In this document: piece by piece, positions 1-64,000 of the stretch
Layout: every line of letters begins with the position of its first letter
How positions within the stretch are numbered: position 1 is the first letter of the stretch
From: Bacteroidetes bacterium HGW-Bacteroidetes-6
Lineage (GTDB): Bacteria; Bacteroidota; Bacteroidia; Bacteroidales; DTU049
Assembly: GCA_002842495.1 (NCBI GenBank)
Contig: PHDB01000008.1
Location: 1 to 64,000 of the forward strand
Direction: 5' to 3'
Length of the DNA: 64,000 nucleotides
The notes under the pieces: model-generated
The model's input: the letters and a program-made list of their open reading frames with translations, nothing else
The model's database searches: none
Told to the model about the DNA's origin: nothing
Program-made: the position numbers and the translations under genes

Positions 1-2
1 TT

Positions 3-1355
3 GTTGGCGAGTCGGTATATATGTCGTTTGCTTATTCGTCGGCATTGGCTTTTGGTTTTGGTTTGGTACTCTATATTGCTGGCGATCGCAACAAATCTGA
101 AATAAACAAACGCGATGGATTTCTGACTATTTTCATCACCTGGGGCTCAGTTGCTTTGGTTGGGAGTTTGCCTTTCTTTTTGAGCGGCTCTGCCAACAGC
201 TATGGCGATGCGCTATTCGAAAGTATTGCTGGGTTTTCGACCAACGGCTTATCGCTACTCGATTTCAATCATACACCAGCTTCTATTGTGCTGTGGCGCG
301 GGATAATTGAGTGGGTTGGAGGTATTGGGATCATCATTTTTATCATTTCGTTTATTCCTTTTTTTCGTAGCGGGCAGGCTCGTGTTTTCTTTTTCGACCG
401 AAATGACGAAACTCTTGGCAAAATCACTTCGTCTATTTCAGGAACTGCAAGGCGTTTAATGTTGATTTACACAGGCTTCACAATTGTTTTGCTGATAATC
501 CTTCTTGCTTTGGGTCTCAATTTGCACGATGCCCTACTCTATACATTTTCAACAATGAGTACATCAGGGTTTTCGCCTCTCAACGGCGAAGTAAGCCATT
601 TGTCCGATGCAGTTCTTATAACAATTTCGGTGTTCATGTTTGTAGCTGGCTCCAATCTCTATCTTAGCTACCATTTACTCAAACTCAGGATGAAGAAAAT
701 TATCAGCAACGACGAGTTTAGATGGTATGTGCTTAGTATTTTCATTCCACTTATTTTTCTGATGGGACAATATTTTGCCACAGAAGGCTTCTCGGGCTGG
801 CACGACACATTTCCAACAACATTCAATATTGTGAGTATTATAACCACAACAGGATTCTATATCGGACAAAACATACCTGTATACAATCACTTTTGGTGGA
901 TTATGCTTTTTCTGCTCATGTTTCTTGGCAGCGCAGCAGCCAGTTCGGGGGGGGGGATCAACGTGTTCAGACAGGTAGTACTTTTCCGATCGATGCGCAA
1001 GTATTTCCTTTCCATTTTTCATCCCAATATTGTGTATAAAGTTCGGTTTAACCAAATAGAAATTGGCAACAACACCATTAGCCGCGTAATGGGCTTCCTG
1101 CTCATTTATATTCTTGTGTTTGTTGTTGGCTTGTTGTTGTTGACTCTGTCCGGATTTGGCTTCGAAGACTCTATGGCTATGTCGGTTGCATTCCTGTCGA
1201 ATACTGGGAATGCTGTTCGACTGTTGATTGTCGATTTCAATATGCACAATATTGAATGGTACGATAAATTGATTTTTGCCATCATGATGCTGTTTGGACG
1301 TTTGCAAATCATCCCTATTCTTATAATTGTGTCGCCCGCATTTTGGAAAAAGTAA
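3..1355 (+). CDS. TrkH-family K+ transporter subunit, 5' end cut by the window
   Basis: Integral membrane potassium-uptake subunit of the TrkH/KtrB superfamily. The frame is open to the window edge; the first ATG is at 21, but alignment with the next gene suggests about 40 residues are missing, so it is annotated as partial. Pore-loop filter motifs of the T-x-G type are visible (STNG, STSG, TTTG), but the fourth loop reads SNTGNAV and lacks the GPGLG element seen in the downstream paralogue. The protein ends in a conserved GRLQIIPILI segment. Its stop overlaps the next start codon as TAATG, so the two genes are probably translationally coupled. A run of ten G at 947-956 encodes a glycine stretch. 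No TrkA partner is inside the window. Family assignment is firm; transport specificity is inferred. Confidence 0.85.
   Translation, partial: VGESVYMSFAYSSALAFGFGLVLYIAGDRNKSEINKRDGFLTIFITWGSVALVGSLPFFLSGSANSYGDALFESIAGFSTNGLSLLDFNHTPASIVLWRGIIEWVGGIGIIIFIISFIPFFRSGQARVFFFDRNDETLGKITSSISGTARRLMLIYTGFTIVLLIILLALGLNLHDALLYTFSTMSTSGFSPLNGEVSHLSDAVLITISVFMFVAGSNLYLSYHLLKLRMKKIISNDEFRWYVLSIFIPLIFLMGQYFATEGFSGWHDTFPTTFNIVSIITTTGFYIGQNIPVYNHFWWIMLFLLMFLGSAAASSGGGINVFRQVVLFRSMRKYFLSIFHPNIVYKVRFNQIEIGNNTISRVMGFLLIYILVFVVGLLLLTLSGFGFEDSMAMSVAFLSNTGNAVRLLIVDFNMHNIEWYDKLIFAIMMLFGRLQIIPILIIVSPAFWKK
947..956 (+). repeat. poly-G tract (G10) inside trkH
   Basis: Ten consecutive G in an AT-rich coding sequence, encoding the end of a Ser codon plus three Gly codons (A-S-S-G-G-G-I-N). 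The paralogous gene encodes the matching region (G-S-T-G-G-S-I-K) without a homopolymer. Tracts of this kind can change length by slipped-strand mispairing. Confidence 0.9.
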
Positions 1356-2809
1356 TGAAAAGCCTGTATCTGAAAATAATACTCAAGGTTATCGGGATGG
1401 CGCTCATGTTCGAAGCGCTTTTCATGTTTGCAGGTATTTTATTTTCCATTTATTATGCCGACGACGATATTTTTGCAATAGCTCTTTCATCGCTCATAAC
1501 CGCACTCACTGGTGCAGTTCTGCATTTCACAATGCGAAAAGTCGATTATAACAAACTTGGCAAACGCGAAGGCTATGTTATTGTTGCTCTTTCGTGGTTT
1601 GTGCTGGGTGCATTTGGCGCATTGCCTTTTATGGTAAGTGGCTATATTCCTTCGTTTACAGATGCTTTCTTCGAAACGGCATCCGGATTCACAACTACTG
1701 GGTCGTCTATTCTCACCGAAATAGAACATTTGCCTCACGGCTTGCTTTTTTGGCGCAGCATGACCCACTGGCTCGGCGGATTGGGGGTAATTGTTCTCGT
1801 AATTGCAGTGCTGCCCTATTTTGGCTTTGGAGGAATGCAGCTGTTTGTAGCTGAAGTTACCGGACCTAGCAAAGACAAACTCCATCCAAGAGTCACAGCC
1901 ACTGCTCGACGCATATGGGGTGTATATGTTTTACTCACCATTATTTTGGCCATTCTGTATTTGCTGGGGGGAATGGATTTGTTCGAATCGCTTTGCCATA
2001 CTTTTGGAACCATGGCTACTGGTGGATTCTCGCCAAAAAACACAAGTCTCGCCGAATACTCTCCATATATTCAGTGGATTACCACAGTGTTTATGGTATT
2101 TGCCGGAACCAATTTCACCTTGTTTTATCTACTTTTGAAGGGTCGATTCCGCTCGGTTTTTCGCAACGAAGAATTGCACTACTATCTTTCGTTTTTTGTA
2201 CTTGCAAGCGTAATACTCACACTATTGCTTGTTGCTACTCGCGATTACGAGTTTTTCGAAGCAGCACGCCATGCATCTTTTCAAGCCATTAGTATTATCA
2301 GCACTACAGGATATGCATCCGACGACTTTATGCTATGGCCGGTATTTGGCTACACATTTATATTTCTGCTCATGTTTGTTGGCGGAATGGCCGGATCGAC
2401 GGGAGGAAGCATCAAAGTGATTCGTCATGTGGTTTTGATAAAAGCAGTAAAAAACACCGTAAAAAAAATCATGCATCCCAATGCAGTGATCCCAATCACT
2501 TACAATGGAAGACCAGTTTCGCAATCGTCGATGATGAATATTATTTCGGTGTTTTTGCTATTCCTCGCCATATTCTTTGTTGGAAGTGCCTTGCTTGCTA
2601 TTGCTGGCGAAGGCATGATGGAGTCGGTAAGTGGTGTAGCAGCAGCCGTCTGCAATATTGGTCCCGGACTTGGAACCATAGGTCCAACAGGAAACTTTGC
2701 TGCATTTTCCGACTTTTCGAAATGGGTGCTTTCGGTCCTTATGATTATGGGCCGACTCGAGCTGATTACAGTTCTAATTATTGTTACTCCATCGTTCTGG
2801 AGAAAATAG
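1355..2809 (+). CDS. trkH: TrkH-family K+ transporter, second tandem copy
   Basis: Potassium-uptake membrane subunit of about 484 residues, normal for TrkH. The ATG at 1355 is chosen over the TTG at 1343 because it gives a TAATG stop/start overlap and an N-terminus (MKSLYLKII) typical of the family. Four pore-loop motifs are visible: GFTTTGSS, TMATGGFSP, SIISTTGYAS and NIGPGLGTIGP. The conserved GSTGGSIKVIRHV segment and the terminal GRLELITVLI segment are also present. It is closer to the canonical sequence than the upstream copy. The pair may form a homodimer or a heterodimer; TrkH proteins work as dimers with a cytosolic nucleotide-binding TrkA, which is not in view here. Confidence 0.9.
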   Translation: MKSLYLKIILKVIGMALMFEALFMFAGILFSIYYADDDIFAIALSSLITALTGAVLHFTMRKVDYNKLGKREGYVIVALSWFVLGAFGALPFMVSGYIPSFTDAFFETASGFTTTGSSILTEIEHLPHGLLFWRSMTHWLGGLGVIVLVIAVLPYFGFGGMQLFVAEVTGPSKDKLHPRVTATARRIWGVYVLLTIILAILYLLGGMDLFESLCHTFGTMATGGFSPKNTSLAEYSPYIQWITTVFMVFAGTNFTLFYLLLKGRFRSVFRNEELHYYLSFFVLASVILTLLLVATRDYEFFEAARHASFQAISIISTTGYASDDFMLWPVFGYTFIFLLMFVGGMAGSTGGSIKVIRHVVLIKAVKNTVKKIMHPNAVIPITYNGRPVSQSSMMNIISVFLLFLAIFFVGSALLAIAGEGMMESVSGVAAAVCNIGPGLGTIGPTGNFAAFSDFSKWVLSVLMIMGRLELITVLIIVTPSFWRK

Positions 2810-2821
2810 AGTTACCGGCAG

Positions 2822-4642
<1,821 letters not shown>

Positions 4643-4659
4643 CTATTCAATTTGAAACT

Positions 4660-5367
4660 ATGGGACGCGCATTTGAATTTCGCAAAGCAAGAAAATTTAA
4701 AAGATGGGGCAACATGTCTCGCATATTTACCCGATATGGTCGCGAAATCAGCATTGCTGTTAAAGAAGGAGGACCAAATCCGGACAGTAACTCTCGTTTG
4801 AGAGCCATTATACAGAATGCGAAGCACGACAATATGCCCAAGGAGAATGTGGAACGGGCAATTAAAAAGGCCAGCGAAAAAGATACTGCTGATTATAAAG
4901 AGGTAACATTCGAAGGTTATGGAATGCATGGAGTTGCTGTTTATGTGATTTGTGCAACCGACAATCATGTGCGCAGTGTTGCCAATATTCGCAGCTATTT
5001 TAATAAATATAATGGAAATCTTGCTACCAATGGGTCGGTAAGTTTTATGTTTGATAAAAAATGTGTTTTTGTTTTCAAAGATGATGGCCAGGATGTAGAA
5101 GAACTCGAACTCGAACTTATTGATTTTGGAGCCGAAGAGGTGTTTAGAAATGAAGATGGGATTCAGGTTTACGGCGATTTTAGTAGCTTTGGCGAACTAC
5201 AGAAAAAAATTGAGGCAATGGGCTTCGAAATTCAAAAAGCTGACTCAGACTATATCCCAACGGACCTTAAGCATCTCACCGAAGAGCAGCAGGCCGATGT
5301 AGATAAACTAATCGAGCGCATCGAGGATGATGACGATGTGGTACGTGTTTACACCAACATGGCCTGA
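4660..5367 (+). CDS. yebC: YebC/PmpR (TACO1) family protein
   Basis: Cytosolic protein of 235 residues in the YebC/TACO1 family. Members were first described as transcriptional regulators (PmpR) and mitochondrial translational activators (TACO1); recent work on bacterial YebC points to relief of ribosome stalling at proline stretches. Recognisable family segments are the N-terminal MGRAFEFRKARK, the block GGPNPDSNSRLRAII, and the C-terminal domain with FEGYGMHGVAVY. The usual N-terminal AGHSKW variant is replaced by MGRAFEF, as is common in Bacteroidetes. It starts 19 bases after the predicted transcription start and is followed after 18 bases by a hydrolase gene, so the two are probably co-transcribed. 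Confidence 0.93.
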   Translation: MGRAFEFRKARKFKRWGNMSRIFTRYGREISIAVKEGGPNPDSNSRLRAIIQNAKHDNMPKENVERAIKKASEKDTADYKEVTFEGYGMHGVAVYVICATDNHVRSVANIRSYFNKYNGNLATNGSVSFMFDKKCVFVFKDDGQDVEELELELIDFGAEEVFRNEDGIQVYGDFSSFGELQKKIEAMGFEIQKADSDYIPTDLKHLTEEQQADVDKLIERIEDDDDVVRVYTNMA

Positions 5368-5385
5368 TATTTCAACCCCAAGCTT

Positions 5386-6186
5386 ATGACCGAACAATAT
5401 TTCAGCTTTCGTGAACAACAATTTTCGTATGCTATTCACGGACAAGGGGCTGCGTTGGTACTATTGCATGGCTATACCGAATCGAAAGATATATGGGATG
5501 GCTTTGCTGAAAAATTGGGTGAACGATACATGGTTGTAATGCCCGATTTGCCGGGTCACGGATCCAGTAGTTTGCTTACTCCACTTTCAACGGAACTCAT
5601 GGCCGAAATGATTGACGAGTTGGTGAAACAATTGGGTATTATGCAGTTCACTATGATTGGTCACAGTATGGGCGGTTATGCAACAGTGTGCTATGCCGAA
5701 TTGTTTGGTCATAAACTGAATGGCTTTGGTTTGTTCCACTCGAATGCGCGTGCTGACAAAACCGAAGTGAAAAACAATCGATACAGGGTTATTAAAATGA
5801 TTGAGGCCGACCATGGCTCGTTTATCAGTGGTTTTATTCCCGATTTGTTTTCCGAAGGCAATCGAGGCGCTTTATCAGCTGAAATAGAAATACTGAAAAA
5901 CCGGGCTTCTGCTATCAGCAAAGAAGCACTGATTGAATCGCAAAAAGCAATGGCCGAGCGGTCGGGAAGTATCGAATTACTTGCCGAAACAAATCTGCCG
6001 GTACTTTTTATCATTGGCAAACAGGATTCGCGTATCGATTTCAACCAAGTGTATGCACAAACTATTTTGCCTAAACGCTCATTTGTGTTGTTGCTCGAAA
6101 ACTGTGGCCATATGGGTTATCTCGAGGCTCCCGAAGACTCGCTGGCAGCAATCGAAGGGTTTTTGCTGGCCTGTAATAAGAAGTAG
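5386..6186 (+). CDS. alpha/beta-fold hydrolase
   Basis: Predicted cytosolic serine hydrolase of 266 residues, with no signal peptide. The oxyanion-region motif LHGYTES is near residues 28-34, the nucleophile elbow GHSMGG holds the catalytic Ser, an acid candidate Asp is in IIGKQDSRIDF, and the catalytic His is in ENCGHMGYLEAPE near the C-terminus. This order (Ser, Asp, His) is the standard triad of the alpha/beta hydrolase fold, in the subgroup of MhpC/BioH-like esterases and lyases. The substrate cannot be told from the sequence. It sits 18 bases after yebC and probably shares its transcript. Confidence 0.85.
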   Translation: MTEQYFSFREQQFSYAIHGQGAALVLLHGYTESKDIWDGFAEKLGERYMVVMPDLPGHGSSSLLTPLSTELMAEMIDELVKQLGIMQFTMIGHSMGGYATVCYAELFGHKLNGFGLFHSNARADKTEVKNNRYRVIKMIEADHGSFISGFIPDLFSEGNRGALSAEIEILKNRASAISKEALIESQKAMAERSGSIELLAETNLPVLFIIGKQDSRIDFNQVYAQTILPKRSFVLLLENCGHMGYLEAPEDSLAAIEGFLLACNKK

Positions 6187-6238
6187 TTTTCTTTTGAGAA
6201 ATTATATTACATTTGTTTTTGACTATCAAATCAAATGT

Positions 6239-7126
6239 ATGCGATTTTTGATTGTGGTTGTGGCTGTTTCGTTCAAGATGCTTATGGCACAGCAATCCGA
6301 TTTTTCACCAACGCTTCTACCCGATGGTCCATGCGATGTGTATCCACTGGGTCCCAAATGCTTGAACGCTTCGGCATTTTCGTCGGTACAATTGCTGGTC
6401 GATAACCCATCGGTTCCAGTAAGCACCAATTTTACTGTTGGATACAATCCATCGGAGTACAGACGATTAACTTATTCGTTTACTTTCGACCGAAAACCAT
6501 CGTACTTATTAACCGATATGCAAACAGGTTTTTCGGTGATGTGCGATTTTGTTCGAAGCCGCGACTATTCGCTTGCAATAGGCCTTTCGGCAAATATTGA
6601 ACAGGTTGCAATGAAATGGGACAACATGATTTTTTCCGATCAACTTACTGTTTCTGATACACTGCCGGCAACAAATGAGATTAGCTTTATGGACGGAACC
6701 ACAAGACGTGCAGCTACTTTCCACGGGCATTTTTTCTACAGCTCGCCTCACTATTTCCTGTCGGCACGTTTTTACAATCTAACCACACCCAATACTGGTT
6801 TTGTTTCGTATTCTCAAAATCCCATTGTTTTACAGATTAAGGCTGGATATCACTACGATACCCAAAGGGGATTCCGAACCATTGCGGGCGGATGGAAGCG
6901 AAATTATGCCGGCAACAATATTTACGAAGCTGAGACCATTTTCCAACTTCGAAAATTTGCAATAGGTGCGCAAATGAATAGCAGCTATATGGCGGGCGCC
7001 CTAGTGTTGTCGCAGTTTGGCAAAATGGAATTAGGTGCAGGTTTTTATGTTGCTAAGTGGCCATCGCAAAACCGGATTGTGCCGGCACAAGCCTTGGTTT
7101 TTGTTAACTATAAGCTCATCGAATAA
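6239..7126 (+). CDS. PorP/SprF-like outer-membrane protein
   Basis: Predicted outer-membrane beta-barrel of 295 residues with an N-terminal signal peptide (MRFLIVVVAVSFKMLMAQQ). The ATG at 6239 is chosen because the signal peptide begins there; the upstream extension is in the shadow of the hydrolase gene. The layout fits the PorP/SprF family of T9SS-associated barrels: repeated short strands, an internal N-x-G-Y-N-P segment and a final strand LVFVNYKLIE. The match is remote; the usual QDPxFSQY start is missing. The next gene, overlapping by one base (TAATG), encodes a type B sorting-like domain, and type B CTD proteins are commonly encoded beside PorP/SprF genes, which supports the call. Confidence 0.6.
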   Translation: MRFLIVVVAVSFKMLMAQQSDFSPTLLPDGPCDVYPLGPKCLNASAFSSVQLLVDNPSVPVSTNFTVGYNPSEYRRLTYSFTFDRKPSYLLTDMQTGFSVMCDFVRSRDYSLAIGLSANIEQVAMKWDNMIFSDQLTVSDTLPATNEISFMDGTTRRAATFHGHFFYSSPHYFLSARFYNLTTPNTGFVSYSQNPIVLQIKAGYHYDTQRGFRTIAGGWKRNYAGNNIYEAETIFQLRKFAIGAQMNSSYMAGALVLSQFGKMELGAGFYVAKWPSQNRIVPAQALVFVNYKLIE

Positions 7127-7467
7127 TGAAAAAATACATCCTTTTTTTGTTTTTAATTGTAGTGATGGGCTCGTGTAGCGAAAACCCCGACTTCAATTGG
7201 GATGAGCGAGTGAGAATTCCAAACTCATTTTCGCCGGATCAAGACGGCCTCAATGATGAATGGTGTATCGATTCGCAAGGTGTTGCAAGTTGTTTGCTTG
7301 TGGTTACCGATCAGGACGGTGTTGAATTGTGGAGAACAACCGATATTCATACATGCTGGAACCCTCAAGATGTTTTGAGCGGCAGATTGTATTACTATTT
7401 TTTGCACGTTGTGTTTACTGATAGTGCAGAACACGATTACAGCGGAGAGTTGTTTGTTCTTAAATAG
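7126..7467 (+). CDS. small lipoprotein consisting mainly of a T9SS type B sorting-like domain
   Basis: Predicted lipoprotein of 113 residues. A signal peptide ends in a lipobox with Cys17 (VMGSC), and almost all the rest resembles the CHU_C / type B sorting domain: RIPNSFSPDQDGLNDEW near residues 30-45, a middle VTDQDGVELWRT strand that replaces the usual F-N-R-W-G segment, and a final G-R-L-Y-Y-Y-F strand region ending ELFVLK. There is no cargo domain. It starts inside the stop codon of the PorP/SprF-like gene, so the two are co-translated. A lipid anchor combined with a T9SS sorting domain is unusual; it could be a periplasmic or surface adaptor for the barrel rather than an exported enzyme. 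Confidence 0.7.
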   Translation: MKKYILFLFLIVVMGSCSENPDFNWDERVRIPNSFSPDQDGLNDEWCIDSQGVASCLLVVTDQDGVELWRTTDIHTCWNPQDVLSGRLYYYFLHVVFTDSAEHDYSGELFVLK

Positions 7468-7551
7468 TACATAGCGATAGTACAAAAATTTGCCGTTGGT
7501 TCCCAAATTCAATTTACTTTTGAGCTGAATTATTGATATTAAAGAACGATT

Positions 7552-8202
7552 ATGTGTTTTTCAGCTACAGCAAGTTTCGGAGCAGGTGCCGTACTTTCCA
7601 TTATGGGATTAGCTTCCATTAAAAAAGCGCAAACTCCAGTGCAAATTCCATTTGCAAGTATTCCTTTTCTTTTTGCCGTGCAGCAGTTTTCCGAAGGATT
7701 TTTGTGGTTATCGTTAACCGATCCTTCTTTTGCATCGTTGAGGGAGTTTAGTACTTATGCATTTTTGTTTTTTGCACAAATTGTATGGCCGTTTTGGGTT
7801 CCGTTTGCAGTATTGAAAATGGAACCAATTGCTAAGCGCAAAAAAGTTGAACGAATTCTCCTTGTTGCGGGTTCACTTGTTTCGGTCTATTTCATCTGGT
7901 GCATTTTCACTTTTCCAGTCAATGGCGTGATTGCCGATTACCATATTTTCTACACTTTTGGCTATCCGCCGCAAATTACACCCTGGGTGAGTGGAGTTTA
8001 TGCCATTGCTACCATAGGTGCTACCATGGTTTCGAGTATTAAGAAAATGTGGGTGTTTGGCTTGCTGGTTTTGCTGTCGTATATCGTTACCCTTATCTTT
8101 TATTTTGATTTTTTTGTTTCTGTTTGGTGTTTTTTTGCGGCTATTCTTACGGTATTGATATTTGAGATAATGCGGCTAGAAAAAAAGCATCAATTGGATT
8201 AA
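7552..8202 (+). CDS. DUF6629-like multi-pass membrane protein
   Basis: Protein of 216 residues with about six or seven hydrophobic helices and the characteristic N-terminus MCFSATASFGAGAVLS, which I recognise as the hallmark of the DUF6629 family. The conserved QQFSEGFLWL motif follows near residues 46-55. The function is unknown; no enzyme or transporter motif is visible. Its 3' end overlaps the convergent gene on the minus strand by four bases. Confidence 0.7.
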   Translation: MCFSATASFGAGAVLSIMGLASIKKAQTPVQIPFASIPFLFAVQQFSEGFLWLSLTDPSFASLREFSTYAFLFFAQIVWPFWVPFAVLKMEPIAKRKKVERILLVAGSLVSVYFIWCIFTFPVNGVIADYHIFYTFGYPPQITPWVSGVYAIATIGATMVSSIKKMWVFGLLVLLSYIVTLIFYFDFFVSVWCFFAAILTVLIFEIMRLEKKHQLD

Positions 8203-8558
8203 TGGATTTTATCCACATTATCCTCTCCCGATTTCGACAGAAAAACAAAACCCTGTTCGCTTAGCAGTGGGTGTTGCTTGGCTAGATTGAGTGCAACTTC
8301 GTCGTCGAAGCAGCCATATTTTTCAGAGCGACCATGCAAAAAAATGCAATTCCCCTTTTTGGTGATTCGCCCACCACCACAAATGCCAATTTCGCGGCCC
8401 AACGTTGAATAATGGCGACGCGCCTCAGCAAAAATTTCGGAATGCATGTTTGGAAGGTGAAATCCGAAAAACAACTCAAACGAATTTCCTGTTTTGTGGT
8501 CATTGAGCACCACAAATTTTAAATTTTTCAGGTATTTGTCGAGCAAAGATATTGTCAC
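8199..8558 (-). CDS. Janus/Ocnus family protein (14-kDa phosphohistidine phosphatase-like)
   Basis: Small cytosolic protein of 119 residues that matches the layout of animal PHPT1, the 14-kDa protein histidine phosphatase. The first strand is LKFVVL (13-18), His39 in NMHSEIF occupies the place of PHPT1's catalytic His (YHADIY), GGGRI at 61-65 is identical to the family's phosphate-binding motif, and HGRSEKYG at 75-82 parallels YGYSMAYG. The GTG at 8558 is used as start because a stop codon lies directly upstream; a short family N-terminus is expected. The name comes from motif order and length, not from a database search. The substrate is unknown; two LytS kinases, which use phosphohistidine, are elsewhere in the window but not adjacent. 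Confidence 0.72.
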   Translation of the reverse strand: MTISLLDKYLKNLKFVVLNDHKTGNSFELFFGFHLPNMHSEIFAEARRHYSTLGREIGICGGGRITKKGNCIFLHGRSEKYGCFDDEVALNLAKQHPLLSEQGFVFLSKSGEDNVDKIH

Positions 8559-8807
8559 CTAAATCATTTTGAATTCAAAGTTAATGAAAACTATAACAGG
8601 GTTGCATATTTCAAATGGAACTACTTGGTTAATAATCCGGAATAAAGACGCAAAACTCAATATGGAAAAATTTCCATTTTAAGAAAACGGATTGATGCAA
8701 ACAGCTAAATAGCAGGTGAATAAGTGCGTTGTTTGAAGTGCGATTAATTGTCAATGCGTAAAAACACCTACTATCTTGTAACGATTCATGAATGCAAACA
8801 TGAATAT

Positions 8808-8839
8808 TTTGGTTTAAGGTTATTATGAATATACATTTG
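8808..8839 (+). promoter_or_regulatory. candidate promoter of the large T9SS protein gene
   Basis: TTTG at 8808-8811 and TACATTTG at 8832-8839, with a 20-base spacer. This puts the transcription start near 8846 and leaves a leader of about 22 bases before the ATG at 8869. Apart from this, the gap 8559-8868 shows nothing recognisable. Confidence 0.5.
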
Positions 8840-8868
8840 TGTTGAGTTTTATATCGGGGGAAATCAAA

Positions 8869-11800
8869 ATGTTCAAATATTTGCAAATCAGTAAGATACT
8901 AATTCGATTGTTTTCGAGTTTGGCAATTTTAGTCATTTGTTTTTTTGTGACAAATAATATTCAGGCACAGGTGTCTTCTAAATATACTTACTCGTATATT
9001 GGTACAAACGCTAATGTATATAATGCCACACCAACAATACTTCAAGCTTCCGGTTCTGTCGGGAATGATGCGGTTTTTGCTTCTCAGGCCATCGGGTTTA
9101 CATTTAACTTCAATTGTATTGACTACACCACGGTTGGGATTAGCGCAAATGGCTTCATTTGGTTTGGAACTGGAACCTGTTCAGCCTCTCAATACACGCC
9201 ACTCAGTTCCACCACTGGAGAAACGGGAACTGTTGATGGCATTATTTCAGCTTTTGGAACCAATGTCGTTCCTGGGACATCTGGAACACGAACTTTAAGC
9301 ACAAAGCTTACTGGTGTTTCACCAAACAGAGTGTTCACGATTGAATGGCGAAAATGCTGCATGACTGGGGCAACAACTAATCCTGTTGATGTTCAGATTA
9401 AACTCTTTGAAACATCTAATAATGTTGAAATCAGGCTTTTCGACAATTCATATTTTATTAGCGGCGCTACAGCTACAGGACAAGTTGGCATGCGAGCAAA
9501 TCTCACTGATTATGTCAATCGAACAACGAGTGGTGTGAATCTCTGCACCACAACAGCAGGCGGTGCGAATACAGCTACCTGCTCAATTGTGCCGACATCT
9601 GCCTGTAATTATGCATATTCTGGTAGTGGTGCAATTACATTTCTGTATTCTTTTACAGGTCCTTGCTGCACCACGCCAACCACCCAAGCAAATTCGGCTT
9701 CTGCAACTGGAGTTTCGTTTACAACTGCCGATTTAAATTGGACTACAGGCAGTGGCACTGGTGGCGATATTGTTTTCTTGAAACAAGGAAGTGCAATTAC
9801 CACAGATCCAACAAATACCACAACATATACGGCCAATTCAGCATTTGGAAGTGGTTCGCAGATTGGAACTACTGGTGCATTTGCAGTTTATAGTGGTTCA
9901 TCAGGCTCGGTTTCGATAAGCAATCTGATGCCAGGAACAACTTATTACTATAGCATTTACACATTCGATGCAGCTGGACCATGCTATAAAGCGCCTACTG
10001 TAACCACAGGCAGTTTTACAACAACCAGCTGCTCTTTTCCCGTCACACAGGCGTCTTTGTTATCCACAGTTTGTATTGGTTACAATACAATGAATTTGCA
10101 GTTCACAAGAGGAAGTGGTAGCCGTGCTATTGTTGTGGCAAGGGCCGGATCGATGGTCAATTCCGACCCAGTTTACAATACTTCCTACACCGCCAACGCT
10201 GCTTTTGGAAGTGGCTCGCAAATAGGCGTTGGCAACTTTGTTGTTTACGATGGCAACGATGCCGGAGTAGTCACGATTCCAATTACTGGATTATCGCCAG
10301 GCGTTACATATTATTTTAATGTGTACGAATACGATGGACCACCCAATTGCTACAACAATGCACCCCCAGCAACCACAAGTGGCACAACCAGAGCTCCTGG
10401 CGTTTATTCGTTGTGTACAACAACGCAGAATACAGCCAATGTTGCTCCTGGAACCCTTGCAGCCGATGTTGTGAAGTTGACAATTGTGGTAAGTGGAGGA
10501 GAAGATATGGCTGCGACTCTCAATTCCATTACTTTTACAACAACAGGGTCGACCAATACTACAACAGATATAACAAATGCTAAAATATATTATACTGGAA
10601 ACAGTAATTCTTTTAGCAATGCAACACAATTTGGTCAGACTTTTACAACTTTTGGGACCAACACTGCAACTGGAAATTTTGCACTAAAAGCCGGGAATAA
10701 TTATTTTTGGATTGCATACGATGTCCAAGCTACGGCAACCCTTGGCGATTTGCTCGATGCAACTGTTACTTCAATAAATGTGACCGACGATATTGGTACA
10801 GCCAATCAAACGCCAATAGTATCAGCACCAGTCGGAAGCCGATTGATAGCAGCGCCAGTTGGTCTTGTATATTGTAGTGGGGTGATTCCCGAAGCATGCT
10901 GTAGTGGTACTGGTTGCAATTTTTCATGTAGTCAAGGTGAAACATTGCTTGGAATTACTCTAACAGGTTCTGTTATTCAAAGCTTTGGCGGGTGGCCGTG
11001 CAACAGTACCTGTGGCGACGATAAAAATAGTTATACCGACATGTTCTATTCCAATGCATATGCGCTTAACCAAGGTAGCACAAGCACCATGTCTATCAAT
11101 TTCGACACATGGTTTTCGATGGATATGTGGTGGGTACTTTGGGTCGATTGGGATCAAAATGGGGTATTTACAAATGCTGCGCCAGAGCGTTTTCCTGCAA
11201 CTGGCTCCATCGATCAATGGACTTCGCAAACAATTACTGTTCCTGCGAGCGTTTCGTCTGGGAGACATCGTGCGAGGTTGTGGGTGCAAGAGTTTTCGTA
11301 TAAACCAACTGATCCATGTCGTACAACACATGGTCCTCTCACCACCTCTATTGGGTATATAGTTGATTTTGATATTGAAGTTCCCGATGGAAGTTTAGTG
11401 AACCTCGACCCAATTGCACCCGTAGGAGCAACTTCTTGCGCAACACTTGCACCGATAGTTACAACACCTATAAATTATACATTGGGCGATGTTGCAAGTC
11501 AACTTACAGCAACAGGTTCGAGTTTACTTTGGTACTCGTTGCCAACCGGAGGCGTCGGTTCCTCAACGGCTCCTACACCAACAACAAACACTACGGGCAC
11601 ACAAACTTATTATGTTTCGCAAAACAATGGAAGCTGCGAAGGCCCTAGAACTCAAATAGCAGTTAATGTTTATCCACCAGCATTGCCTTTGGCACCCACA
11701 GCAACTGTAACTCAACCAACTTGCGATGTTGCTTATGGAATCGTCGATTTCGGCGATTTGCCTGCGCCAGGGGCATGGATAATCAATCCAAATGGAATTG

Positions 11801-12705
11801 CCGGAACCGGTGCAACGTATACTTTGTCGCCCGTGGCTCCCGGAACATATGATTATAATATTGTTGATGTAAATGGGTGCATTTCAGCAGCCTCAGTAAA
11901 TGTTGTTGTAAATCCACAGCCAGTGACGCCTTCCATACCGGTTGTTGTGACTGTAACACAGCCCACAGGTGGTGTTCCGACCGGAAGCGTTGAACTTAGC
12001 GGATTACCAGCAAATGGATGGATAGTTAATCCTGGGGGATTCGTTGGATCAGTTGGGACCACAACATTAACCATCTCTGGATTGGCTCCGGGAACTTACA
12101 CTTTTACAGTCACCAATACAGATGGTTGCACTTCGGATGCTACAGTCACAGTAACAATTAATCTGCCATTGCCAATTGAACTCCTGTCGTTTTCGTTGGA
12201 ATGTGAAAGTGATTTTCCATTTTTAGAATGGAGCACAGCAAGCGAAGTAAACAACGATTACTTTACAATTGAGCATAGTTCAGATGCTGTTGAATGGACA
12301 ATTGTTGGTATTGTTGATGGTTCTGGGAATTCATATTCTTTAAACAGGTATAGTTTCATCGATAAGCAATTCTACAGTGGCCCATCATACTATCGGCTTA
12401 AGCAAACCGATTTTGATGGTCGATACGAATATGTTGCCTTTGGCTCTGTTGAAAAATGCAGCTTTGAGTGTAGCGAATTGTCTATTATTCCGAACCCGTC
12501 AAATGGTGTTCTATATGTTGGTTTTGTTGGAGATGAGGCAATGGTAGAATTGATTGAGGTTTTTGATGTACTGGGAAATAAGGTTTTTAGTTCCGACGGT
12601 TATCAAACGCGCTTCGATTTTTCAAATCTACCCGACGGCATTTACACATTGCATTACAAACTTGATTCAAAAACAATCATCCAAAAGTTTGTTATTGCAA
12701 AATAA
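8869..12705 (+). CDS. large secreted multidomain protein with T9SS type A sorting domain
   Basis: Exported surface or extracellular protein of 1278 residues. The ATG at 8869 begins the signal peptide (cleavage after IQAQ, about residue 34); the GTG at 8839 would add a hydrophilic head. In order: an N-terminal beta domain typical of such proteins; two fibronectin-III-like repeats (each with the Y-T-A-N-x-A-F-G-S-G-S-Q-I-G block); a BNR-associated N-domain-like region; a GEVED-like domain (WWVLWVDWDQNG); an Ig-like CHU-type domain (LLWYSLPTGG); two SprB-like repeats (each with VTQPT and APGTY); and a C-terminal sorting domain with IIPNPSNGVLYV, DVLGNKVF and LPDGIYTLHY. No catalytic domain is evident, so adhesion or binding is likely. 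Five G just before the start (8856-8860) are unusual for this phylum. Confidence 0.88.
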   Translation: MFKYLQISKILIRLFSSLAILVICFFVTNNIQAQVSSKYTYSYIGTNANVYNATPTILQASGSVGNDAVFASQAIGFTFNFNCIDYTTVGISANGFIWFGTGTCSASQYTPLSSTTGETGTVDGIISAFGTNVVPGTSGTRTLSTKLTGVSPNRVFTIEWRKCCMTGATTNPVDVQIKLFETSNNVEIRLFDNSYFISGATATGQVGMRANLTDYVNRTTSGVNLCTTTAGGANTATCSIVPTSACNYAYSGSGAITFLYSFTGPCCTTPTTQANSASATGVSFTTADLNWTTGSGTGGDIVFLKQGSAITTDPTNTTTYTANSAFGSGSQIGTTGAFAVYSGSSGSVSISNLMPGTTYYYSIYTFDAAGPCYKAPTVTTGSFTTTSCSFPVTQASLLSTVCIGYNTMNLQFTRGSGSRAIVVARAGSMVNSDPVYNTSYTANAAFGSGSQIGVGNFVVYDGNDAGVVTIPITGLSPGVTYYFNVYEYDGPPNCYNNAPPATTSGTTRAPGVYSLCTTTQNTANVAPGTLAADVVKLTIVVSGGEDMAATLNSITFTTTGSTNTTTDITNAKIYYTGNSNSFSNATQFGQTFTTFGTNTATGNFALKAGNNYFWIAYDVQATATLGDLLDATVTSINVTDDIGTANQTPIVSAPVGSRLIAAPVGLVYCSGVIPEACCSGTGCNFSCSQGETLLGITLTGSVIQSFGGWPCNSTCGDDKNSYTDMFYSNAYALNQGSTSTMSINFDTWFSMDMWWVLWVDWDQNGVFTNAAPERFPATGSIDQWTSQTITVPASVSSGRHRARLWVQEFSYKPTDPCRTTHGPLTTSIGYIVDFDIEVPDGSLVNLDPIAPVGATSCATLAPIVTTPINYTLGDVASQLTATGSSLLWYSLPTGGVGSSTAPTPTTNTTGTQTYYVSQNNGSCEGPRTQIAVNVYPPALPLAPTATVTQPTCDVAYGIVDFGDLPAPGAWIINPNGIAGTGATYTLSPVAPGTYDYNIVDVNGCISAASVNVVVNPQPVTPSIPVVVTVTQPTGGVPTGSVELSGLPANGWIVNPGGFVGSVGTTTLTISGLAPGTYTFTVTNTDGCTSDATVTVTINLPLPIELLSFSLECESDFPFLEWSTASEVNNDYFTIEHSSDAVEWTIVGIVDGSGNSYSLNRYSFIDKQFYSGPSYYRLKQTDFDGRYEYVAFGSVEKCSFECSELSIIPNPSNGVLYVGFVGDEAMVELIEVFDVLGNKVFSSDGYQTRFDFSNLPDGIYTLHYKLDSKTIIQKFVIAK

Positions 12706-12728
12706 TAAGAAGTAAAGCGACTTAATGT

Positions 12729-13742
12729 TTACTTTTTCCCAGCCAATAATCCACATGCTGCCAAAATATCGCGTCCGCGCGACTTGCGAATGGTAGCAAT
12801 AACTCCACGTTGCGTTAAATCTTCTTGGAAAGCAAGCACATCTTTTTCGGATGGTGCTTCCAAATCGAGTCCCGGGATGGGATTGAAAGGAATAATGTTG
12901 ACTCGGGCATTGTAGCGCAAGGCCAGTTCGCCGACTTTTTTTGCATGTGCTTTGCTCTGGTTTAGCCCTTTGAATAGAATGTATTCGAACGAAAATTTTC
13001 GGTGACGCGGCAAATCGAGACTGCTTATGTTTTTCAATAACTCGGCAATAGGGCGGCTTTTTTCTATCGGCATCAGCAGTGCGCGTTCTTCTGTAAATGG
13101 GCTGTGGAGGCTGATGGCAATATTCACGCGGGTTTTTTCAATCAAATCCTTTAGTTTGTCTTCGATACCAATAGTCGAAACGGTAATTCTGGAGGCACTC
13201 ATTTCGCATCCCCAAGGGGCTGTCAGAATTTCGATGCTTTTGATAACTTCTTCGGCATTGTCGAGTGGCTCGCCCATGCCCATGTAAACAATGTTGGTGA
13301 TTTTATCGTGTTCGTCAATCGCCATTATTTGGTTCAATATTTCGCCAGCCGTAAGCTGACCGTGAAAACCATTCATGCCTGTAGCACAAAAGCGACATCC
13401 AAAGCGACATCCGGCTTGCGACGAAACACAGACCGTTAGTCTGTCGGTGCCGGGAATAACCGCAGTTTCCACTCTTCTATTGCCCGAATATTCAAACAAG
13501 TATTTTTTTGTGCCGTCTTTCGAAATACTCACTGAAGCGTAAGGTTGGATTAATTTCGGGAAATCGGCTTTTAGTCGTTCGCGAAAAAATTTGGGCAGAT
13601 TGCTCATCTGGCTAATGTCGAAAACACGACTCTTGTACATCCATGTTGCAATTTGCTTGCTTGTGAACGATTTTGTTTCGTATTCAACACAAAGTTCCGA
13701 TAATTCACCAAGGGTGAGTCCAAATAATTGCTGATTTTTCAT
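12729..13742 (-). CDS. rlmN: dual-specificity 23S rRNA/tRNA adenine-C2 methyltransferase RlmN
   Basis: Radical SAM enzyme of 337 residues that methylates A2503 of 23S rRNA and A37 of some tRNAs at C2. The 4Fe-4S cluster motif C-x3-C-x2-C is at Cys112, Cys116 and Cys119. Cys105, seven residues before the cluster, matches E. coli Cys118, and Cys330 near the C-terminus matches Cys355, the residue that carries the methyl group. The start at 13742 gives MKNQQLFGLT; the longer open frame reaches back through a tRNA gene and is not used. The start codon lies directly after the T-run of the tRNA-Ala terminator, so the gene is either expressed by read-through or has a promoter within the tRNA region. 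Confidence 0.96.
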   Translation of the reverse strand: MKNQQLFGLTLGELSELCVEYETKSFTSKQIATWMYKSRVFDISQMSNLPKFFRERLKADFPKLIQPYASVSISKDGTKKYLFEYSGNRRVETAVIPGTDRLTVCVSSQAGCRFGCRFCATGMNGFHGQLTAGEILNQIMAIDEHDKITNIVYMGMGEPLDNAEEVIKSIEILTAPWGCEMSASRITVSTIGIEDKLKDLIEKTRVNIAISLHSPFTEERALLMPIEKSRPIAELLKNISSLDLPRHRKFSFEYILFKGLNQSKAHAKKVGELALRYNARVNIIPFNPIPGLDLEAPSEKDVLAFQEDLTQRGVIATIRKSRGRDILAACGLLAGKK

Positions 13743-13743
13743 A

Positions 13744-13768
13744 TAAAAAAACCCGGCTAACCCGGGTT
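13744..13768 (-). terminator. intrinsic terminator between tRNA-Ala and rlmN
   Basis: Stem AACCCGG / CCGGGTT at 13750-13768 with a five-base loop, followed on the minus strand by a run of seven T that ends two bases before the rlmN start codon. Confidence 0.8.
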
Positions 13769-13777
13769 CACTTTGTG

Positions 13778-13851
13778 TGGAGCATATCGGAGTCGAACCG
13801 ATGACCTCTTGACTGCCAGTCAAACGCTCTAGCCAACTGAGCTAATGCCCC
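13778..13851 (-). tRNA. tRNA-Ala (anticodon GGC)
   Basis: Cloverleaf of 74 bases. The acceptor stem pairs GGGGCAT with ATGCTCC and contains the G3-U70 pair that identifies alanine tRNA. The anticodon loop CTGGCAG gives anticodon GGC. The T-arm carries GGTTCGACTCC. The CCA end is not encoded. A -7 motif TACCTTTG is at 13867-13874 on this strand, suiting a start just before the tRNA. Confidence 0.96.
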
Positions 13852-13977
13852 AACGTTTTAGGAGCGCAAAGGTAAAGATATTTTTTTGATTGAAGAAAAT
13901 AATTTTGGCTTTTGGATGTTCAAAGATGGGAATGATTAATTTTGCTGTATCAATAATGGCCGACAATACAATTTATT

Positions 13978-14844
13978 ATGGCAAAAATGACCGAAAGAAC
14001 CAAGCTGAGCTACCGAGCAGGTATTGTTTCGCTTTTTGTGAACCTCATTTTGTTTGTTTTTAAATATTATGCTGGAATTATTTCTGGTTCTGTTGCGCTG
14101 ATTGCTGATGCCTGGCATACTCTGAGCGATTCGCTTACTTCGCTCATTATGATAGGGGGTGTTAAACTTTCGTCGAAAAAAGCTACTCCTAAGCACCCTT
14201 TTGGATATGGTCGTTGGGAGCAAATTGCAGCAGTCTTTATTGCTTTTGTTTTGGCTATTGTGGCTTATGAGTTTGGTCGTGAAAGTCTCGAAAAATTGTC
14301 GATGCACGAAACAGCTAATTTCGGAACTATTGCATTGATTGCTACTATTACATCTATTGTTGTTAAAGAAGCATTAGCACAATATGCTTTCTTTATTGGA
14401 CGCAAAACAAAAAACACATCGGTTCGTGCCGATGCATGGCACCACAGAAGTGATGCTTTGTCGTCGGTTATTGTATTGGTAGGAATTTTAATTCAGGATT
14501 ATTTCTGGTGGATCGATGGCGCACTTGGACTGGCCATTGCGGGAATGCTGTTTTATGCTGTTTTCGACATTATGAAAGAGGCCATCAATAAGCTAATCGG
14601 AGAAAAGCCGGAAGATGAGCTGGTAGCAAAAATAACGGCACTTGCAATTGAGTTTGGTGGTGAAAAGCTCGAACCACACCATTTTCATATTCATACCTAT
14701 GGCGAACATCGCGAACTCACCTTCCATATTAAAATTGATGGCAATATGCCTTTGGTCGAAGTACACGCATTGGCCGATGGATTGGAAAAAATGATACGCG
14801 AAAGTTGTGGAATGGAAGCAACCATTCACGCCGATCCAGCCTAA
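13978..14844 (+). CDS. cation diffusion facilitator family transporter
   Basis: Inner-membrane divalent-cation/proton antiporter of the CDF family, 288 residues. Six membrane helices are predicted, with metal-site motifs ADAWHTLSD in TM2 (HxxxD) and DAWHHRSDALSS in TM5 (HxxxD, Zn-type). The connector PKHPFGYGRWEQ is the family signature. A cytosolic C-terminal domain with H-F-H-I-H-T-Y-G follows from about residue 205. His and Asp at both sites point to Zn, Cd or Fe export rather than Mn. It stands alone, convergent with the ferredoxin gene. Confidence 0.92.
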   Translation: MAKMTERTKLSYRAGIVSLFVNLILFVFKYYAGIISGSVALIADAWHTLSDSLTSLIMIGGVKLSSKKATPKHPFGYGRWEQIAAVFIAFVLAIVAYEFGRESLEKLSMHETANFGTIALIATITSIVVKEALAQYAFFIGRKTKNTSVRADAWHHRSDALSSVIVLVGILIQDYFWWIDGALGLAIAGMLFYAVFDIMKEAINKLIGEKPEDELVAKITALAIEFGGEKLEPHHFHIHTYGEHRELTFHIKIDGNMPLVEVHALADGLEKMIRESCGMEATIHADPA

Positions 14845-14851
14845 AAAAAGC

Positions 14852-14880
14852 AAAAAAAAGGCTACCCGAAGGCAGCCTTA
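14852..14880 (-). terminator. intrinsic terminator of the ferredoxin gene
   Basis: Nine-position stem (14858-14866 with 14871-14879, one A-C mismatch). Read on the minus strand it closes on a TTCG tetraloop and is followed by a run of eight T. It sits between convergent genes but has the T-run only on the minus strand. Confidence 0.8.
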
Positions 14881-14899
14881 ATGTTTGTACATTGAATAA

Positions 14900-15067
14900 T
14901 TATTCAGGATGAATTGCTTCAACAGGGCAAACATCGGCACATGAACCACAATCGGTGCAGATATCCGGATCAATTTTGTAGATAGAACCCGGGCTGATTG
15001 CTTCAACCGGACATTCATCAATGCAGGTACCGCAAGCGGTACAATCTTCTGAAATAACGTAAGCCAT
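14900..15067 (-). CDS. 2[4Fe-4S] ferredoxin
   Basis: Small electron carrier of 55 residues, beginning MAYVISEDCTACGTC. Two clusters are bound by the classic clostridial-type motifs: Cys9-x2-Cys12-x2-Cys15 with Cys19-Pro, and Cys37-x2-Cys40-x2-Cys43 with Cys47-Pro. The two halves are an internal duplication (ECPVEAI and VCPVEAI). The length is normal for the family. A minus-strand -7 motif TATATTTG at 15094-15101 with CTTG 16 bases further up would start the transcript about 20 bases before the ATG. It is monocistronic, closed by the terminator at 14852-14880. Confidence 0.95.
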   Translation of the reverse strand: MAYVISEDCTACGTCIDECPVEAISPGSIYKIDPDICTDCGSCADVCPVEAIHPE

Positions 15068-15143
15068 AACTCTGTAGTTTTAATCTTGTGCTGCAAATAT
15101 ATACAAATTTAGAAAAACAAGGGCTTTTTCTTTTTTTTTCGTC

Positions 15144-15168
15144 AAAAAAAAGACACCCGAAGGTGTCT
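15144..15168 (-). terminator. intrinsic terminator of the yceD-rpmF-fabH operon
   Basis: Perfect stem AGACACC / GGTGTCT (15151-15168) with a TTCG tetraloop on the minus strand, followed there by a run of T (15144-15150 as A on the plus strand). Confidence 0.88.
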
Positions 15169-15187
15169 AGAGAATAAATATCAACTA

Positions 15188-16189
15188 TTATTTACCGTCG
15201 TAAGCCCATTTTAAATAAATGGCTCCCCAGGTAAATCCAGCCCCAAATGTTGCCAGAATAATATTATCGCCTTTGCGGAGTTGGTTTTCGTAATCCATCA
15301 GACAAAGAGGAAGTGTTGCTGCAGTGGTGTTTCCGTAACGCTGAATATTAATCATTACTTTTTCTTTCGGTAAATTCATGCGTTGTGCCGTTGCTTCAAT
15401 AATGCGATTATTGGCTTGGTGAGGCACAAGCCAATTGATGTTGTCGGAAGTAAGATTGTTGCGTTCCATGATTTCAACCGCGGTGTCGGCCATTTTCGAA
15501 ACAGCCCATTTGAAAACCGGTTGTCCTTCCTGATAGATAAAATGCTCGCGATTGGCAACGGTTTCGGCCGAAGATGGCCACACACTTCCGCCAGCTTTCT
15601 GGTGAAGGTGATGGCGACCAACGCCATCGCTTTGCATGATGATGTCAATAACACCAAGAGTTTCGTCGTCAGAAGGCTCAATCAAAACAGCACCACTTCC
15701 ATCACCAAAAATCGGACAGGTGGCACGATCGGTATAGTCGGTAATAGACGACATCTTTTCAGCACCTACCAATACGATTTTTTTTGCACGCCCCGATTCG
15801 ATATATGCAGTTGCAGTTGACAAACCATACAAAAATCCGCTGCAGCCTGCATTCAAATCGAAATGAAAAGCATGCTTGATGCCTACTTTATCACTGATAA
15901 TACTTGCAGTTGCAGGAAATTGATGGTCGGGTGTCACCGTTGCACAAAGAACCATGTCTATCTCGTCGGGGTTGGTATTTGTTTTTTCGAGCAGACGACG
16001 AACAGCTTCGGCACCTAAATCGCTAGAGCCTTTACCTGGTTCTTTGAGAATATGACGCGTTTTAATGCCTATACGCGTCATGATCCACTCGTCCGACGTG
16101 TCAACCATACGGCTGAGTTCTTCGTTGGTGAGGATGTAATCAGGCAACACACCGGCAACGCCAGTGATGATTGCATTCTTTTTACTCAT
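15188..16189 (-). CDS. fabH: 3-oxoacyl-ACP synthase III (FabH)
   Basis: Starts fatty-acid synthesis by condensing acetyl-CoA (or a branched starter) with malonyl-ACP. The protein has 333 residues, as usual. The Cys-His-Asn triad is visible: Cys116 in NAGCSGF, His in VPHQANNRI, and Asn in [12 protein letters not shown]. The thiolase fold is complete, ending in [15 protein letters not shown]. It lies 20 bases downstream of rpmF in the yceD-rpmF-fabH operon. The plsX gene often found between rpmF and fabH in other bacteria is absent here. Confidence 0.97.
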
Positions 16190-16209
16190 TTTCCGAAAAT
16201 TTTGCGAAT

Positions 16210-16389
16210 TTATGCACTTTTTTCAATTGCCAGTTTACCTTTGTAAAAACCACATTCTGGGCATACATGATGGTAAAGCACCGGAGTGCCACAATTCGAA
16301 CACGACATAAAGGTAGGAACTTCAGCCTTTATTGTGGATCTTCTTTTCATTGTTCTGCTTTTTGAAGCGCGCGACTTTTGATGTGCCAT
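16210..16389 (-). CDS. rpmF: 50S ribosomal protein L32
   Basis: Ribosomal protein L32, 59 residues, beginning [18 protein letters not shown], with the zinc-ribbon pairs Cys30-x2-Cys33 and Cys43-x2-Cys46 near the C-terminus. It is located between yceD (18 bases upstream) and fabH (20 bases downstream). The linkage of L32 with YceD and fatty-acid genes is conserved in most bacteria. Confidence 0.96.
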
Positions 16390-16407
16390 ATCTGATTCAG
16401 TTTTTTA

Positions 16408-16884
16408 TTATTCAAAAGAGATTGTTTCTCCTCCATTCGACATGTCTTCGAGTTTTTTGATCATTTCCGCATCGCAATCACCCTTGTCGTGTACATTTTT
16501 CATAGGAAGCGATAAAAGTATCATTTCCCTGATCCATGGAGCTGTTTGAAGCTGGTGCTCGCTGCGGCTAACCACAACCATATCGTCATCATCGATTTCA
16601 CCTTCTTCGGATTCCTTAATGATGAGCGACCTTTGAGCATCAATATCAACTGAAAGCGGAGCAAGACAACGATCACAGGGAATAATTAATTCACCGTAGG
16701 CATCGAAATTGAGTTTCATATGCTTTTCCGTTTTTTCGAGCACCAAATCAACCGAAATATCTGCACCGGTTATGCCTGAATAATCTTCTTTCTCAAAGAA
16801 CTTACCGTCAACAGTCCAGTGAAAGTTGTGGTCTCCGACCGACAACCCCCTGAATAGTATTACGTATGTGTCGTATGTGTTCAA
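16408..16884 (-). CDS. yceD: YceD/DUF177 family protein
   Basis: Protein of 158 residues of the DUF177 family, encoded next to rpmF across bacteria and linked to 23S rRNA processing or ribosome assembly. The N-terminal VILFRGLSVGDHNF and the central CDRC motif (PCDRCLAPL) are family features; a Cys in the tail (KGDCDAE) may complete a metal site. The start is a TTG at 16884; it is supported by the promoter at 16908-16937, whose transcript would begin only about 17 bases upstream, and no ATG is available in that leader. Confidence 0.88.
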   Translation of the reverse strand: MNTYDTYVILFRGLSVGDHNFHWTVDGKFFEKEDYSGITGADISVDLVLEKTEKHMKLNFDAYGELIIPCDRCLAPLSVDIDAQRSLIIKESEEGEIDDDDMVVVSRSEHQLQTAPWIREMILLSLPMKNVHDKGDCDAEMIKKLEDMSNGGETISFE

Positions 16885-16907
16885 CGAACCCTTTTTGAAA
16901 CGGGCTG

Positions 16908-16937
16908 CAAAGTTAAGAATAAATTACTTACAGCAAA
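16908..16937 (-). promoter_or_regulatory. promoter of yceD-rpmF-fabH
   Basis: On the minus strand TTTG (16937-16934), an 18-base spacer and TAACTTTG (16915-16908), followed by GCAGCCCG. Start of transcription is expected near 16901. Confidence 0.65.
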
Positions 16938-16968
16938 AATATTTTTTTACAGTATAATGAGTTGGGTT

Positions 16969-18417
16969 TTACTGTCCGCGTTGTAAGAATTTCATAAGCA
17001 GTTTGTCTTCGGTCGATGTTACTTGACGTCCGAATGGGAACGATTTTCCAGTAACCGGATGTATAAGTTCGGTGTTGAATATTTCGATATTACCATTTAC
17101 AATACGTTTGATTGCTTTGACTTTTGCCTTAGCCAGATTTTCTTTGAGCGATTTTGCATCGTCAAGACCAATTTTCACTATGGCTCCCTGCCCGTTGTAA
17201 GTGATAGGGTATTCCTGCGAATCGGCATTGTAAGTTCCCACATTTTGAACAGGGAAGAATACGTATTCGTAGGTGGACAATATCTTGTTTTCCATGATTT
17301 CCTGATCGGCTTTACGTTTTGCATCGGCTTCGCGTACGCATTCTTTTGTTAAAACATCTTTCTGACGGTCGTATTCTCTAAGCCTTCGATCGTATTGCTC
17401 CGATGTTTCAAATTCGCCTTTGGGTTTCGTGAGATCGCTGAGTTTACTCAGTTTATCTTTCAAACAGTCGAAATACAAATACTCGTTAATATTCCAGATT
17501 TTTACAATTTTATCGGCTCCCGATGTGACCATTATTCCGCTTTCAGTATCCATGACCATCGCTTTCACAGATCCATTGTGAATTTCTTTTTGCTCAAGCA
17601 TCGATTTGGTTTCGAGGTTGTAAACCTTTAGCATTCCGCTGCCATCGGTACAGAAAATATATTTGTCGCCTGGGAAAAAGCAAACATTGGTTACAGGTTG
17701 ACTAAAATATTCGAATTTTGCAATAGTTTGTATAGTATCAGTTTTCCAAACCATGATTGTGTTGTCATCCGATCCCGAAACCATCATATCGCCAGTCGAA
17801 GAGAAATCAGCAGAGTTCACGGTACTCCTGTGACCTTTGTAAGTGCCGATTAATTTTCCTGTAGTTGCAGAGTGAAGCATTAACATTTTGTCCCAACCGC
17901 CAGAAGCGATCAATACGCCATCGTTGCTAAAAGCGATTGTGGTTACCGGAGCAGAATGGTCGGTGAGCTTGAATATTTCGCCGCCGGTCATTAAATCCCA
18001 AACAATAATTGTTTTGTCGTCGCTTGCACTTGCCAACTTCAATCCATCAGGTGAAAAATCAAGACTATTGATGCGGTCGGTATGAGCAGGGATTTCCATT
18101 TTTTTCTCCATGGTAGCTGCATCCCAAATAATGATTCTCTGGTCCGAGCCTGCTGTGGCAACAATGTTCTGTTCTTTATTGAATGAAATAGCAAGTACAA
18201 AGCCTTTGTGGTCCGTTATTTCCTTATTTATCTGACCTGTTGCAACATCAATTAAATACAACTTCATGTCGTACGATCCTGCCAGTACTTTTTTCCCATT
18301 ATCGAGAATGGCCAAGGATTGTATTTCCATCGGAAAAGGTTGGGTTTGCTTAATGATTATTTGCCCATTCAGGCTCAAAAAACCATGCAATAAGACAAGA
18401 AGTAAAAAGTATTTCAT
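16969..18417 (-). CDS. exported WD40 repeat protein
   Basis: Protein of 482 residues with a signal peptide (MKYFLLLVLLHGFLSLNGQ), so it acts in the periplasm or envelope. Seven WD40 blades fill about residues 28-315; typical repeat cores are ASASDDKTIIVWD and VSGSDDNTIMVWK. A charged helical stretch (about 330-380, rich in E, R, K and D) follows, then a C-terminal beta domain with IHPVTGKSFPFG that I cannot place in a named family. The ATG at 18417 is preferred to the TTG two codons upstream. WD40 propellers are scaffolds, so a role in an envelope complex is likely, but no partner is shown. It differs from PorE, which joins TPR, WD40 and OmpA-like parts. Confidence 0.8.
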   Translation of the reverse strand: MKYFLLLVLLHGFLSLNGQIIIKQTQPFPMEIQSLAILDNGKKVLAGSYDMKLYLIDVATGQINKEITDHKGFVLAISFNKEQNIVATAGSDQRIIIWDAATMEKKMEIPAHTDRINSLDFSPDGLKLASASDDKTIIVWDLMTGGEIFKLTDHSAPVTTIAFSNDGVLIASGGWDKMLMLHSATTGKLIGTYKGHRSTVNSADFSSTGDMMVSGSDDNTIMVWKTDTIQTIAKFEYFSQPVTNVCFFPGDKYIFCTDGSGMLKVYNLETKSMLEQKEIHNGSVKAMVMDTESGIMVTSGADKIVKIWNINEYLYFDCLKDKLSKLSDLTKPKGEFETSEQYDRRLREYDRQKDVLTKECVREADAKRKADQEIMENKILSTYEYVFFPVQNVGTYNADSQEYPITYNGQGAIVKIGLDDAKSLKENLAKAKVKAIKRIVNGNIEIFNTELIHPVTGKSFPFGRQVTSTEDKLLMKFLQRGQ

Positions 18418-18492
18418 AAGCAAAACGATTCTTAGGCAATTTGAGCGTAAAAATATAAAAAATATGCATTTGATTCTGTAAATCAGTGAAAA

Positions 18493-18526
18493 AAATAAAA
18501 AAAGTCTGCGTTAAGCAGACTTTTTT
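18493..18526 (-). terminator. intrinsic terminator downstream of the DUF2807 protein gene
   Basis: Perfect nine-base stem AAAGTCTGC / GCAGACTTT (18501-18523) with a five-base loop, A-rich on one side and T-rich on the other, so it can work on either strand; it directly follows the gene at 18545-19942. Confidence 0.85.
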
Positions 18527-18544
18527 ATGAAATATATTGTTTGA

Positions 18545-19942
18545 TTAGTTTAGGTCGAAAGAAAAGCCAAATTCCATGGGGTACACTACCGGGCCTTCGC
18601 CAGACTGAAACATTTCTGAAAGGCTGTATTGTGCAAACAGGTTTACCGAATTCCATCCCAAGCGAACCATGGCTCCATAACGGAAGGGATTGAGGTGAAA
18701 ATCGTCCTGTGATTTGTATTTGTCTTTGCCCCCGTCATCAGTAACCACTTTGCTGTGCGAGCCAACTTTTACCCCACCAAATACTCCGATCCCAAAATGA
18801 AAGCTTTTGTTATTGCTGCCGCTATTCGATTGCAATTCGAACATGAGAGGCAAGGTGAGATAGCTTACAGTGAGTTTGCTGCGGATGGTGTTGGAAACAA
18901 GGTCGGAATTGCTGAAAATTGCAGCCGAGTCGCCGGTGAGGCGTACTTCGTCTCCAAGGCGATAATTCATCACACTTAGACCTAAGCCGGTAGTAACTCC
19001 TAGTTTTTCTTTGATGATATTGTAGTTGAATTCCATGAAATTCAATTGAAGGCCGAATGAACGTGAGAATTCGGTTTCCATGAAAGCATACCCCGGAGCC
19101 ACATTCATGTCGCCATAATTGCTCATGAAAGTATTCATCATCAAATCAAGCCCAGCCCAGTGACCATCGTATTCTCCATTATTGTTATGGGTGTTTTCGT
19201 CGTCATTATCGTAGCAATCATGATGATCGTCTTCAATGGAAATAGATGGAGTGTCTGAATCTGTAACAGGAGCATCGCTTCTTCTGATACTGGCGGCACC
19301 TTCGGCATCGACTTGGACTTCGGTTGGATCGCCTTTATATGTAATGTCGGAAGCTCCGCTACCAAAAGCTTTAAGATTGTCGGTAACTGTGAATTTTATA
19401 TCAGATGCACCATCCGATTTTATATCGGCGTTTTTTGTTGTAAGATCATAGGCTTTCACATCGCTGGCTCCCGATAAATGCGCGGTGAGATTTTCAGCAT
19501 TTCCACTTAATTTTGCATTGGTTGCGCCCTGAAAATTTAAAGTTAAATTTTGAGTCTCAATTTTCATGTTAAAATCGGATGCGCCATCTCCAACCAGTTT
19601 GAGTGTCTGGGTATTGAAAACATCTTCGGTTGAAGCACTGGCTACAGAGCTTAGCTTTAATTCGTCGAGCGAAGGAGCTGATACTTTAACGGTAGCGGTT
19701 TCCTTTACTTTCTTAGCAGTAATGGTGAGCGTGCCGGAGCTGATTGACCATTCAAGACCTTCCGGAGCTTCTTCGCTTCCGTTGAAATCGATTGCATAGC
19801 TGCTTGAGGAAACCAGAATAACATGAACATCGCCTGCAGCATCAATTTTTTGAAATGGATCAACCGGACGGGGCGAAGGAGTTTGTGATATAGCCAGTAA
19901 AGCCGGAACAAACAAAACGAGGGTGAGTAATATCTTTTTCAT
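18545..19942 (-). CDS. DUF2807 (head GIN) domain fused to an outer-membrane beta-barrel
   Basis: Exported protein of 465 residues. Signal peptide 1-19; residues about 25-220 form a DUF2807/head-GIN repeat domain, with regularly spaced GASD or GA-S motifs (DGASDF, SGASDV, DGASDI, SGASDI, EGAASI) typical of a right-handed beta helix. Residues 236-258 are a linker unusually rich in Asp, His and Asn with one Cys. Residues about 260-465 look like a PorT/OMP_b-brl barrel ending in MEFGFSFDLN, with a terminal aromatic-rich strand. DUF2807 proteins usually end after the helix, so this is a fusion that could display the helix on one face of the outer membrane. The linker might bind metal. Confidence 0.78.
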   Translation of the reverse strand: MKKILLTLVLFVPALLAISQTPSPRPVDPFQKIDAAGDVHVILVSSSSYAIDFNGSEEAPEGLEWSISSGTLTITAKKVKETATVKVSAPSLDELKLSSVASASTEDVFNTQTLKLVGDGASDFNMKIETQNLTLNFQGATNAKLSGNAENLTAHLSGASDVKAYDLTTKNADIKSDGASDIKFTVTDNLKAFGSGASDITYKGDPTEVQVDAEGAASIRRSDAPVTDSDTPSISIEDDHHDCYDNDDENTHNNNGEYDGHWAGLDLMMNTFMSNYGDMNVAPGYAFMETEFSRSFGLQLNFMEFNYNIIKEKLGVTTGLGLSVMNYRLGDEVRLTGDSAAIFSNSDLVSNTIRSKLTVSYLTLPLMFELQSNSGSNNKSFHFGIGVFGGVKVGSHSKVVTDDGGKDKYKSQDDFHLNPFRYGAMVRLGWNSVNLFAQYSLSEMFQSGEGPVVYPMEFGFSFDLN

Positions 19943-20479
19943 AACTGTTGATTTTGGGGATATGACGACTTTGCTAAACGAAAAGTTACAGAAGGTCGTT
20001 TTTTACACTATTCTGTAAACATTAAACGGAGTAGCCAGTATTCGACTGTTTCCCAATTGTAGATCAGGTGTTGTTTTTACTCTTGTTGGGTTGCTATGTG
20101 TGATTTTATTGGAAAAGGAAAACAGTAGCCTGATAAGTGTCACTTTGTGCTCATCCGAAGTGGAACAAGGAGAAATGTATCGAAAGATGAGTAGCAAAAG
20201 ACTTATCACGCTTCGATACATCTCTAATTTAGTTCGAAAGGTCATGGGCATGGCAGTTGGTATGCCATAGGCCTATTTCTATATGGAAAAGACATTCAGG
20301 GTAATTTATTGCAAAAACAGTATTGCCTGCTAGTATTATTATACTTGCAACTGCCGTGCACGATTGAAAAAACGTCGTTTAGTTTTCAGCTCAATGATAA
20401 TTGGTTTTATTTTTTTTGCTAATTTAGTCCTTCCAAATTTTTGGAACACAAATTGTAATGTTCAGCAAAACCATTTTTT
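19943..20479 (+). other. intergenic gap of 537 bases
   Basis: Between divergent genes. It holds the hairpin repeat at 20171-20224 and presumably the promoters of both flanking genes, although no good TTTG/TAnnTTTG pair was found. The short open frame at 20003-20251 on the minus strand runs through the repeat and does not look like a gene. Confidence 0.6.
20171..20224. repeat. inverted repeat (hairpin), possible REP-like element
   Basis: Arms ATGTATCGAA (20175-20184) and TTCGATACAT (20212-20221), extending to 14 positions with one mismatch. The core GTATCGAAAGATG resembles GTATCGAAGGATG in the element at 35458-35516, which suggests a dispersed family. Confidence 0.55.
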
Positions 20480-21010
20480 ATGAAAAAGTTGTTTCTCCTC
20501 ACAGCACTTGTTTTGGCGTGTACCATTTCAAAAGCACAGGTCCCTGTTGACCCCGACACCAAGTTAATTACTTATCAGGAAGTTGTAAACCAGGAAGGCA
20601 GTACTAAAGATTCGATTTACATCCGTGGCATTGCGTGGGTGAATTCGTATTTTAAAAATCCTCAGGGAGTAACAACCATTCGTGATCGTGAAAACGGGAT
20701 TATTTTAGGACAACATCGTGTTCGCATGGTTGATACTGATGCCGACGGTAATGTGCTCAACTCTAATACGATTGTTGAATTTACTTTTAAAATTGAAGCC
20801 AAAGAAGGCCGTTATCGTTACACCATTAACGATTTTGAGATGAAAGCAACTTCGCGATTCCCCCTTGAACGTTGGCTCAATAAAGACGACCCACAATACA
20901 CTCCCAAGTGTGATGAGTATCTGGCACAAGTCGATACGCACATTCGTGAAATGATTGCTGATCTGAAAAAAGGAATGGAACCGAAAAAAGTTAAGGTTGA
21001 CGAGTGGTAA
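20480..21010 (+). CDS. exported DUF4468 domain protein
   Basis: Protein of 176 residues with a signal peptide (MKKLFLLTALVLACTISKAQ). The mature part fits the DUF4468 (TBP-like fold) family common in Bacteroidetes: VDPDTKLITYQEVV, then KDSIYIRGIAWVNSYF, then the strand pair EFTFKIEAKEGRYRYTINDF. Its function is not known. It is convergent with the amidohydrolase gene, two bases apart. Confidence 0.72.
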   Translation: MKKLFLLTALVLACTISKAQVPVDPDTKLITYQEVVNQEGSTKDSIYIRGIAWVNSYFKNPQGVTTIRDRENGIILGQHRVRMVDTDADGNVLNSNTIVEFTFKIEAKEGRYRYTINDFEMKATSRFPLERWLNKDDPQYTPKCDEYLAQVDTHIREMIADLKKGMEPKKVKVDEW

Positions 21011-21012
21011 AA

Positions 21013-22173
21013 TCACTCTAATCTTCGTAAATTCAGAGTGCTGAAAGCTCTGAGCCCGGGTTGATAATCCTCCAGCAATATCAGTCCGGGTTTTTTGCAG
21101 GCCGAAATGCTTCCAAACATATTCTCCACATTTAGCATTCGGGCTCCGTTGATGGTGATGGCTTGCAATAAATCTTCGGGACAAATAGCAGGATATGCAT
21201 CCAGCAAAATATCAATTTCTTTCAATAAATTCAACTCTTTGTTCGAAGCCAGACTGTCGGTTCCAATAACCAGATTGTGTGTTTTCTCGATAAAAAGCGG
21301 CACATTTGGCAATTCTTCAGTGATGTAAAGGTTGGATGATGGACAAAAACAAAACCAGGGCTCTTCGAAATAATGGACAAGAGCATCTATGTCTGTTTTG
21401 TCGGCAAAAGTGTTATGGATAAACACTACCGGAACTTCAGCAGGCAATTGACCGATTGCAGCATGAACTGCCGACGAGAATAAAGGTTTTTGGAAATCGA
21501 CCTGCTCGTGAATATTTTTAAGTGGTCTTCCTTTTTCGAAGAAATCGACTTCTTGACTACTCTCCAGAAAATGAATACTATGAAGCTGTTTGTTTGTGGA
21601 TATTTTTTGCATTAAACGGCTCATCAAATCCTCTGAAAGAGTTAATAATGTGTGAGCCGATAACGATGCTGTGTTTTTATTGCTGGATCCGAATTGTTCA
21701 AACAAATCCAATGCGGCAATGAGCCGCTCGTCAGCCTGAGATGAATGTCGGCTGAAAGTCTCAACGAATGTATGAAAACGAATCGGACAGTTCTCTTTGG
21801 CATTTAATGTGGTTGCAGTATTACTAATATCGGCCATAATACTCACTCCAAGTGTAAACTGTTCATCAATAATATGCCGAATGATTGATTCGGTGTTTTC
21901 GGGTTTTTGTTGATGAACGCCTTGCATCGCATCATAGAATCGTTCTATTCCTAAGCCTTCGGGTAACAGCCCTTGAATCCACGATAATTCGAGATGACAA
22001 TGACTATTCGTCAGCCCCGGAAGCATTAAGCCCCGAAGCGACACAACATCATCCATGTCGGAATTGGCTTCCACGATGTCATCAATAATGCCATTATTGC
22101 GTACAACAACAATTTTTCCTGTTGCTATACAGCCCGATTCATCCAGGAAATATTCCGGAAAATATTTTTTCAT
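21013..22173 (-). CDS. amidohydrolase (COG0402 type), candidate aminofutalosine deaminase
   Basis: Metal-dependent hydrolase of 386 residues in the amidohydrolase superfamily, cytosolic. The metal ligands are visible: His58 and His60 in NSHCHLE, a His-Glu pair in HSIHFLES, a His in FIHNTFAD, and Asp in IGTDSLASN. This is the pattern of nucleoside/nucleobase deaminases. The window also encodes MqnE and futalosine hydrolase MqnB, a combination that needs a 6-amino-6-deoxyfutalosine deaminase; members of this superfamily are known to do that step in other bacteria. This role is an inference from context. The ATG at 22173 is preferred to the upstream TTG at 22182. Confidence 0.8.
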   Translation of the reverse strand: MKKYFPEYFLDESGCIATGKIVVVRNNGIIDDIVEANSDMDDVVSLRGLMLPGLTNSHCHLELSWIQGLLPEGLGIERFYDAMQGVHQQKPENTESIIRHIIDEQFTLGVSIMADISNTATTLNAKENCPIRFHTFVETFSRHSSQADERLIAALDLFEQFGSSNKNTASLSAHTLLTLSEDLMSRLMQKISTNKQLHSIHFLESSQEVDFFEKGRPLKNIHEQVDFQKPLFSSAVHAAIGQLPAEVPVVFIHNTFADKTDIDALVHYFEEPWFCFCPSSNLYITEELPNVPLFIEKTHNLVIGTDSLASNKELNLLKEIDILLDAYPAICPEDLLQAITINGARMLNVENMFGSISACKKPGLILLEDYQPGLRAFSTLNLRRLE

Positions 22174-22298
22174 GCATTGCAAAAATACGCTATTTCTTTA
22201 TTTCTGATTTAAATCAACGAATCATTTGATAAAAACAGCCGTTAATGTGAATAAAAATTAAAACTACCATTGAATATGAACTTTTTTTAGTTAAAACA

Positions 22299-22328
22299 TT
22301 TGGATTATTAAATTTATTTATATTTTTG
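22299..22328 (+). promoter_or_regulatory. promoter of the arsR-family gene
   Basis: TTTG (22299-22302), an 18-base spacer and TATTTTTG (22321-22328), giving a start near 22335, about 20 bases before the ATG at 22355. Confidence 0.6.
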
Positions 22329-22354
22329 CGCTTAGTAATAAAAATAAAGAGTAT

Positions 22355-22651
22355 ATGGCAAAGCAGGAAATTGATATCAGAAAAATTGAGGATATTGCCC
22401 AGCGATTAAGGGCAATAGCTCATCCAGTAAGAATTAAAATTATCTCCATGCTCGACAAACAGCAGGAAATGAATGTTACTACTATTTACAATAAACTTGA
22501 AATTGAACAGGCTGCTGCATCGCACCATCTGAATATTCTTAAATCGAAAGGCATTCTGCAGTCGCGTCGTGATGGAAAAAACACTTATTATAGCCTGAAG
22601 CCTAACTCTATCAGCAACTTACTCGATTGCATCAACACCTGCGCAAAGTAA
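22355..22651 (+). CDS. ArsR-family winged-helix transcriptional regulator
   Basis: DNA-binding protein of 98 residues. The winged-helix core is complete: LRAIAHPVRIKIISML, then the recognition helix region AAASHHLNILKSKGIL, then the wing RRDGKNTYYSL. The metal-binding motif ELCVCDL of ArsR/SmtB sensors is replaced by EMNVTTIYN, so it is probably not a metal sensor of that type, although two Cys remain near the C-terminus (LDCINTCAK). It lies alone between divergent amidohydrolase and downstream outer-membrane genes; its targets are unknown. It could also control its own promoter. Confidence 0.85.
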   Translation: MAKQEIDIRKIEDIAQRLRAIAHPVRIKIISMLDKQQEMNVTTIYNKLEIEQAAASHHLNILKSKGILQSRRDGKNTYYSLKPNSISNLLDCINTCAK

Positions 22652-22838
22652 GTTTTTTACATTGAATCTCTATTTTTAAGGAGTCCCGGATTTTTTTAGT
22701 ATTGACCTGAAAAAGTTTTAGCGTATGCGCTAATCGAACTTTTGAGGAGTGGTGTCTTTGATTGGTTTTTGTTGAGGAACTGCTACTAAATAATACTTCA
22801 ACAAAAAATACTTTATCTTTGTTTACGTTCATTATCGC

Positions 22839-23153
22839 ATGCGGAAGTTTGCCGGTTTAATATTTTTTTTGTTCATCAGCTTGCAGGTTTTGGCTCAGCA
22901 GAATCCGGCAAGAAAAACTTTAGTGCTTGCATTTCCATTACCTGATACACTGCAACTCGATTCGTTTACTATTAACCCAGTATCAATACAAATTACATTG
23001 CCTGATGGTTCGGTTGCCGATAGTTCATTGTACAGTTTCAATATCAATACGGGGATTATTGTTTTCAAAAAGGATAAATTTCCACTGTCGGGCATAGCAA
23101 CGATATCGTGGGAAGCTATGGGTGTAAACTTAAGTGCACACTGGAAACAGTAA
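22839..23153 (+). pseudogene. N-terminal part of a frameshifted outer-membrane protein gene
   Basis: The 104-residue frame carries a signal peptide (MRKFAGLIFFLFISLQVLAQQ) and a beta-rich segment, and ends at a TAA (23151-23153). The following frame (23134-26223) is the missing continuation: it begins inside a conserved family region and has no signal peptide of its own. Moving by one base (one extra base near AAACAG at 23145-23150) would join the two into a protein of about 1130 residues. A -7 motif TATCTTTG is at 22814-22821. The break is either a real mutation, a programmed shift or a sequence error. Confidence 0.7.
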
Positions 23154-26100
23154 TAGCGAATGGCTCGAAACTGACGGACTGAACAAGACCGGAAGCATTA
23201 CTCGTGGTTTTAGTGTAGGAAACAGGCAGGATTTCTCATTGAATTCGTCGCTCAACCTGATGTTGTCGGGCAAATTGAATAACGATTTGGAAATCCAGGC
23301 TGCTATTTCTGACAACAATATTCCAATTCAGCCCGAAGGCAATACGCAGCAGATTCAGGAGTTCGATAAAGTATATATCAGACTTCAGAAAGATAAAACA
23401 GCGTTTACAGCTGGCGACATCGAATGTCAGTCGTCGTCCTCTAATTATTTTCTTAAATATAACCGCAAAGCACAAGGTGGAGATTTTCAGACTACATTTT
23501 CGCCTCAGTTGACCAACAACGACGAAATGCATATTGGCTTTTCGGGTGCTTTTGGCAAAGGGAGGTATGCTCGTCAGGAAATTACATCTATTGAGGGAAA
23601 CCAGGGGCCATATAAGTTAAAAGGTAACAATAATGAAACTTTTATTATTGTTTTGGCCGGAAGCGAGAAGATATTTATTGACGGAGCATTGCTTGTTCGT
23701 GGCGAAGACAACGACTACATTATCGACTACAATACTGCTGAAATTATTTTTACTTCAAAAATTGCTGTTTCATCTAAATCGAGGATTGTTGTCGAGTTTG
23801 AATATTCCGATAAAAACTATGCGCGATCACTTATAACAACCGACATCGACTATGTTTCGGGTAAATTTTTCACCGGATTCAGTATGGTGTCCGAGTCGGA
23901 CTTGAAAAACCAATCGGTGCAACAAGATTTGAACAATGAGCAAAAACTCATCATGTCACTGGTAGGCGACAGCATCAATCAAGCCTACTCTTCGGGTATC
24001 GACAGTATAGGTTTTACAACCGAGCGAGTGATGTATGCGATGATTGATAGTTTGGGATACGACAGCGTTTTTATTTATTCAACAAGCAGCGACAGCGCAT
24101 TGTATGCTCTCACGTTTTCGTATGTTGGCAAAAATAACGGAAACTATACACAAACAGGAAGCAGTGCCAACGGACGTGTTTTTAAATGGGTGGCTCCGGT
24201 AGCTGGAATTTCTCAAGGGGAATACGAACCTGTTATTTTGCTGATTACTCCCAAGAAAAAGGAGATGTATACATTTAAAGCCGGCTATCAGTTTAGTAAA
24301 AACACAGTGTTGAACGCCGAATATGCAATTAGCAACAACGACATTAACCTGTTTTCGAATATCGGCGACGAAAATAATGCTGGACATGCGCTCACCGTAA
24401 ATTTTAAAAATTTACAACCCGTAGGAAAAGACACCATAAAAAAGTGGTCGTTGAGCACTAACATTCGCACCGAAGTGACTGATCGAAGCTTTGCCGAAAT
24501 CGATCGATTCCGAAGTGTTGAGTTTTCGCGCGACTGGAATCTCGATTTGATGGAAATCAACAAAAACACCTGGTTTGGCTTAGTCAATGTACTTTTACAG
24601 AACGCACAAAAAGACAAATTTAGCATGAACAGTGGGTTTTTTATGCGCGATGCCGCTAATGCTTCGTATCAGAACAGCCTTTTGATCAGTAAGAGTTGGG
24701 AAAATTTGCGGATTGTTTCATCTGCTTCATATCTGGTATCGCCAGCTGGTGGCAACAATGCCCGTTTTTTGCGTTATCAGAATCAACTTGAACGCAAACT
24801 GGGGGTTTTTAGTATTGGAGTCGAGGCCAACGGCGAATCGAATCTCATCAATTCTATCGACAGCAATCGGTTGCATACCAGTTCGTTTGCTTGGCAATCG
24901 GAGAAGTTCTACACGGCATTTGCCGATAGTAGCGGAAGAAGTGGGAAAATGTTTTACCAATATCGCGAAGACCAGATTGCCGATAGCAATAGGTTGATTC
25001 CGCAAACCTATACAACCGATCTAGGCTTTGAAACATCTGGGCCGGTGTTTGGAGTTAATCAGTTGTTGTTGCGAACCACTTACCGAAAAGTGATTTACAA
25101 AACAACCACAACTCCCAACGAAGAATTTTTGCTTGGTAGAGCCGAGTACAACGGACGTATTCACAAGCGTTTTATGGTTTTTGGAATCAACTATGAAGCC
25201 GGTTCGGGAATGGAAGCTAAAAAGGAGTTTTCCTATCTCGAAGTCACTCCCGGGCAAGGTGTTTACACCTGGAACGATTATAATGGTAACAATATTCGCG
25301 AGCTCGACGAATTTGAACCGGCAGCATTTAGCGACGAAGGAAATTTCATCAGGGTTTACACACCCACAAACGAATATGTACGCGTTTTTTCGTCGCAGCT
25401 TTCCGGAAACATGGCGATGAGTCCGGCTGAATGGATTAAAAGAAACAAAGGTCCATTGAAATTTTTCACCCGACTCAACAACCGCTGTGCATTCAGCTGG
25501 GACAAGAAAACATCGTCGAACCAAGCGTCCGAAATGTACATTCCTTTCAACGGCGAAGCCAACGACACTATGCTGGTTGCACAAAATGCAAACTGGCGCA
25601 ATGTGCTTGCGTTTAAAACCACCGATTCGCATTTAACCGTAAGTTGGATGAATAGCGATAACCACAACCGGGGATTGCTTACCAATGGTTTCGAAGACAG
25701 GCAAACACGAACCGATGAACTCAAAATAGGGAAAACATTTTTCAAGAGCTGGATTCTTGAGTTAGCCGGACAAAAAGGGATTAAAAACTACACATCGGAA
25801 TATTTTGCCAGTAGTAACTACAGCATCGAAGAGCAGAATTTCAAACCGTCGCTTGCCTGGCAGCCTGGAACCACCTTTCGATGGTCACTTTTGTTTCAAT
25901 ATGCCGAGAAAAACAATACTATTGGAATGCAAAATGCGATTGTTCGAAAAGGCGGCACTGAGCTTAAATTCAGCAAAGCAGGCAAAGGACTTGCATTATT
26001 GCAATTCAATATGCTGCAAATCAGTTATAATGGTGTTACCGATAGTAATTTGGGCTACATTATGCTCGAAGGGTTGAAGCCGGGGCGCAATTTCACCTGG

Positions 26101-26223
26101 AGCGCCAGTATTCAACGAACACTTGGCAACAATATGCAGCTCAATTTCATTTACGATGGTCGTGCCAGCGAAGGTAACCCGGTTGTGCATACCGGTAATG
26201 TGCAGGTGCGGGTGTTTTTCTGA
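23134..26223 (+). CDS. large outer-membrane beta-barrel-like protein (main part of frameshifted gene)
   Basis: Frame of 1029 residues starting at a GTG that overlaps the previous stop by 20 bases. The first recognisable block, GLNKTGSITRGFSVGN, followed by LNLMLSGKLNNDLEIQAA and IPIQPEGNTQQIQEFDKVYI, matches a family of roughly 1100-residue Bacteroidetes surface proteins whose function I do not know. The rest is a chain of amphipathic strands with aromatic caps and ends with VHTGNVQVRVFF, a typical last barrel strand. Without the upstream fragment it lacks a signal peptide and could not reach the outer membrane. No plug or sorting domain is seen. Confidence 0.75.
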   Translation: MHTGNSNSEWLETDGLNKTGSITRGFSVGNRQDFSLNSSLNLMLSGKLNNDLEIQAAISDNNIPIQPEGNTQQIQEFDKVYIRLQKDKTAFTAGDIECQSSSSNYFLKYNRKAQGGDFQTTFSPQLTNNDEMHIGFSGAFGKGRYARQEITSIEGNQGPYKLKGNNNETFIIVLAGSEKIFIDGALLVRGEDNDYIIDYNTAEIIFTSKIAVSSKSRIVVEFEYSDKNYARSLITTDIDYVSGKFFTGFSMVSESDLKNQSVQQDLNNEQKLIMSLVGDSINQAYSSGIDSIGFTTERVMYAMIDSLGYDSVFIYSTSSDSALYALTFSYVGKNNGNYTQTGSSANGRVFKWVAPVAGISQGEYEPVILLITPKKKEMYTFKAGYQFSKNTVLNAEYAISNNDINLFSNIGDENNAGHALTVNFKNLQPVGKDTIKKWSLSTNIRTEVTDRSFAEIDRFRSVEFSRDWNLDLMEINKNTWFGLVNVLLQNAQKDKFSMNSGFFMRDAANASYQNSLLISKSWENLRIVSSASYLVSPAGGNNARFLRYQNQLERKLGVFSIGVEANGESNLINSIDSNRLHTSSFAWQSEKFYTAFADSSGRSGKMFYQYREDQIADSNRLIPQTYTTDLGFETSGPVFGVNQLLLRTTYRKVIYKTTTTPNEEFLLGRAEYNGRIHKRFMVFGINYEAGSGMEAKKEFSYLEVTPGQGVYTWNDYNGNNIRELDEFEPAAFSDEGNFIRVYTPTNEYVRVFSSQLSGNMAMSPAEWIKRNKGPLKFFTRLNNRCAFSWDKKTSSNQASEMYIPFNGEANDTMLVAQNANWRNVLAFKTTDSHLTVSWMNSDNHNRGLLTNGFEDRQTRTDELKIGKTFFKSWILELAGQKGIKNYTSEYFASSNYSIEEQNFKPSLAWQPGTTFRWSLLFQYAEKNNTIGMQNAIVRKGGTELKFSKAGKGLALLQFNMLQISYNGVTDSNLGYIMLEGLKPGRNFTWSASIQRTLGNNMQLNFIYDGRASEGNPVVHTGNVQVRVFF

Positions 26224-26357
26224 AGAATTTGAAGCTTGAAGAAAATTGAAATAAAGCGCAAAAGGTTACAAATTTGAACTAAAAACAGCGACTGTGATAA
26301 ACTATAAAAGGCTACTGTAATCTTAATCATTTTGCCAAGAAGAAGTACCTTTGCTTT

Positions 26358-27446
26358 ATGAATACAGCAGAATTTTTCGGTTCGGAGCAGCACGAATTGG
26401 CTCAAAAGATTTTTGAAGGGCAGCGCATCAGCGAAGAAGAAGCCCTGAAGTTATTTTTGGAATTCACTCCTCCGCAGTTGTCTTTGTTGGCTACTGAGCG
26501 TAAGCGCATGGCTTCGCAGGATAAAGTCTTTTACAATCGAAACATCCATGTTGAACCAACAAATATTTGCGTTTACAATTGCAGATTCTGTAGCTACAAA
26601 GCCAAATCGGAAGCAGACAGTTATTTGTTTTCGGCTCAGGAAATTGTTGACAAAATAGCCCCTGTTGCCGAAAATATTACAGAGGTTCATATTACCGGAG
26701 GCGTGCATCCCGATTGGGGAATTCATTTTTTTTCCAAAATGCTAAGAATCATCAAGGAAACTTTTCCAAAATTGCACATCAAAGCATTTACGGCTGTTGA
26801 GATTGGTTTTATGTGCCGGATCGACAACATGGGTATTGCCGAAGGTCTTGCTGCTTTGCGCGAAGCGGGTCTCGATTCGATGCCTGGTGGAGGTGCCGAA
26901 ATTTTTGACGAGGAAATCAGGCTGAGAATAAGTCCCGAGAAACCATCGGGTCAAGAGTGGCTCGACATTAATGCTCAGGCACATGCGCTTGGAATTCCAT
27001 CAAACGCAACGATGCTGTTTGGACATGTTGAAAATTTCAGTCAGCGGATTGCACATATGGGAGCTTTGCGTAGTTTGCAGGATAAAAGCAAGGGTTTCAA
27101 TGCCTTTATTCCGTTGAAATTCAGAAATCGCGACAACAGAATGTCTGATATTGCCGAAACAGCTGCCATCGAAGATATGAAAACCTATGCCATTGCACGT
27201 ATTTTCCTTGACAATATTTTTCATCTGAAAGCCTACTGGCCTGCGGTGGGTCGCGATTTTGCACAACTCAGCCTGCAGTTTGGCGTAGATGATTTAGACG
27301 GAACTATCAACGATTCAACTACCATCTATACGCGAGCCGGCAGTTTCGAAAACCCGGCAATGAGTACATCCGAGTTGCGACAACTTATTTTGGATGCCGG
27401 CTTTAGCCCGGTGGAGCGCGATTCGGTGTATAATGAGATTAAGTAA
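26358..27446 (+). CDS. mqnE: aminodeoxyfutalosine synthase MqnE
   Basis: Radical SAM enzyme of 362 residues that joins chorismate-derived 3-enolpyruvylbenzoate to SAM to make aminodeoxyfutalosine, the second step of the futalosine route to menaquinone. The cluster motif is Cys71-x3-Cys75-x2-Cys78 (CVYNCRFC). Features that separate it from MqnC are VEPTNICVYNC, ITGGVHP, IKAFTAVEI and FIPLKFRN. It is the first of a group with mqnB and mqnD, separated from mqnB by 321 bases. A TACCTTTG motif ends five bases before the ATG, so a leaderless or very short leader transcript is possible. Confidence 0.95.
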   Translation: MNTAEFFGSEQHELAQKIFEGQRISEEEALKLFLEFTPPQLSLLATERKRMASQDKVFYNRNIHVEPTNICVYNCRFCSYKAKSEADSYLFSAQEIVDKIAPVAENITEVHITGGVHPDWGIHFFSKMLRIIKETFPKLHIKAFTAVEIGFMCRIDNMGIAEGLAALREAGLDSMPGGGAEIFDEEIRLRISPEKPSGQEWLDINAQAHALGIPSNATMLFGHVENFSQRIAHMGALRSLQDKSKGFNAFIPLKFRNRDNRMSDIAETAAIEDMKTYAIARIFLDNIFHLKAYWPAVGRDFAQLSLQFGVDDLDGTINDSTTIYTRAGSFENPAMSTSELRQLILDAGFSPVERDSVYNEIK

Positions 27447-27767
27447 CTATCTGCCCAATTGTAGAAATTAGAATGAAGTCAGAATTTGTAATTGATTAAT
27501 ACCCGATTTGCAGAATAGTTGGCATTATTGTGAGATAGAAGGGGCAAGCTGTTGAAAAAAAATGACGCATGTCGAGATAATGGTTCAATGTTTTGGATGG
27601 GACGATTTATGCGATAAGGCATATGTTTGTTAACTGGTTTTGATTATATGCAATGCGAAAAACTGCTGGATGGGATAATCTCCTATATTGCGTTACCTTT
27701 TTCTTTTCAGGAATGAATAGTTAAACAATTGATAGATTATCGCTATCTTTGAAATACAATTAAAGAA
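27447..27767 (+). other. intergenic gap of 321 bases
   Basis: Lies between mqnE and mqnB. It contains a -7 motif TATCTTTG at 27744-27751, 17 bases before mqnB, without a clear TTTG partner. Nothing else is recognisable. Confidence 0.5.
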
Positions 27768-28448
27768 ATGGCTAAACCCAATATTCTCATAACAGCTTCC
27801 ACGCACCGCGAAATATCCTTTTTGCCGGATAAGGTACAAAAAGAGGGAGATTTGTACCGGATTGAAATACCGGATTGTGTGTGCTATCTGCATATCAGCG
27901 GCATTGGATCGGTACTAACGGCTTTTTCTCTGGGGAAATTGTTTCAGCAGCAACGTTTCGATAGGGCTTATCAGTTAGGTATAGCCGGTAGTTTCAGCGA
28001 TAAATTTCCGATCGGCTCACTGGTAAAAATTAGCAGCGACGTCTTTGCCGATCTGTATTTAGATGACAACGGAACGCCACTGTTTCTTCACGAAGCTGGA
28101 TTTGATTCTTTTAACCAGTTTCCGTTTCAAAAAGGAATTTTAAAGTCTGATGAAAAGCCGTTTTTGCACATTGAACTTCCGCAGGTAACGGCTATAACTG
28201 TAAATACAGCGACAGGGACAGCCGAAAAATGTGATTTCTGGCGAAAACAATTCAATCCGGATATCGAAACTATGGAAGGAGCCGCCTTTTATTATGCTTG
28301 TATGATGCAATCGATTCCATGTATGCAAATACGTGCTGTGTCGAATATGGTTGGGCCACGAGATACTAAAAGCTGGAATATTCCGTTAGCGATGCAAAAT
28401 CTAGGCGATTTTTTTGTTGCCTGCATACTGAAAGAAGTTATTCAATGA
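27768..28448 (+). CDS. mqnB: futalosine hydrolase MqnB
   Basis: Nucleoside hydrolase of the PNP/UDP phosphorylase fold, 226 residues, cytosolic. It splits futalosine into hypoxanthine and dehypoxanthine futalosine. The fold's motifs are present: GIGSVLTAFSLGKL in the first half, LGIAGSF, and ETMEGAAFYYACM with the catalytic-region Glu pair, followed by QIRAVSNMVGPRD. Because this enzyme works on futalosine, not aminofutalosine, a deaminase must exist in the cell. The mqnD start overlaps its stop (ATGA). Confidence 0.92.
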   Translation: MAKPNILITASTHREISFLPDKVQKEGDLYRIEIPDCVCYLHISGIGSVLTAFSLGKLFQQQRFDRAYQLGIAGSFSDKFPIGSLVKISSDVFADLYLDDNGTPLFLHEAGFDSFNQFPFQKGILKSDEKPFLHIELPQVTAITVNTATGTAEKCDFWRKQFNPDIETMEGAAFYYACMMQSIPCMQIRAVSNMVGPRDTKSWNIPLAMQNLGDFFVACILKEVIQ

Positions 28449-29278
28449 CCCTGTCTCTTGCCATTTCGCCTTGTCCAAACGACACTCTGATGTTTGACGC
28501 ATTGGTGAATGCCAAATGTGGCAATGACGCATTGACTTTTGCGACAGAATTTGCCGACATCGAACAACTTAATCGTGGTTTACTGAATGCCAGATGGGAT
28601 GTGGCAAAAATGAGTGTGGCCATGTTTTCGCTTGTACGGGATGAATATGTGATGCTTACGGCTGGCATGGCCATGGGTTTTGGAAATGGCCCTTTGGTTG
28701 TTTCTCACAATTCCGAAATCAATCTCGGTCAGTTCGTCGGGAAGATGCTGATCCCGGGGCAAAATACTACAGCAAACCTTTTGCTTTCACGATTTTTCCC
28801 AAATATCACCGATAAAGAGGAATTGCTTTTTTCGGATATTCTGCAAAGCGTTGCGAATCGAAAAGCATTAGCAGGATTGATTATTCATGAAAGCCGATTT
28901 ACATATCGGCAATACAACTTGTACTCTGTTGCCGATATGGGTGAAATTTGGTGTCAGCAAACACAATTGCCTTTGCCGTTGGGTTGTATTGTTGCTCGTC
29001 GAAGCCTGGGAAAAGAAACCATATTACAAATTGAGTCGTTGATACGTCAATCGATTAAGTGTGGTCTTGAAAACAGAGCTGAGGCACTGCCATTTATTCA
29101 GCATTATGCTCAGGAACTCGATACAGCTGTTGTGAATAGCCATATCGATTTGTATGTAAACAAATATTCTGTCAACCCGGGCAAGGATGGACTGAATGCA
29201 GTGTTGACGCTGCTTCGTTCTGCTCCTGAAAATCATTCCTTATCTTTGTCCGATATTTTTGCAACATGGGAAAAATAA
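28445..29278 (+). CDS. mqnD: 1,4-dihydroxy-6-naphthoate synthase MqnD
   Basis: Enzyme of 277 residues converting cyclic dehypoxanthine futalosine to 1,4-dihydroxy-6-naphthoate. It has the periplasmic-binding-protein-like fold of the MqnA/MqnD family. The start ISPCPNDTLMFDALV and the central LIPGQNTTANLLL and GLIIHESRFTY are strong MqnD features; the last contains the proposed catalytic His. It overlaps mqnB by four bases and hldD by 13 bases, so all three are co-transcribed. MqnA and MqnC are not in the window. Confidence 0.94.
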   Translation: MTLSLAISPCPNDTLMFDALVNAKCGNDALTFATEFADIEQLNRGLLNARWDVAKMSVAMFSLVRDEYVMLTAGMAMGFGNGPLVVSHNSEINLGQFVGKMLIPGQNTTANLLLSRFFPNITDKEELLFSDILQSVANRKALAGLIIHESRFTYRQYNLYSVADMGEIWCQQTQLPLPLGCIVARRSLGKETILQIESLIRQSIKCGLENRAEALPFIQHYAQELDTAVVNSHIDLYVNKYSVNPGKDGLNAVLTLLRSAPENHSLSLSDIFATWEK

Positions 29279-30240
29279 ACATAGTTACCGGTGCAGCCGG
29301 ATTTATTGGATCGGTTCTCAGTCAGCAGTTGATGAATGCCGGCATGGAAAACATTGTTGCAGCCGACGATTTTAGCATTGAATCGAAAAAGCAAAACTTC
29401 GACAATAAGCCTTTTGCCGACCGGATTCATCGCGATAACTTACTTGCTTTTCTGAACAAATACCCGAACGATATTGGTTGTATTTTTCATATTGGTGCAC
29501 GCACCGATACGACCGAATTCGATGTTTCAGTTTTTGACAAGCTGAATCTGAATTACACCAAAGACCTTTGGAAGTTTAGTTCGGTCAAGCGGATTCCTTT
29601 TATATATGCGTCATCAGCAGCCACATATGGCGATGGTGAATTGGGTTATAAAGATGACCATGATTTAGTCAAAAAGCTCAAGCCATTAAATCCGTATGGC
29701 GAAAGCAAAAACAACTTTGACAAATGGGCTGTTAATCAGGCTGAAACACCACCGTTTTGGGCTGGACTCAAGTTTTTCAATGTTTACGGTCCCAACGAAT
29801 ACCACAAAGGACGCATGGCTTCGGTGATTTTTCATGCATTCAATCAAATCAAAAAAACTGGAGGAATGCAATTATTTCGATCGCATCGACCCGATTTTGC
29901 AGATGGTATGCAAAGTCGTGATTTTATTTACGTGAAAGACATTGCGTCCATCATCAGTTTCCTTTACGAGAAACGCCCTGAAAGCGGACTTTATAATGCC
30001 GGAACAGGTATGGCGCGGCCATTTTTGCATCTTGTAGAAGCTGTTTTTGCAGCATTGAAACGGCAGCCACAGATTGGATTTATCGACACACCTGAAGATA
30101 TTCGTGACAAGTATCAATATTTCACCGAAGCCGACATGAATAAACTGATTCTGGCCGGATACAGCAAACCTTTTGTTTCGCTTGAAAGCGGTGTTGGTGA
30201 ATATGTTTCGGAATACCTTGTCTCACATAAATACGAATAA
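29266..30240 (+). CDS. hldD: ADP-L-glycero-D-manno-heptose 6-epimerase
   Basis: Makes the L-glycero form of ADP-heptose for the LPS inner core. Short-chain dehydrogenase-like fold, 324 residues: NADP-binding GAAGFIG at 8-14, catalytic Tyr-x3-Lys in NPYGESKNNFD, and the HldD-specific FFNVYGPNEYHKGRMAS plus DGMQSRDFIYVKD. The start overlaps mqnD by 13 bases. It is followed after three bases by an outer-membrane protein gene and then waaA, a small LPS group. Confidence 0.94.
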   Translation: MGKINIVTGAAGFIGSVLSQQLMNAGMENIVAADDFSIESKKQNFDNKPFADRIHRDNLLAFLNKYPNDIGCIFHIGARTDTTEFDVSVFDKLNLNYTKDLWKFSSVKRIPFIYASSAATYGDGELGYKDDHDLVKKLKPLNPYGESKNNFDKWAVNQAETPPFWAGLKFFNVYGPNEYHKGRMASVIFHAFNQIKKTGGMQLFRSHRPDFADGMQSRDFIYVKDIASIISFLYEKRPESGLYNAGTGMARPFLHLVEAVFAALKRQPQIGFIDTPEDIRDKYQYFTEADMNKLILAGYSKPFVSLESGVGEYVSEYLVSHKYE

Positions 30241-30243
30241 ACT

Positions 30244-31008
30244 ATGAATTTTAGATTGATATGTATTTCCCTTTCACTTTTAATGGCGTTATCCATGTCG
30301 CTGAAAGCGCAGGATTCAACTAAAACGGAAGCCAATAAAATAGTAAGTTTTCATTTTCATTATGGATTTATGCTTCCTGCAGCCGACATGGCCCTGCGTT
30401 ATGGAGCCAATTCGAATGCCGGTGGCGGATTTTCGTATAAAACCAGCTCGAACTGGGTGTTCGAAGGCGATTTCAATTATATTTTCGGAGGGAAAATAAA
30501 AATTGAAGACAGTTTGTTTCAGGATATTGCTGACGACGATGGAAATATTATTGATGGTAACGGACAATTTGCCGAAGTTTATACCTACGAGCGTGGTTAC
30601 TACATTATGGCCGGAGTTTGCAAAATTACGCCTTGGTTACGTGCAAATGCAAATAGTGGCATCACTTTTGGGCTTGGTGCGGGGTTTATGCAGCATAAAA
30701 TACGTGTTTACAACCCCGATAACACAGCTGTGGAAGTATGCGGCGATTATGTGAAGGGCTATGATTATTTGAGCAATGGTTTTGCAATCAGGCAATTTGT
30801 TGGGTACACCATGTTTGGCGAACAGCGAATTTACAGTTTTAAATTCGGATTTGAGATTGTGGAAGCTTTTACGCAGGGGCGACGCGATTACTTATTTCCA
30901 ATGCATGGCCCAGATACAGCGAAAAGATTAGATATTCTTTATGGTTTGAAACTGGTTTGGACCATTCCTTTTAAAAGATCGACCGGCGACGTGTATTATT
31001 ACTTCTGA
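30244..31008 (+). CDS. outer-membrane beta-barrel protein of unknown function
   Basis: Protein of 254 residues with a signal peptide (MNFRLICISLSLLMALSMSLKAQ) and alternating strands consistent with an eight- to ten-stranded barrel, for example FHFHYGFMLPAADMALRYG, NSGITFGLGAGFMQHKI and the last strands LDILYGLKLVWTIPF. The three-base gap to hldD and two-base gap to waaA place it in an LPS operon, so a part in LPS assembly or envelope structure is plausible. No named family recognised. Confidence 0.7.
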   Translation: MNFRLICISLSLLMALSMSLKAQDSTKTEANKIVSFHFHYGFMLPAADMALRYGANSNAGGGFSYKTSSNWVFEGDFNYIFGGKIKIEDSLFQDIADDDGNIIDGNGQFAEVYTYERGYYIMAGVCKITPWLRANANSGITFGLGAGFMQHKIRVYNPDNTAVEVCGDYVKGYDYLSNGFAIRQFVGYTMFGEQRIYSFKFGFEIVEAFTQGRRDYLFPMHGPDTAKRLDILYGLKLVWTIPFKRSTGDVYYYF

Positions 31009-31009
31009 G

Positions 31010-32236
31010 ATGCGTTTTTTTTATTCCGTTTCCATACAACTTTACATTTTTGCTATCAGGCTGGCAGCTGTTTTTGGCAATAAAAAGGCACAGCTTTGGC
31101 TTTACGGAAGAAAACAACAGCGTAATGAATGGAGGAGACTTCATTTAGACAGAGAATGGATATGGTTTCATGTGTCATCGTTGGGCGAATTCGAACAAGG
31201 CCGTTCACTGATTGAACATTTTCGGTCGACACAACCAGACAAAGCTATTTTGCTTACTTTTTTCAGCCCATCCGGATTTGAAATTCGCAAGAATTACAGT
31301 GAAGCCGATCTTGTGTTGTATTTGCCTGCCGATACGAGAGCTAATGCCAAAAGATTGCTGAAAAACTTTAATATTGAAAAAGCATTCTTTGTGAAATACG
31401 ACTTTTGGTTTAATTACCTGAATGCTTTACACAAAAACAGAATTCCTTTGTATTTGGTGTCGGGTATTTTTCGTCGCGAAATGCATTTTTTCAAATGGTA
31501 TGGTAGCTGGCAGCGAAAACAATTGAAATCTTTTACCCGTTTTTTTATTCAGAACGAAACATCGCTTCAGTTACTGAAAGATATAGGCTTTGATAATGTT
31601 ACTCTTTCCGGTGATACTCGATTCGATAGGGTAGTCCACATTGCTTCTGAAGCAAAATCGTTTTTGGAAATAGAACAATTCATTCAGGGAAGGCAAGTCT
31701 ATATGGCGGGTTCGTCGTGGGAACCCGACGAAAAATATATTTGCAGGCTGATCGAGTTGCACCCTGAAATTAAGTTTATTATTGTTCCACACGAAATCGA
31801 TGATGCCAGAATTGCCCGATTGCAAAAAATGCTACCCTGCAATTCGTCGCTTTATACGGAGTGTTCACAAGCTGGTTTTTCAGACAATCAGGTGTTAATT
31901 ATTAACACTATAGGAATGCTTAGTAGTTTGTACCGATATGCAACAATTGCTCATATTGGTAACGGGTTTGGTTCTGGAATTCACAATACCCTCGAAGCTG
32001 CAGTGTATGGAATTCCTGTGATTTTTGGCCCCAACTATCATAAATTTCAGGAGGCTGCTGACTTGATTGAATCGGGTGGGGGATTCAGTTTTGCCGACGA
32101 ATCGGAATATTTAAGTGTTTGTGAAAGCTTGCTTGGTGATTTTGCGGTCCGGCAAGCTGCAGCTCAGGCAGCAAGCAATTATGTTGCATCGCGATCGGGA
32201 GCAACAGCCATGATAGTACATGAAATTGAAGCATGA
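31010..32236 (+). CDS. waaA: 3-deoxy-D-manno-octulosonic acid (Kdo) transferase
   Basis: Adds Kdo to lipid A (GT30 family), 408 residues, attached to the inner membrane by an N-terminal hydrophobic segment. WFHVSSLGEFEQGRSLI contains the catalytic Glu; FVKYDFWFNYL and LSGDTRFDRV are conserved; the C-terminal donor-site block is HIGNGFGSGIHNTLEAAVYGIPVIFGP. It is the last gene of the mqnB-mqnD-hldD group and ends at a terminator. Confidence 0.94.
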   Translation: MRFFYSVSIQLYIFAIRLAAVFGNKKAQLWLYGRKQQRNEWRRLHLDREWIWFHVSSLGEFEQGRSLIEHFRSTQPDKAILLTFFSPSGFEIRKNYSEADLVLYLPADTRANAKRLLKNFNIEKAFFVKYDFWFNYLNALHKNRIPLYLVSGIFRREMHFFKWYGSWQRKQLKSFTRFFIQNETSLQLLKDIGFDNVTLSGDTRFDRVVHIASEAKSFLEIEQFIQGRQVYMAGSSWEPDEKYICRLIELHPEIKFIIVPHEIDDARIARLQKMLPCNSSLYTECSQAGFSDNQVLIINTIGMLSSLYRYATIAHIGNGFGSGIHNTLEAAVYGIPVIFGPNYHKFQEAADLIESGGGFSFADESEYLSVCESLLGDFAVRQAAAQAASNYVASRSGATAMIVHEIEA

Positions 32237-32237
32237 A

Positions 32238-32266
32238 AAACGCATCGAATCAGATGCGGCTTTTTT
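32238..32266 (+). terminator. intrinsic terminator after waaA
   Basis: Stem CGCATC / GATGCG (32241-32258) with a six-base loop, followed by GC and six T. A-rich on the other side. Confidence 0.8.
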
Positions 32267-32423
32267 GAAAAATCATGTGCGATTAGTCTTTGTCTGGATT
32301 ATCACCGTCTTTTTCAATAATTCTCTTGATAAAATCTGGATTCAGGGGACAGACAACTGGTGGCAAAGTAAAATACCATTGTTGTTGTGCATCTCACAAT
32401 GTATAACTGAAAAAGTGGAAAAA

Positions 32424-32906
32424 TTACTTTTTAACAATCTGGGCCATCATCTCGGCTTCCATAACCATTTTCCCACCAACATAAGCATTGCCATACATGT
32501 GACAAATGCCTCTGCGAATTGGCGAAGCCAGTTCGAGATAAAATACCAAAGTGTCGCCCGGAACTACTTTTGCGCGAAACTTAACGCCATCTATTTTCAA
32601 GAAATAAGTAAGATAGTTTTCAGGGTCGGGAACCGAATTGAGAATGAGAACTCCGCCAACCTGAGCCATGGCTTCTACCTGAATAACGCCGGGCATCACA
32701 GGTTCTTTTGGAAAATGACCAACAAAAAATGGCTCATTCATCGATACATTTTTAATTCCAAGAATACTATTCTCGGTTAGAGCCATGATTTTATCAACAA
32801 AAAGAAATGGAGGACGATGAGGGAGAAAACGCATTACATCTTCAACATTGAAAAGAGGCTTGGCAAACAAATCGAAGTCAGGCAATTTCAATTCCATAGG
32901 TGGCAT
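32424..32906 (-). CDS. fabZ: 3-hydroxyacyl-ACP dehydratase FabZ (separate frame from LpxC)
   Basis: Hotdog-fold dehydratase of 160 residues acting in fatty-acid elongation. Catalytic His in GHFPKEPVMPGV and Glu in QVEAMAQVGG are present, as is the substrate loop LPHRPPFLFVDKI. In Bacteroidetes FabZ is normally the C-terminal half of a fused LpxC-FabZ protein. Here it has its own ATG at 32906 (or the ATG at 32897, M-E-L-K) and overlaps the lpxC frame by 29 bases in a different frame. The first 20 residues read like the linker of the fused protein, so this is a split or frameshifted fusion. Confidence 0.93.
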   Translation of the reverse strand: MPPMELKLPDFDLFAKPLFNVEDVMRFLPHRPPFLFVDKIMALTENSILGIKNVSMNEPFFVGHFPKEPVMPGVIQVEAMAQVGGVLILNSVPDPENYLTYFLKIDGVKFRAKVVPGDTLVFYLELASPIRRGICHMYGNAYVGGKMVMEAEMMAQIVKK

Positions 32907-33810
32907 TTATTTGGGTTTGTATCAGTTTTGCAAACTCTACATTGGTTTTATGTCCGGGCTTGTTGGCAATAACATGGCCGGTAAAGCGCATACCAACAAG
33001 TGCCAAATCGCCAAGCACATCAAGCGTTTTATGACGTGCCGGTTCGTTAGGGTGATGAAGTTCGATATTGTTGAGAACACCTTCTTTGAGCACCGATACT
33101 TTGGGCTGATTGAAAACAGTTGCCAAATGATCGAGTTCATCCTGAGAAAGCATACGATCAACAAAAACGATAGCATTTTTAATATCACCACCCTGGATTA
33201 AATTTAGTTTCAGTAAAGCTTCCACTTCGGACAAAAATACAAATGTGCGCGAATTGGAAAACTGATCATTAAATTCAGAAACAGTTTTAAGTAAGGCGTT
33301 TTGTGTTGCCAGTACTTTGCTGTCGTAATCAATCATTGTAGAAATACGATACTCTTCGTCGGGCATTAGCCACATTTCAACATCTTTTGCTTCATCTTTC
33401 AGATAAATTTTCTCAGTCACCTGAAATACATTTCGCGGAGCGTTCTGGTTTTCGATGCCGGCTTGCAAAAGAACTTGAGTAAATGGACTCGAACTTCCGT
33501 CGAGAATGGGTGTTTCTTCGCTGTCGATTTCAATCAAAATATTATCGATATCGCAACCAATAACTGCTGCAAGAACATGTTCGACGGTTCGGACAATAGC
33601 ATTACCATTGCGAATTGAAGTGCCACGGCTGGTGTCGAAAACATTTCCAGCCAAAGCCTTCACTATAGGTTTGTTTTCGAGATCGACTCTGCAAAATGCA
33701 TAACCATGGTCGGGGGGTGCCGGAAGAAAACGCATTGTGGTAATACATCCCGTGTGAATCCCTTTTCCATGGATTTCAACAGCTTGCTTGATGGTTTTTT
33801 GTGTAATCAT
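32878..33810 (-). CDS. lpxC: UDP-3-O-acyl-N-acetylglucosamine deacetylase LpxC
   Basis: Zn-dependent enzyme for the committed step of lipid A synthesis, 310 residues. Zn ligand and active-site motifs are visible: the His in TVEHVLAAV, the loop ILDGSSSPF, HKTLDVLGDLALVG with the second His and the Asp, and PGHKTNVEFAK. The start at 33810 (MITQKTIKQAVEIHGKGIHTG) fits the family; the longer frame overlaps lpxD and is rejected. The frame stops at TGA (32878-32880) within what should be the LpxC-FabZ linker. It sits 25 bases downstream of lpxD. Confidence 0.93.
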   Translation of the reverse strand: MITQKTIKQAVEIHGKGIHTGCITTMRFLPAPPDHGYAFCRVDLENKPIVKALAGNVFDTSRGTSIRNGNAIVRTVEHVLAAVIGCDIDNILIEIDSEETPILDGSSSPFTQVLLQAGIENQNAPRNVFQVTEKIYLKDEAKDVEMWLMPDEEYRISTMIDYDSKVLATQNALLKTVSEFNDQFSNSRTFVFLSEVEALLKLNLIQGGDIKNAIVFVDRMLSQDELDHLATVFNQPKVSVLKEGVLNNIELHHPNEPARHKTLDVLGDLALVGMRFTGHVIANKPGHKTNVEFAKLIQTQINATYGIEIA

Positions 33811-33835
33811 TCTGTGTTTGAGCGCACAAATGTAG

Positions 33836-34852
33836 TTATTTATTTTCAAGCGAATTGACTTTTCGAGCCAGTTCGTCGAGTTTTCTGAAAATAGCGTAAA
33901 TTCTAAAATAGCGACTCGATGGGATTGCGGGTGAACCCATAAGTGAAGCTTCGTCGGGAATATCACTCATAATGCCGCTTTGAGCAGCAATTTTGCATCG
34001 ACTGCCAATTTTAATATGACCCGAAAACCCAACCTGACCTCCAATCATATTGTGATTGCCCATTTTTGTGGAGCCAGAAACGCCTGTTTGAGCCGCAAAA
34101 ACATTATGCTCACCAATTTCGACATTATGAGCAATCATAATCAGGTTGTCGAGCTTGGTGCCTTGTCCAATTCGGGTAGAACCCATGGTTGCCCGATCGA
34201 TAGTAGTGTTAGCACCGATTTCCACATCGTCTTCGAGAATAACATTGCCTAATTGAGGTATTTTGCTGAAATGGCCTTTTTCGTCGGGGGCGAAACCAAA
34301 GCCATCGCCACCAACAATAGCGCCAGCATTTAATACGCATCGATTGCCAATCACCGAATCTTTGAGCACTTTCACTCCGGGAAAAAGAACAACGTCGTCA
34401 CCAATAACCACATTTTCACCAATAAATACCTGGGGGTAAATAGTGCAATTCTTTCCAATCTGGACATTCTTTTGAATAACAACAAATTCGCCAATTAAGC
34501 ACGATGTGGGAATATTGACTCCTTCGGCAATAAATGCAAGCTCAGATATTCCTGTGGCACGTGGTTTCTGTGATTCGGCAAAGGCCATCAACTTTGCAAA
34601 TGCTTCGTATGGATTATTTACCCTGATAAGAGCGGGGGAAACAAATTTGGAAGGTTTGAATTCTTCTGAAATTATTACAGCCGAAGCCTGTGTTGAATAC
34701 AAATGCTGTTCATAAGCCATATTGGCTAAAAAACATAAATCGCCCGGCTTTCCTTGCTCAATTTTGGCAAACGAAGAAACTACAGCTTCGGTGTCTCCAT
34801 CGACGCTTCCGCCTATAAAAGCAGCCACTTGTGCTACGGTAAACTGAATCAT
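33836..34852 (-). CDS. lpxD: UDP-3-O-(3-hydroxyacyl)glucosamine N-acyltransferase LpxD
   Basis: Third enzyme of lipid A synthesis, 338 residues: an N-terminal uridine-binding domain (1-100), then a left-handed beta helix of hexapeptide repeats (about 110-300; for example [19 protein letters not shown]) and a C-terminal helix. The catalytic His is in MIAHNVEIG, and the [14 protein letters not shown] motif is typical. First gene of lpxD-lpxC-fabZ on the minus strand. lpxA, which often follows fabZ, is not here; waaA lies convergent instead. Confidence 0.95.
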
Positions 34853-34962
34853 AACAGCTGAAATGTGCTGCTAAAATAATACAATAATTTGAGCTAAAAG
34901 ACTTGTTGTTGCAAAAATCAGAATATCAGCAGAATATAAAACTTACACTTCACTGTTTTTGT

Positions 34963-35409
34963 CTATGTTCTGATTTTATCCAGCAATTCATTCAATGTCT
35001 TTACCTCTTTCAAACTTAGATTGTGAAGCAACTGATCGCCTTTTTTTTCAGCCGTGTCAAGTTTAGAGAGAACGCTGAGACCCGATGGAGTTATTGTTAC
35101 ATCTTTTTGTCGGCGATCGGCATTGCATTCAACCCGGTCGACCAGTTTCTTATTAACCAGTTTGTCGATAATCCGACTCATGTCCGATTTCCGATCAAGC
35201 ATCCTTTTGCGCAAAAAATCAATCGATCGTGGTTCGGCTCCAAATCCACGCAGAATTTTCAAAACGTTGTATTGCTGCGTTGTTAGACCTTGATTTTTGA
35301 GCAGTTGATGAAAATCGGCATGCAACATGTTAGCCGTAAAAATCAGATTGATTAATCCACGGTGGTAGTCGTTTCGGAAACGTCCGTCGAGTTCTTCGTC
35401 GATGTGCAT
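34963..35409 (-). CDS. MarR-family transcriptional regulator
   Basis: DNA-binding winged-helix protein of 148 residues. Core: LTTQQYNVLKILRGFG, then SIDFLRKRMLDRKSDMSRIIDKLVNKKLV (recognition helix), then the wing CNADRRQKDVTITPSG. The ATG at 35409 (MHIDEELDG) is chosen because it gives normal MarR length; the frame stays open upstream only through the hairpin repeat at 35458-35516. It lies downstream of a nitroreductase gene on the same strand; MarR regulators often control such redox enzymes. Confidence 0.87.
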   Translation of the reverse strand: MHIDEELDGRFRNDYHRGLINLIFTANMLHADFHQLLKNQGLTTQQYNVLKILRGFGAEPRSIDFLRKRMLDRKSDMSRIIDKLVNKKLVDRVECNADRRQKDVTITPSGLSVLSKLDTAEKKGDQLLHNLSLKEVKTLNELLDKIRT

Positions 35410-35457
35410 AACACTTTTTCTAAATTTATCAATCAGAAAATACAAACATTGTTCTGT

Positions 35458-35516
35458 CATCCTGAGTTTTTCACGGATAGAGCGAGAAAAATTGCCGTGA
35501 AAAGTATCGAAGGATG
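35458..35516. repeat. nested palindrome, REP-like element
   Basis: Outer arms CATCCT (35458-35463) and AGGATG (35511-35516); inner arms TTTTCACGG (35468-35476) and CCGTGAAAA (35495-35503). It lies in the leader of marR and shares GTATCGAArGATG with the hairpin at 20171-20224. Confidence 0.65.
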
Positions 35517-35702
35517 GCCATAATACAAAATTCAATTTTCAAACTCAACCAAGCCATTGAAATTACTTTGCAAAATATTGTTTTTCAGTTTAATAAGCAG
35601 TCGCACTTCGATACGAAAAATTCAATGTGAATTTATTTCTGAAACGTTGAATTTTTACTGCTAATGACATTAATGCTTATTGCGCTGTTATTTAGGCGGT
35701 TG

Positions 35703-35771
35703 AAAAATCAAAAGCCGACTTCCCTTCGTCTGCGCTCAGGGCAGGCTGGCTCAGCCTGACTTTTGATTTTT
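35703..35771. repeat. palindromic element with three-way-junction potential
   Basis: Perfect 12-base outer arms AAAAATCAAAAG (35703-35714) and CTTTTGATTTTT (35760-35771). Inside are CCCT/AGGG (35722-35741) and a seven-base hairpin CAGGCTG / CAGCCTG (35742-35758). The core, read on the other strand as CCCTGAGCGCAGACGAAGGG, resembles a hairpin repeat common in intergenic DNA of this phylum. The rest of the gap between marR and the nitroreductase (35410-35843) shows only this and the previous repeat. Confidence 0.7.
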
Positions 35772-35843
35772 GTCATTTTTTATTTAGGTTGCAAAATAGG
35801 TTTTGCTGGTGATATCAGCATGACTGAATTTTTGTTCTGAAAT

Positions 35844-36461
35844 TTATAGTACTTCAGCAATTTCATCAAATCCTCTGCGTGGTCGGCGTGGATGCAGAGG
35901 CATGGCTTCGTTGCGATATCCTAAGGTGATATTCATTACCACAGCTTCGTGCTCGCCCAATCCAAACTCCTTGTGAATTCCTGCGAAGTCGAAACCATTC
36001 ATCGGATGCGAATCGATTCCAAGTGCTTTGGCTGAGTACATTATACTCATAGCTAGCAATCCGGCATTGGCTTCGGCAAATTTAATCTGCATCTCTTCCG
36101 AAGAACCATATACCCAAGCAGCTCCAGATTTGGCAGTGTCAACAATTTCCTGATTTCCGCCAACACTTTGCAACATTTCGTCCCATACTGTATTCGAGGC
36201 ATCCCAGCCATATCTGTTTCCAACTATCAGCAGATTTATGGCTGCTTCTTTCACCTTAGGTTGCTGAAAAGCCAGATTGAATAAGCGCTCTTTGGCTTCA
36301 TCGCTTTTGATGACAATGATGCGCCATGGCTGTAGATTATATGCCGAAGGAGCGTTCACTGCCAGATTAATAATGTTTTTCAGTGTTTCGTCGTCTATTT
36401 TCCGAGTTGGGTCAAAGATGTTCACCGAGCGGCGATCTTCTATCATTTGTTTTGCGTCCAT
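35844..36461 (-). CDS. nitroreductase family protein
   Basis: FMN-dependent NAD(P)H oxidoreductase of 205 residues, usually a homodimer. IEDRRSVNIFDP holds the FMN phosphate-binding Arg pair, NAPSAYNLQPWRIIVI is the central FMN motif, and the C-terminal LGYRNEAMPLHPRRP completes the site. The start at 36461 (MDAKQMIEDRRSV) is chosen over 36485. The substrate is unknown (quinone or nitro compound). It is divergent from fic and followed by marR; a 12-base palindrome at 36505-36516 lies upstream. Confidence 0.9.
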   Translation of the reverse strand: MDAKQMIEDRRSVNIFDPTRKIDDETLKNIINLAVNAPSAYNLQPWRIIVIKSDEAKERLFNLAFQQPKVKEAAINLLIVGNRYGWDASNTVWDEMLQSVGGNQEIVDTAKSGAAWVYGSSEEMQIKFAEANAGLLAMSIMYSAKALGIDSHPMNGFDFAGIHKEFGLGEHEAVVMNITLGYRNEAMPLHPRRPRRGFDEIAEVL

Positions 36462-36504
36462 TGTTGTTTGTTTTTGATGAGGCAAATTTACGTCTAAACA
36501 TTAA

Positions 36505-36516
36505 GTGTTGCAACAC
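36505..36516. promoter_or_regulatory. perfect 12-bp palindrome upstream of the nitroreductase, candidate MarR operator
   Basis: GTGTTGCAACAC, centred about 50 bases before the nitroreductase start. Size and symmetry suit a MarR dimer. A related but imperfect sequence, AGTGTTATGCACAT, covers the marR start codon. Confidence 0.4.
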
Positions 36517-36601
36517 ATATATTATGATGTTTATCATACCCTTTGTTTTTTTTATTGATGTGTGTCAATAATCGGAAAATTGATACAGATGCTCTTTGAT
36601 A

Positions 36602-36710
36602 TGTATAGAAAATCGAAAAAAATATACATTTAAAACCTTTTGTGTATAGAAAATCGATTTTTCTATACATTTGTTTGTATCTTTGTATAGAAAATTGAAA
36701 AATCTATACA
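36602..36710. promoter_or_regulatory. three 27-bp palindromic operators in phase, upstream of fic
   Basis: Palindromes at 36602-36628, 36643-36669 and 36684-36710 with arms TGTATAGA and TCTATACA (the right arm of the first is AATATACA). Their centres, 36615, 36656 and 36697, are exactly 41 bp apart, four helical turns, so all three face the same side of the DNA. The last ends one base before the fic start codon. The -7-like motifs TACATTTG (36666-36673) and TATCTTTG (36678-36685) overlap the second and third copies, so a bound protein would block transcription. Confidence 0.8.
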
Positions 36711-36711
36711 T

Positions 36712-37791
36712 ATGGAATCGAAAAACACATGGTTGCCAACTGATTTGCCTTTAGCAATCGATCTGGAGACAAAACCCATCCTGAAAAGTCTTCCGTCGGC
36801 TCATGCAGCATTGGCTGAGTTGAAAGGGATTGCGTCTTCGATACCAAGTCAGAACATTTTAATTGATACGCTTGGAATGCAAGAAGCAAAAGACAGTTCT
36901 GCTATCGAAAACATTATTACAACCCACGACGATTTGTACAAATCGTCGATGCAGGCAGAATCGAGCCGATCGCTTCAGGCAAAAGAAGTGCAAAACTATA
37001 TTGCAGCCTTGAAAAAGGGATTTGCATCGGTAAAAAAGACCGAGCTATTAACCACAAAAACAATCCTGCAAATTCAGGAAGTACTCGAAAACAATCAGGC
37101 TGGTTTCAGGAAGCTGCCAGGAACAGCACTGAAAAGCACAACTACTGGCGAAACCATTTACACACCGCCTCAAGATTACAATGAAATAGTTCGCTTGATG
37201 TCGAATCTCGAAAAATTCATCAACGACCGAAGTATCAGCGATCTCGACCCCTTGATAAAAATGGCCATTATTCATTTTCAATTCGAAAGTATTCACCCGT
37301 TTTACGACGGAAACGGAAGAACAGGAAGAATTATCAATATTCTGTATTTGATTACCGAAAAGCTGCTGAACTTGCCCGTTTTGTATCTCAGCACTTATAT
37401 TATTCGCAATAAAGTTGAATACTACAAACACTTGCAAGAAGTTCGCGAAAAAAACGCATGGGAAGAATGGATACTGTACATGATTCGTGCGGTGGAAGTC
37501 ACTTCACGTGAAACCATTGAACTTATCCAAGGAATAAAGGAACTTATGACCGACTACAAGCACAAACTTCGCGATAATTATAAGTTCTATAGCCAGGATT
37601 TGCTCAACAATCTTTTCCGCCATCCATACACAAAAATCGAATTTATTGTTCGCGATCTTGGAGTGACCCGTCTTACGGCCTCGAATTATTTAAATAAACT
37701 TGCTGATGACGGACTCCTGCGAAAAGAAAAACTGGGCACAGGCAATTATTTTGTAAATGAGCCTTTGTTTGCACTGCTTTCGGCGAGGTAA
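36712..37791 (+). CDS. Fic-domain AMP-transferase with C-terminal winged helix
   Basis: Protein of 359 residues that transfers AMP (or another nucleotide part) to protein hydroxyl groups. Fic_N region about 5-85, with the inhibitory motif S-x3-E-N (Ser62, Glu66, Asn67), which marks a class II Fic that inhibits itself from the N-terminal side. The catalytic motif HPFYDGNGR is complete at 195-203, with catalytic His195. Residues about 295-355 form a winged-helix DNA-binding domain (VRDLGVTRLTASNYLNKLADDGLL). The layout matches the SoFic type. The three phased palindromes before the gene suggest that it represses itself through this domain. The target protein is unknown. Confidence 0.93.
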   Translation: MESKNTWLPTDLPLAIDLETKPILKSLPSAHAALAELKGIASSIPSQNILIDTLGMQEAKDSSAIENIITTHDDLYKSSMQAESSRSLQAKEVQNYIAALKKGFASVKKTELLTTKTILQIQEVLENNQAGFRKLPGTALKSTTTGETIYTPPQDYNEIVRLMSNLEKFINDRSISDLDPLIKMAIIHFQFESIHPFYDGNGRTGRIINILYLITEKLLNLPVLYLSTYIIRNKVEYYKHLQEVREKNAWEEWILYMIRAVEVTSRETIELIQGIKELMTDYKHKLRDNYKFYSQDLLNNLFRHPYTKIEFIVRDLGVTRLTASNYLNKLADDGLLRKEKLGTGNYFVNEPLFALLSAR

Positions 37792-37796
37792 ACTGC

Positions 37797-39014
37797 TCAC
37801 ACTCCCTTCGGCCACGACAAAAAGTGCTTTACAATGTTTTTCGAAATCATGTTTTGGCTGAACTGATCGGAAGCCTCCGTGATGTCTCTTCCAATGCCGC
37901 CACGAAACGAAATCAGTATTTTGTCGATTCCTGGAGTGTAAGTGTTGTTTTGAATTTCGCCCATACTTACAAAATAAGCAGCTTCGTCGGAGCTTAATCC
38001 CAGCGATTTGGCAACCGAGTTGCGCAAACCGGCAACATATTCTGCGCTGAATGATTCGTTCGACAATTCTGCCCGGAACAGCCGCCTGTTTACCAATCCG
38101 ATTGAGAGCATACTCAGCACTCTATCGGGATGCTGCTGCCACACTTTTATTGACGAAATAATATCGCTATCGTCGATGGCCATAAACATTCGAAGAGTTT
38201 CAGCATCGAGGCGTGTTTCGTCGATTTGGTTTTCGAGAAAATATGCCAGCGCTGGTGGAGCAAACACGGAATTTCCCTCAAGTGCAAGTTTATGTGCCCG
38301 CCGCAAAATGGAAATAAGCATTTGTTCGGCAGCAACAACTGTTTTGTGGTAATAGACCTGCCAATACATGAGTCGGCGTGCAATAATAAATTTTTCAACA
38401 GAGTAAATCCCTTTTTCTTCAACGGCCAAGTCGTCGTTTACAATGGTCATCATTTTCAAAATACGCTCAGTACCGATAACACCTTCGGAAACACCTGTAA
38501 AAAAACTATCGCGCGACAAATAGTCGAGTCGATCTACATCGAGTTGGCTCGAAACCAGTTGATGCAGGAATTTTTTGGGATGCTGATTTCTGAAAATCGA
38601 AATGGCTTCGTCCAACTCGCCTTTAAGTCCACCATTAAGCAGTTCCATTAATTTGAGAGAAATGACTTCGTGGGAAACATTGTGTATAAGGCTGTTTTCG
38701 AGTGCATGCGAAAATGGCCCATGACCTATATCGTGAAGAAGAATGGCTGCAAGAGCAGCGCGTTTTTCGTTGGGTGAAATTTCGGTGCCTTTTTGGCGCA
38801 ATATATCCAAGGCTTCGCCCATGAGGTGCATTGCTCCAATTGCGTGATTGAAACGGGTATGCAAGGCGCCCGGATAAACCAAGTATGTAAGACCCAATTG
38901 CCTGATTCGGGTAAGTCGTTGAAAACAACTGTGGTTGATAAGTTCGAAAATTAATTCATCTGGTAGGGTAATAAAACCATACACTGGGTCGTTGAGTATC
39001 TTACGTTTATTCAC
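37797..39014 (-). CDS. HD-domain phosphohydrolase
   Basis: Metal-dependent phosphohydrolase of 405 residues in the SAMHD1/dGTPase-like group. HTRFNHAIGAMHL supplies the first His, and LLHDIGHGPFSHALE the HD pair; a later Asp in SSQLDVDRLDYLSRD completes the site. The GTG at 39014 is chosen because the protein then starts VNKRKILNDPVYGFI, the usual N-terminus in this phylum (MNKRKIINDPVYGF-like); the longer frame covers the porX promoter region. A dNTP or other nucleotide triphosphate is the likely substrate. Convergent with fic and divergent from porX. Confidence 0.87.
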   Translation of the reverse strand: MNKRKILNDPVYGFITLPDELIFELINHSCFQRLTRIRQLGLTYLVYPGALHTRFNHAIGAMHLMGEALDILRQKGTEISPNEKRAALAAILLHDIGHGPFSHALENSLIHNVSHEVISLKLMELLNGGLKGELDEAISIFRNQHPKKFLHQLVSSQLDVDRLDYLSRDSFFTGVSEGVIGTERILKMMTIVNDDLAVEEKGIYSVEKFIIARRLMYWQVYYHKTVVAAEQMLISILRRAHKLALEGNSVFAPPALAYFLENQIDETRLDAETLRMFMAIDDSDIISSIKVWQQHPDRVLSMLSIGLVNRRLFRAELSNESFSAEYVAGLRNSVAKSLGLSSDEAAYFVSMGEIQNNTYTPGIDKILISFRGGIGRDITEASDQFSQNMISKNIVKHFLSWPKGV

Positions 39015-39146
39015 GGCAAATAATATTTCGGAAGTCAACTTTTTAAAGGCGATTTTTTGTATCTTTGAAAAAGATTTTGCTTGTGGACAAAACCTTCCCG
39101 GTAAAATACGGGCAAATGTAGTGAATAACATGCAAAAACTAAAAAA

Positions 39147-40700
39147 ATGAGTAATAAAAGCAAGATTCTGTGGGTTGATGATGAAATTGAAATACTGAAG
39201 CCTCACATTCTTTTTCTTGAACAAAAAGGTTACGAACTAGCTCCGGTGTCGAATGGCCCCGACGCCATCGACCTGCTGGCAAAAGAAGATTTCGACATTA
39301 TTTTTCTCGACGAAAACATGCCCGGACTTACTGGTTTAGAGACACTGAGTCGCATCAAAGGACTCAAACCTAATATTCCTGTGGTAATGATTACTAAAAG
39401 CGAAGAAGAATCTATCATGGAAGAAGCTATCGGGAGCAAAATCTCGGATTATTTAATTAAACCGGTGAATCCAAATCAGATTTTGCTGATTCTTAAGAAA
39501 AATCTTGACGATCGCAGACTCATTCAGGAGAAAACAACAATATCGTATCAGCAGGAATTTACCAAACTGGGAATGGAAATATCACCGGCACTCAGTATTA
39601 GCGAATGGGTCGATTTGTACAAAAAACTTGTGTATTGGGAGCTTGAACTCGAGAAAACAGGCGATGAGGGAATGATGGCCATTCTTCAAACACAAAAAGA
39701 AGAAGCAAACAAAGTCTTTTCAAAAGCGCTTACCCGCAATTATCGTGATTGGCTCACCGACGATAAAAAAGCTCCTTTGCTTTCGCATACCGTTTTGCCC
39801 AAGGTTCTGCTTCCAATGCTGAACAAGAAGGAAAAAATATTGTTGGTTGTAATCGATAATCTTCGCTACGATCAATGGAAAGCCATTCAGCCAGCTATCG
39901 AAGAAAATTTCAGAGTGCTTACCGATCAAATGTATTGCAGCATTCTTCCAACAGCTACACAGTATGCCCGCAATTCGCTTTTTGCCGGTTTATTGCCTAC
40001 AGAGATTCAGCGTAAATTTCCCAACCTGTGGGTTGATGATGACGACGAGAATTCAAAGAATCAGTTTGAGGCAGAACTTGCCGGCGAATTACTGAAACGC
40101 ATGGGGTTGAATATTCGCTTCAATTTTTCTAAAATTCTGAATTTACGAGCAGGCCGTAAATATGTGGAAACCTTCAGCAATATTGCACAAAATCAGCTCA
40201 ATATTCTGGTTTACAATTTTGTTGACATGCTTTCACATTCTAAAACCAACATGGAAATCATTAAAGAGCTGGCTAATAACGAATCAGCATATAGGTCAAT
40301 TACCAGCAGCTGGTTCGATCATAGTCCATTGGCAGAAGTTTTCGAATTGGCCGCCCGAAGTGGCTTTACTGTTTTACTTACTACCGATCATGGAAGCATT
40401 CGGGTGAAAAATCCGGTGAAAATTGTTGGCGACCGCGAAACTAACTCAAATATTCGATTCAAGTTCGGTCGAAATCTGAATTCGGATGGTAAAAATGTTT
40501 ATGAACTAAAAAATCCTGCCGATTTGTATCTGCCACGTCCTAACGTAAGTACCAGTTACATGTTTTGCCAATCGACAGATTATTTTGTATATCCCAACAA
40601 CTACAACTACTACGTCAACTTTTTTGCAGACACCTTTCAGCATGGAGGAATATCGCTCGAAGAAAATCTGATTCCACTTATTACACTGACTCCACGATAA
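39147..40700 (+). CDS. porX: T9SS response regulator PorX (receiver plus PglZ domain)
   Basis: Two-component regulator of 517 residues controlling T9SS genes. Residues 1-125 are a receiver (acid pair Asp11, Asp12; phospho-acceptor Asp55; Thr83 and the Lys in DYLIKP). A helical middle part (130-240) leads to a PglZ domain of the alkaline phosphatase fold, with metal-site motifs VVIDNLRYDQW, ILPTATQYAR and TTDHGSIRV. PorX of Porphyromonas works with sensor PorY and sigma factor SigP; its PglZ domain has been shown to hydrolyse nucleotides. Neither PorY nor SigP is in the window. A -7 motif TATCTTTG is at 39060-39067. Confidence 0.95.
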   Translation: MSNKSKILWVDDEIEILKPHILFLEQKGYELAPVSNGPDAIDLLAKEDFDIIFLDENMPGLTGLETLSRIKGLKPNIPVVMITKSEEESIMEEAIGSKISDYLIKPVNPNQILLILKKNLDDRRLIQEKTTISYQQEFTKLGMEISPALSISEWVDLYKKLVYWELELEKTGDEGMMAILQTQKEEANKVFSKALTRNYRDWLTDDKKAPLLSHTVLPKVLLPMLNKKEKILLVVIDNLRYDQWKAIQPAIEENFRVLTDQMYCSILPTATQYARNSLFAGLLPTEIQRKFPNLWVDDDDENSKNQFEAELAGELLKRMGLNIRFNFSKILNLRAGRKYVETFSNIAQNQLNILVYNFVDMLSHSKTNMEIIKELANNESAYRSITSSWFDHSPLAEVFELAARSGFTVLLTTDHGSIRVKNPVKIVGDRETNSNIRFKFGRNLNSDGKNVYELKNPADLYLPRPNVSTSYMFCQSTDYFVYPNNYNYYVNFFADTFQHGGISLEENLIPLITLTPR

Positions 40701-40708
40701 AAATCTAC

Positions 40709-41143
40709 ATGAAGAAATTGTATAGCAATATTGACAGTAAGGAACTAAAGGAAGTAGCTCGCGAATTGATTCAATGGGTTGATCGGTTTGCTGTTTTTGC
40801 GTTTTATGGACCGATGGGAAGTGGCAAAACAACAATCATATCGGCTATTAACGGGCTTTTGAATGGAAATACAGATGTTGTTACCAGTCCTACATTCTCG
40901 TTGGTAAATGTTTACGAAGGCCAGCATCGCATTTATCATTTTGACTGCTATCGGCTCGAAAAGCCCGAAGAAGCTTTGAATGCAGGTTTGATTGATATGA
41001 TAGAAGAAGGAACTATATGTCTGATTGAGTGGCCAGAATTGATTGAATCTTATTTGCCTGAAAAGCGAATCGACATTTATATATCTGTTTGCGAAAATCC
41101 CACTGAACGAAATTTTGAAATCAATATTCCCGACCATGACTGA
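40709..41143 (+). CDS. tsaE: tRNA threonylcarbamoyladenosine biosynthesis ATPase TsaE
   Basis: Small P-loop ATPase of 144 residues that works with TsaB and TsaD in t6A37 tRNA modification. Walker A is FYGPMGSGKTT; the family blocks SPTFSLVNVYEG, HFDCYRLEKPEEA and CLIEWPELIE follow. The start at 40709 (MKKLYSNIDS) is chosen; a longer frame overlaps porX. It is eight bases after porX, and the ald start lies within its last codons. Confidence 0.94.
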   Translation: MKKLYSNIDSKELKEVARELIQWVDRFAVFAFYGPMGSGKTTIISAINGLLNGNTDVVTSPTFSLVNVYEGQHRIYHFDCYRLEKPEEALNAGLIDMIEEGTICLIEWPELIESYLPEKRIDIYISVCENPTERNFEINIPDHD

Positions 41144-42356
41144 AAACAGCAAGTATTACATTGGCCCAACGGGGCAGTTGATGCCAGCCGAAGAGCGTCT
41201 CGAGATGCGTAAGAAGAAAAATGTTTTGCGTATCGGAGTTCCACGAGAAATTGCCTTTCAGGAGAATCGGGTATCGTTGGCTCCGGATAGTGTTGGTCTT
41301 ATTGTTTCGAATGGGCATGAGGTTTTTGTTGAACGTGGAGCAGGTAAAAACGCACATTTTAGCGACGAAGAATATGCCGAAGCCGGAGCTACACTCGCCG
41401 ACTCGCCTACCGATATTTATCAAAGCGATGTGATTTTAAAAGTTGCGCCATTGCTTCATAGCGAAATAGCTATGCTTCAAACACGTCAGACTGTTATCTC
41501 GGCTTTGCATCATACCATGCAAAATGCCGACTATTTTCGTAAACTGATGCAGCACAAAACCACAGCTGTTGCATTTGAATTTATCAAAGACAACAGCAAT
41601 ATTTTCCCTGTTTTGAATGCCATGAGCGAAATATCGGGCTACGCAGCTATTCAGATAGCTGCCGAGTACTTAAGTAAAAACGATATAGGAAAAGGGAAGC
41701 TTTTGGGAGGTGTTCCGGGAATTGCTCCTGTTGAGGTTGTTATTCTGGGAGCCGGAACTGTAGGTACCAACGCAACCCGTTCGGCATTGGGTTTTGGTGC
41801 TGAAGTGAAAATATTTGATAATCGTATTTATAAGCTTAGAACTTTACAAAAAAACATTGGCCATCAGCTGTTCACTTCTATTATTCAGCCCAAAGTGCTT
41901 TCAAAAGCATTGAAATCGGCCGATGTCGTTATTGGAGCACTTCACTCTCATAAAGGACGGACACCTTGTGTTGTGACTGAACAAATGATTAAGGATATGA
42001 AACCGGGCTCTATCGTTGTTGATGTGAGTATAGACCAGGGAGGGTGTATAGAAACATCGCAATTGACAAACCATAACGATCCTGTTTTTATTAAACACGA
42101 TGTTATTCATTACTGTGTTCCCAACATCCCATCACGAGTATCGCAGACGGCTTCGTACGCACTGAGTAATTTTTTTACGCCGGCTATTATCGAAATGGGG
42201 GAAGAGGGTGGAATAGAGGCTTATTTAAAAGCCAATCCAGCTATCCGCCAGGGGGTGTATTTGTATAATGGAATTCTAACCAATCGAATTGTGGGAGAAA
42301 GCTTTAACTTGCCTTGCAGAGAACTCGATTTGCTTATAGCAAGTTTTCAGATGTAA
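41136..42356 (+). CDS. ald: alanine dehydrogenase
   Basis: NAD-dependent L-alanine dehydrogenase, 406 residues, in the AlaDH/PNT family. N-terminal LRIGVPREIAFQENRVSLAP, the substrate-site Lys in VILKVAP and His in SALHHT, the NAD site VVILGAGTVGTNA, and catalytic-region Asp in VDVSIDQGG are all present. The protein has an extra 35 residues before the usual start, as is common in Bacteroidetes. The start overlaps tsaE by eight bases. The porX-tsaE-ald order is one I recall as conserved in the phylum. Confidence 0.93.
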   Translation: MTENSKYYIGPTGQLMPAEERLEMRKKKNVLRIGVPREIAFQENRVSLAPDSVGLIVSNGHEVFVERGAGKNAHFSDEEYAEAGATLADSPTDIYQSDVILKVAPLLHSEIAMLQTRQTVISALHHTMQNADYFRKLMQHKTTAVAFEFIKDNSNIFPVLNAMSEISGYAAIQIAAEYLSKNDIGKGKLLGGVPGIAPVEVVILGAGTVGTNATRSALGFGAEVKIFDNRIYKLRTLQKNIGHQLFTSIIQPKVLSKALKSADVVIGALHSHKGRTPCVVTEQMIKDMKPGSIVVDVSIDQGGCIETSQLTNHNDPVFIKHDVIHYCVPNIPSRVSQTASYALSNFFTPAIIEMGEEGGIEAYLKANPAIRQGVYLYNGILTNRIVGESFNLPCRELDLLIASFQM

Positions 42357-42509
42357 GCGCTTTATAACAAAATCATCTTGAATTAATAGCGAAAACGGCT
42401 TAACAGTATTTTACCAAACAAATGCAACCTTTTTTACTAAAGGCTGTCTAATATATTGCAATACTTTTGGACTTAATTTGGTGTTTTTTAAAACAAAAGA
42501 AAGGTTGTT

Positions 42510-42707
42510 ATGCGCACAAAAAAAGACAGTCTGGATAGTGATAAACCAGTCGAGGATGGTCTTTCGAAACTGGATAAGCTGCAAAAAATGCTCAATGCGA
42601 GGTTAATTTCGGATAGTGATTACGAACTATGGCGAAAAGTGTATTTAGGGCTTAAGGGTTCCGAAAAAGAGGAAAAATACGGCCAAAAGAGACGGCGGAT
42701 GGGGTAA
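42510..42707 (+). CDS. small SHOCT-like protein
   Basis: Predicted protein of 65 residues, highly charged. The stretch LDKLQKMLNARLISDSDYELWRKVYLG resembles SHOCT domains (short helical pair, L-x-x-G-x-I-x-x-x-E-F pattern) often found at the ends of bacterial proteins. It has no signal peptide or membrane segment. It stands alone between ald and a two-component operon, and no good promoter is seen. It could be a real small protein or a chance frame. Confidence 0.45.
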   Translation: MRTKKDSLDSDKPVEDGLSKLDKLQKMLNARLISDSDYELWRKVYLGLKGSEKEEKYGQKRRRMG

Positions 42708-42843
42708 ACATGGGGAAAGTACAATTTGATTTTTCTTTTTTACAATTCAAAAACTAAATTCTGTCATCAAATAATGGTAAACAGTATATTATAAAATGTT
42801 TGTCTGGAGATAATATGTATTTTTATTCTTTGAAAAACGAAAG

Positions 42844-43941
42844 ATGAAAAAATCTCGGACAAAGCACATATTATACATTCTTATTCATGTTTTTGGATGG
42901 TCGATTCCATTTCTCGCACCTTTTATTACATTTCCTCTGACACTTGATATTGAGTTGGATAGATTAAAACTTCAGGTTCTATTCTTTTTTTTCATGGCAG
43001 GAACATTTTATCTGAATTATTTTCTTCTGATTCCGAAACTTCTTACACGTAGAAAAATTCTTATATTTATCCTGGTTTCATTTCTCAGCTCTTCGTTGTT
43101 GGCAGTAGCGCTTGATTACATTATCTGGAATAAAGTTGAGGTTTTTTCTAAAGAAACAAAACCAGAATTTCACCCTCGCCCAGAACATGAAAACTTTCAA
43201 AATGATGCTCCAAAGGGCCCGTTTTCTGACAGGAATAACCCCATTCCTTTAAAAGGACTTCCTTTTTTTATTACCATTGTATTATTAAGTATTGGCTTGC
43301 GAATGACACAGGAATGGCTGAAATCGGAAAAGAATACAAAGGAGCTTGAAAATGAAAAGCTTAAGGCTGAATTGGCAGCACTAAAAGCTCAAGTGAATCC
43401 TCATTTCTTTTTTAATGTGATGAACAGTCTTTGCAGTTTGGCCCGAAAGAAGAGTGATGAAACAGAAACATATATTATCAAACTATCGGAATTATTGCGC
43501 TACAATCTGAATGACCTTAGCGAAAATAAGGTTCCGGTCAGTAAAGAACTGGATTTTATACGCAATTACATTGATATTCAACATTTGCGCATTCCTTCAC
43601 TCGAACCTGTAAATATCATAATCAAAGGAAACACCGATTCGGTACTAATAGAACCAATGTTGCTGTTCCCTTTTGTTGAAAATGCTTTTAAACATGGAGG
43701 AGGGGCCGGACAGCCACTGAATGTGAAAATTAATCTAGAAACAACAAATAATTCAATTCTGTTTAGAGTAGAAAACTCTGTTTCAGCCTTACGCAGTAGT
43801 ATAATTGACCCTGATAGCTCGGGTATTGGTCAGCAAAATATAAAACGACGTCTGGAGCTATTGTATAATAACAAATACAATCTTGAAATAGCAAACGAAA
43901 ACGACAAATACACTGTATCACTTCAACTCCAACTATCATGA
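42844..43941 (+). CDS. LytS-type sensor histidine kinase
   Basis: Membrane histidine kinase of 365 residues. Four membrane helices in residues 1-160 are interrupted by a charged loop (about 100-135); no periplasmic sensor domain is evident. The phospho-acceptor His187 is in the His_kinase motif QVNPHFFFNVMNSL. The HATPase block includes FVENAFKHGGG and the G-x-G-like SGIGQQNIKRRLELLY. It overlaps the downstream response regulator by four bases (ATGA). The stimulus is unknown. Confidence 0.92.
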   Translation: MKKSRTKHILYILIHVFGWSIPFLAPFITFPLTLDIELDRLKLQVLFFFFMAGTFYLNYFLLIPKLLTRRKILIFILVSFLSSSLLAVALDYIIWNKVEVFSKETKPEFHPRPEHENFQNDAPKGPFSDRNNPIPLKGLPFFITIVLLSIGLRMTQEWLKSEKNTKELENEKLKAELAALKAQVNPHFFFNVMNSLCSLARKKSDETETYIIKLSELLRYNLNDLSENKVPVSKELDFIRNYIDIQHLRIPSLEPVNIIIKGNTDSVLIEPMLLFPFVENAFKHGGGAGQPLNVKINLETTNNSILFRVENSVSALRSSIIDPDSSGIGQQNIKRRLELLYNNKYNLEIANENDKYTVSLQLQLS

Positions 43942-44633
43942 TATCGTGCCTGATTATTGACGATGAGCCCCTTGCATTAGAATTGATGGTCGACAACGTT
44001 TCAAGGGTTTCGTTTCTGCGTCTTGAGGGGACATGTAACAATGTCATAGAAGCAATGACTATTATGAATGAAAAGCAAATCGATTTGATATTTCTTGATA
44101 TCGAGATGCCATCTGTCAACGGGATCACATTTCTAAAAACCCAAAAAGTAAGTCCGATGGTAATTATTACTACGGCTTACGAAAAATATGCTCTCGATGG
44201 ATTTGAGCTTGATGTTATTGATTATCTCCTCAAGCCAATTGGTTTTGAACGTTTTTTGAAAGCTGTTTCGAAAGCGGCAGAGTATCAATGTCAACAAACT
44301 AATCAATCGGGAAATAACGGCATTAAATACTTATTTGTGAAATCGGAACACCGTATCGTGAAAATTACTATTTCTGAAATCAGATATATTGAATCGATGA
44401 AAGACTACGTGAAAATATATATAGGAGAAAAACCCATTTACTCGATAATGAGTATGAAAAAACTGGAAGAAATATTACCTTCAAATGAGTTTGCCCGTGT
44501 TCATCGTTCGTTTATTGTTTCGCTTTCGCATATCGACTTTGTCGGAAAATCTAAAATAGTAATGGAATCGGCGAGCATTCCTGTTAGCAATTATTACCGC
44601 GAAAGCTTTTTAAAGCTATTGAAAAACGAATGA
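43938..44633 (+). CDS. LytTR-family response regulator
   Basis: Response regulator of 231 residues. Receiver domain 1-120 with Asp8, Asp9 and phospho-acceptor Asp54 (IFLDIEMPS); LytTR DNA-binding domain about 130-230 with IRYIESMKDYVKIYI and FARVHRSFIVSLSHID. It partners the LytS kinase encoded directly upstream and probably binds direct repeats in its target promoters. Its 3' end meets the second, opposite LytS/LytTR system about 0.4 kb further on. Confidence 0.94.
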   Translation: MISCLIIDDEPLALELMVDNVSRVSFLRLEGTCNNVIEAMTIMNEKQIDLIFLDIEMPSVNGITFLKTQKVSPMVIITTAYEKYALDGFELDVIDYLLKPIGFERFLKAVSKAAEYQCQQTNQSGNNGIKYLFVKSEHRIVKITISEIRYIESMKDYVKIYIGEKPIYSIMSMKKLEEILPSNEFARVHRSFIVSLSHIDFVGKSKIVMESASIPVSNYYRESFLKLLKNE

Positions 44634-44864
44634 TTGGCAAATTCTCTTAGGAAGAATAAAGCTTGTGAGAAGAAAAACAGAATGGATATCATTAAGTAAT
44701 TCTCGGGCAATTTTGATTACAGCGTCTTTATCCCAGTTACATGTTTTTAATAAAATCATAGAGCACTTCAAACTATTTGGGGTTGACTCTTGATGACAGA
44801 AAAAGAGTGCCAAAAACTTCTGGTGATTACGCAAAACAAATTGTTTGATGGAATCAGAAACCAT
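44616..44864 (-). CDS. hypothetical small protein
   Basis: Open frame of 82 residues with an ATG start, overlapping the end of the response regulator by 18 bases on the opposite strand. The sequence looks protein-like, with amphipathic helices (for example DKDAVIKIARELLNDI), but I recognise no family. It might be a real gene, a fragment, or chance. The rest of the gap up to 45046 shows nothing. Confidence 0.3.
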   Translation of the reverse strand: MVSDSIKQFVLRNHQKFLALFFCHQESTPNSLKCSMILLKTCNWDKDAVIKIARELLNDIHSVFLLTSFILPKRICQSFVFQ

Positions 44865-45046
44865 GCTTGAAACGATTAGAATGTGGGTAAATAAAATGTG
44901 GATAAAAATGGCCCTTGCGTTGGTTTATGAAGAATAGCGTCTGGTGCTGATTTAAATGGGATTACACCTGGTATATGTTGCGGTTTGATAGGAGTTTGCA
45001 TTGAGACGCCAAGTTGCCTTCAATACGATGCCTGTAGCAATGGGTG

Positions 45047-45805
45047 TTATTTTCCAAGCCATTTTTTCATATCCTGCGAACGCTCGGCGCTTACATAGAT
45101 TTCTTCTTCGGTATCAGGTTTTAAAACCACTTTCAATCGCGATTTCGGCATCAGGAAAACCTGATCGACCGCATCGATGCGGGCAATAAACTTTCTGTTG
45201 AGTCTGAAAAACAAGGCTGGATCGAGCTGCATGTCCAGTTCTTCGAGCGTGTAATCCACCGGAAAATCGAAACCATCGTTGCTGCGTAGGGAAACAATTT
45301 TATTGTCGGCCCTGAACCAGGCAATATCGGTGGAATTAAAAAAACGCATTTTCTGTCCTGTCTCTATCGCAAAGCGGGTTTTGTAAATTGTTTTTCCCGT
45401 TGCCGCACGTCGAATCAGCTCTTTGAGTTCCAGATAATCGGGTTTCCCTCCCGCTAGCTGCTCGTATTTTTTCAGTGCCGACGAAAGTTCCTCGGCATCA
45501 ATGGGCTTTAGTAAATAGTCAATACTGTTAACCCTGAATGCCCGTAAAGCATATTCGTCGTAGGCTGTGGTGAAGATCACCGGTGGTTTCACTTCAACGC
45601 GCGTGAAAATTTCAAAAGCAGAACCATCGGCCAGGTGAATATCCATGAATATCAGATCGGCCTCATTTTCGACAAGCCATTTCACAGTATCATCTACCCC
45701 GGTGGTGGTAGCTTTCACTTCAAAATTCGGATTACACTGCAACAGCATTCGCACGAGACGCCGGGAGGCCAGTTGCTCATCTTCCGCAATTAAAACACGT
45801 GTCAT
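45047..45805 (-). CDS. LytTR-family response regulator of the TonB-receptor operon
   Basis: Response regulator of 252 residues: receiver with Asp8 acid patch and phospho-acceptor Asp55 (LIFMDIHLAD), then a LytTR domain (about 150-250) with DIAWFRADNKIVSLR and FFRLNRKFIARIDAVD. It is two bases downstream of its LytS kinase, which in turn is two bases downstream of a TonB-dependent receptor, so the three are one transcript. It is not closely related to the nearby LytTR protein at 43938. Confidence 0.93.
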   Translation of the reverse strand: MTRVLIAEDEQLASRRLVRMLLQCNPNFEVKATTTGVDDTVKWLVENEADLIFMDIHLADGSAFEIFTRVEVKPPVIFTTAYDEYALRAFRVNSIDYLLKPIDAEELSSALKKYEQLAGGKPDYLELKELIRRAATGKTIYKTRFAIETGQKMRFFNSTDIAWFRADNKIVSLRSNDGFDFPVDYTLEELDMQLDPALFFRLNRKFIARIDAVDQVFLMPKSRLKVVLKPDTEEEIYVSAERSQDMKKWLGK

Positions 45806-45807
45806 AA

Positions 45808-46827
45808 CTATCTAATTAGTAATGGAACAGAAACAGAAAAAACGGCTCCCCGATTCACCGATACTTCTTCTCCTGTGAGCAGGAGGTAACGTTCAATCAG
45901 ATTAGTAAGGCCTAATCCCGTTCCGCTTGTATCCTCCAGACGGGGAATACAGGTGTTTTCAACAATAAGCCATTGATCTGCACAACGAACGGTGATCTGA
46001 AGCGGTTTTCCGGGTACGAGCGCATTGTGTTTGAAAATGTTTTCAAGCAAAATCTGTAAAGTCATCGGTGCAGCTCCCAGGCGATCTGTATCACAAGCTA
46101 AATCCCAGGTCACCTGCATGGTGTCGCCAAATCGTATGGACTGCAGCGAGAGGTAGCGTCTGGCTAGTTCGATTTCTTCAGAAAGTTTCACGGTTCTTTG
46201 CTCCTGCATCTGAAGGCTCATTCTGAAAAAGCGAGTCATATCGGAGAGATATACAGATGCTTTGCTGTGATCTTCTTCGATGAGTGCCGAAAGCATATTG
46301 AAGCTATTGAAAAGAAAGTGTGGATTCAGTTGCTGTTTCAGCGATTCGTAGCGGGCTTTTTCGTTTTCGATTTGAAGTTTTTGCTCGTTAAGAAGAGTTT
46401 GTTTCCAATTGAGAAAAAGAAAATAACCTTCATGAATTGTCACAACCAGAAACGTGAACACATACACCAGGACGATCTGTACTTCCGGAGCCTCCTGAAA
46501 TGATCGTTGCTTAAGCAAATAAGGTTCAAGGAGGTTGTCACCGATAATCACCACAAGGGTTGTCCATGAAAAAACAAACAATATCTCAAATATAATATGT
46601 CTGAACGGCCTTTTATTCCACGGAAACTTTCGCCAAAGCCAATGCAAAATAGTGCGGCAACCCAACCATATAGAAGCCGTATAATAAACCGATACCAATA
46701 TACTACGAAAATGATCGGATGTAAAATATTCTCCCGAATAGGGAAATGCCAGAGGAATACCAATACTCACAACAGGCAGAAATACAAGCAGAGCCCATTT
46801 GTCATTAAATCCGAATTTATCTTTCAT
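45808..46827 (-). CDS. LytS-type sensor histidine kinase of the TonB-receptor operon
   Basis: Membrane kinase of 339 residues with four predicted membrane helices in the first 145 residues. A helical stretch (QKLQIENEKARYESLKQQ) leads to the phospho-acceptor His in LNPHFLFNSFNML. HATPase motifs are LLENIFKHNAL and the GTGLGLTNLIERY box. It lies between the TonB-dependent receptor and the LytTR regulator with two-base gaps. Its base composition, like that of its operon, is more G+C-rich than flanking genes. Confidence 0.93.
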   Translation of the reverse strand: MKDKFGFNDKWALLVFLPVVSIGIPLAFPYSGEYFTSDHFRSILVSVYYTASIWLGCRTILHWLWRKFPWNKRPFRHIIFEILFVFSWTTLVVIIGDNLLEPYLLKQRSFQEAPEVQIVLVYVFTFLVVTIHEGYFLFLNWKQTLLNEQKLQIENEKARYESLKQQLNPHFLFNSFNMLSALIEEDHSKASVYLSDMTRFFRMSLQMQEQRTVKLSEEIELARRYLSLQSIRFGDTMQVTWDLACDTDRLGAAPMTLQILLENIFKHNALVPGKPLQITVRCADQWLIVENTCIPRLEDTSGTGLGLTNLIERYLLLTGEEVSVNRGAVFSVSVPLLIR

Positions 46828-46829
46828 GG

Positions 46830-49220
46830 TTAGAACTCTATTCTGAATTGAGGAATTATCAACCTTCCCAACTGGTAAAGATACGATATTTCACCGGTTT
46901 CAACATTGATCTTCTGCGAATAAATATTTTTGATATTCAGCGCATTCTGTGCATCGAGGTTCCATTCCATGGTCATTTTTCCCACGCTGCGCCTGTATCC
47001 TATTTTGATATCGGTGCGGAAATAGTTTTTATACTGTTCGGTAAAATCTTTACCGGCCATGTATTTTTCTTCCCTGAGGGCAACGGTTGCTGCCACATCG
47101 TAGGGTGTGTAACGCTGACCACCGGCGTAGGTTACTTTTACATCAAAGATGAAACTGTTTTGACCACCTTTTTTGTTTTTCCATGAAATCTCCTTGCCGG
47201 CCAGAAGGTTAAGCACATAGTTCCCGTCAAAAGCTGTGCTGTGTTCCACGCCGTCACTGCCTGCATACTTCGACTCGTACAACGATGCCGTTGCGAGATA
47301 ATACCAACCCTTGTTCAGGTATCTTTCAATCGTTAGCTCAATACCGTAATTCTTACCGTTACCGGCATTTTTCAGAGAATCGGGTGCGGAATTTTCAAAG
47401 CTCGCCCCTTCGTTCAGCATTGAAAATGAGTTATTTGTTGCTGCATCTACAGGGACATCAAACATATCCTCATAATAGATTTCTGTTTTTAGTTTACTGT
47501 GTACACCGGTGCGGTATTCCCACCCAAGCACGTAATGATCGGCTTTCATAAAACCGAGGTTCAGGTTGGGTTCCACATAGCTTCCGTCCGGAAGCCGGCT
47601 TTTAGTAAAATAATACAACAGGTTCATCATGTTGCTGTGTCTTCCGTAACCGGCGGTAAAAGTGGTTTTTTCACCAATCTGCCAGCGCAGTCCCAGGCGT
47701 GGCTCAATTCTGTTTGCATTGTTCAGCACCAGTTGCTGAAAATATACACCTCCGTTCACCGTAATGTTTCCTGTGGGTTTCCACTGCCCTTGCCCGTATG
47801 TTTGCAAAAAACATGTGCTGCCCTCCTGGTCACGCAAAGTAAGAAAATACGAAGAATCGCTTTTCCACACGCTGTCCTTCAGGTTATATCCGAGGTTACT
47901 TATTTCGGTACCTATCCTGATATTAAAGCGTGAGCTTAGCTTGTTGATATATTCACTCTTGGCCATCAGCCGTGATTCGCGGAAATCGTTCCTGTAATAG
48001 GGAGTCAGGATTACTTCAGGCCATTTTATGCTGTCAACATCAGTAGTAAACTGATGCCAAGAGGCTGAAGCCGTATTCTTCAGATAGGATTTCCTGTTGA
48101 TTGGAAGTACATTGACTATTCCACTTATAGCCATGGTCGATCCGTTGATCAGATTGTAATCGGAATCTGTATAAAAATCGGACCCCACATTGGTTGTATC
48201 CACTTCGCTGTTCATGAATTCAATATGGCTTTTCCCGGCAAGGCCGAACCATTCGATACTACCTATTTTTGTAGAAGGAAACGCTATTTTCCAGGTGCCG
48301 TCCATGTATTCGGGAATTGCCGTGCCTGTGCCGAAGTCAACACCCAGCGTCTTAAAGACTCCAAGTGTGGAATAACGCATATTCACAAGGTAAGACGAAT
48401 GGTTTTTTCTGCTGATGGGTCCTTCAGCACCCGTTTCAAATCCATTAAAACCAATCTGACCCATAAATTCATGTTTCTCGGAATTTCCGCTACGCATTCT
48501 CAAGTCGAAAACGCCCGAAACAGCATTTCCGTATTCAGCCGGAAAAGCAGCCATCAGAAAATCGGAATTTGACAACACATTATTATTAAGCATGGAAACA
48601 GGTCCACCCGTTGAACCCGTTGCTCCGAAATGGTTGGGGTTAAAAATATCAACACCATCCAATCGCCAGAGGAGGCCCATCGGACTGTTTCCCCTAATGA
48701 TAATATCGTTGCGGCTGTCGTCGGTAATATTTACTCCTGCAAATCCTGAAGCCATTCTGGCAACATCGTTTCGGGCACCTGCATATCGCTGCGATTCCTC
48801 GACTGAAAAACTACGGGTGCTTACGGTAGTCATGTCATTGTTTACAGAACCGTCGTCTCTGTTTGCGGTTATCACTACAGTGCTTGTTGTTATTATTTTT
48901 TCTTCCATGGCAATTTCCAGATTGGTTTCCTTTCCGGAAATCAGCAGAATATTGTTCAGTACAACATCGTTGTAGCCCACATAGGTTATTTTTATGGAAA
49001 TACGTCCGATCGGAACATTGTCCAGTACAAAATATCCATCAATGTCAGAAACGACACCTTTCTGCAGAGTAGTATCTATAAGCATAATCGTTGCTCCGGG
49101 CAGCGGCATATGGCTTATGTTATCAATAATATGTCCGCGAATATTCTGCGTTGAAACCTGAGCAATCGTTACAGGTAGTGTCAATACAAAAAAACCCAGC
49201 ATAAGGATAAATCTTTTCAT
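46830..49220 (-). CDS. TonB-dependent receptor with carboxypeptidase-like N-terminal domain
   Basis: Outer-membrane receptor of 796 residues. Signal peptide (MKRFILMLGFFVLTLPVTIAQ), then a CarboxypepD_reg-like domain (25-110; PGATIMLIDT, ITYVGYNDV), a plug domain (IIIRGNSPMGLLWRLDG is the plug core) and a 22-strand-type barrel ending in PQFRIEF. The start at 49220 is used because the signal peptide begins there. It is first in an operon with a LytS/LytTR pair, unlike the SusC class, and no SusD gene is present. The ligand is unknown. The gene is more G+C-rich than its surroundings, hinting at transfer. Confidence 0.92.
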   Translation of the reverse strand: MKRFILMLGFFVLTLPVTIAQVSTQNIRGHIIDNISHMPLPGATIMLIDTTLQKGVVSDIDGYFVLDNVPIGRISIKITYVGYNDVVLNNILLISGKETNLEIAMEEKIITTSTVVITANRDDGSVNNDMTTVSTRSFSVEESQRYAGARNDVARMASGFAGVNITDDSRNDIIIRGNSPMGLLWRLDGVDIFNPNHFGATGSTGGPVSMLNNNVLSNSDFLMAAFPAEYGNAVSGVFDLRMRSGNSEKHEFMGQIGFNGFETGAEGPISRKNHSSYLVNMRYSTLGVFKTLGVDFGTGTAIPEYMDGTWKIAFPSTKIGSIEWFGLAGKSHIEFMNSEVDTTNVGSDFYTDSDYNLINGSTMAISGIVNVLPINRKSYLKNTASASWHQFTTDVDSIKWPEVILTPYYRNDFRESRLMAKSEYINKLSSRFNIRIGTEISNLGYNLKDSVWKSDSSYFLTLRDQEGSTCFLQTYGQGQWKPTGNITVNGGVYFQQLVLNNANRIEPRLGLRWQIGEKTTFTAGYGRHSNMMNLLYYFTKSRLPDGSYVEPNLNLGFMKADHYVLGWEYRTGVHSKLKTEIYYEDMFDVPVDAATNNSFSMLNEGASFENSAPDSLKNAGNGKNYGIELTIERYLNKGWYYLATASLYESKYAGSDGVEHSTAFDGNYVLNLLAGKEISWKNKKGGQNSFIFDVKVTYAGGQRYTPYDVAATVALREEKYMAGKDFTEQYKNYFRTDIKIGYRRSVGKMTMEWNLDAQNALNIKNIYSQKINVETGEISYLYQLGRLIIPQFRIEF

Positions 49221-49456
49221 TCTTTTTTTCTGAAAAGTGGAATGTTTTTCCAAATGGTTGTAATGAGAGCGAGAGTTATGCGAAATGCAATCACAAGAAG
49301 CAAAAGCAGGTGTTTTCATTTGTTTTTGCTGCAAATATGAGCCAATTGAGAGCTATGAGCAAACAAATGGGTGTGAAACGGGAAAAATCAGGAGTGAAAC
49401 AAAAAAGCAAAGCTTTGAGAAAAGCTTCGCTTGAGCAAATTTAACCAACCAGAATT

Positions 49457-49807
49457 TTAATAAATTGTAAAAATGAATTGATAAATAACAGGTTCTTCTT
49501 GACTGTATGTGGGATGAGTATTATTGTTGAAGTATTCAGCAACTCCAGCTATCAATTCCGGGCTGCTTCCGTTTATTTGTGTTACAATCAGATTCCCGGC
49601 TGTATTTCGGTTCAACTCAACTAAAACGAAACCTTCAATGCCTCTCTCATACGCTTTAGATGGATAAGGCATTGCAATTGTTATTCCAGTCGAAGTAATA
49701 ACTGTTGCGCTTTGGGGCTTCTTGCTTTTGCCTTCTTTATTGGTGGCCATTAGTGGCATTTTAAGCAAAAGAATTGCAGCCAGCATCAATAATGTTTTGT
49801 TTGTCAT
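49457..49807 (-). CDS. small exported protein with TonB C-terminal-like domain
   Basis: Protein of 116 residues with a signal peptide (MTNKTLLMLAAILLLKMPLMA). The mature part resembles the TonB C-terminal fold: PYPSKAYERGIEGFVLVELN, then NLIVTQINGSSPEL and a final strand QFIFTIY. Unlike TonB it has no membrane anchor or proline-rich spacer; the signal peptide looks cleavable. It lies 236 bases upstream of the TonB-dependent receptor on the same strand. The start at 49807 is chosen over a longer frame that has no signal peptide. Confidence 0.72.
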   Translation of the reverse strand: MTNKTLLMLAAILLLKMPLMATNKEGKSKKPQSATVITSTGITIAMPYPSKAYERGIEGFVLVELNRNTAGNLIVTQINGSSPELIAGVAEYFNNNTHPTYSQEEPVIYQFIFTIY

Positions 49808-50021
49808 ATGGGTTAATGTTTTGTTTGTCGTTCTTACACGGCAAAAGTAAAGCGAACAGATTAAGAGAACATTGCTGCTATTCAAAATTTTCGATAGTAA
49901 AATATTATCAAATTCTGCATTTAATCGGGGTTTATGATTAATTTTTGGAGAAACTAACACTAATATAGCAGGACTCTTTAATAATTATAGAAAACAAGCT
50001 GAATTATTATTGAGAAAATTG

Positions 50022-50029
50022 TAACTTTG
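50022..50029 (+). promoter_or_regulatory. -7 promoter element of tRNA-Leu
   Basis: TAACTTTG followed by GCAGTCCGAT, 13 bases before the tRNA. No clear TTTG partner is found 18-19 bases upstream. Confidence 0.45.
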
Positions 50030-50041
50030 CAGTCCGATTAT

Positions 50042-50126
50042 GCGGATGTGGCGTAATTGGTAGCCGCGCCAGACTTAGGATCTGGTGCCGAAAGGCGTGG
50101 GGGTTCGAGTCCCTTCATCCGCACCA
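50042..50126 (+). tRNA. tRNA-Leu (anticodon TAG)
   Basis: Class II tRNA of 85 bases with a long variable arm. The acceptor stem pairs GCGGATG with CATCCGC, the anticodon stem pairs CCAGA with TCTGG around the loop CTTAGGA (anticodon TAG), and the T-arm contains GGTTCGAGTCC. The CCA end is encoded. The gene stands directly before tig. Confidence 0.97.
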
Positions 50127-50129
50127 TTA

Positions 50130-50144
50130 GCCCGAATTTCGGGC
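50130..50144 (+). terminator. short hairpin after tRNA-Leu
   Basis: Stem GCCCGAA / TTCGGGC within 15 bases, followed by ATTTGTTGTTTC. The T-run is weak, so it may only partly stop transcription, letting the tRNA promoter read into tig. Confidence 0.5.
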
Positions 50145-50173
50145 ATTTGTTGTTTCTAAAACAGAATGATTAT

Positions 50174-51526
50174 ATGAATTTCGAATTTGAAAAAACCGGC
50201 GAACTTACAGCATTACTGAAAGCAAATATTGAATCGGCCGATTATCAGTCCAAAGTTGAAGAAAAATTACGCCAGTACCGCCGCAAAGCTTCGATGCCTG
50301 GTTTCAGACCCGGAAAAGTACCTTTTGGTGTTATCAAAAAAATGTATGGTGCTTCTACTTTGGCCGACGAGGTTTTGCACACTGCATCGGAAGCCGTTTA
50401 CAAATATCTTGAAGAAAATAAAATCGATTTCATTCTTTCTCCTTTGATGGACGAAGACAAAGCTCGCGATATTGAATGGATTGAAGGCAATACTTTTGAA
50501 TTTAGTTTTGATATTGCAATGAATCCCGAAATAGATCCTGTTGCCGACGATAGTTTAAGCTTTATTCGCTACAATGTTACCCGCGACGAAAACGATGTAG
50601 ACAATTATTTGGCCGACATCCGCGAACGATATGGCCGTTTTGAAAAGGCCGAATACGTTGACGACAAAAGTTTCATCTCGGCACAGGTGGTTGAAACCAA
50701 TGCCAAAGACGAAGAAAAAGAAGGTGGAATCAATAAGTTCATTCATTTACGTGTTCGCTCATTACCTGCAAATTTGCAAGCCATGTTTATGGGCAAAAAA
50801 TCGGAGGATGTGCTGAGTATCGACATCGAAAAAGACATGCCCAATGCTGACGATCGCACCGAAGTTTTTAATACCGATATAGAAACTGCTCGCGCCATGA
50901 GTGGCTTTTATCGTCTCACTTTGCAAAGTGTACTTACTATTATTCCTGCCGATTTCGACGAAAAACTTTTCAACGAAGTTTTCCCAAATCATCATATCGA
51001 AAACGAAGAACAGCTCCGCAATGCTATCCGCGATGACGTTGAGCGTACTTACGAAAAAGAATCGCGTAAACAACTGTATTTCGACATTCAGAAAGAGTTG
51101 AAAAACAAATACAGTTTTGAATTACCCGAAGCTTTCATGAAAAAATACATCAAGCAACGTTCGGAAAAAGATCTTTCGCAGGACGATATCGACAAAGGAT
51201 ATCCGTTCTATGCCGAAGAAATGAAGTGGCAACTCATCGAGAATAAGATCATTACAAAATACAAGCTTGCTGTTGGTCGCGACGAAGTACGCAGCCATAT
51301 CAAAGAATTGCTGGGACTTGCCGATCTCGACGAAAACGATGCGGATGTAAAACAACGAATTGATCAGGTTTATGAGATTATTGCTCAGGATAAAGAAAAA
51401 ATGAGCAATATGGTTGACAACATGACCGATGAAAAAATTATCAAACTTTTCGAAGACAACTGTAAAATCGAAACAAAATCGCTTAATTGGAAAGAATTTA
51501 CTACTTTAGTAAACGAAAAAAACTAA
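50174..51526 (+). CDS. tig: trigger factor
   Basis: Ribosome-bound chaperone of 450 residues that receives nascent chains. The N-terminal ribosome-binding domain carries the signature MPGFRPGKVPFGVIKK (canonical GFRxGxxP). The central domain, normally FKBP-type, is divergent, and a long helical C-terminal domain (about 270-450) follows. The start at 50174 (MNFEFEKTGELTALL) is used; the open frame further upstream runs through the tRNA-Leu gene. It is followed four bases later by clpP and then clpX, the common tig-clpP-clpX group. Confidence 0.95.
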   Translation: MNFEFEKTGELTALLKANIESADYQSKVEEKLRQYRRKASMPGFRPGKVPFGVIKKMYGASTLADEVLHTASEAVYKYLEENKIDFILSPLMDEDKARDIEWIEGNTFEFSFDIAMNPEIDPVADDSLSFIRYNVTRDENDVDNYLADIRERYGRFEKAEYVDDKSFISAQVVETNAKDEEKEGGINKFIHLRVRSLPANLQAMFMGKKSEDVLSIDIEKDMPNADDRTEVFNTDIETARAMSGFYRLTLQSVLTIIPADFDEKLFNEVFPNHHIENEEQLRNAIRDDVERTYEKESRKQLYFDIQKELKNKYSFELPEAFMKKYIKQRSEKDLSQDDIDKGYPFYAEEMKWQLIENKIITKYKLAVGRDEVRSHIKELLGLADLDENDADVKQRIDQVYEIIAQDKEKMSNMVDNMTDEKIIKLFEDNCKIETKSLNWKEFTTLVNEKN

Positions 51527-51530
51527 ACCA

Positions 51531-52214
51531 ATGATGAACTTTAACGACGAATTCAGAAAATACGCGATCAGGCACCGCGGCATCAACAGTTCGGTGTTCG
51601 ACCAATACAAAGGTGTTGTTTCAGGATATATTTCACCCACCATCATCGAAGAGCGACAGCTCAATATTGCGACCATGGACGTTTTTTCACGTCTGATGAT
51701 GGATCGCATTATTTTTCTGGGTGTTCCCATCGATGACTATGTCGCCAACATTATTCAGGCTCAGCTTTTGTTTCTCGAATCGGTTGATGCAAGTAAAGAT
51801 ATCTCTATTTATCTTAACACGCCAGGCGGCTCGGTATATGCTGGTTTGGGTATATACGACACTATGCAGTATATTGTGCCTGACATTGCTACTATTTGTA
51901 CAGGTATTGCAGCCTCGATGGGTGCAGTTTTGCTTTGTGCCGGAGCTCACGGTAAGCGCACAGCGCTTCCTCACAGCCGTGTGATGATTCATCAGCCTAT
52001 GGGCGGAGCTGAGGGACAGGCATCGGACATCGAGATTATTGCTGTAGAAATTAAAAAACTCAAAGACGAACTGTATCAGATTATTTCGGATCACAGTGGA
52101 CAGTCTATCGAAAAAGTCTGGAAAGATGGCGACCGCGACCATTGGATGATTGCCGAAGAAGCACGTGAATACGGAATGATCGACGAAGTACTACGTCGCG
52201 AAAAGAATCGCTAA
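51531..52214 (+). CDS. clpP: ATP-dependent Clp protease proteolytic subunit
   Basis: Serine peptidase of 227 residues that forms tetradecameric rings. The catalytic Ser is in IAASMGAVLL and the His in RVMIHQPMGG; a later Asp lies in the C-terminal half. Conserved blocks are RIIFLGVPIDD, IYLNTPGGSV and DRDHWMIAEEA. Two ATG codons are adjacent (51531 and 51534). It is somewhat longer at the N-terminus than E. coli ClpP, as usual in Bacteroidetes. clpX starts three bases after its stop. Confidence 0.97.
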   Translation: MMNFNDEFRKYAIRHRGINSSVFDQYKGVVSGYISPTIIEERQLNIATMDVFSRLMMDRIIFLGVPIDDYVANIIQAQLLFLESVDASKDISIYLNTPGGSVYAGLGIYDTMQYIVPDIATICTGIAASMGAVLLCAGAHGKRTALPHSRVMIHQPMGGAEGQASDIEIIAVEIKKLKDELYQIISDHSGQSIEKVWKDGDRDHWMIAEEAREYGMIDEVLRREKNR

Positions 52215-52217
52215 GGT

Positions 52218-53450
52218 ATGGCCAAACCAACTGACCATTGTTCGTTTTGCGGACGTAGCCAACAAGAAGTAAAGCTCCTCATCACAGGAGTGAGTGGCAA
52301 TATTTGCGAAGCCTGTGTCGATCAGGCGCAAATAATTATAAACGAAGAGCTTTCCCAAAAAGGAAAAACTTCATCGTCGCCCGAATCATTCAAACTCCGG
52401 AAACCAAAAGAAATATTTGAATTCTTGAATCAGTATGTGATTGGGCAGGATCAATCGAAACGTGTGCTCTCAGTTGCTGTTTACAACCATTTCAAGCGAA
52501 TCGGTGTAAAAAATTCCGATGTTGAAATCGAAAAAAGCAATATTGTTCTTGTAGGAGAAACCGGAACCGGAAAAACACTATTGGCTAAAACCATTGCACG
52601 CTTTCTCGAAGTACCTTTTGCTATTGCTGATGCTACAGCCCTTACCGAAGCCGGCTATGTTGGTGAAGATGTCGAAAGCATTCTTGCTCGTTTGCTTCAG
52701 GTGGCCGACTACGACATAAAAGCAGCTGAAAGAGGAATCATTTTCATCGACGAAATCGATAAAATTTCCCGAAAATCGGACAATCCAAGCATCACCCGCG
52801 ATGTAAGTGGAGAAGGAGTTCAGCAAGCTTTGCTAAAAATGCTTGAAGGAGCTATAGTTAATGTTCCGCCACAAGGAGGCAGAAAGCACCCCGAACAAAA
52901 ATACATTCAGGTAAATACACAAAATATTCTTTTTATTTGTGGTGGTGCGTTCGATGGTGTAGAAAAAATTATTGCCACCCGCTTGAAAACATCGGCTATT
53001 GGCTTTCGCAAAAAAGGAGATCAAAAGGAATTCGATAAGGAGAATATGCTTCAGTATATTGCTTCGGAAGATCTCCGCAAGTTTGGTTTAATTCCTGAAT
53101 TGGTTGGCCGATTACCGGTTTTGGCTCATTTGCATCCGCTTGATGAAAACGCGATGCTTCAAATTCTTACCCAACCGAAAAACTCTTTGGTGAAGCAATA
53201 CAAAGCTTTGTTCGAAATGGATGGTGTTACACTTGATTTCACCAACGACGGTCTGAAAGAAATAGCACATCTGGCTATTGCAAGCAAACTGGGCGCAAGG
53301 GGATTGCGGTCGATTATGGAAAAAATAATGACCGATCTTATGTTCGATCTTCCAGAAAAAGATACAGAAAAGAAGGTGAAAATCAATGCTGCTTTTGTAA
53401 GATCGAAGTTGAAAAATCATCCGGAGATACAGATGAAAGTTGCTTCATAA
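52218..53450 (+). CDS. clpX: Clp protease ATP-binding subunit ClpX
   Basis: AAA+ unfoldase of 410 residues that feeds substrates to ClpP. The N-terminal zinc finger binds through CSFCGRSQ and ICEACV. Walker A is GETGTGKT, the pore loop GYVGED, and Walker [11 protein letters not shown]. The C-terminal helical domain includes [14 protein letters not shown]. It directly follows clpP. Confidence 0.97.
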
Positions 53451-53488
53451 TTGGCAAAAGAATTGTAATTTAGTTTGAAATTAAATCC

Positions 53489-54088
53489 ATGAGACTTGCC
53501 TTTGTTATAATAGCTTTGTTTGTTTTGTGTGGACTAGCACAAGCCCAGGACCCCAATCCAAATGGTGAAGTGAATGGGATTGTTACCAAGGCTGTTATTC
53601 TTGAGGGCGATACAGTTCCTTTGTTTTGGCTTCCTACTGTGCGAGTTTATGGTCCTATTATTTTTAAATCGAAGGTTCAGGTTATTACGTTTACCCGTCT
53701 TGTGCGTCATATTAAACGGGTTTATCCTTATGCCAAGTATATAGGTAACAAGGTGAACGAATACAATAAGTATTTGAATTCCATTTCAAATGACCGGCAA
53801 AGGGAAAAAGAGCTTGACCGGATTGAATCAGAACTCCGTGGACAATTTGAAGAAGAGTTGAAAAAGCTTACGTTTACGCAGGGGAAAATTTTAATGAAGC
53901 TTATTTATCGCGAAACAAGTACCACAACATACAATCTGATTAAAGATTTCAGAGGTTCCATTACTGCATTTTTCTGGCAATCGCTGGGTTCAATATTTGG
54001 ATATAACCTTAAAGTCACTTACGATCCGGTGGGCGTTGACCGCGATATCGAAAACATCGTCATCATGATTGAGAATGGTACCATTTGA
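53489..54088 (+). CDS. exported DUF4294 protein
   Basis: Protein of 199 residues with a signal peptide (MRLAFVIIALFVLCGLAQAQ) and the DUF4294 pattern: GDTVPLFWLPTVRVYGP, LVRHIKRVYPYAKYIG, then a charged helical region and LMKLIYRETSTTTYNLIKDFRG. The family is widespread in Bacteroidetes and its function is unknown; the periplasm is the likely location. It follows clpX by 38 bases. Confidence 0.82.
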   Translation: MRLAFVIIALFVLCGLAQAQDPNPNGEVNGIVTKAVILEGDTVPLFWLPTVRVYGPIIFKSKVQVITFTRLVRHIKRVYPYAKYIGNKVNEYNKYLNSISNDRQREKELDRIESELRGQFEEELKKLTFTQGKILMKLIYRETSTTTYNLIKDFRGSITAFFWQSLGSIFGYNLKVTYDPVGVDRDIENIVIMIENGTI

Positions 54089-54204
54089 TTGTTGGTTTTT
54101 TAAGAACAGTCGAACGCTCTCAATTGAGTAGTAAGGAATCCAACGCGAATATTTTTGCTCCAAAATCGATTTTATTTTCACAAAAAAACTATCCGAAAAA
54201 AAGT

Positions 54205-54234
54205 TTTGAAAATAAAAATAATATTGTACCTTTG
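54205..54234 (+). promoter_or_regulatory. promoter of rpsO
   Basis: TTTG (54205-54208), an 18-base spacer and TACCTTTG (54227-54234), followed by GCAGCCCGAT. Start near 54241, about 16 bases before the rpsO ATG. Confidence 0.7.
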
Positions 54235-54256
54235 CAGCCCGATAAAAAAGAGAAAC

Positions 54257-54526
54257 ATGAATTTATCATCAGAAGACAGAAAAAACCTTGCTGAGAAATT
54301 TGGCAAAAATGCAACTGATACAGGAATGCCCGAAGTGCAGGTAGCTATTTTTACTCATCGTATTAAGCACCTCACAGGTCATCTCAAAACCAACAAAAAA
54401 GATTTTGTTACTGAGCGTTCATTGCTTCGTTTGGTAGGTAAGCGCAAAAAGCTTCTTTCTTACATTAAGGAAAAAGACATTGAAAAATATCGTACACTGA
54501 TTCAACAACTTGAAATCAGGAAATAA
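54257..54526 (+). CDS. rpsO: 30S ribosomal protein S15
   Basis: S15 of 89 residues, binding 16S rRNA in the platform. It contains the conserved blocks GMPEVQVAIFTHRIKHLTGH and LLRLVGKRKKLLSYIK. The ATG at 54257 (MNLSSEDRKN) fits both family length and the promoter just upstream; the open frame extends upstream only through the promoter. It is followed by a terminator and then pnp, a neighbourhood found in many bacteria. Confidence 0.97.
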   Translation: MNLSSEDRKNLAEKFGKNATDTGMPEVQVAIFTHRIKHLTGHLKTNKKDFVTERSLLRLVGKRKKLLSYIKEKDIEKYRTLIQQLEIRK

Positions 54527-54550
54527 TTTTCACAAGATTTCGAATCGGGG

Positions 54551-54580
54551 AGGCAATCAATGTATTGCCTTTCTTTTTTT
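54551..54580 (+). terminator. intrinsic terminator after rpsO
   Basis: Stem AGGCAAT / ATTGCCT (54551-54570) with a six-base loop, then TTCTTTTTTT. Confidence 0.85.
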
Positions 54581-54594
54581 AAACACATACAAAA

Positions 54595-56718
54595 ATGAAC
54601 GCTATCACTCAAATTTTTGAACTCCCCGACGGGCGAACCGGAACTATCGAGACCGGTAAGCTGGCTCGTCAGGCCGACGGTTCTGTTATTGTACGCATAG
54701 GCAACACGATGTTGCTGGCAACAGTTGTTTCTAATAAAGAGGCGAAAGAAAATGTGGATTTCATGCCACTTACTGTTGAATATCAGGAAAAATATGCTTC
54801 TACCGGCCGTTTCCCCGGCGGCTTTTTTAAACGTGAAGCTCGTCCATCGGAATATGAAATTCTGATAGCCCGTTTAGTCGATCGCGCTTTGCGTCCATTA
54901 TTTCCCGAAAATTACCACGCCGAAACTCAGGTTCTTATTTACCTTATTTCGGGCGACACCGACACACATCCCGATGCTTATGCCGCTCTTGCAGCCTCAT
55001 CGGCTCTTGCTGTATCCGATATTCCTTTCAATGGACCGATTTCCGAAGCACGTGTTGCCCGTATCAACGGACAATTTGTGATTAACCCTTCGGTGAAGGA
55101 ACTTGAAAACGCCGACCTTGAGTTGATGGTGGCTGCCAATGCCAAAGACATTAATATGGTGGAAGGCGAGATGAAAGAAGTGAGCGAAGAAGTAATGATG
55201 GAAGCTTTGAAATTTGCCCACGAAGCAATTAAAAAGCAAATCGAAGCCCAGCTACAGCTTGCTGCAAAAGTTGAAAAATCAAGCCCGAAACGCGAATATT
55301 GTCACGAAATTCACGACGAAGAATTGCGTAAAGCAGTTCAGGATTTTTGCTATCAGCGCGCTTATGATGTGGCCAATCGTCGTACTCCAAACAAACACCA
55401 GCGTCAGAACGATTTTGATGCTATTGCCACAGAGTTCCTTGAAACATTGCCCGAAGAAGAACGCGATGACAAAAAAGGTCTGGTGAAGCATTATTATCAC
55501 GATGTGATGAAAAAAGCTGTTCGTGATATGTATCTCAATGAGCGAGTTCGCCTCGATGGCCGCAAAATGGACGAAATCCGCCCAATTTGGTGTGAAGTTG
55601 ATTATCTTCCTTCTCCTCACGGTAGCGCAATTTTTACACGTGGCGAAACACAAAGCCTTACCACTGTTACTCTTGGAACCAAGCTTGACGATCAGATTAT
55701 CGATGGTGCTGTTTTCGAAGGCACCAACAAATTATTACTCCATTATAACTTTCCACCGTTCTCTACGGGGGAAGCAAAAATGATGCGTGGTACAAGTCGT
55801 CGCGAAATTGGTCATGGGAATCTGGCTTTACGAGCTCTTAAGAACATGATTCCGATGGATGATGCAAATCCTTATACTATTCGTATTGTCAGCGATATCC
55901 TTGAATCGAACGGCAGTTCTTCTATGGCTACAGTTTGTGCCGGAACCCTTGCTTTAATGGACGCAGGTGTTAAACTTAAAAAACCGGTTTCCGGAATTGC
56001 AATGGGCTTGATTACTGATACTGAAACAAATAAATATGCAGTATTGAGTGATATTCTGGGCGACGAAGATCATCTTGGCGATATGGATTTCAAAGTTACT
56101 GGAACCCGCGACGGTATTACTGCCTGCCAGATGGATATTAAAGTAGACGGCCTTTCGTACGATATTCTGGCCGAAGCACTTGCTCAAGCAAAACGTGGCC
56201 GCGAACATATTCTCGACAAACTTACAGAAACCATTTCAGAACCACGCGAAGATTATAAACCAAGCGTACCACGCTTCGTTAAATTCAGTATTCCTCGCGA
56301 ATTTATTGGTGCAGTGATTGGACCTGGTGGAAAAATCATACAGGAGATTCAGCGCGTAACCGGTGCAACTGTTCTTATTAGCGAAGAGGGCGACTTTGGT
56401 ATTGTTGAGGTATTTGCTGTTTCGAAGGATGCCATGGATAAAGCTGTTGCATGGATTAAATCGATTGTAGCTGTTCCCGAAGTTGGCGAAGTTTACGAAG
56501 GAACGGTTAAAGCCATTCAAGCTTATGGTGCTTTTGTTGAAATTCTTCCGGGAAAAGAAGCGCTGTTGCATGTTTCGGAACTAGCTTGGGAGCGTGTTAC
56601 CGACGTTAATACGTACCTGAAAGTTGGTGACAAAGTAGAAGTGAAGCTTATCGGTGTTGATGAAAAAACAGGAAAACTTCGTCTCTCTCGCAAAGTTTTG
56701 ATTCCCAAGGAACAATAA
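54595..56718 (+). CDS. pnp: polyribonucleotide nucleotidyltransferase (PNPase)
   Basis: Phosphorolytic 3'-5' exoribonuclease of 707 residues. Two RNase PH domains (about 1-230 and 320-560), a KH domain ([18 protein letters not shown]) and a C-terminal S1 domain ([19 protein letters not shown]). The second RNase PH domain carries [20 protein letters not shown] and [12 protein letters not shown], the phosphate-site and catalytic segments. It lies after rpsO and before the primary sigma factor gene. Confidence 0.97.
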
Positions 56719-56725
56719 TTTCTCG

Positions 56726-56772
56726 TACATAATCATGTAACATTCGGTTGTATGCATCGTATAAATGCGTAC
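56726..56772. repeat. two short palindromes between pnp and rpoD
   Basis: TACAT-aatc-ATGTA (56726-56739) and GTATGCAT / ATGCGTAC (56750-56772, seven of eight positions pair). They lie 20-65 bases before the rpoD start and could be an operator or an RNA hairpin; neither has a T-run. Confidence 0.4.
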
Positions 56773-56791
56773 CCAACCCTGAGAGAATTTT

Positions 56792-57655
56792 ATGAGGCAA
56801 TTAAAAATCAGCAAGCAGGTAACCAACCGCGAAACCGCGTCGCTGGATAAATATCTGCAAGAAATCGGACGAGAGGAATTGATTACTGCTAACGAAGAAG
56901 TGGTCTTAGCTCAGCGTATCAAGCAAGGCGATATGAAAGCTCTTGAAAAACTGACCAAAGCCAATCTGCGTTTTGTGGTTTCGGTCGCCAAGCAATACCA
57001 GAATCAGGGTTTGAGTCTTCCCGATCTTATCAACGAGGGAAATTTGGGCCTGATTAAAGCTGCTCAACGTTTCGATGAAACTCGAGGATTCAAGTTTATT
57101 TCTTATGCTGTATGGTGGATTCGTCAATCTATTTTGCAGGCTTTGGCTGAACAATCGCGTATTGTTCGCTTACCTCTCAATAAAATCGGAACCATCAACA
57201 AAATAAACAAAGCTTTTGCCCAACTCGAGCAGGAGTTTGAGCGTGAGCCTGATGCGCATGAGATTGCCGCCATGCTCGACATGCCAGATACCGAAGTAAA
57301 AGACAGTCTGCGCCATACAGGTCGTCACGTGTCTATGGATGCCCCTATTGTAACGGATGAAGATACGAACCTTTACGATCTTTATGCTAACGAGGAAAGC
57401 GAGCGACCCGACAAAGGCCTGCAGTTCGAATCGTTGAATATTGAGATTGAAAGAGCCATTGCTACACTAACACCTCGCGAGCGCGATGTATTGAAGTTTT
57501 ATTTTGGTCTTAATGGCGCAGCACAGCTTACTCTTGATGAGATCGGTGACAAATTTGGGCTCACACGCGAACGTGTACGACAGATAAAAGAAAAAGCTAT
57601 CCGCCGCCTGAAACATGGTAGCAGAAGCCGAAACCTTAAAGGTTATCTGGGATAG
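56792..57655 (+). CDS. rpoD: primary sigma factor RpoD (short Bacteroidetes form)
   Basis: Group 1 sigma-70 factor of 287 residues lacking region 1.1 and the non-conserved insert, as usual in Bacteroidetes. Region 1.2 begins [16 protein letters not shown]; region 2 has [22 protein letters not shown] and [15 protein letters not shown]; region 3 includes [15 protein letters not shown]; region 4 has [26 protein letters not shown]. It would recognise the TTTG/TAnnTTTG promoters seen in this window. Confidence 0.96.
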
Positions 57656-57682
57656 TACCTTTACCTTATTTATACCGAACAT

Positions 57683-57711
57683 AATCCTGCCTTGTTGCAG
57701 GATTATTTTTT
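57683..57711 (+). terminator. intrinsic terminator after rpoD
   Basis: Perfect stem AATCCTGC / GCAGGATT (57683-57704) with a six-base loop, then ATTTTTTG. A second inverted repeat, ACCACGGG / CCCGTGGT (57724-57755), lies just beyond and may serve the convergent gene. Confidence 0.85.
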
Positions 57712-57775
57712 GACAATAGTTATACCACGGGACTTACTTCGCATCTTCCCGTGGTTTCTAATATCTATAATAATT

Positions 57776-60271
57776 TTATTGTTGCGCTGTTTTCTTCTTT
57801 TTTGAGTCGAAGTATAATTTCACAAAGAATCCGGCAATCATTAGTAAAAGCAGTAATGATGATGCAAAACTTACTTTTGTGCTCATGAGAAATGCTTTCG
57901 GGTGAATTTTCATGACTATATCATGACTTCCTGCAGGAATCACAGCTGCACGCAACACATAATCGGCTCTGATGAGGTCAGTTTTGTTTCCATCAATATA
58001 CAGTTCCCATTCTGGGTACCATATTTCGCTGAATACGGCCAACTGAGAACTTGCAGCATTGCTTTTAAATATCAGCTCGTTTGGATTGTATGATACTCTC
58101 TCGATAGTAGCAGTACTATCGGATTGAATGCTTAATCCATTTAAAGCACTTTCGTATCGTTTGTCGATAACAGCTTCGCTGTGCGGGTCGATTTCGCCAA
58201 CACGCTGAATTTCTTCATCTGCATTCTGAACAAGCATATACGAATCAACAAACCACACATGTCCCAGTGCATGCGAATTTACAAGAGGTGGGCGAGACGG
58301 ATCGAGAATAATATATTTTGTGTCGAGCATATTCAGTACACCCAAATGCGACAATACCGTATCGATACGTCCCATGGTTGTACCTTCTTTGAGGTTTTCT
58401 CCAAGAAGTGAAATTTCGGGCGAAATCTGATTTTCGATAAGCTCCTGATAACGTATTAGTTTTGCTGCATGATAGCCGCCAGTAGAGCGATGATAATATG
58501 ATGTGGTTGCATCCATAAAAGAGCTTACGGAAAGGTTGAGAACTCTTGCGCCGGCAGTATTGTCGGCAATAATCATTTGATCGGCAGCAGAAGGAGTAAA
58601 CGGATTTTCAGCTTTGCGTTTGGCTTCAAAATGAGATTCATTCAAATAGCGTTTATCTACCTGAACCAGATCAATAAATACAAGTCCAATAATAAGCCCG
58701 ATAAACAAAGGCGCTTTGATTTTCTTTTTCATTAAAAGAAATGTAAGAAAGCCTCCTGCTAAAATGAATAGGAACGATCGCAATGCGTCGGCTTTGAAAA
58801 TGGCTATTCGAACTGAAGTGAGCGCAGTAACGAAATCATCTATTTGATATCCCTGAGCTCTGTAGTTATCGAAACTCTGCTGCTCGGCACCGGAAATAAA
58901 ACCGAAAAACATCGTAGGCATCAACCAAAAAATAAAGGCTATACCACCTGTGAGGCCAAATGCAATATAAAGAGCATTCATTCTCTCCTTAAGCTTGTCG
59001 TTATTGGTGATGAGTTCATGCAGTGCCAAAACAAAAATAAAAGGAATCACAAGCTCGGCAATCACCAACCACATCGAAGGAGCCCTAAATTTGTTGAGCA
59101 TGGGTAAATTGTCAACAAAAAAGTCAGACAAAAAAGTGAAATTACCTCCCCAGGCCAGCATAATACTGAAAGCTCCCGCAATCAGCATAGGCCATTTCAA
59201 GCGATGCTTCACAATTATCATTCCCAGTACAAAGAAAAACATTACAATGGCACCCACATAAACAGGTCCCGATGTTCCGGGCTGTTCACCCCAATATTGC
59301 GACCAGTCGCCTACCATTTTCCGAGCCTGCTGATCAACACCCGAAAGTTTGGCTTTGTTATCTATCTTGATTTGTTGCGAGGCACCACCTTTTATATTGG
59401 GAATCATCAAACTCCAGGTTTCACCAATTCCATAGCTCCATCCATAAATATATGTTTTATCGAGACCTTTGGCATCTGCAGCACTCTGGGTAGAAAGCTC
59501 AGATTTTCCACGGATGGTTTCTTTCGAATATTCGTAGGTTGTGTAAAGATTAGAAAAGTTTACTCCAATAGCCAAAACAACTCCCAAAAGCAAAACCGCC
59601 GATCCAATAAGGAAACGTTTAAATTGCTTCTCCATCACAGCCCATACCGCTTCGAAAATTACGAAAATCAATACAGTAAAAGCGAGATAATAAGTAATCT
59701 GAATGTGATTGCAACTTAGCTCCAATGCCAATACCACAGCAGCCAGCAAGCCGCCTTTCAGATATTTACCTCTATAGGTAAGATAAATGGCAATGAGATA
59801 TGGCGCCATATATGCCATAGCATGAGCCTTGGCGTTGTGACCTGCTTGCAGCACAACCATAAAATACGACGATAAAGCAAAGGCAATGGCCCCGGCAAGC
59901 GCAGCCCATTTATTGAGCTTGAGTACTGTAATCATGAAAAAGAAGCCTACAAATGCAAGAAAAATATATCCCATAAAAAATGGCATATATAGAGTCAGTA
60001 ATTTATCGACCTGCAAAAAAAGATTTCCCACATGCTGAATAGTGATTTGGTACACTGGCATTCCACCAAACATGGTACCAGCCCAATAGGCTTGCTGGCC
60101 GGTAAGCTCGTGATAATCGCGGGCTTCTTTCGATGCAGCATTCCAGCTTTTAATATCCTCTTGGGCGATTGTTTTTCCTTGTAAAGCAGGATAAAACATC
60201 ACCAAAAGCACTATCATGATTGTGCCAAACGCAATCAGATAAGGCAACGCCTTTTTGAAATCGATTTTCAT
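57776..60271 (-). CDS. YfhO-family multi-pass membrane protein
   Basis: Inner-membrane protein of 831 residues with about 12 membrane helices in two blocks (10-400 and 430-560 approximately) and a last helix near 800. A large extracytoplasmic domain (about 570-790) precedes it. The region around KIDFKKALPYLIAFG and LSSYFMVVLQAGHNAKAHAM fits the YfhO/GT-C-like family, which in Bacillus is tied to lipoteichoic acid glycosylation. In Bacteroidetes its role is unproven; transfer of a sugar from a lipid carrier to an envelope target is plausible. It is convergent with rpoD. Confidence 0.85.
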   Translation of the reverse strand: MKIDFKKALPYLIAFGTIMIVLLVMFYPALQGKTIAQEDIKSWNAASKEARDYHELTGQQAYWAGTMFGGMPVYQITIQHVGNLFLQVDKLLTLYMPFFMGYIFLAFVGFFFMITVLKLNKWAALAGAIAFALSSYFMVVLQAGHNAKAHAMAYMAPYLIAIYLTYRGKYLKGGLLAAVVLALELSCNHIQITYYLAFTVLIFVIFEAVWAVMEKQFKRFLIGSAVLLLGVVLAIGVNFSNLYTTYEYSKETIRGKSELSTQSAADAKGLDKTYIYGWSYGIGETWSLMIPNIKGGASQQIKIDNKAKLSGVDQQARKMVGDWSQYWGEQPGTSGPVYVGAIVMFFFVLGMIIVKHRLKWPMLIAGAFSIMLAWGGNFTFLSDFFVDNLPMLNKFRAPSMWLVIAELVIPFIFVLALHELITNNDKLKERMNALYIAFGLTGGIAFIFWLMPTMFFGFISGAEQQSFDNYRAQGYQIDDFVTALTSVRIAIFKADALRSFLFILAGGFLTFLLMKKKIKAPLFIGLIIGLVFIDLVQVDKRYLNESHFEAKRKAENPFTPSAADQMIIADNTAGARVLNLSVSSFMDATTSYYHRSTGGYHAAKLIRYQELIENQISPEISLLGENLKEGTTMGRIDTVLSHLGVLNMLDTKYIILDPSRPPLVNSHALGHVWFVDSYMLVQNADEEIQRVGEIDPHSEAVIDKRYESALNGLSIQSDSTATIERVSYNPNELIFKSNAASSQLAVFSEIWYPEWELYIDGNKTDLIRADYVLRAAVIPAGSHDIVMKIHPKAFLMSTKVSFASSLLLLLMIAGFFVKLYFDSKKKKTAQQ

Positions 60272-60377
60272 AAATTGGGAATTAAGAAAGCAAAGTTAAA
60301 AATATTCGGGGATTATGCGATTGAAGTTGGGTGGAATTTGCTTGCGACGAGATAATTCATCCGATACTTATATTTAT

Positions 60378-61460
60378 TTAAACAATCATTTTTGAAGTGG
60401 AATTTAAAGCAATTATTTTCATCAAAGATTCAGCTCTTTTCGACTCGGGGAAATTATTTGATATTCTTTCTGCAGATAACTTTGATTGTTGTTCTCTTTC
60501 AGTTTTAGATAAACTCAAAGCTGATCGGATTGCACTACAAAAACTCTCCGGATCACGTTTCTTCACAACAAAACCAAGGTTGCCGGCAATATGAGGCATT
60601 GCACCAACTGGAGATACTATTGGGATACAACCATTAATCATACCTTCACAAAGTGCATTTGGGAATCCCTCTGATATTGAAATCTGAACAACAAACTCTG
60701 CTTTTCTAAACATCTGGTTGACTTCAGCAGAATTGAGTTGTCCAAGGATTTTTACATTTTCGGGTATTGCAGGGAAAAAAGCAGTGATATTATCAACACC
60801 ACAAATGTAAAAATTAGCTTCGGGAAACGACACAGCATTTTCAATAATCAAATCTAAACCTTTCAAAACAAATCGCTCTTTTGTACTTCCTAAAGCCACA
60901 GTAATAAACGAATTTGGCTCTTTTTCGCTAATCAGCTCAGAATCAAGAATATAATCGTAGCCATTGTGTATAGTTGTAAATGGAGTTTTCAGTTTAGGAA
61001 AAAAACACTTTATTCCCTGCTCCGAATTATCAAAATATAAATTGTGCGTATGAATTAATGATTCATCAACAGGGCAAATAGCTGACGCTAAAGAATACGA
61101 CCAACCAATTATTCTTCTTAAAAATGGTTTTCGAAGGCTCCCATAATTAATTGAAGGATATGAAACACAGTCGGTTCCGCCGGCAATAATTACAACTCGC
61201 TTGCCAAAAACCTTTCCGAGTAACGCAGGGATATAGCTCCAATACCCACCGAACATTACAACAACAGCGTCGTACCGTCCAATGGTAAAAAGCAATTGGA
61301 AAAACTGAGTAATAAATTTCAACGGAATTAGTAATGGCGTTTTGTACCAATTTGAAATTGATAAGCGAATTTGATAAACACCAGAAAGAAGACGAGCATC
61401 TTTCTTAACAAATGTAGAATTGCTTGGAGCAATGTACAACAGTCGTGGAGTTGTTTTCAT
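60378..61460 (-). CDS. glycosyltransferase family 4 protein
   Basis: GT-B fold glycosyltransferase of 360 residues. The C-terminal donor domain shows KILGQLNSAEVNQMFRKAEF and the E-x7-E-type motif ISEGFPNALCEGMINGCIPIV, typical of GT4. The N-terminal domain includes DAVVVMFGGYWSYIPALLGK. Gaps in recognised specificity motifs prevent naming donor or acceptor. It lies five bases after a methyltransferase gene, so the two are one operon, probably for a surface glycan or a glycosylated product. Confidence 0.88.
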   Translation of the reverse strand: MKTTPRLLYIAPSNSTFVKKDARLLSGVYQIRLSISNWYKTPLLIPLKFITQFFQLLFTIGRYDAVVVMFGGYWSYIPALLGKVFGKRVVIIAGGTDCVSYPSINYGSLRKPFLRRIIGWSYSLASAICPVDESLIHTHNLYFDNSEQGIKCFFPKLKTPFTTIHNGYDYILDSELISEKEPNSFITVALGSTKERFVLKGLDLIIENAVSFPEANFYICGVDNITAFFPAIPENVKILGQLNSAEVNQMFRKAEFVVQISISEGFPNALCEGMINGCIPIVSPVGAMPHIAGNLGFVVKKRDPESFCSAIRSALSLSKTEREQQSKLSAERISNNFPESKRAESLMKIIALNSTSKMIV

Positions 61461-61465
61461 TCAAA

Positions 61466-62179
61466 TTATTTCAACCGATATCTCAGCTTCCTCAAAATTA
61501 TCTTTTGTTTTGGCAGTTGAGTGTATTTAGTGATGCTGTTGTTGCCTTTCTTCAGCATGTAATACACATAATCGTATTCGGCATGTGTCAAAGCATATTC
61601 TTTCATTTCTAACATGATGAAATTATGCTTCAAAAAATAGGGAAACAATTCATTCTGCGAAATTGGTTGATCGACAATTTGAAGAAGCTCTGGTCTATTT
61701 TTTTTGAGGTAGTGAATCACCTGAGGATGTGGAATATTGATAAAAATAAATGCTCCCTCGTTGGAATGAGAGCTCAAATTGTCAAACAATTGAGTATAAC
61801 GCTCTACAGGAATATGCTCTAAAACATCCGCAAAAATAACAAGATCGAATTTTTTATTCAAATCAACGACATCTGAAAAATCGAAGTATTTGAAGTCAAA
61901 TCTCTTATTTGACAAACGTTTTGTAGCCAAATCAACATTTTTCTCACTGATATCAACACCTGTAACATTTGCTGCGGGAAACAGTTTCCCAATTAGCGAA
62001 GTAAATGTTCCAACTCCACAACCAACCTCAAGAATTGAAGAAATATTATATTTAGTTAGTGCCGCGAGTTTGCTTGCCAAAAAATAATGGCGTAAAGTTA
62101 GTCCTGTTTTCTGCTGCTGGGAGGAAAAATTGTCGTAGAATTCAGAAACCGATTCCTGATTAATACTGTTTTCTGTCAT
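61466..62179 (-). CDS. class I SAM-dependent methyltransferase
   Basis: Methyltransferase of 237 residues. The SAM-binding motif I is ILEVGCGVGTFTSLIG, motif II includes ANVTGVDISEKN, and a later motif is FDLVIFADVLEHIP. The substrate is not evident; the neighbour encodes a glycosyltransferase, so methylation of a sugar or glycolipid is plausible. The length is normal for a stand-alone Rossmann methyltransferase. Confidence 0.9.
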   Translation of the reverse strand: MTENSINQESVSEFYDNFSSQQQKTGLTLRHYFLASKLAALTKYNISSILEVGCGVGTFTSLIGKLFPAANVTGVDISEKNVDLATKRLSNKRFDFKYFDFSDVVDLNKKFDLVIFADVLEHIPVERYTQLFDNLSSHSNEGAFIFINIPHPQVIHYLKKNRPELLQIVDQPISQNELFPYFLKHNFIMLEMKEYALTHAEYDYVYYMLKKGNNSITKYTQLPKQKIILRKLRYRLK

Positions 62180-62235
62180 AACAATCTGATTGAATTTCTT
62201 GTATGCAAAGATACTCTTTTAGAACAGAATTTGAC

Positions 62236-62273
62236 AAAAAAATGCCTTGATAACAAACAGTTTCAGGGCATTT
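62236..62273 (-). terminator. intrinsic terminator of the repeat-containing T9SS gene
   Basis: Stem AAATGCC / GGCATTT (62240-62273) with a 20-base loop, followed on the minus strand by a T-run. Confidence 0.7.
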
Positions 62274-62295
62274 CTCTATGAAAACAAATTCAACA

Positions 62296-63987
62296 CTATT
62301 TCATTATCATTAGTCTCGAATTCATAATGGTATTTTTATCTGAACTTAAAATATGAGTGTAATAGATCCCATTCTCTAAAGAAGGCAAGTCAATAACACT
62401 GGGAACATTCTCTTTTATAAATATTGAACTTTTATACACAAGTCTGCCATGAATATCGTACAATTCAAAGTCGCATTCGCCCAAATAATTCTCCGACAAA
62501 ACACTAACACTTTCGTTCGCTGGATTTGGATAAACAAACAGATTTGTATTCTGATTGCCATCAACTTCAAAAACACTTAAAGGTAGATTATCGCAAATTG
62601 AAAGATTGTCTTCTTCAGCGGTTATGATTCTTGACAATGCCCCTGGAGTCATTGTGCCAATTTGGGCATAGTTCAATCCAGTAATAGTGCTGTTTATTGA
62701 AAAGGTTATAGGAGACCCCACCAACTCAGCCGAATGAAGCGCATCGGAAAAGACTCTGAGCCTAACCTCGTCTGTTGCAGTTCTCTCTAATACAATAAAA
62801 TATTCCATCTGAGAAGAGCTAGCATAAATCCCTGAAGGAGTGTAAGTTCTTGCATTTCCCTTTTTTGCCTCTATAATAAATTGCCAATTATCCATATCGT
62901 TGTCGTATTCACTATCAGACCACAGTAGTGCAGCAATACCATCTTGATTGGTTTCAACTAAACCCGCATTATAATCATATGATGCAAAGTCCAGGTCTCC
63001 TGCGGTTAAAGCAATAAGTACGGTTCCAACTCCTTTGTTAACTGGATTCTGATTTAAAATATTGAGTGAAACTTCGACTTTCCAGTAACTATCCGAAACC
63101 GCTCTTGACATTTCGGTATACGCTCTATGATAATACCTGCCGGTTATAGTGTTCAGAAAACAGACGTTATTGGTAATTGATACATTTCCCTGAGTTGTCC
63201 AACCTGCAGCATTTGAAAAATCTTCCTGCACCAAAAAAGAAACACACGAAGTATCCAAAAGCAAATTGTCACAAATCTTTAAACTATCAATTTCAGCAGA
63301 TAGCTTTCTATAATCAGAAGCAGCTGTAATACCGCCTTGTTGAACATAATCAAGACCGGTTATTGAACTATCAATATTGAAAGTTATTGGTGAGCCGGGA
63401 AGTTGTGACAAATGAGCTCCATCATAAAATACACTAAGTTGAACAGCAGCGCCAACTCGCTCAAGAGATAGATAGTATGTAGAATTGGACGAACTTAGCG
63501 GAATCCCAGTTGTAGTGTAAGTTCTTGTTGAACCTTTTTTTGATTCAATAATAAACTGCCAGTTATCGATATCATTATCAAATTCGCTTGCCGACCAAAC
63601 AACAGCAGCTATTCCATCCTGATTTGTCTCAGTATATCCAGCCGCTATATTTGAAGTAAAGTCGAGATTCCCAGCTGTTAACCCAACAACAATTGCTCCA
63701 ACACCACTTCCAGAAGGATTTGTAGCTGTGATTTCAAATTTAGCTTCAGCTTTCCAATAGCTATCCGAAACGGGTCTTGATAACTGTTGATATGCTCTTT
63801 GATAACTATGACCTTCAATGTTGTTGAACGAGCAAACCCCTCCGGAAATCGAGACATTTCCTTGAGTAGTCCATAATGAAGAATTTGAATAATCATCTTC
63901 AATCAAAATCGTCTTGCACGAATCCTGGCTAAAAGCGGCCTGAATGGCTATTGCGACAAAAACAATTAAAAAGGTTAATATTTTCAT
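62296..63987 (-). CDS. secreted T9SS protein with two tandem lectin-like repeats
   Basis: Exported protein of 563 residues. Signal peptide 1-20. Residues 22-244 and 245-471 are two copies of a module of about 225 residues, each beginning near a Cys, with shared blocks (W-T-T-Q-G-N-V-S-I, V-S-D-S-Y-W-K, N-Q-D-G-I-A-A, D-N-W-Q-F-I-I-E, G-S-P-I-T-F) and ending ICDN. The fold is probably a concanavalin-like jelly roll, suggesting carbohydrate binding, but this is inferred. The C-terminal 90 residues are a type A sorting domain (YPNPANESVSV, YDIHGRLVYKS, LENGIYYTHI). The start is 13 bases from the window edge. Confidence 0.88.
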   Translation of the reverse strand: MKILTFLIVFVAIAIQAAFSQDSCKTILIEDDYSNSSLWTTQGNVSISGGVCSFNNIEGHSYQRAYQQLSRPVSDSYWKAEAKFEITATNPSGSGVGAIVVGLTAGNLDFTSNIAAGYTETNQDGIAAVVWSASEFDNDIDNWQFIIESKKGSTRTYTTTGIPLSSSNSTYYLSLERVGAAVQLSVFYDGAHLSQLPGSPITFNIDSSITGLDYVQQGGITAASDYRKLSAEIDSLKICDNLLLDTSCVSFLVQEDFSNAAGWTTQGNVSITNNVCFLNTITGRYYHRAYTEMSRAVSDSYWKVEVSLNILNQNPVNKGVGTVLIALTAGDLDFASYDYNAGLVETNQDGIAALLWSDSEYDNDMDNWQFIIEAKKGNARTYTPSGIYASSSQMEYFIVLERTATDEVRLRVFSDALHSAELVGSPITFSINSTITGLNYAQIGTMTPGALSRIITAEEDNLSICDNLPLSVFEVDGNQNTNLFVYPNPANESVSVLSENYLGECDFELYDIHGRLVYKSSIFIKENVPSVIDLPSLENGIYYTHILSSDKNTIMNSRLMIMK

Positions 63988-64000
63988 TGTGTATTTTTTT

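What the first reader, a model, noticed from the sequence alone, without database searches (positions are those of the whole stretch)
36602..37791. Three palindromic operators spaced exactly 41 bp apart before a Fic AMP-transferase with its own winged helix
Three 27-bp palindromes (arms TGTATAGA / TCTATACA) have centres at 36615, 36656 and 36697, so they lie on the same DNA face, and the last one ends one base before the start codon. They overlap both -7-like motifs. The encoded Fic protein has a class II inhibitory motif and a C-terminal winged helix. Taken together this looks like a self-repressing AMP-transferase whose DNA binding may be linked to its enzymatic or folding state. Fic proteins with winged helices are known; a phased triple operator controlling one is not something I have seen described.
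Basis: partly seen in the sequence, partly recalled or inferred. Interest (0 to 1): 0.78.

Follow-up and report, generated by a model that had tools for sequence, protein, structure and literature searches.

The report
Triple self-operator of antiphage SoFic toxin
A bacterial gene for an anti-virus toxin that tags proteins with AMP is preceded by three evenly spaced mirror-image DNA sites, preserved to the base pair in related genes across several bacterial phyla, so the toxin most likely sits on them and shuts off its own gene.

Summary
In detail: three 27-bp palindromes, 41 bp apart, ending one base before the start codon of a Fic gene. They are not chance. A matrix built from 69 orthologous promoters, window excluded, ranks exactly these three sites first in the 64 kb. 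Of 95 non-redundant orthologous promoters (66% protein identity or more), 90 carry palindromes spaced exactly 41 bp, against 0-8 for any other spacing and 0 of 950 shuffles.

The array belongs to fic: flanking genes differ between loci (27 of 4,278 pairs share a neighbour), and good sites genome-wide lie almost only at fic. The protein is SoFic, a class II Fic AMP-transferase with a C-terminal winged helix, known as an antiphage abortive-infection toxin. Canonical SoFic of E. coli, Pantoea and rhizobia also has three palindromes before the gene, with other half-sites and spacing.

Best reading: SoFic dimers bind the array through the winged helix and occlude the promoter, whose -7 box overlaps site 3, keeping a toxic protein scarce. 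Fic autorepression is known for CccR, on one palindrome; I found no report of a three-palindrome operator or of specific DNA binding by SoFic. Binding, repression and any coupling to catalysis are unproven.

The parts
36602..36628 (.). operator palindrome 1 (TGTATAGAAAATCGAAAAAAATATACA), weakest site
   Evidence: leave-one-out matrix score 23.5, third in 64 kb; in orthologues site 1 is often degenerate (left arm at least 7/8 in 17, right arm in 30 of 93)
36643..36669 (.). operator palindrome 2, exact arms, symmetric core
   Evidence: matrix score 32.4; conserved in 85-86 of 93 orthologous promoters
36684..36710 (.). operator palindrome 3, exact arms, A-rich asymmetric core; ends one base before the ATG
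   Evidence: matrix score 33.4; conserved in 90 of 93
36678..36685 (+). conserved Bacteroidota-type -7 promoter box TATCTTTG, overlapping the first two bases of site 3
   Evidence: columns 76-83 conserved at fixed position in 93 orthologous promoters; pairwise identity there 0.85 against 0.50 in the rest of the linker
36712..37791 (+). fic (SoFic-type protein adenylyltransferase, 359 aa)
   Evidence: Pfam Fic_N, Fic, SoFic-like_C; PADLOC SoFic 2.9e-121; fold match to S. oneidensis SoFic 3eqx, Z 39
36895..36912 (+). class II inhibitory motif S62-xxx-E66-N67
   Evidence: translation; S62, S63 and N67 invariant and E66 nearly invariant in 24 orthologues
37294..37320 (+). Fic catalytic motif H195-PFYDGNG-R203
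   Evidence: translation; invariant in 24 orthologues
37543..37767 (+). C-terminal winged helix (SoFic-like_C, aa 278-352)
   Evidence: predicted helices 309-316 and 320-332 and strands 337-341 and 344-348
37666..37707 (+). predicted recognition helix region (aa 319-332, TRLTASNYLNKLAD)
   Evidence: R320 invariant in 104 of 104 relatives with at least 66% identity

Best explanation
The three palindromes are the autoregulatory operator of the SoFic gene. SoFic dimers bind through their C-terminal winged helices to six half-sites (TGTATAGA and its mirror) at centre spacings of 19, 22, 19, 22 and 19 bp, about two turns each, and so can assemble side by side. Occupied sites 2 and 3 cover the core promoter: the -7 box runs into site 3, and the presumed transcription start and the start codon lie in or next to it. 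The gene is therefore repressed by its own product and the toxic AMP-transferase stays scarce until infection upsets the balance. Shown: the sites, their fixed geometry, their conservation with fic, and the winged helix. Inferred: binding by SoFic, repression and cooperativity. Speculative: what releases it.
For: 1) Exact 41-bp spacing in 90 of 95 orthologous promoters and exact 19-bp inner spacing in 90 of 95; 0 of 950 shuffles. Linkers are not conserved except the -7 box. 2) The array travels with fic: 93 loci, 4,278 pairs, 27 pairs share a flanking gene, none with the window locus. 3) No regulon: in 16 genomes 29 of 38 sites with at most 1 mismatch are at fic; the 9 others are close to the 6 matches of the reversed control pattern. 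4) The gene encodes a winged helix with R320 invariant in 104 of 104 relatives. Among more distant relatives the array is found only with the [S/T]R[L/I/P]T recognition-helix signature (15 of 15, against 17 of 36 without array; Fisher p 2.6e-4, not corrected for kinship). 5) Half-site and protein lineage change together: TGATAA arms with V313E, V313Q or N325K, TGCATAGG in Azotobacter, ATGTCGAT in canonical SoFic. 6) Precedent: CccR, a Fic-HTH protein, represses itself through a palindrome, and its dimer places recognition helices 70.2 A apart, about 20.6 bp (PMC9755527); half-sites here are 19-22 bp apart. 7) Need: EcSofic could be cloned only under three lac operators (PMC12249575), and no conserved small antitoxin ORF follows these fic genes.
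Against: No binding or expression data. Site 1 is weak in most orthologues, so two strong sites may be enough. Many relatives below 66% identity, often downstream of other genes, show no array. The protein-operator covariation largely follows one clade, and L116 has TGATAA arms without the residue changes. In CccR the half-sites are 36 bp apart (10-bp arms, 26-bp spacer), so the geometry is not simply the same. One genome (G231) has two extra two-site arrays away from fic.
Confidence: 0.86

Rival explanations
1. The palindromes are sites of an unrelated host regulator that controls fic, and perhaps the divergent nitroreductase gene.
For: A nitroreductase gene (35844-36485, -) starts 117 bp or more upstream of the array; a MarR-family regulator gene lies at 34963-35535.
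Against: The array recurs with fic in different genera and phyla and on plasmids while neighbours differ; there is no wider set of sites in the genomes; fic has its own winged helix.
Confidence: 0.05
2. The array works as an activity switch as well: binding as an ordered row of dimers holds SoFic in an inactive (or de-AMPylating) state, so loss or titration of the operator both induces and activates the toxin.
For: In CbFic2, DNA binding through the C-terminal HTH changes AMPylation and de-AMPylation activity (PMC10628234); the EcSofic C-terminal domain is needed for toxicity and moves between apo and ATP-bound forms (PMC12249575). The whole array has overall dyad symmetry of half-site positions.
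Against: For CccR regulation and toxicity were separable (PMC9755527). One array per genome can hold only a few molecules. Nothing in the sequence tests this.
Confidence: 0.15
3. The repeats act in RNA, as hairpins in the fic leader that hide the start codon.
For: Palindrome 3 would lie in or at the start of the mRNA and abuts the ATG.
Against: Sites 1 and 2 lie upstream of the conserved -7 box and would not be transcribed from it; no Rfam family comes near its cut-off; fixed 41-bp spacing is not explained.
Confidence: 0.02
4. The repeats are ends, replication sites or debris of a mobile element.
For: fic moves between genomes and sits on many plasmids (262 records).
Against: The array lies on one side of the gene only, overlaps the promoter, keeps exact spacing and is single-copy.
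Confidence: 0.02

Closest known systems
CccR of Yersinia pseudotuberculosis (class II Fic with C-terminal HTH; PMC9755527)
   Same: One-protein Fic AMP-transferase with C-terminal HTH; represses its own promoter by binding inverted repeats near -35 and -10; half-site ATGATAATCT resembles the TGATAAGA variant seen here
   Different: One pair of half-sites (AGATAATCAT-N26-ATGATAATCT) instead of three phased palindromes; a type VI secretion effector that enters kin cells; low sequence identity to SoFic (29% over 45%)
SoFic / EcSofic antiphage system (3eqx, 3zcn, PMC3667792, PMC12249575)
   Same: Same domain order, 39-41% identity and the same fold (Z 39); class II inhibition; PADLOC SoFic. Canonical members also have three palindromes before the gene
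   Different: Half-site sequence and palindrome lengths differ; the papers read say nothing of operators, and DNA binding of SoFic was stated as not demonstrated in 2023 (PMC10628234); EcSofic has a downstream antitoxin gene AS1, not seen here
CbFic2 of Coxiella burnetii (PMC10628234, 8cil)
   Same: Class II Fic with C-terminal winged HTH that binds DNA
   Different: Binding tested on random DNA only, no operator known; host histone target; low sequence similarity
Self-repressing toxin-antitoxin operators (type II), general knowledge
   Same: Autorepression with several sites near the start codon
   Different: Here toxin, inhibitory helix and DNA-binding domain are one polypeptide, so there is no separate antitoxin for conditional cooperativity

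Membership tests
SoFic-type protein adenylyltransferase | Fic_N + Fic + SoFic-like C-terminal winged helix | tested here: met
   All three Pfam domains above cut-off
SoFic-type protein adenylyltransferase | catalytic HPFx[D/E]GN[G/K]R motif | tested here: met
   HPFYDGNGR at 195-203
SoFic-type protein adenylyltransferase | class II N-terminal inhibitory motif [S/T]xxxE[G/N] | tested here: met
   S62-SAI-E66-N67
SoFic equivalog (NCBIfam NF046030) | score over the curated cut-off of 550 bits | tested here: not met
   377.7 bits: a related subfamily, not the canonical equivalog
SoFic antiphage system (PADLOC) | match to the PADLOC SoFic profile | tested here: met
   403 bits, E 2.9e-121, residues 7-357
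SoFic antiphage system (PADLOC) | protection against phage by AMPylation | not testable with these tools
   needs an experiment
Self-repressing Fic regulators (CccR-like) | palindromic sites in the gene's own promoter | tested here: met
Self-repressing Fic regulators (CccR-like) | specific binding of the Fic protein to these sites, and repression | not testable with these tools
   comparative evidence only
Self-repressing Fic regulators (CccR-like) | close sequence kinship with CccR | not tested
   the CccR sequence was not fetched; low identity of CccR to SO_4266 taken from PMC9755527

The most novel reading that the evidence does not exclude
SoFic is a one-protein defence module in which the operator array is part of the sensor. 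A row of SoFic dimers assembles on a dyad-symmetric three-palindrome array, which silences the gene and locks the AMP-transferase; infection that disrupts the assembly (for example host DNA damage or degradation, nucleotide change, or a phage factor) derepresses and activates it at once.
Probability: 0.15. Interest if true: 0.88.

Novelty: new variant of a known kind. Interest (0 to 1): 0.64.

Why it matters
SoFic is a widespread antiphage toxin, and how it is held in check before infection is stated as open in PMC12249575. A family-wide, base-pair-exact triple operator gives a concrete answer that can be tested now (transcriptional self-restraint), predicts which homologues are self-regulated, supplies the specific DNA ligand that structural work on Fic winged helices has lacked, and allows a direct test of whether DNA binding switches Fic catalysis.

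Tried and rejected
RNA element: three sub-threshold Rfam matches (two microRNA families and a CRISPR repeat, all far below cut-off), rejected. Sigma-70-type promoter scan: 6 hits against 3.5 in shuffles, uninformative. Downstream antitoxin like AS1: no conserved small ORF after the fic genes (4 of 72 small ORFs have any homologue), and the convergent HD-domain gene ends 6 bp from fic. Defence island: three of five other window genes tested gave no or only marginal PADLOC matches, and the fit of 39147-40697 to PglZ profiles reflects a response-regulator/PglZ protein, not a BREX or Pgl set. Protein-operator covariation on the whole alignment: the top columns are mostly clade markers outside the winged helix, so it was kept only as weak support. 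Phage copies: one annotated phage record and IMG/VR contigs encode relatives; of those looked at only L192 (67%) shows the array. A class-level survey of proteobacterial genomes was not possible because no genome handle for one was held.

Full report
What is there. Three 27-bp palindromes lie at 36602-36628, 36643-36669 and 36684-36710, spaced 41 and 41 bp, the last ending one base before the ATG (36712) of a 359-aa Fic gene. Sites 2 and 3 are exact in both arms; site 1 has two mismatches. In the 4.04-Mb own genome no other place matches with 0-2 mismatches.

What the gene is. Pfam gives Fic_N, Fic and SoFic-like_C. PADLOC calls it SoFic with E 2.9e-121. It stays below the cut-off of the NCBIfam SoFic equivalog, 378 against 550 bits, so it is a related subfamily. 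The predicted fold matches S. oneidensis SoFic over the whole length (3eqx: Z 39.2, rmsd 2.5 A, 346 residues, 39% identity). The catalytic motif and the class II inhibitory motif are intact and conserved. SoFic is described as an abortive-infection antiphage protein that is toxic when leaky, works as a dimer and needs its C-terminal domain (PMC12249575).

Conservation of the array. Relatives were gathered by protein similarity only. Upstream regions show the same array in Bacteroidota and in MAGs assigned to Chlorobiota, Ignavibacteriales, Neomarinimicrobiota and Balneolaceae (MAG binning may be wrong in single cases), and in named isolates such as Prolixibacter, Tangfeifania, Mangrovibacterium, Salibacter, Mariniflexile and several Algoriphagus. 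Among 95 non-redundant loci with at least 66% identity, 93 score 27 or more out of 32 over the four arms of two neighbouring sites. Scanning all spacings from 30 to 55 bp, exactly 41 bp passes the limit of 28 in 90 of 95 loci, and no other spacing exceeds 8; scanning the inner arm distance, 19 bp passes in 90 and no other exceeds 2; the best of 950 shuffles scored 23. Arms of sites 2 and 3 are 80-86% identical between loci, linkers 33-50%, except a -7 box (TATCTTTG, 85%) that runs into site 3. A matrix from 69 other promoters finds the three window sites as the three best in 64 kb (33.4, 32.4 and 23.5; next 8.5; best in 20 shuffles 21.1). Site 1 is degenerate in most relatives.

The array belongs to fic. 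Of 4,278 pairs of loci only 27 share any flanking gene, and the window locus shares none. In 16 genomes 29 of 38 sites with at most one mismatch are in fic promoters; the remaining 9 compare with 6 matches of the reversed control pattern. One genome, G231, has two further two-site arrays with the same 41-bp spacing, one of them 5' of a type I restriction-modification cluster.

Variation. Below 66% identity the array persists in part: palindromes of 27 bp at 41-bp spacing or 28 bp at 42-bp spacing, mostly with a constant 14-bp linker, for example TGCATAGG arms in an Azotobacter plasmid and TGTATAAT in a Vibrio plasmid. Many others, some directly downstream of other genes, lack it. All 15 strict array carriers in this range have a [S/T]R[L/I/P]T recognition helix, against 17 of 36 of the rest (Fisher p 2.6e-4, not corrected for kinship). 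Arms of type TGATAA go with V313E, V313Q or N325K, but mostly within one clade. Canonical SoFic of E. coli, Pantoea, Mesorhizobium and Agrobacterium has three palindromes built from ATGTCGAT or ATGTTTAA half-sites, 29-11-19-11/12-29 bp, with the last half-site against or overlapping the ATG; E. coli and Pantoea repeat the unit further upstream with a period of 70-71 bp. Salmonella and Roseibium promoters carry partial versions. Half-site spacings are 19, 22, 19, 22, 19 in the window and 21, 19, 11, 19, 21 in E. coli: both are symmetric overall and near whole turns.

Mechanism. Shown: the sites, their geometry, their conservation and the winged helix in the product. Inferred: SoFic dimers bind and occlude the promoter. 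The published CccR case (PMC9755527) shows that a Fic-HTH dimer can do this, with recognition helices 70.2 A apart, about 20.6 bp, close to the 19-22 bp between half-sites here. Regulation was separable from toxicity in CccR. In CbFic2, DNA binding changes enzyme activity (PMC10628234), so a link is possible but untested. The literature searched holds no report of SoFic operators; subscription papers and recent PDB depositions were not visible.

Verdict. The feature is real and strongly conserved. Its kind, an autorepressing Fic protein, is known; the three-palindrome, fixed-geometry operator as a trait of the SoFic antiphage family appears undescribed.

Noticed in passing
L179 (G231:C82:22500-33500), 3677-3744 and 8268-8335: Two extra two-site arrays with exactly 41-bp spacing, away from any fic gene: one 5' of a type I restriction-modification cluster on the other strand, one between a pair of lipoprotein-like genes and a TonB receptor gene. 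They may be trans-targets of SoFic or relics of a lost fic gene.
   Followed up: partly
L183, about 240 bp upstream of fic (2256-2495): Canonical E. coli SoFic is preceded by a 70/71-bp repeating ladder of ATGTCGAT half-sites, in alternating 29- and 19-bp palindromes, as an unreported candidate operator of a known antiphage gene (278 of 5,426 E. coli genomes carry the gene).
   Followed up: partly
window 39147-40697 (+): Response regulator fused to a PglZ-type domain, of the kind called PorX in type IX secretion (name from own knowledge); PglZ profiles of PADLOC match it, but no BREX or Pgl partners were seen among the genes tested.
   Followed up: no
L167 and L172 (plasmids of Azotobacter and Vibrio): SoFic genes with operator arrays sit beside restriction-modification genes (methylase, specificity subunit, in Azotobacter a second Fic gene), which points to a recurrent link of Fic with such systems.
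   Followed up: no
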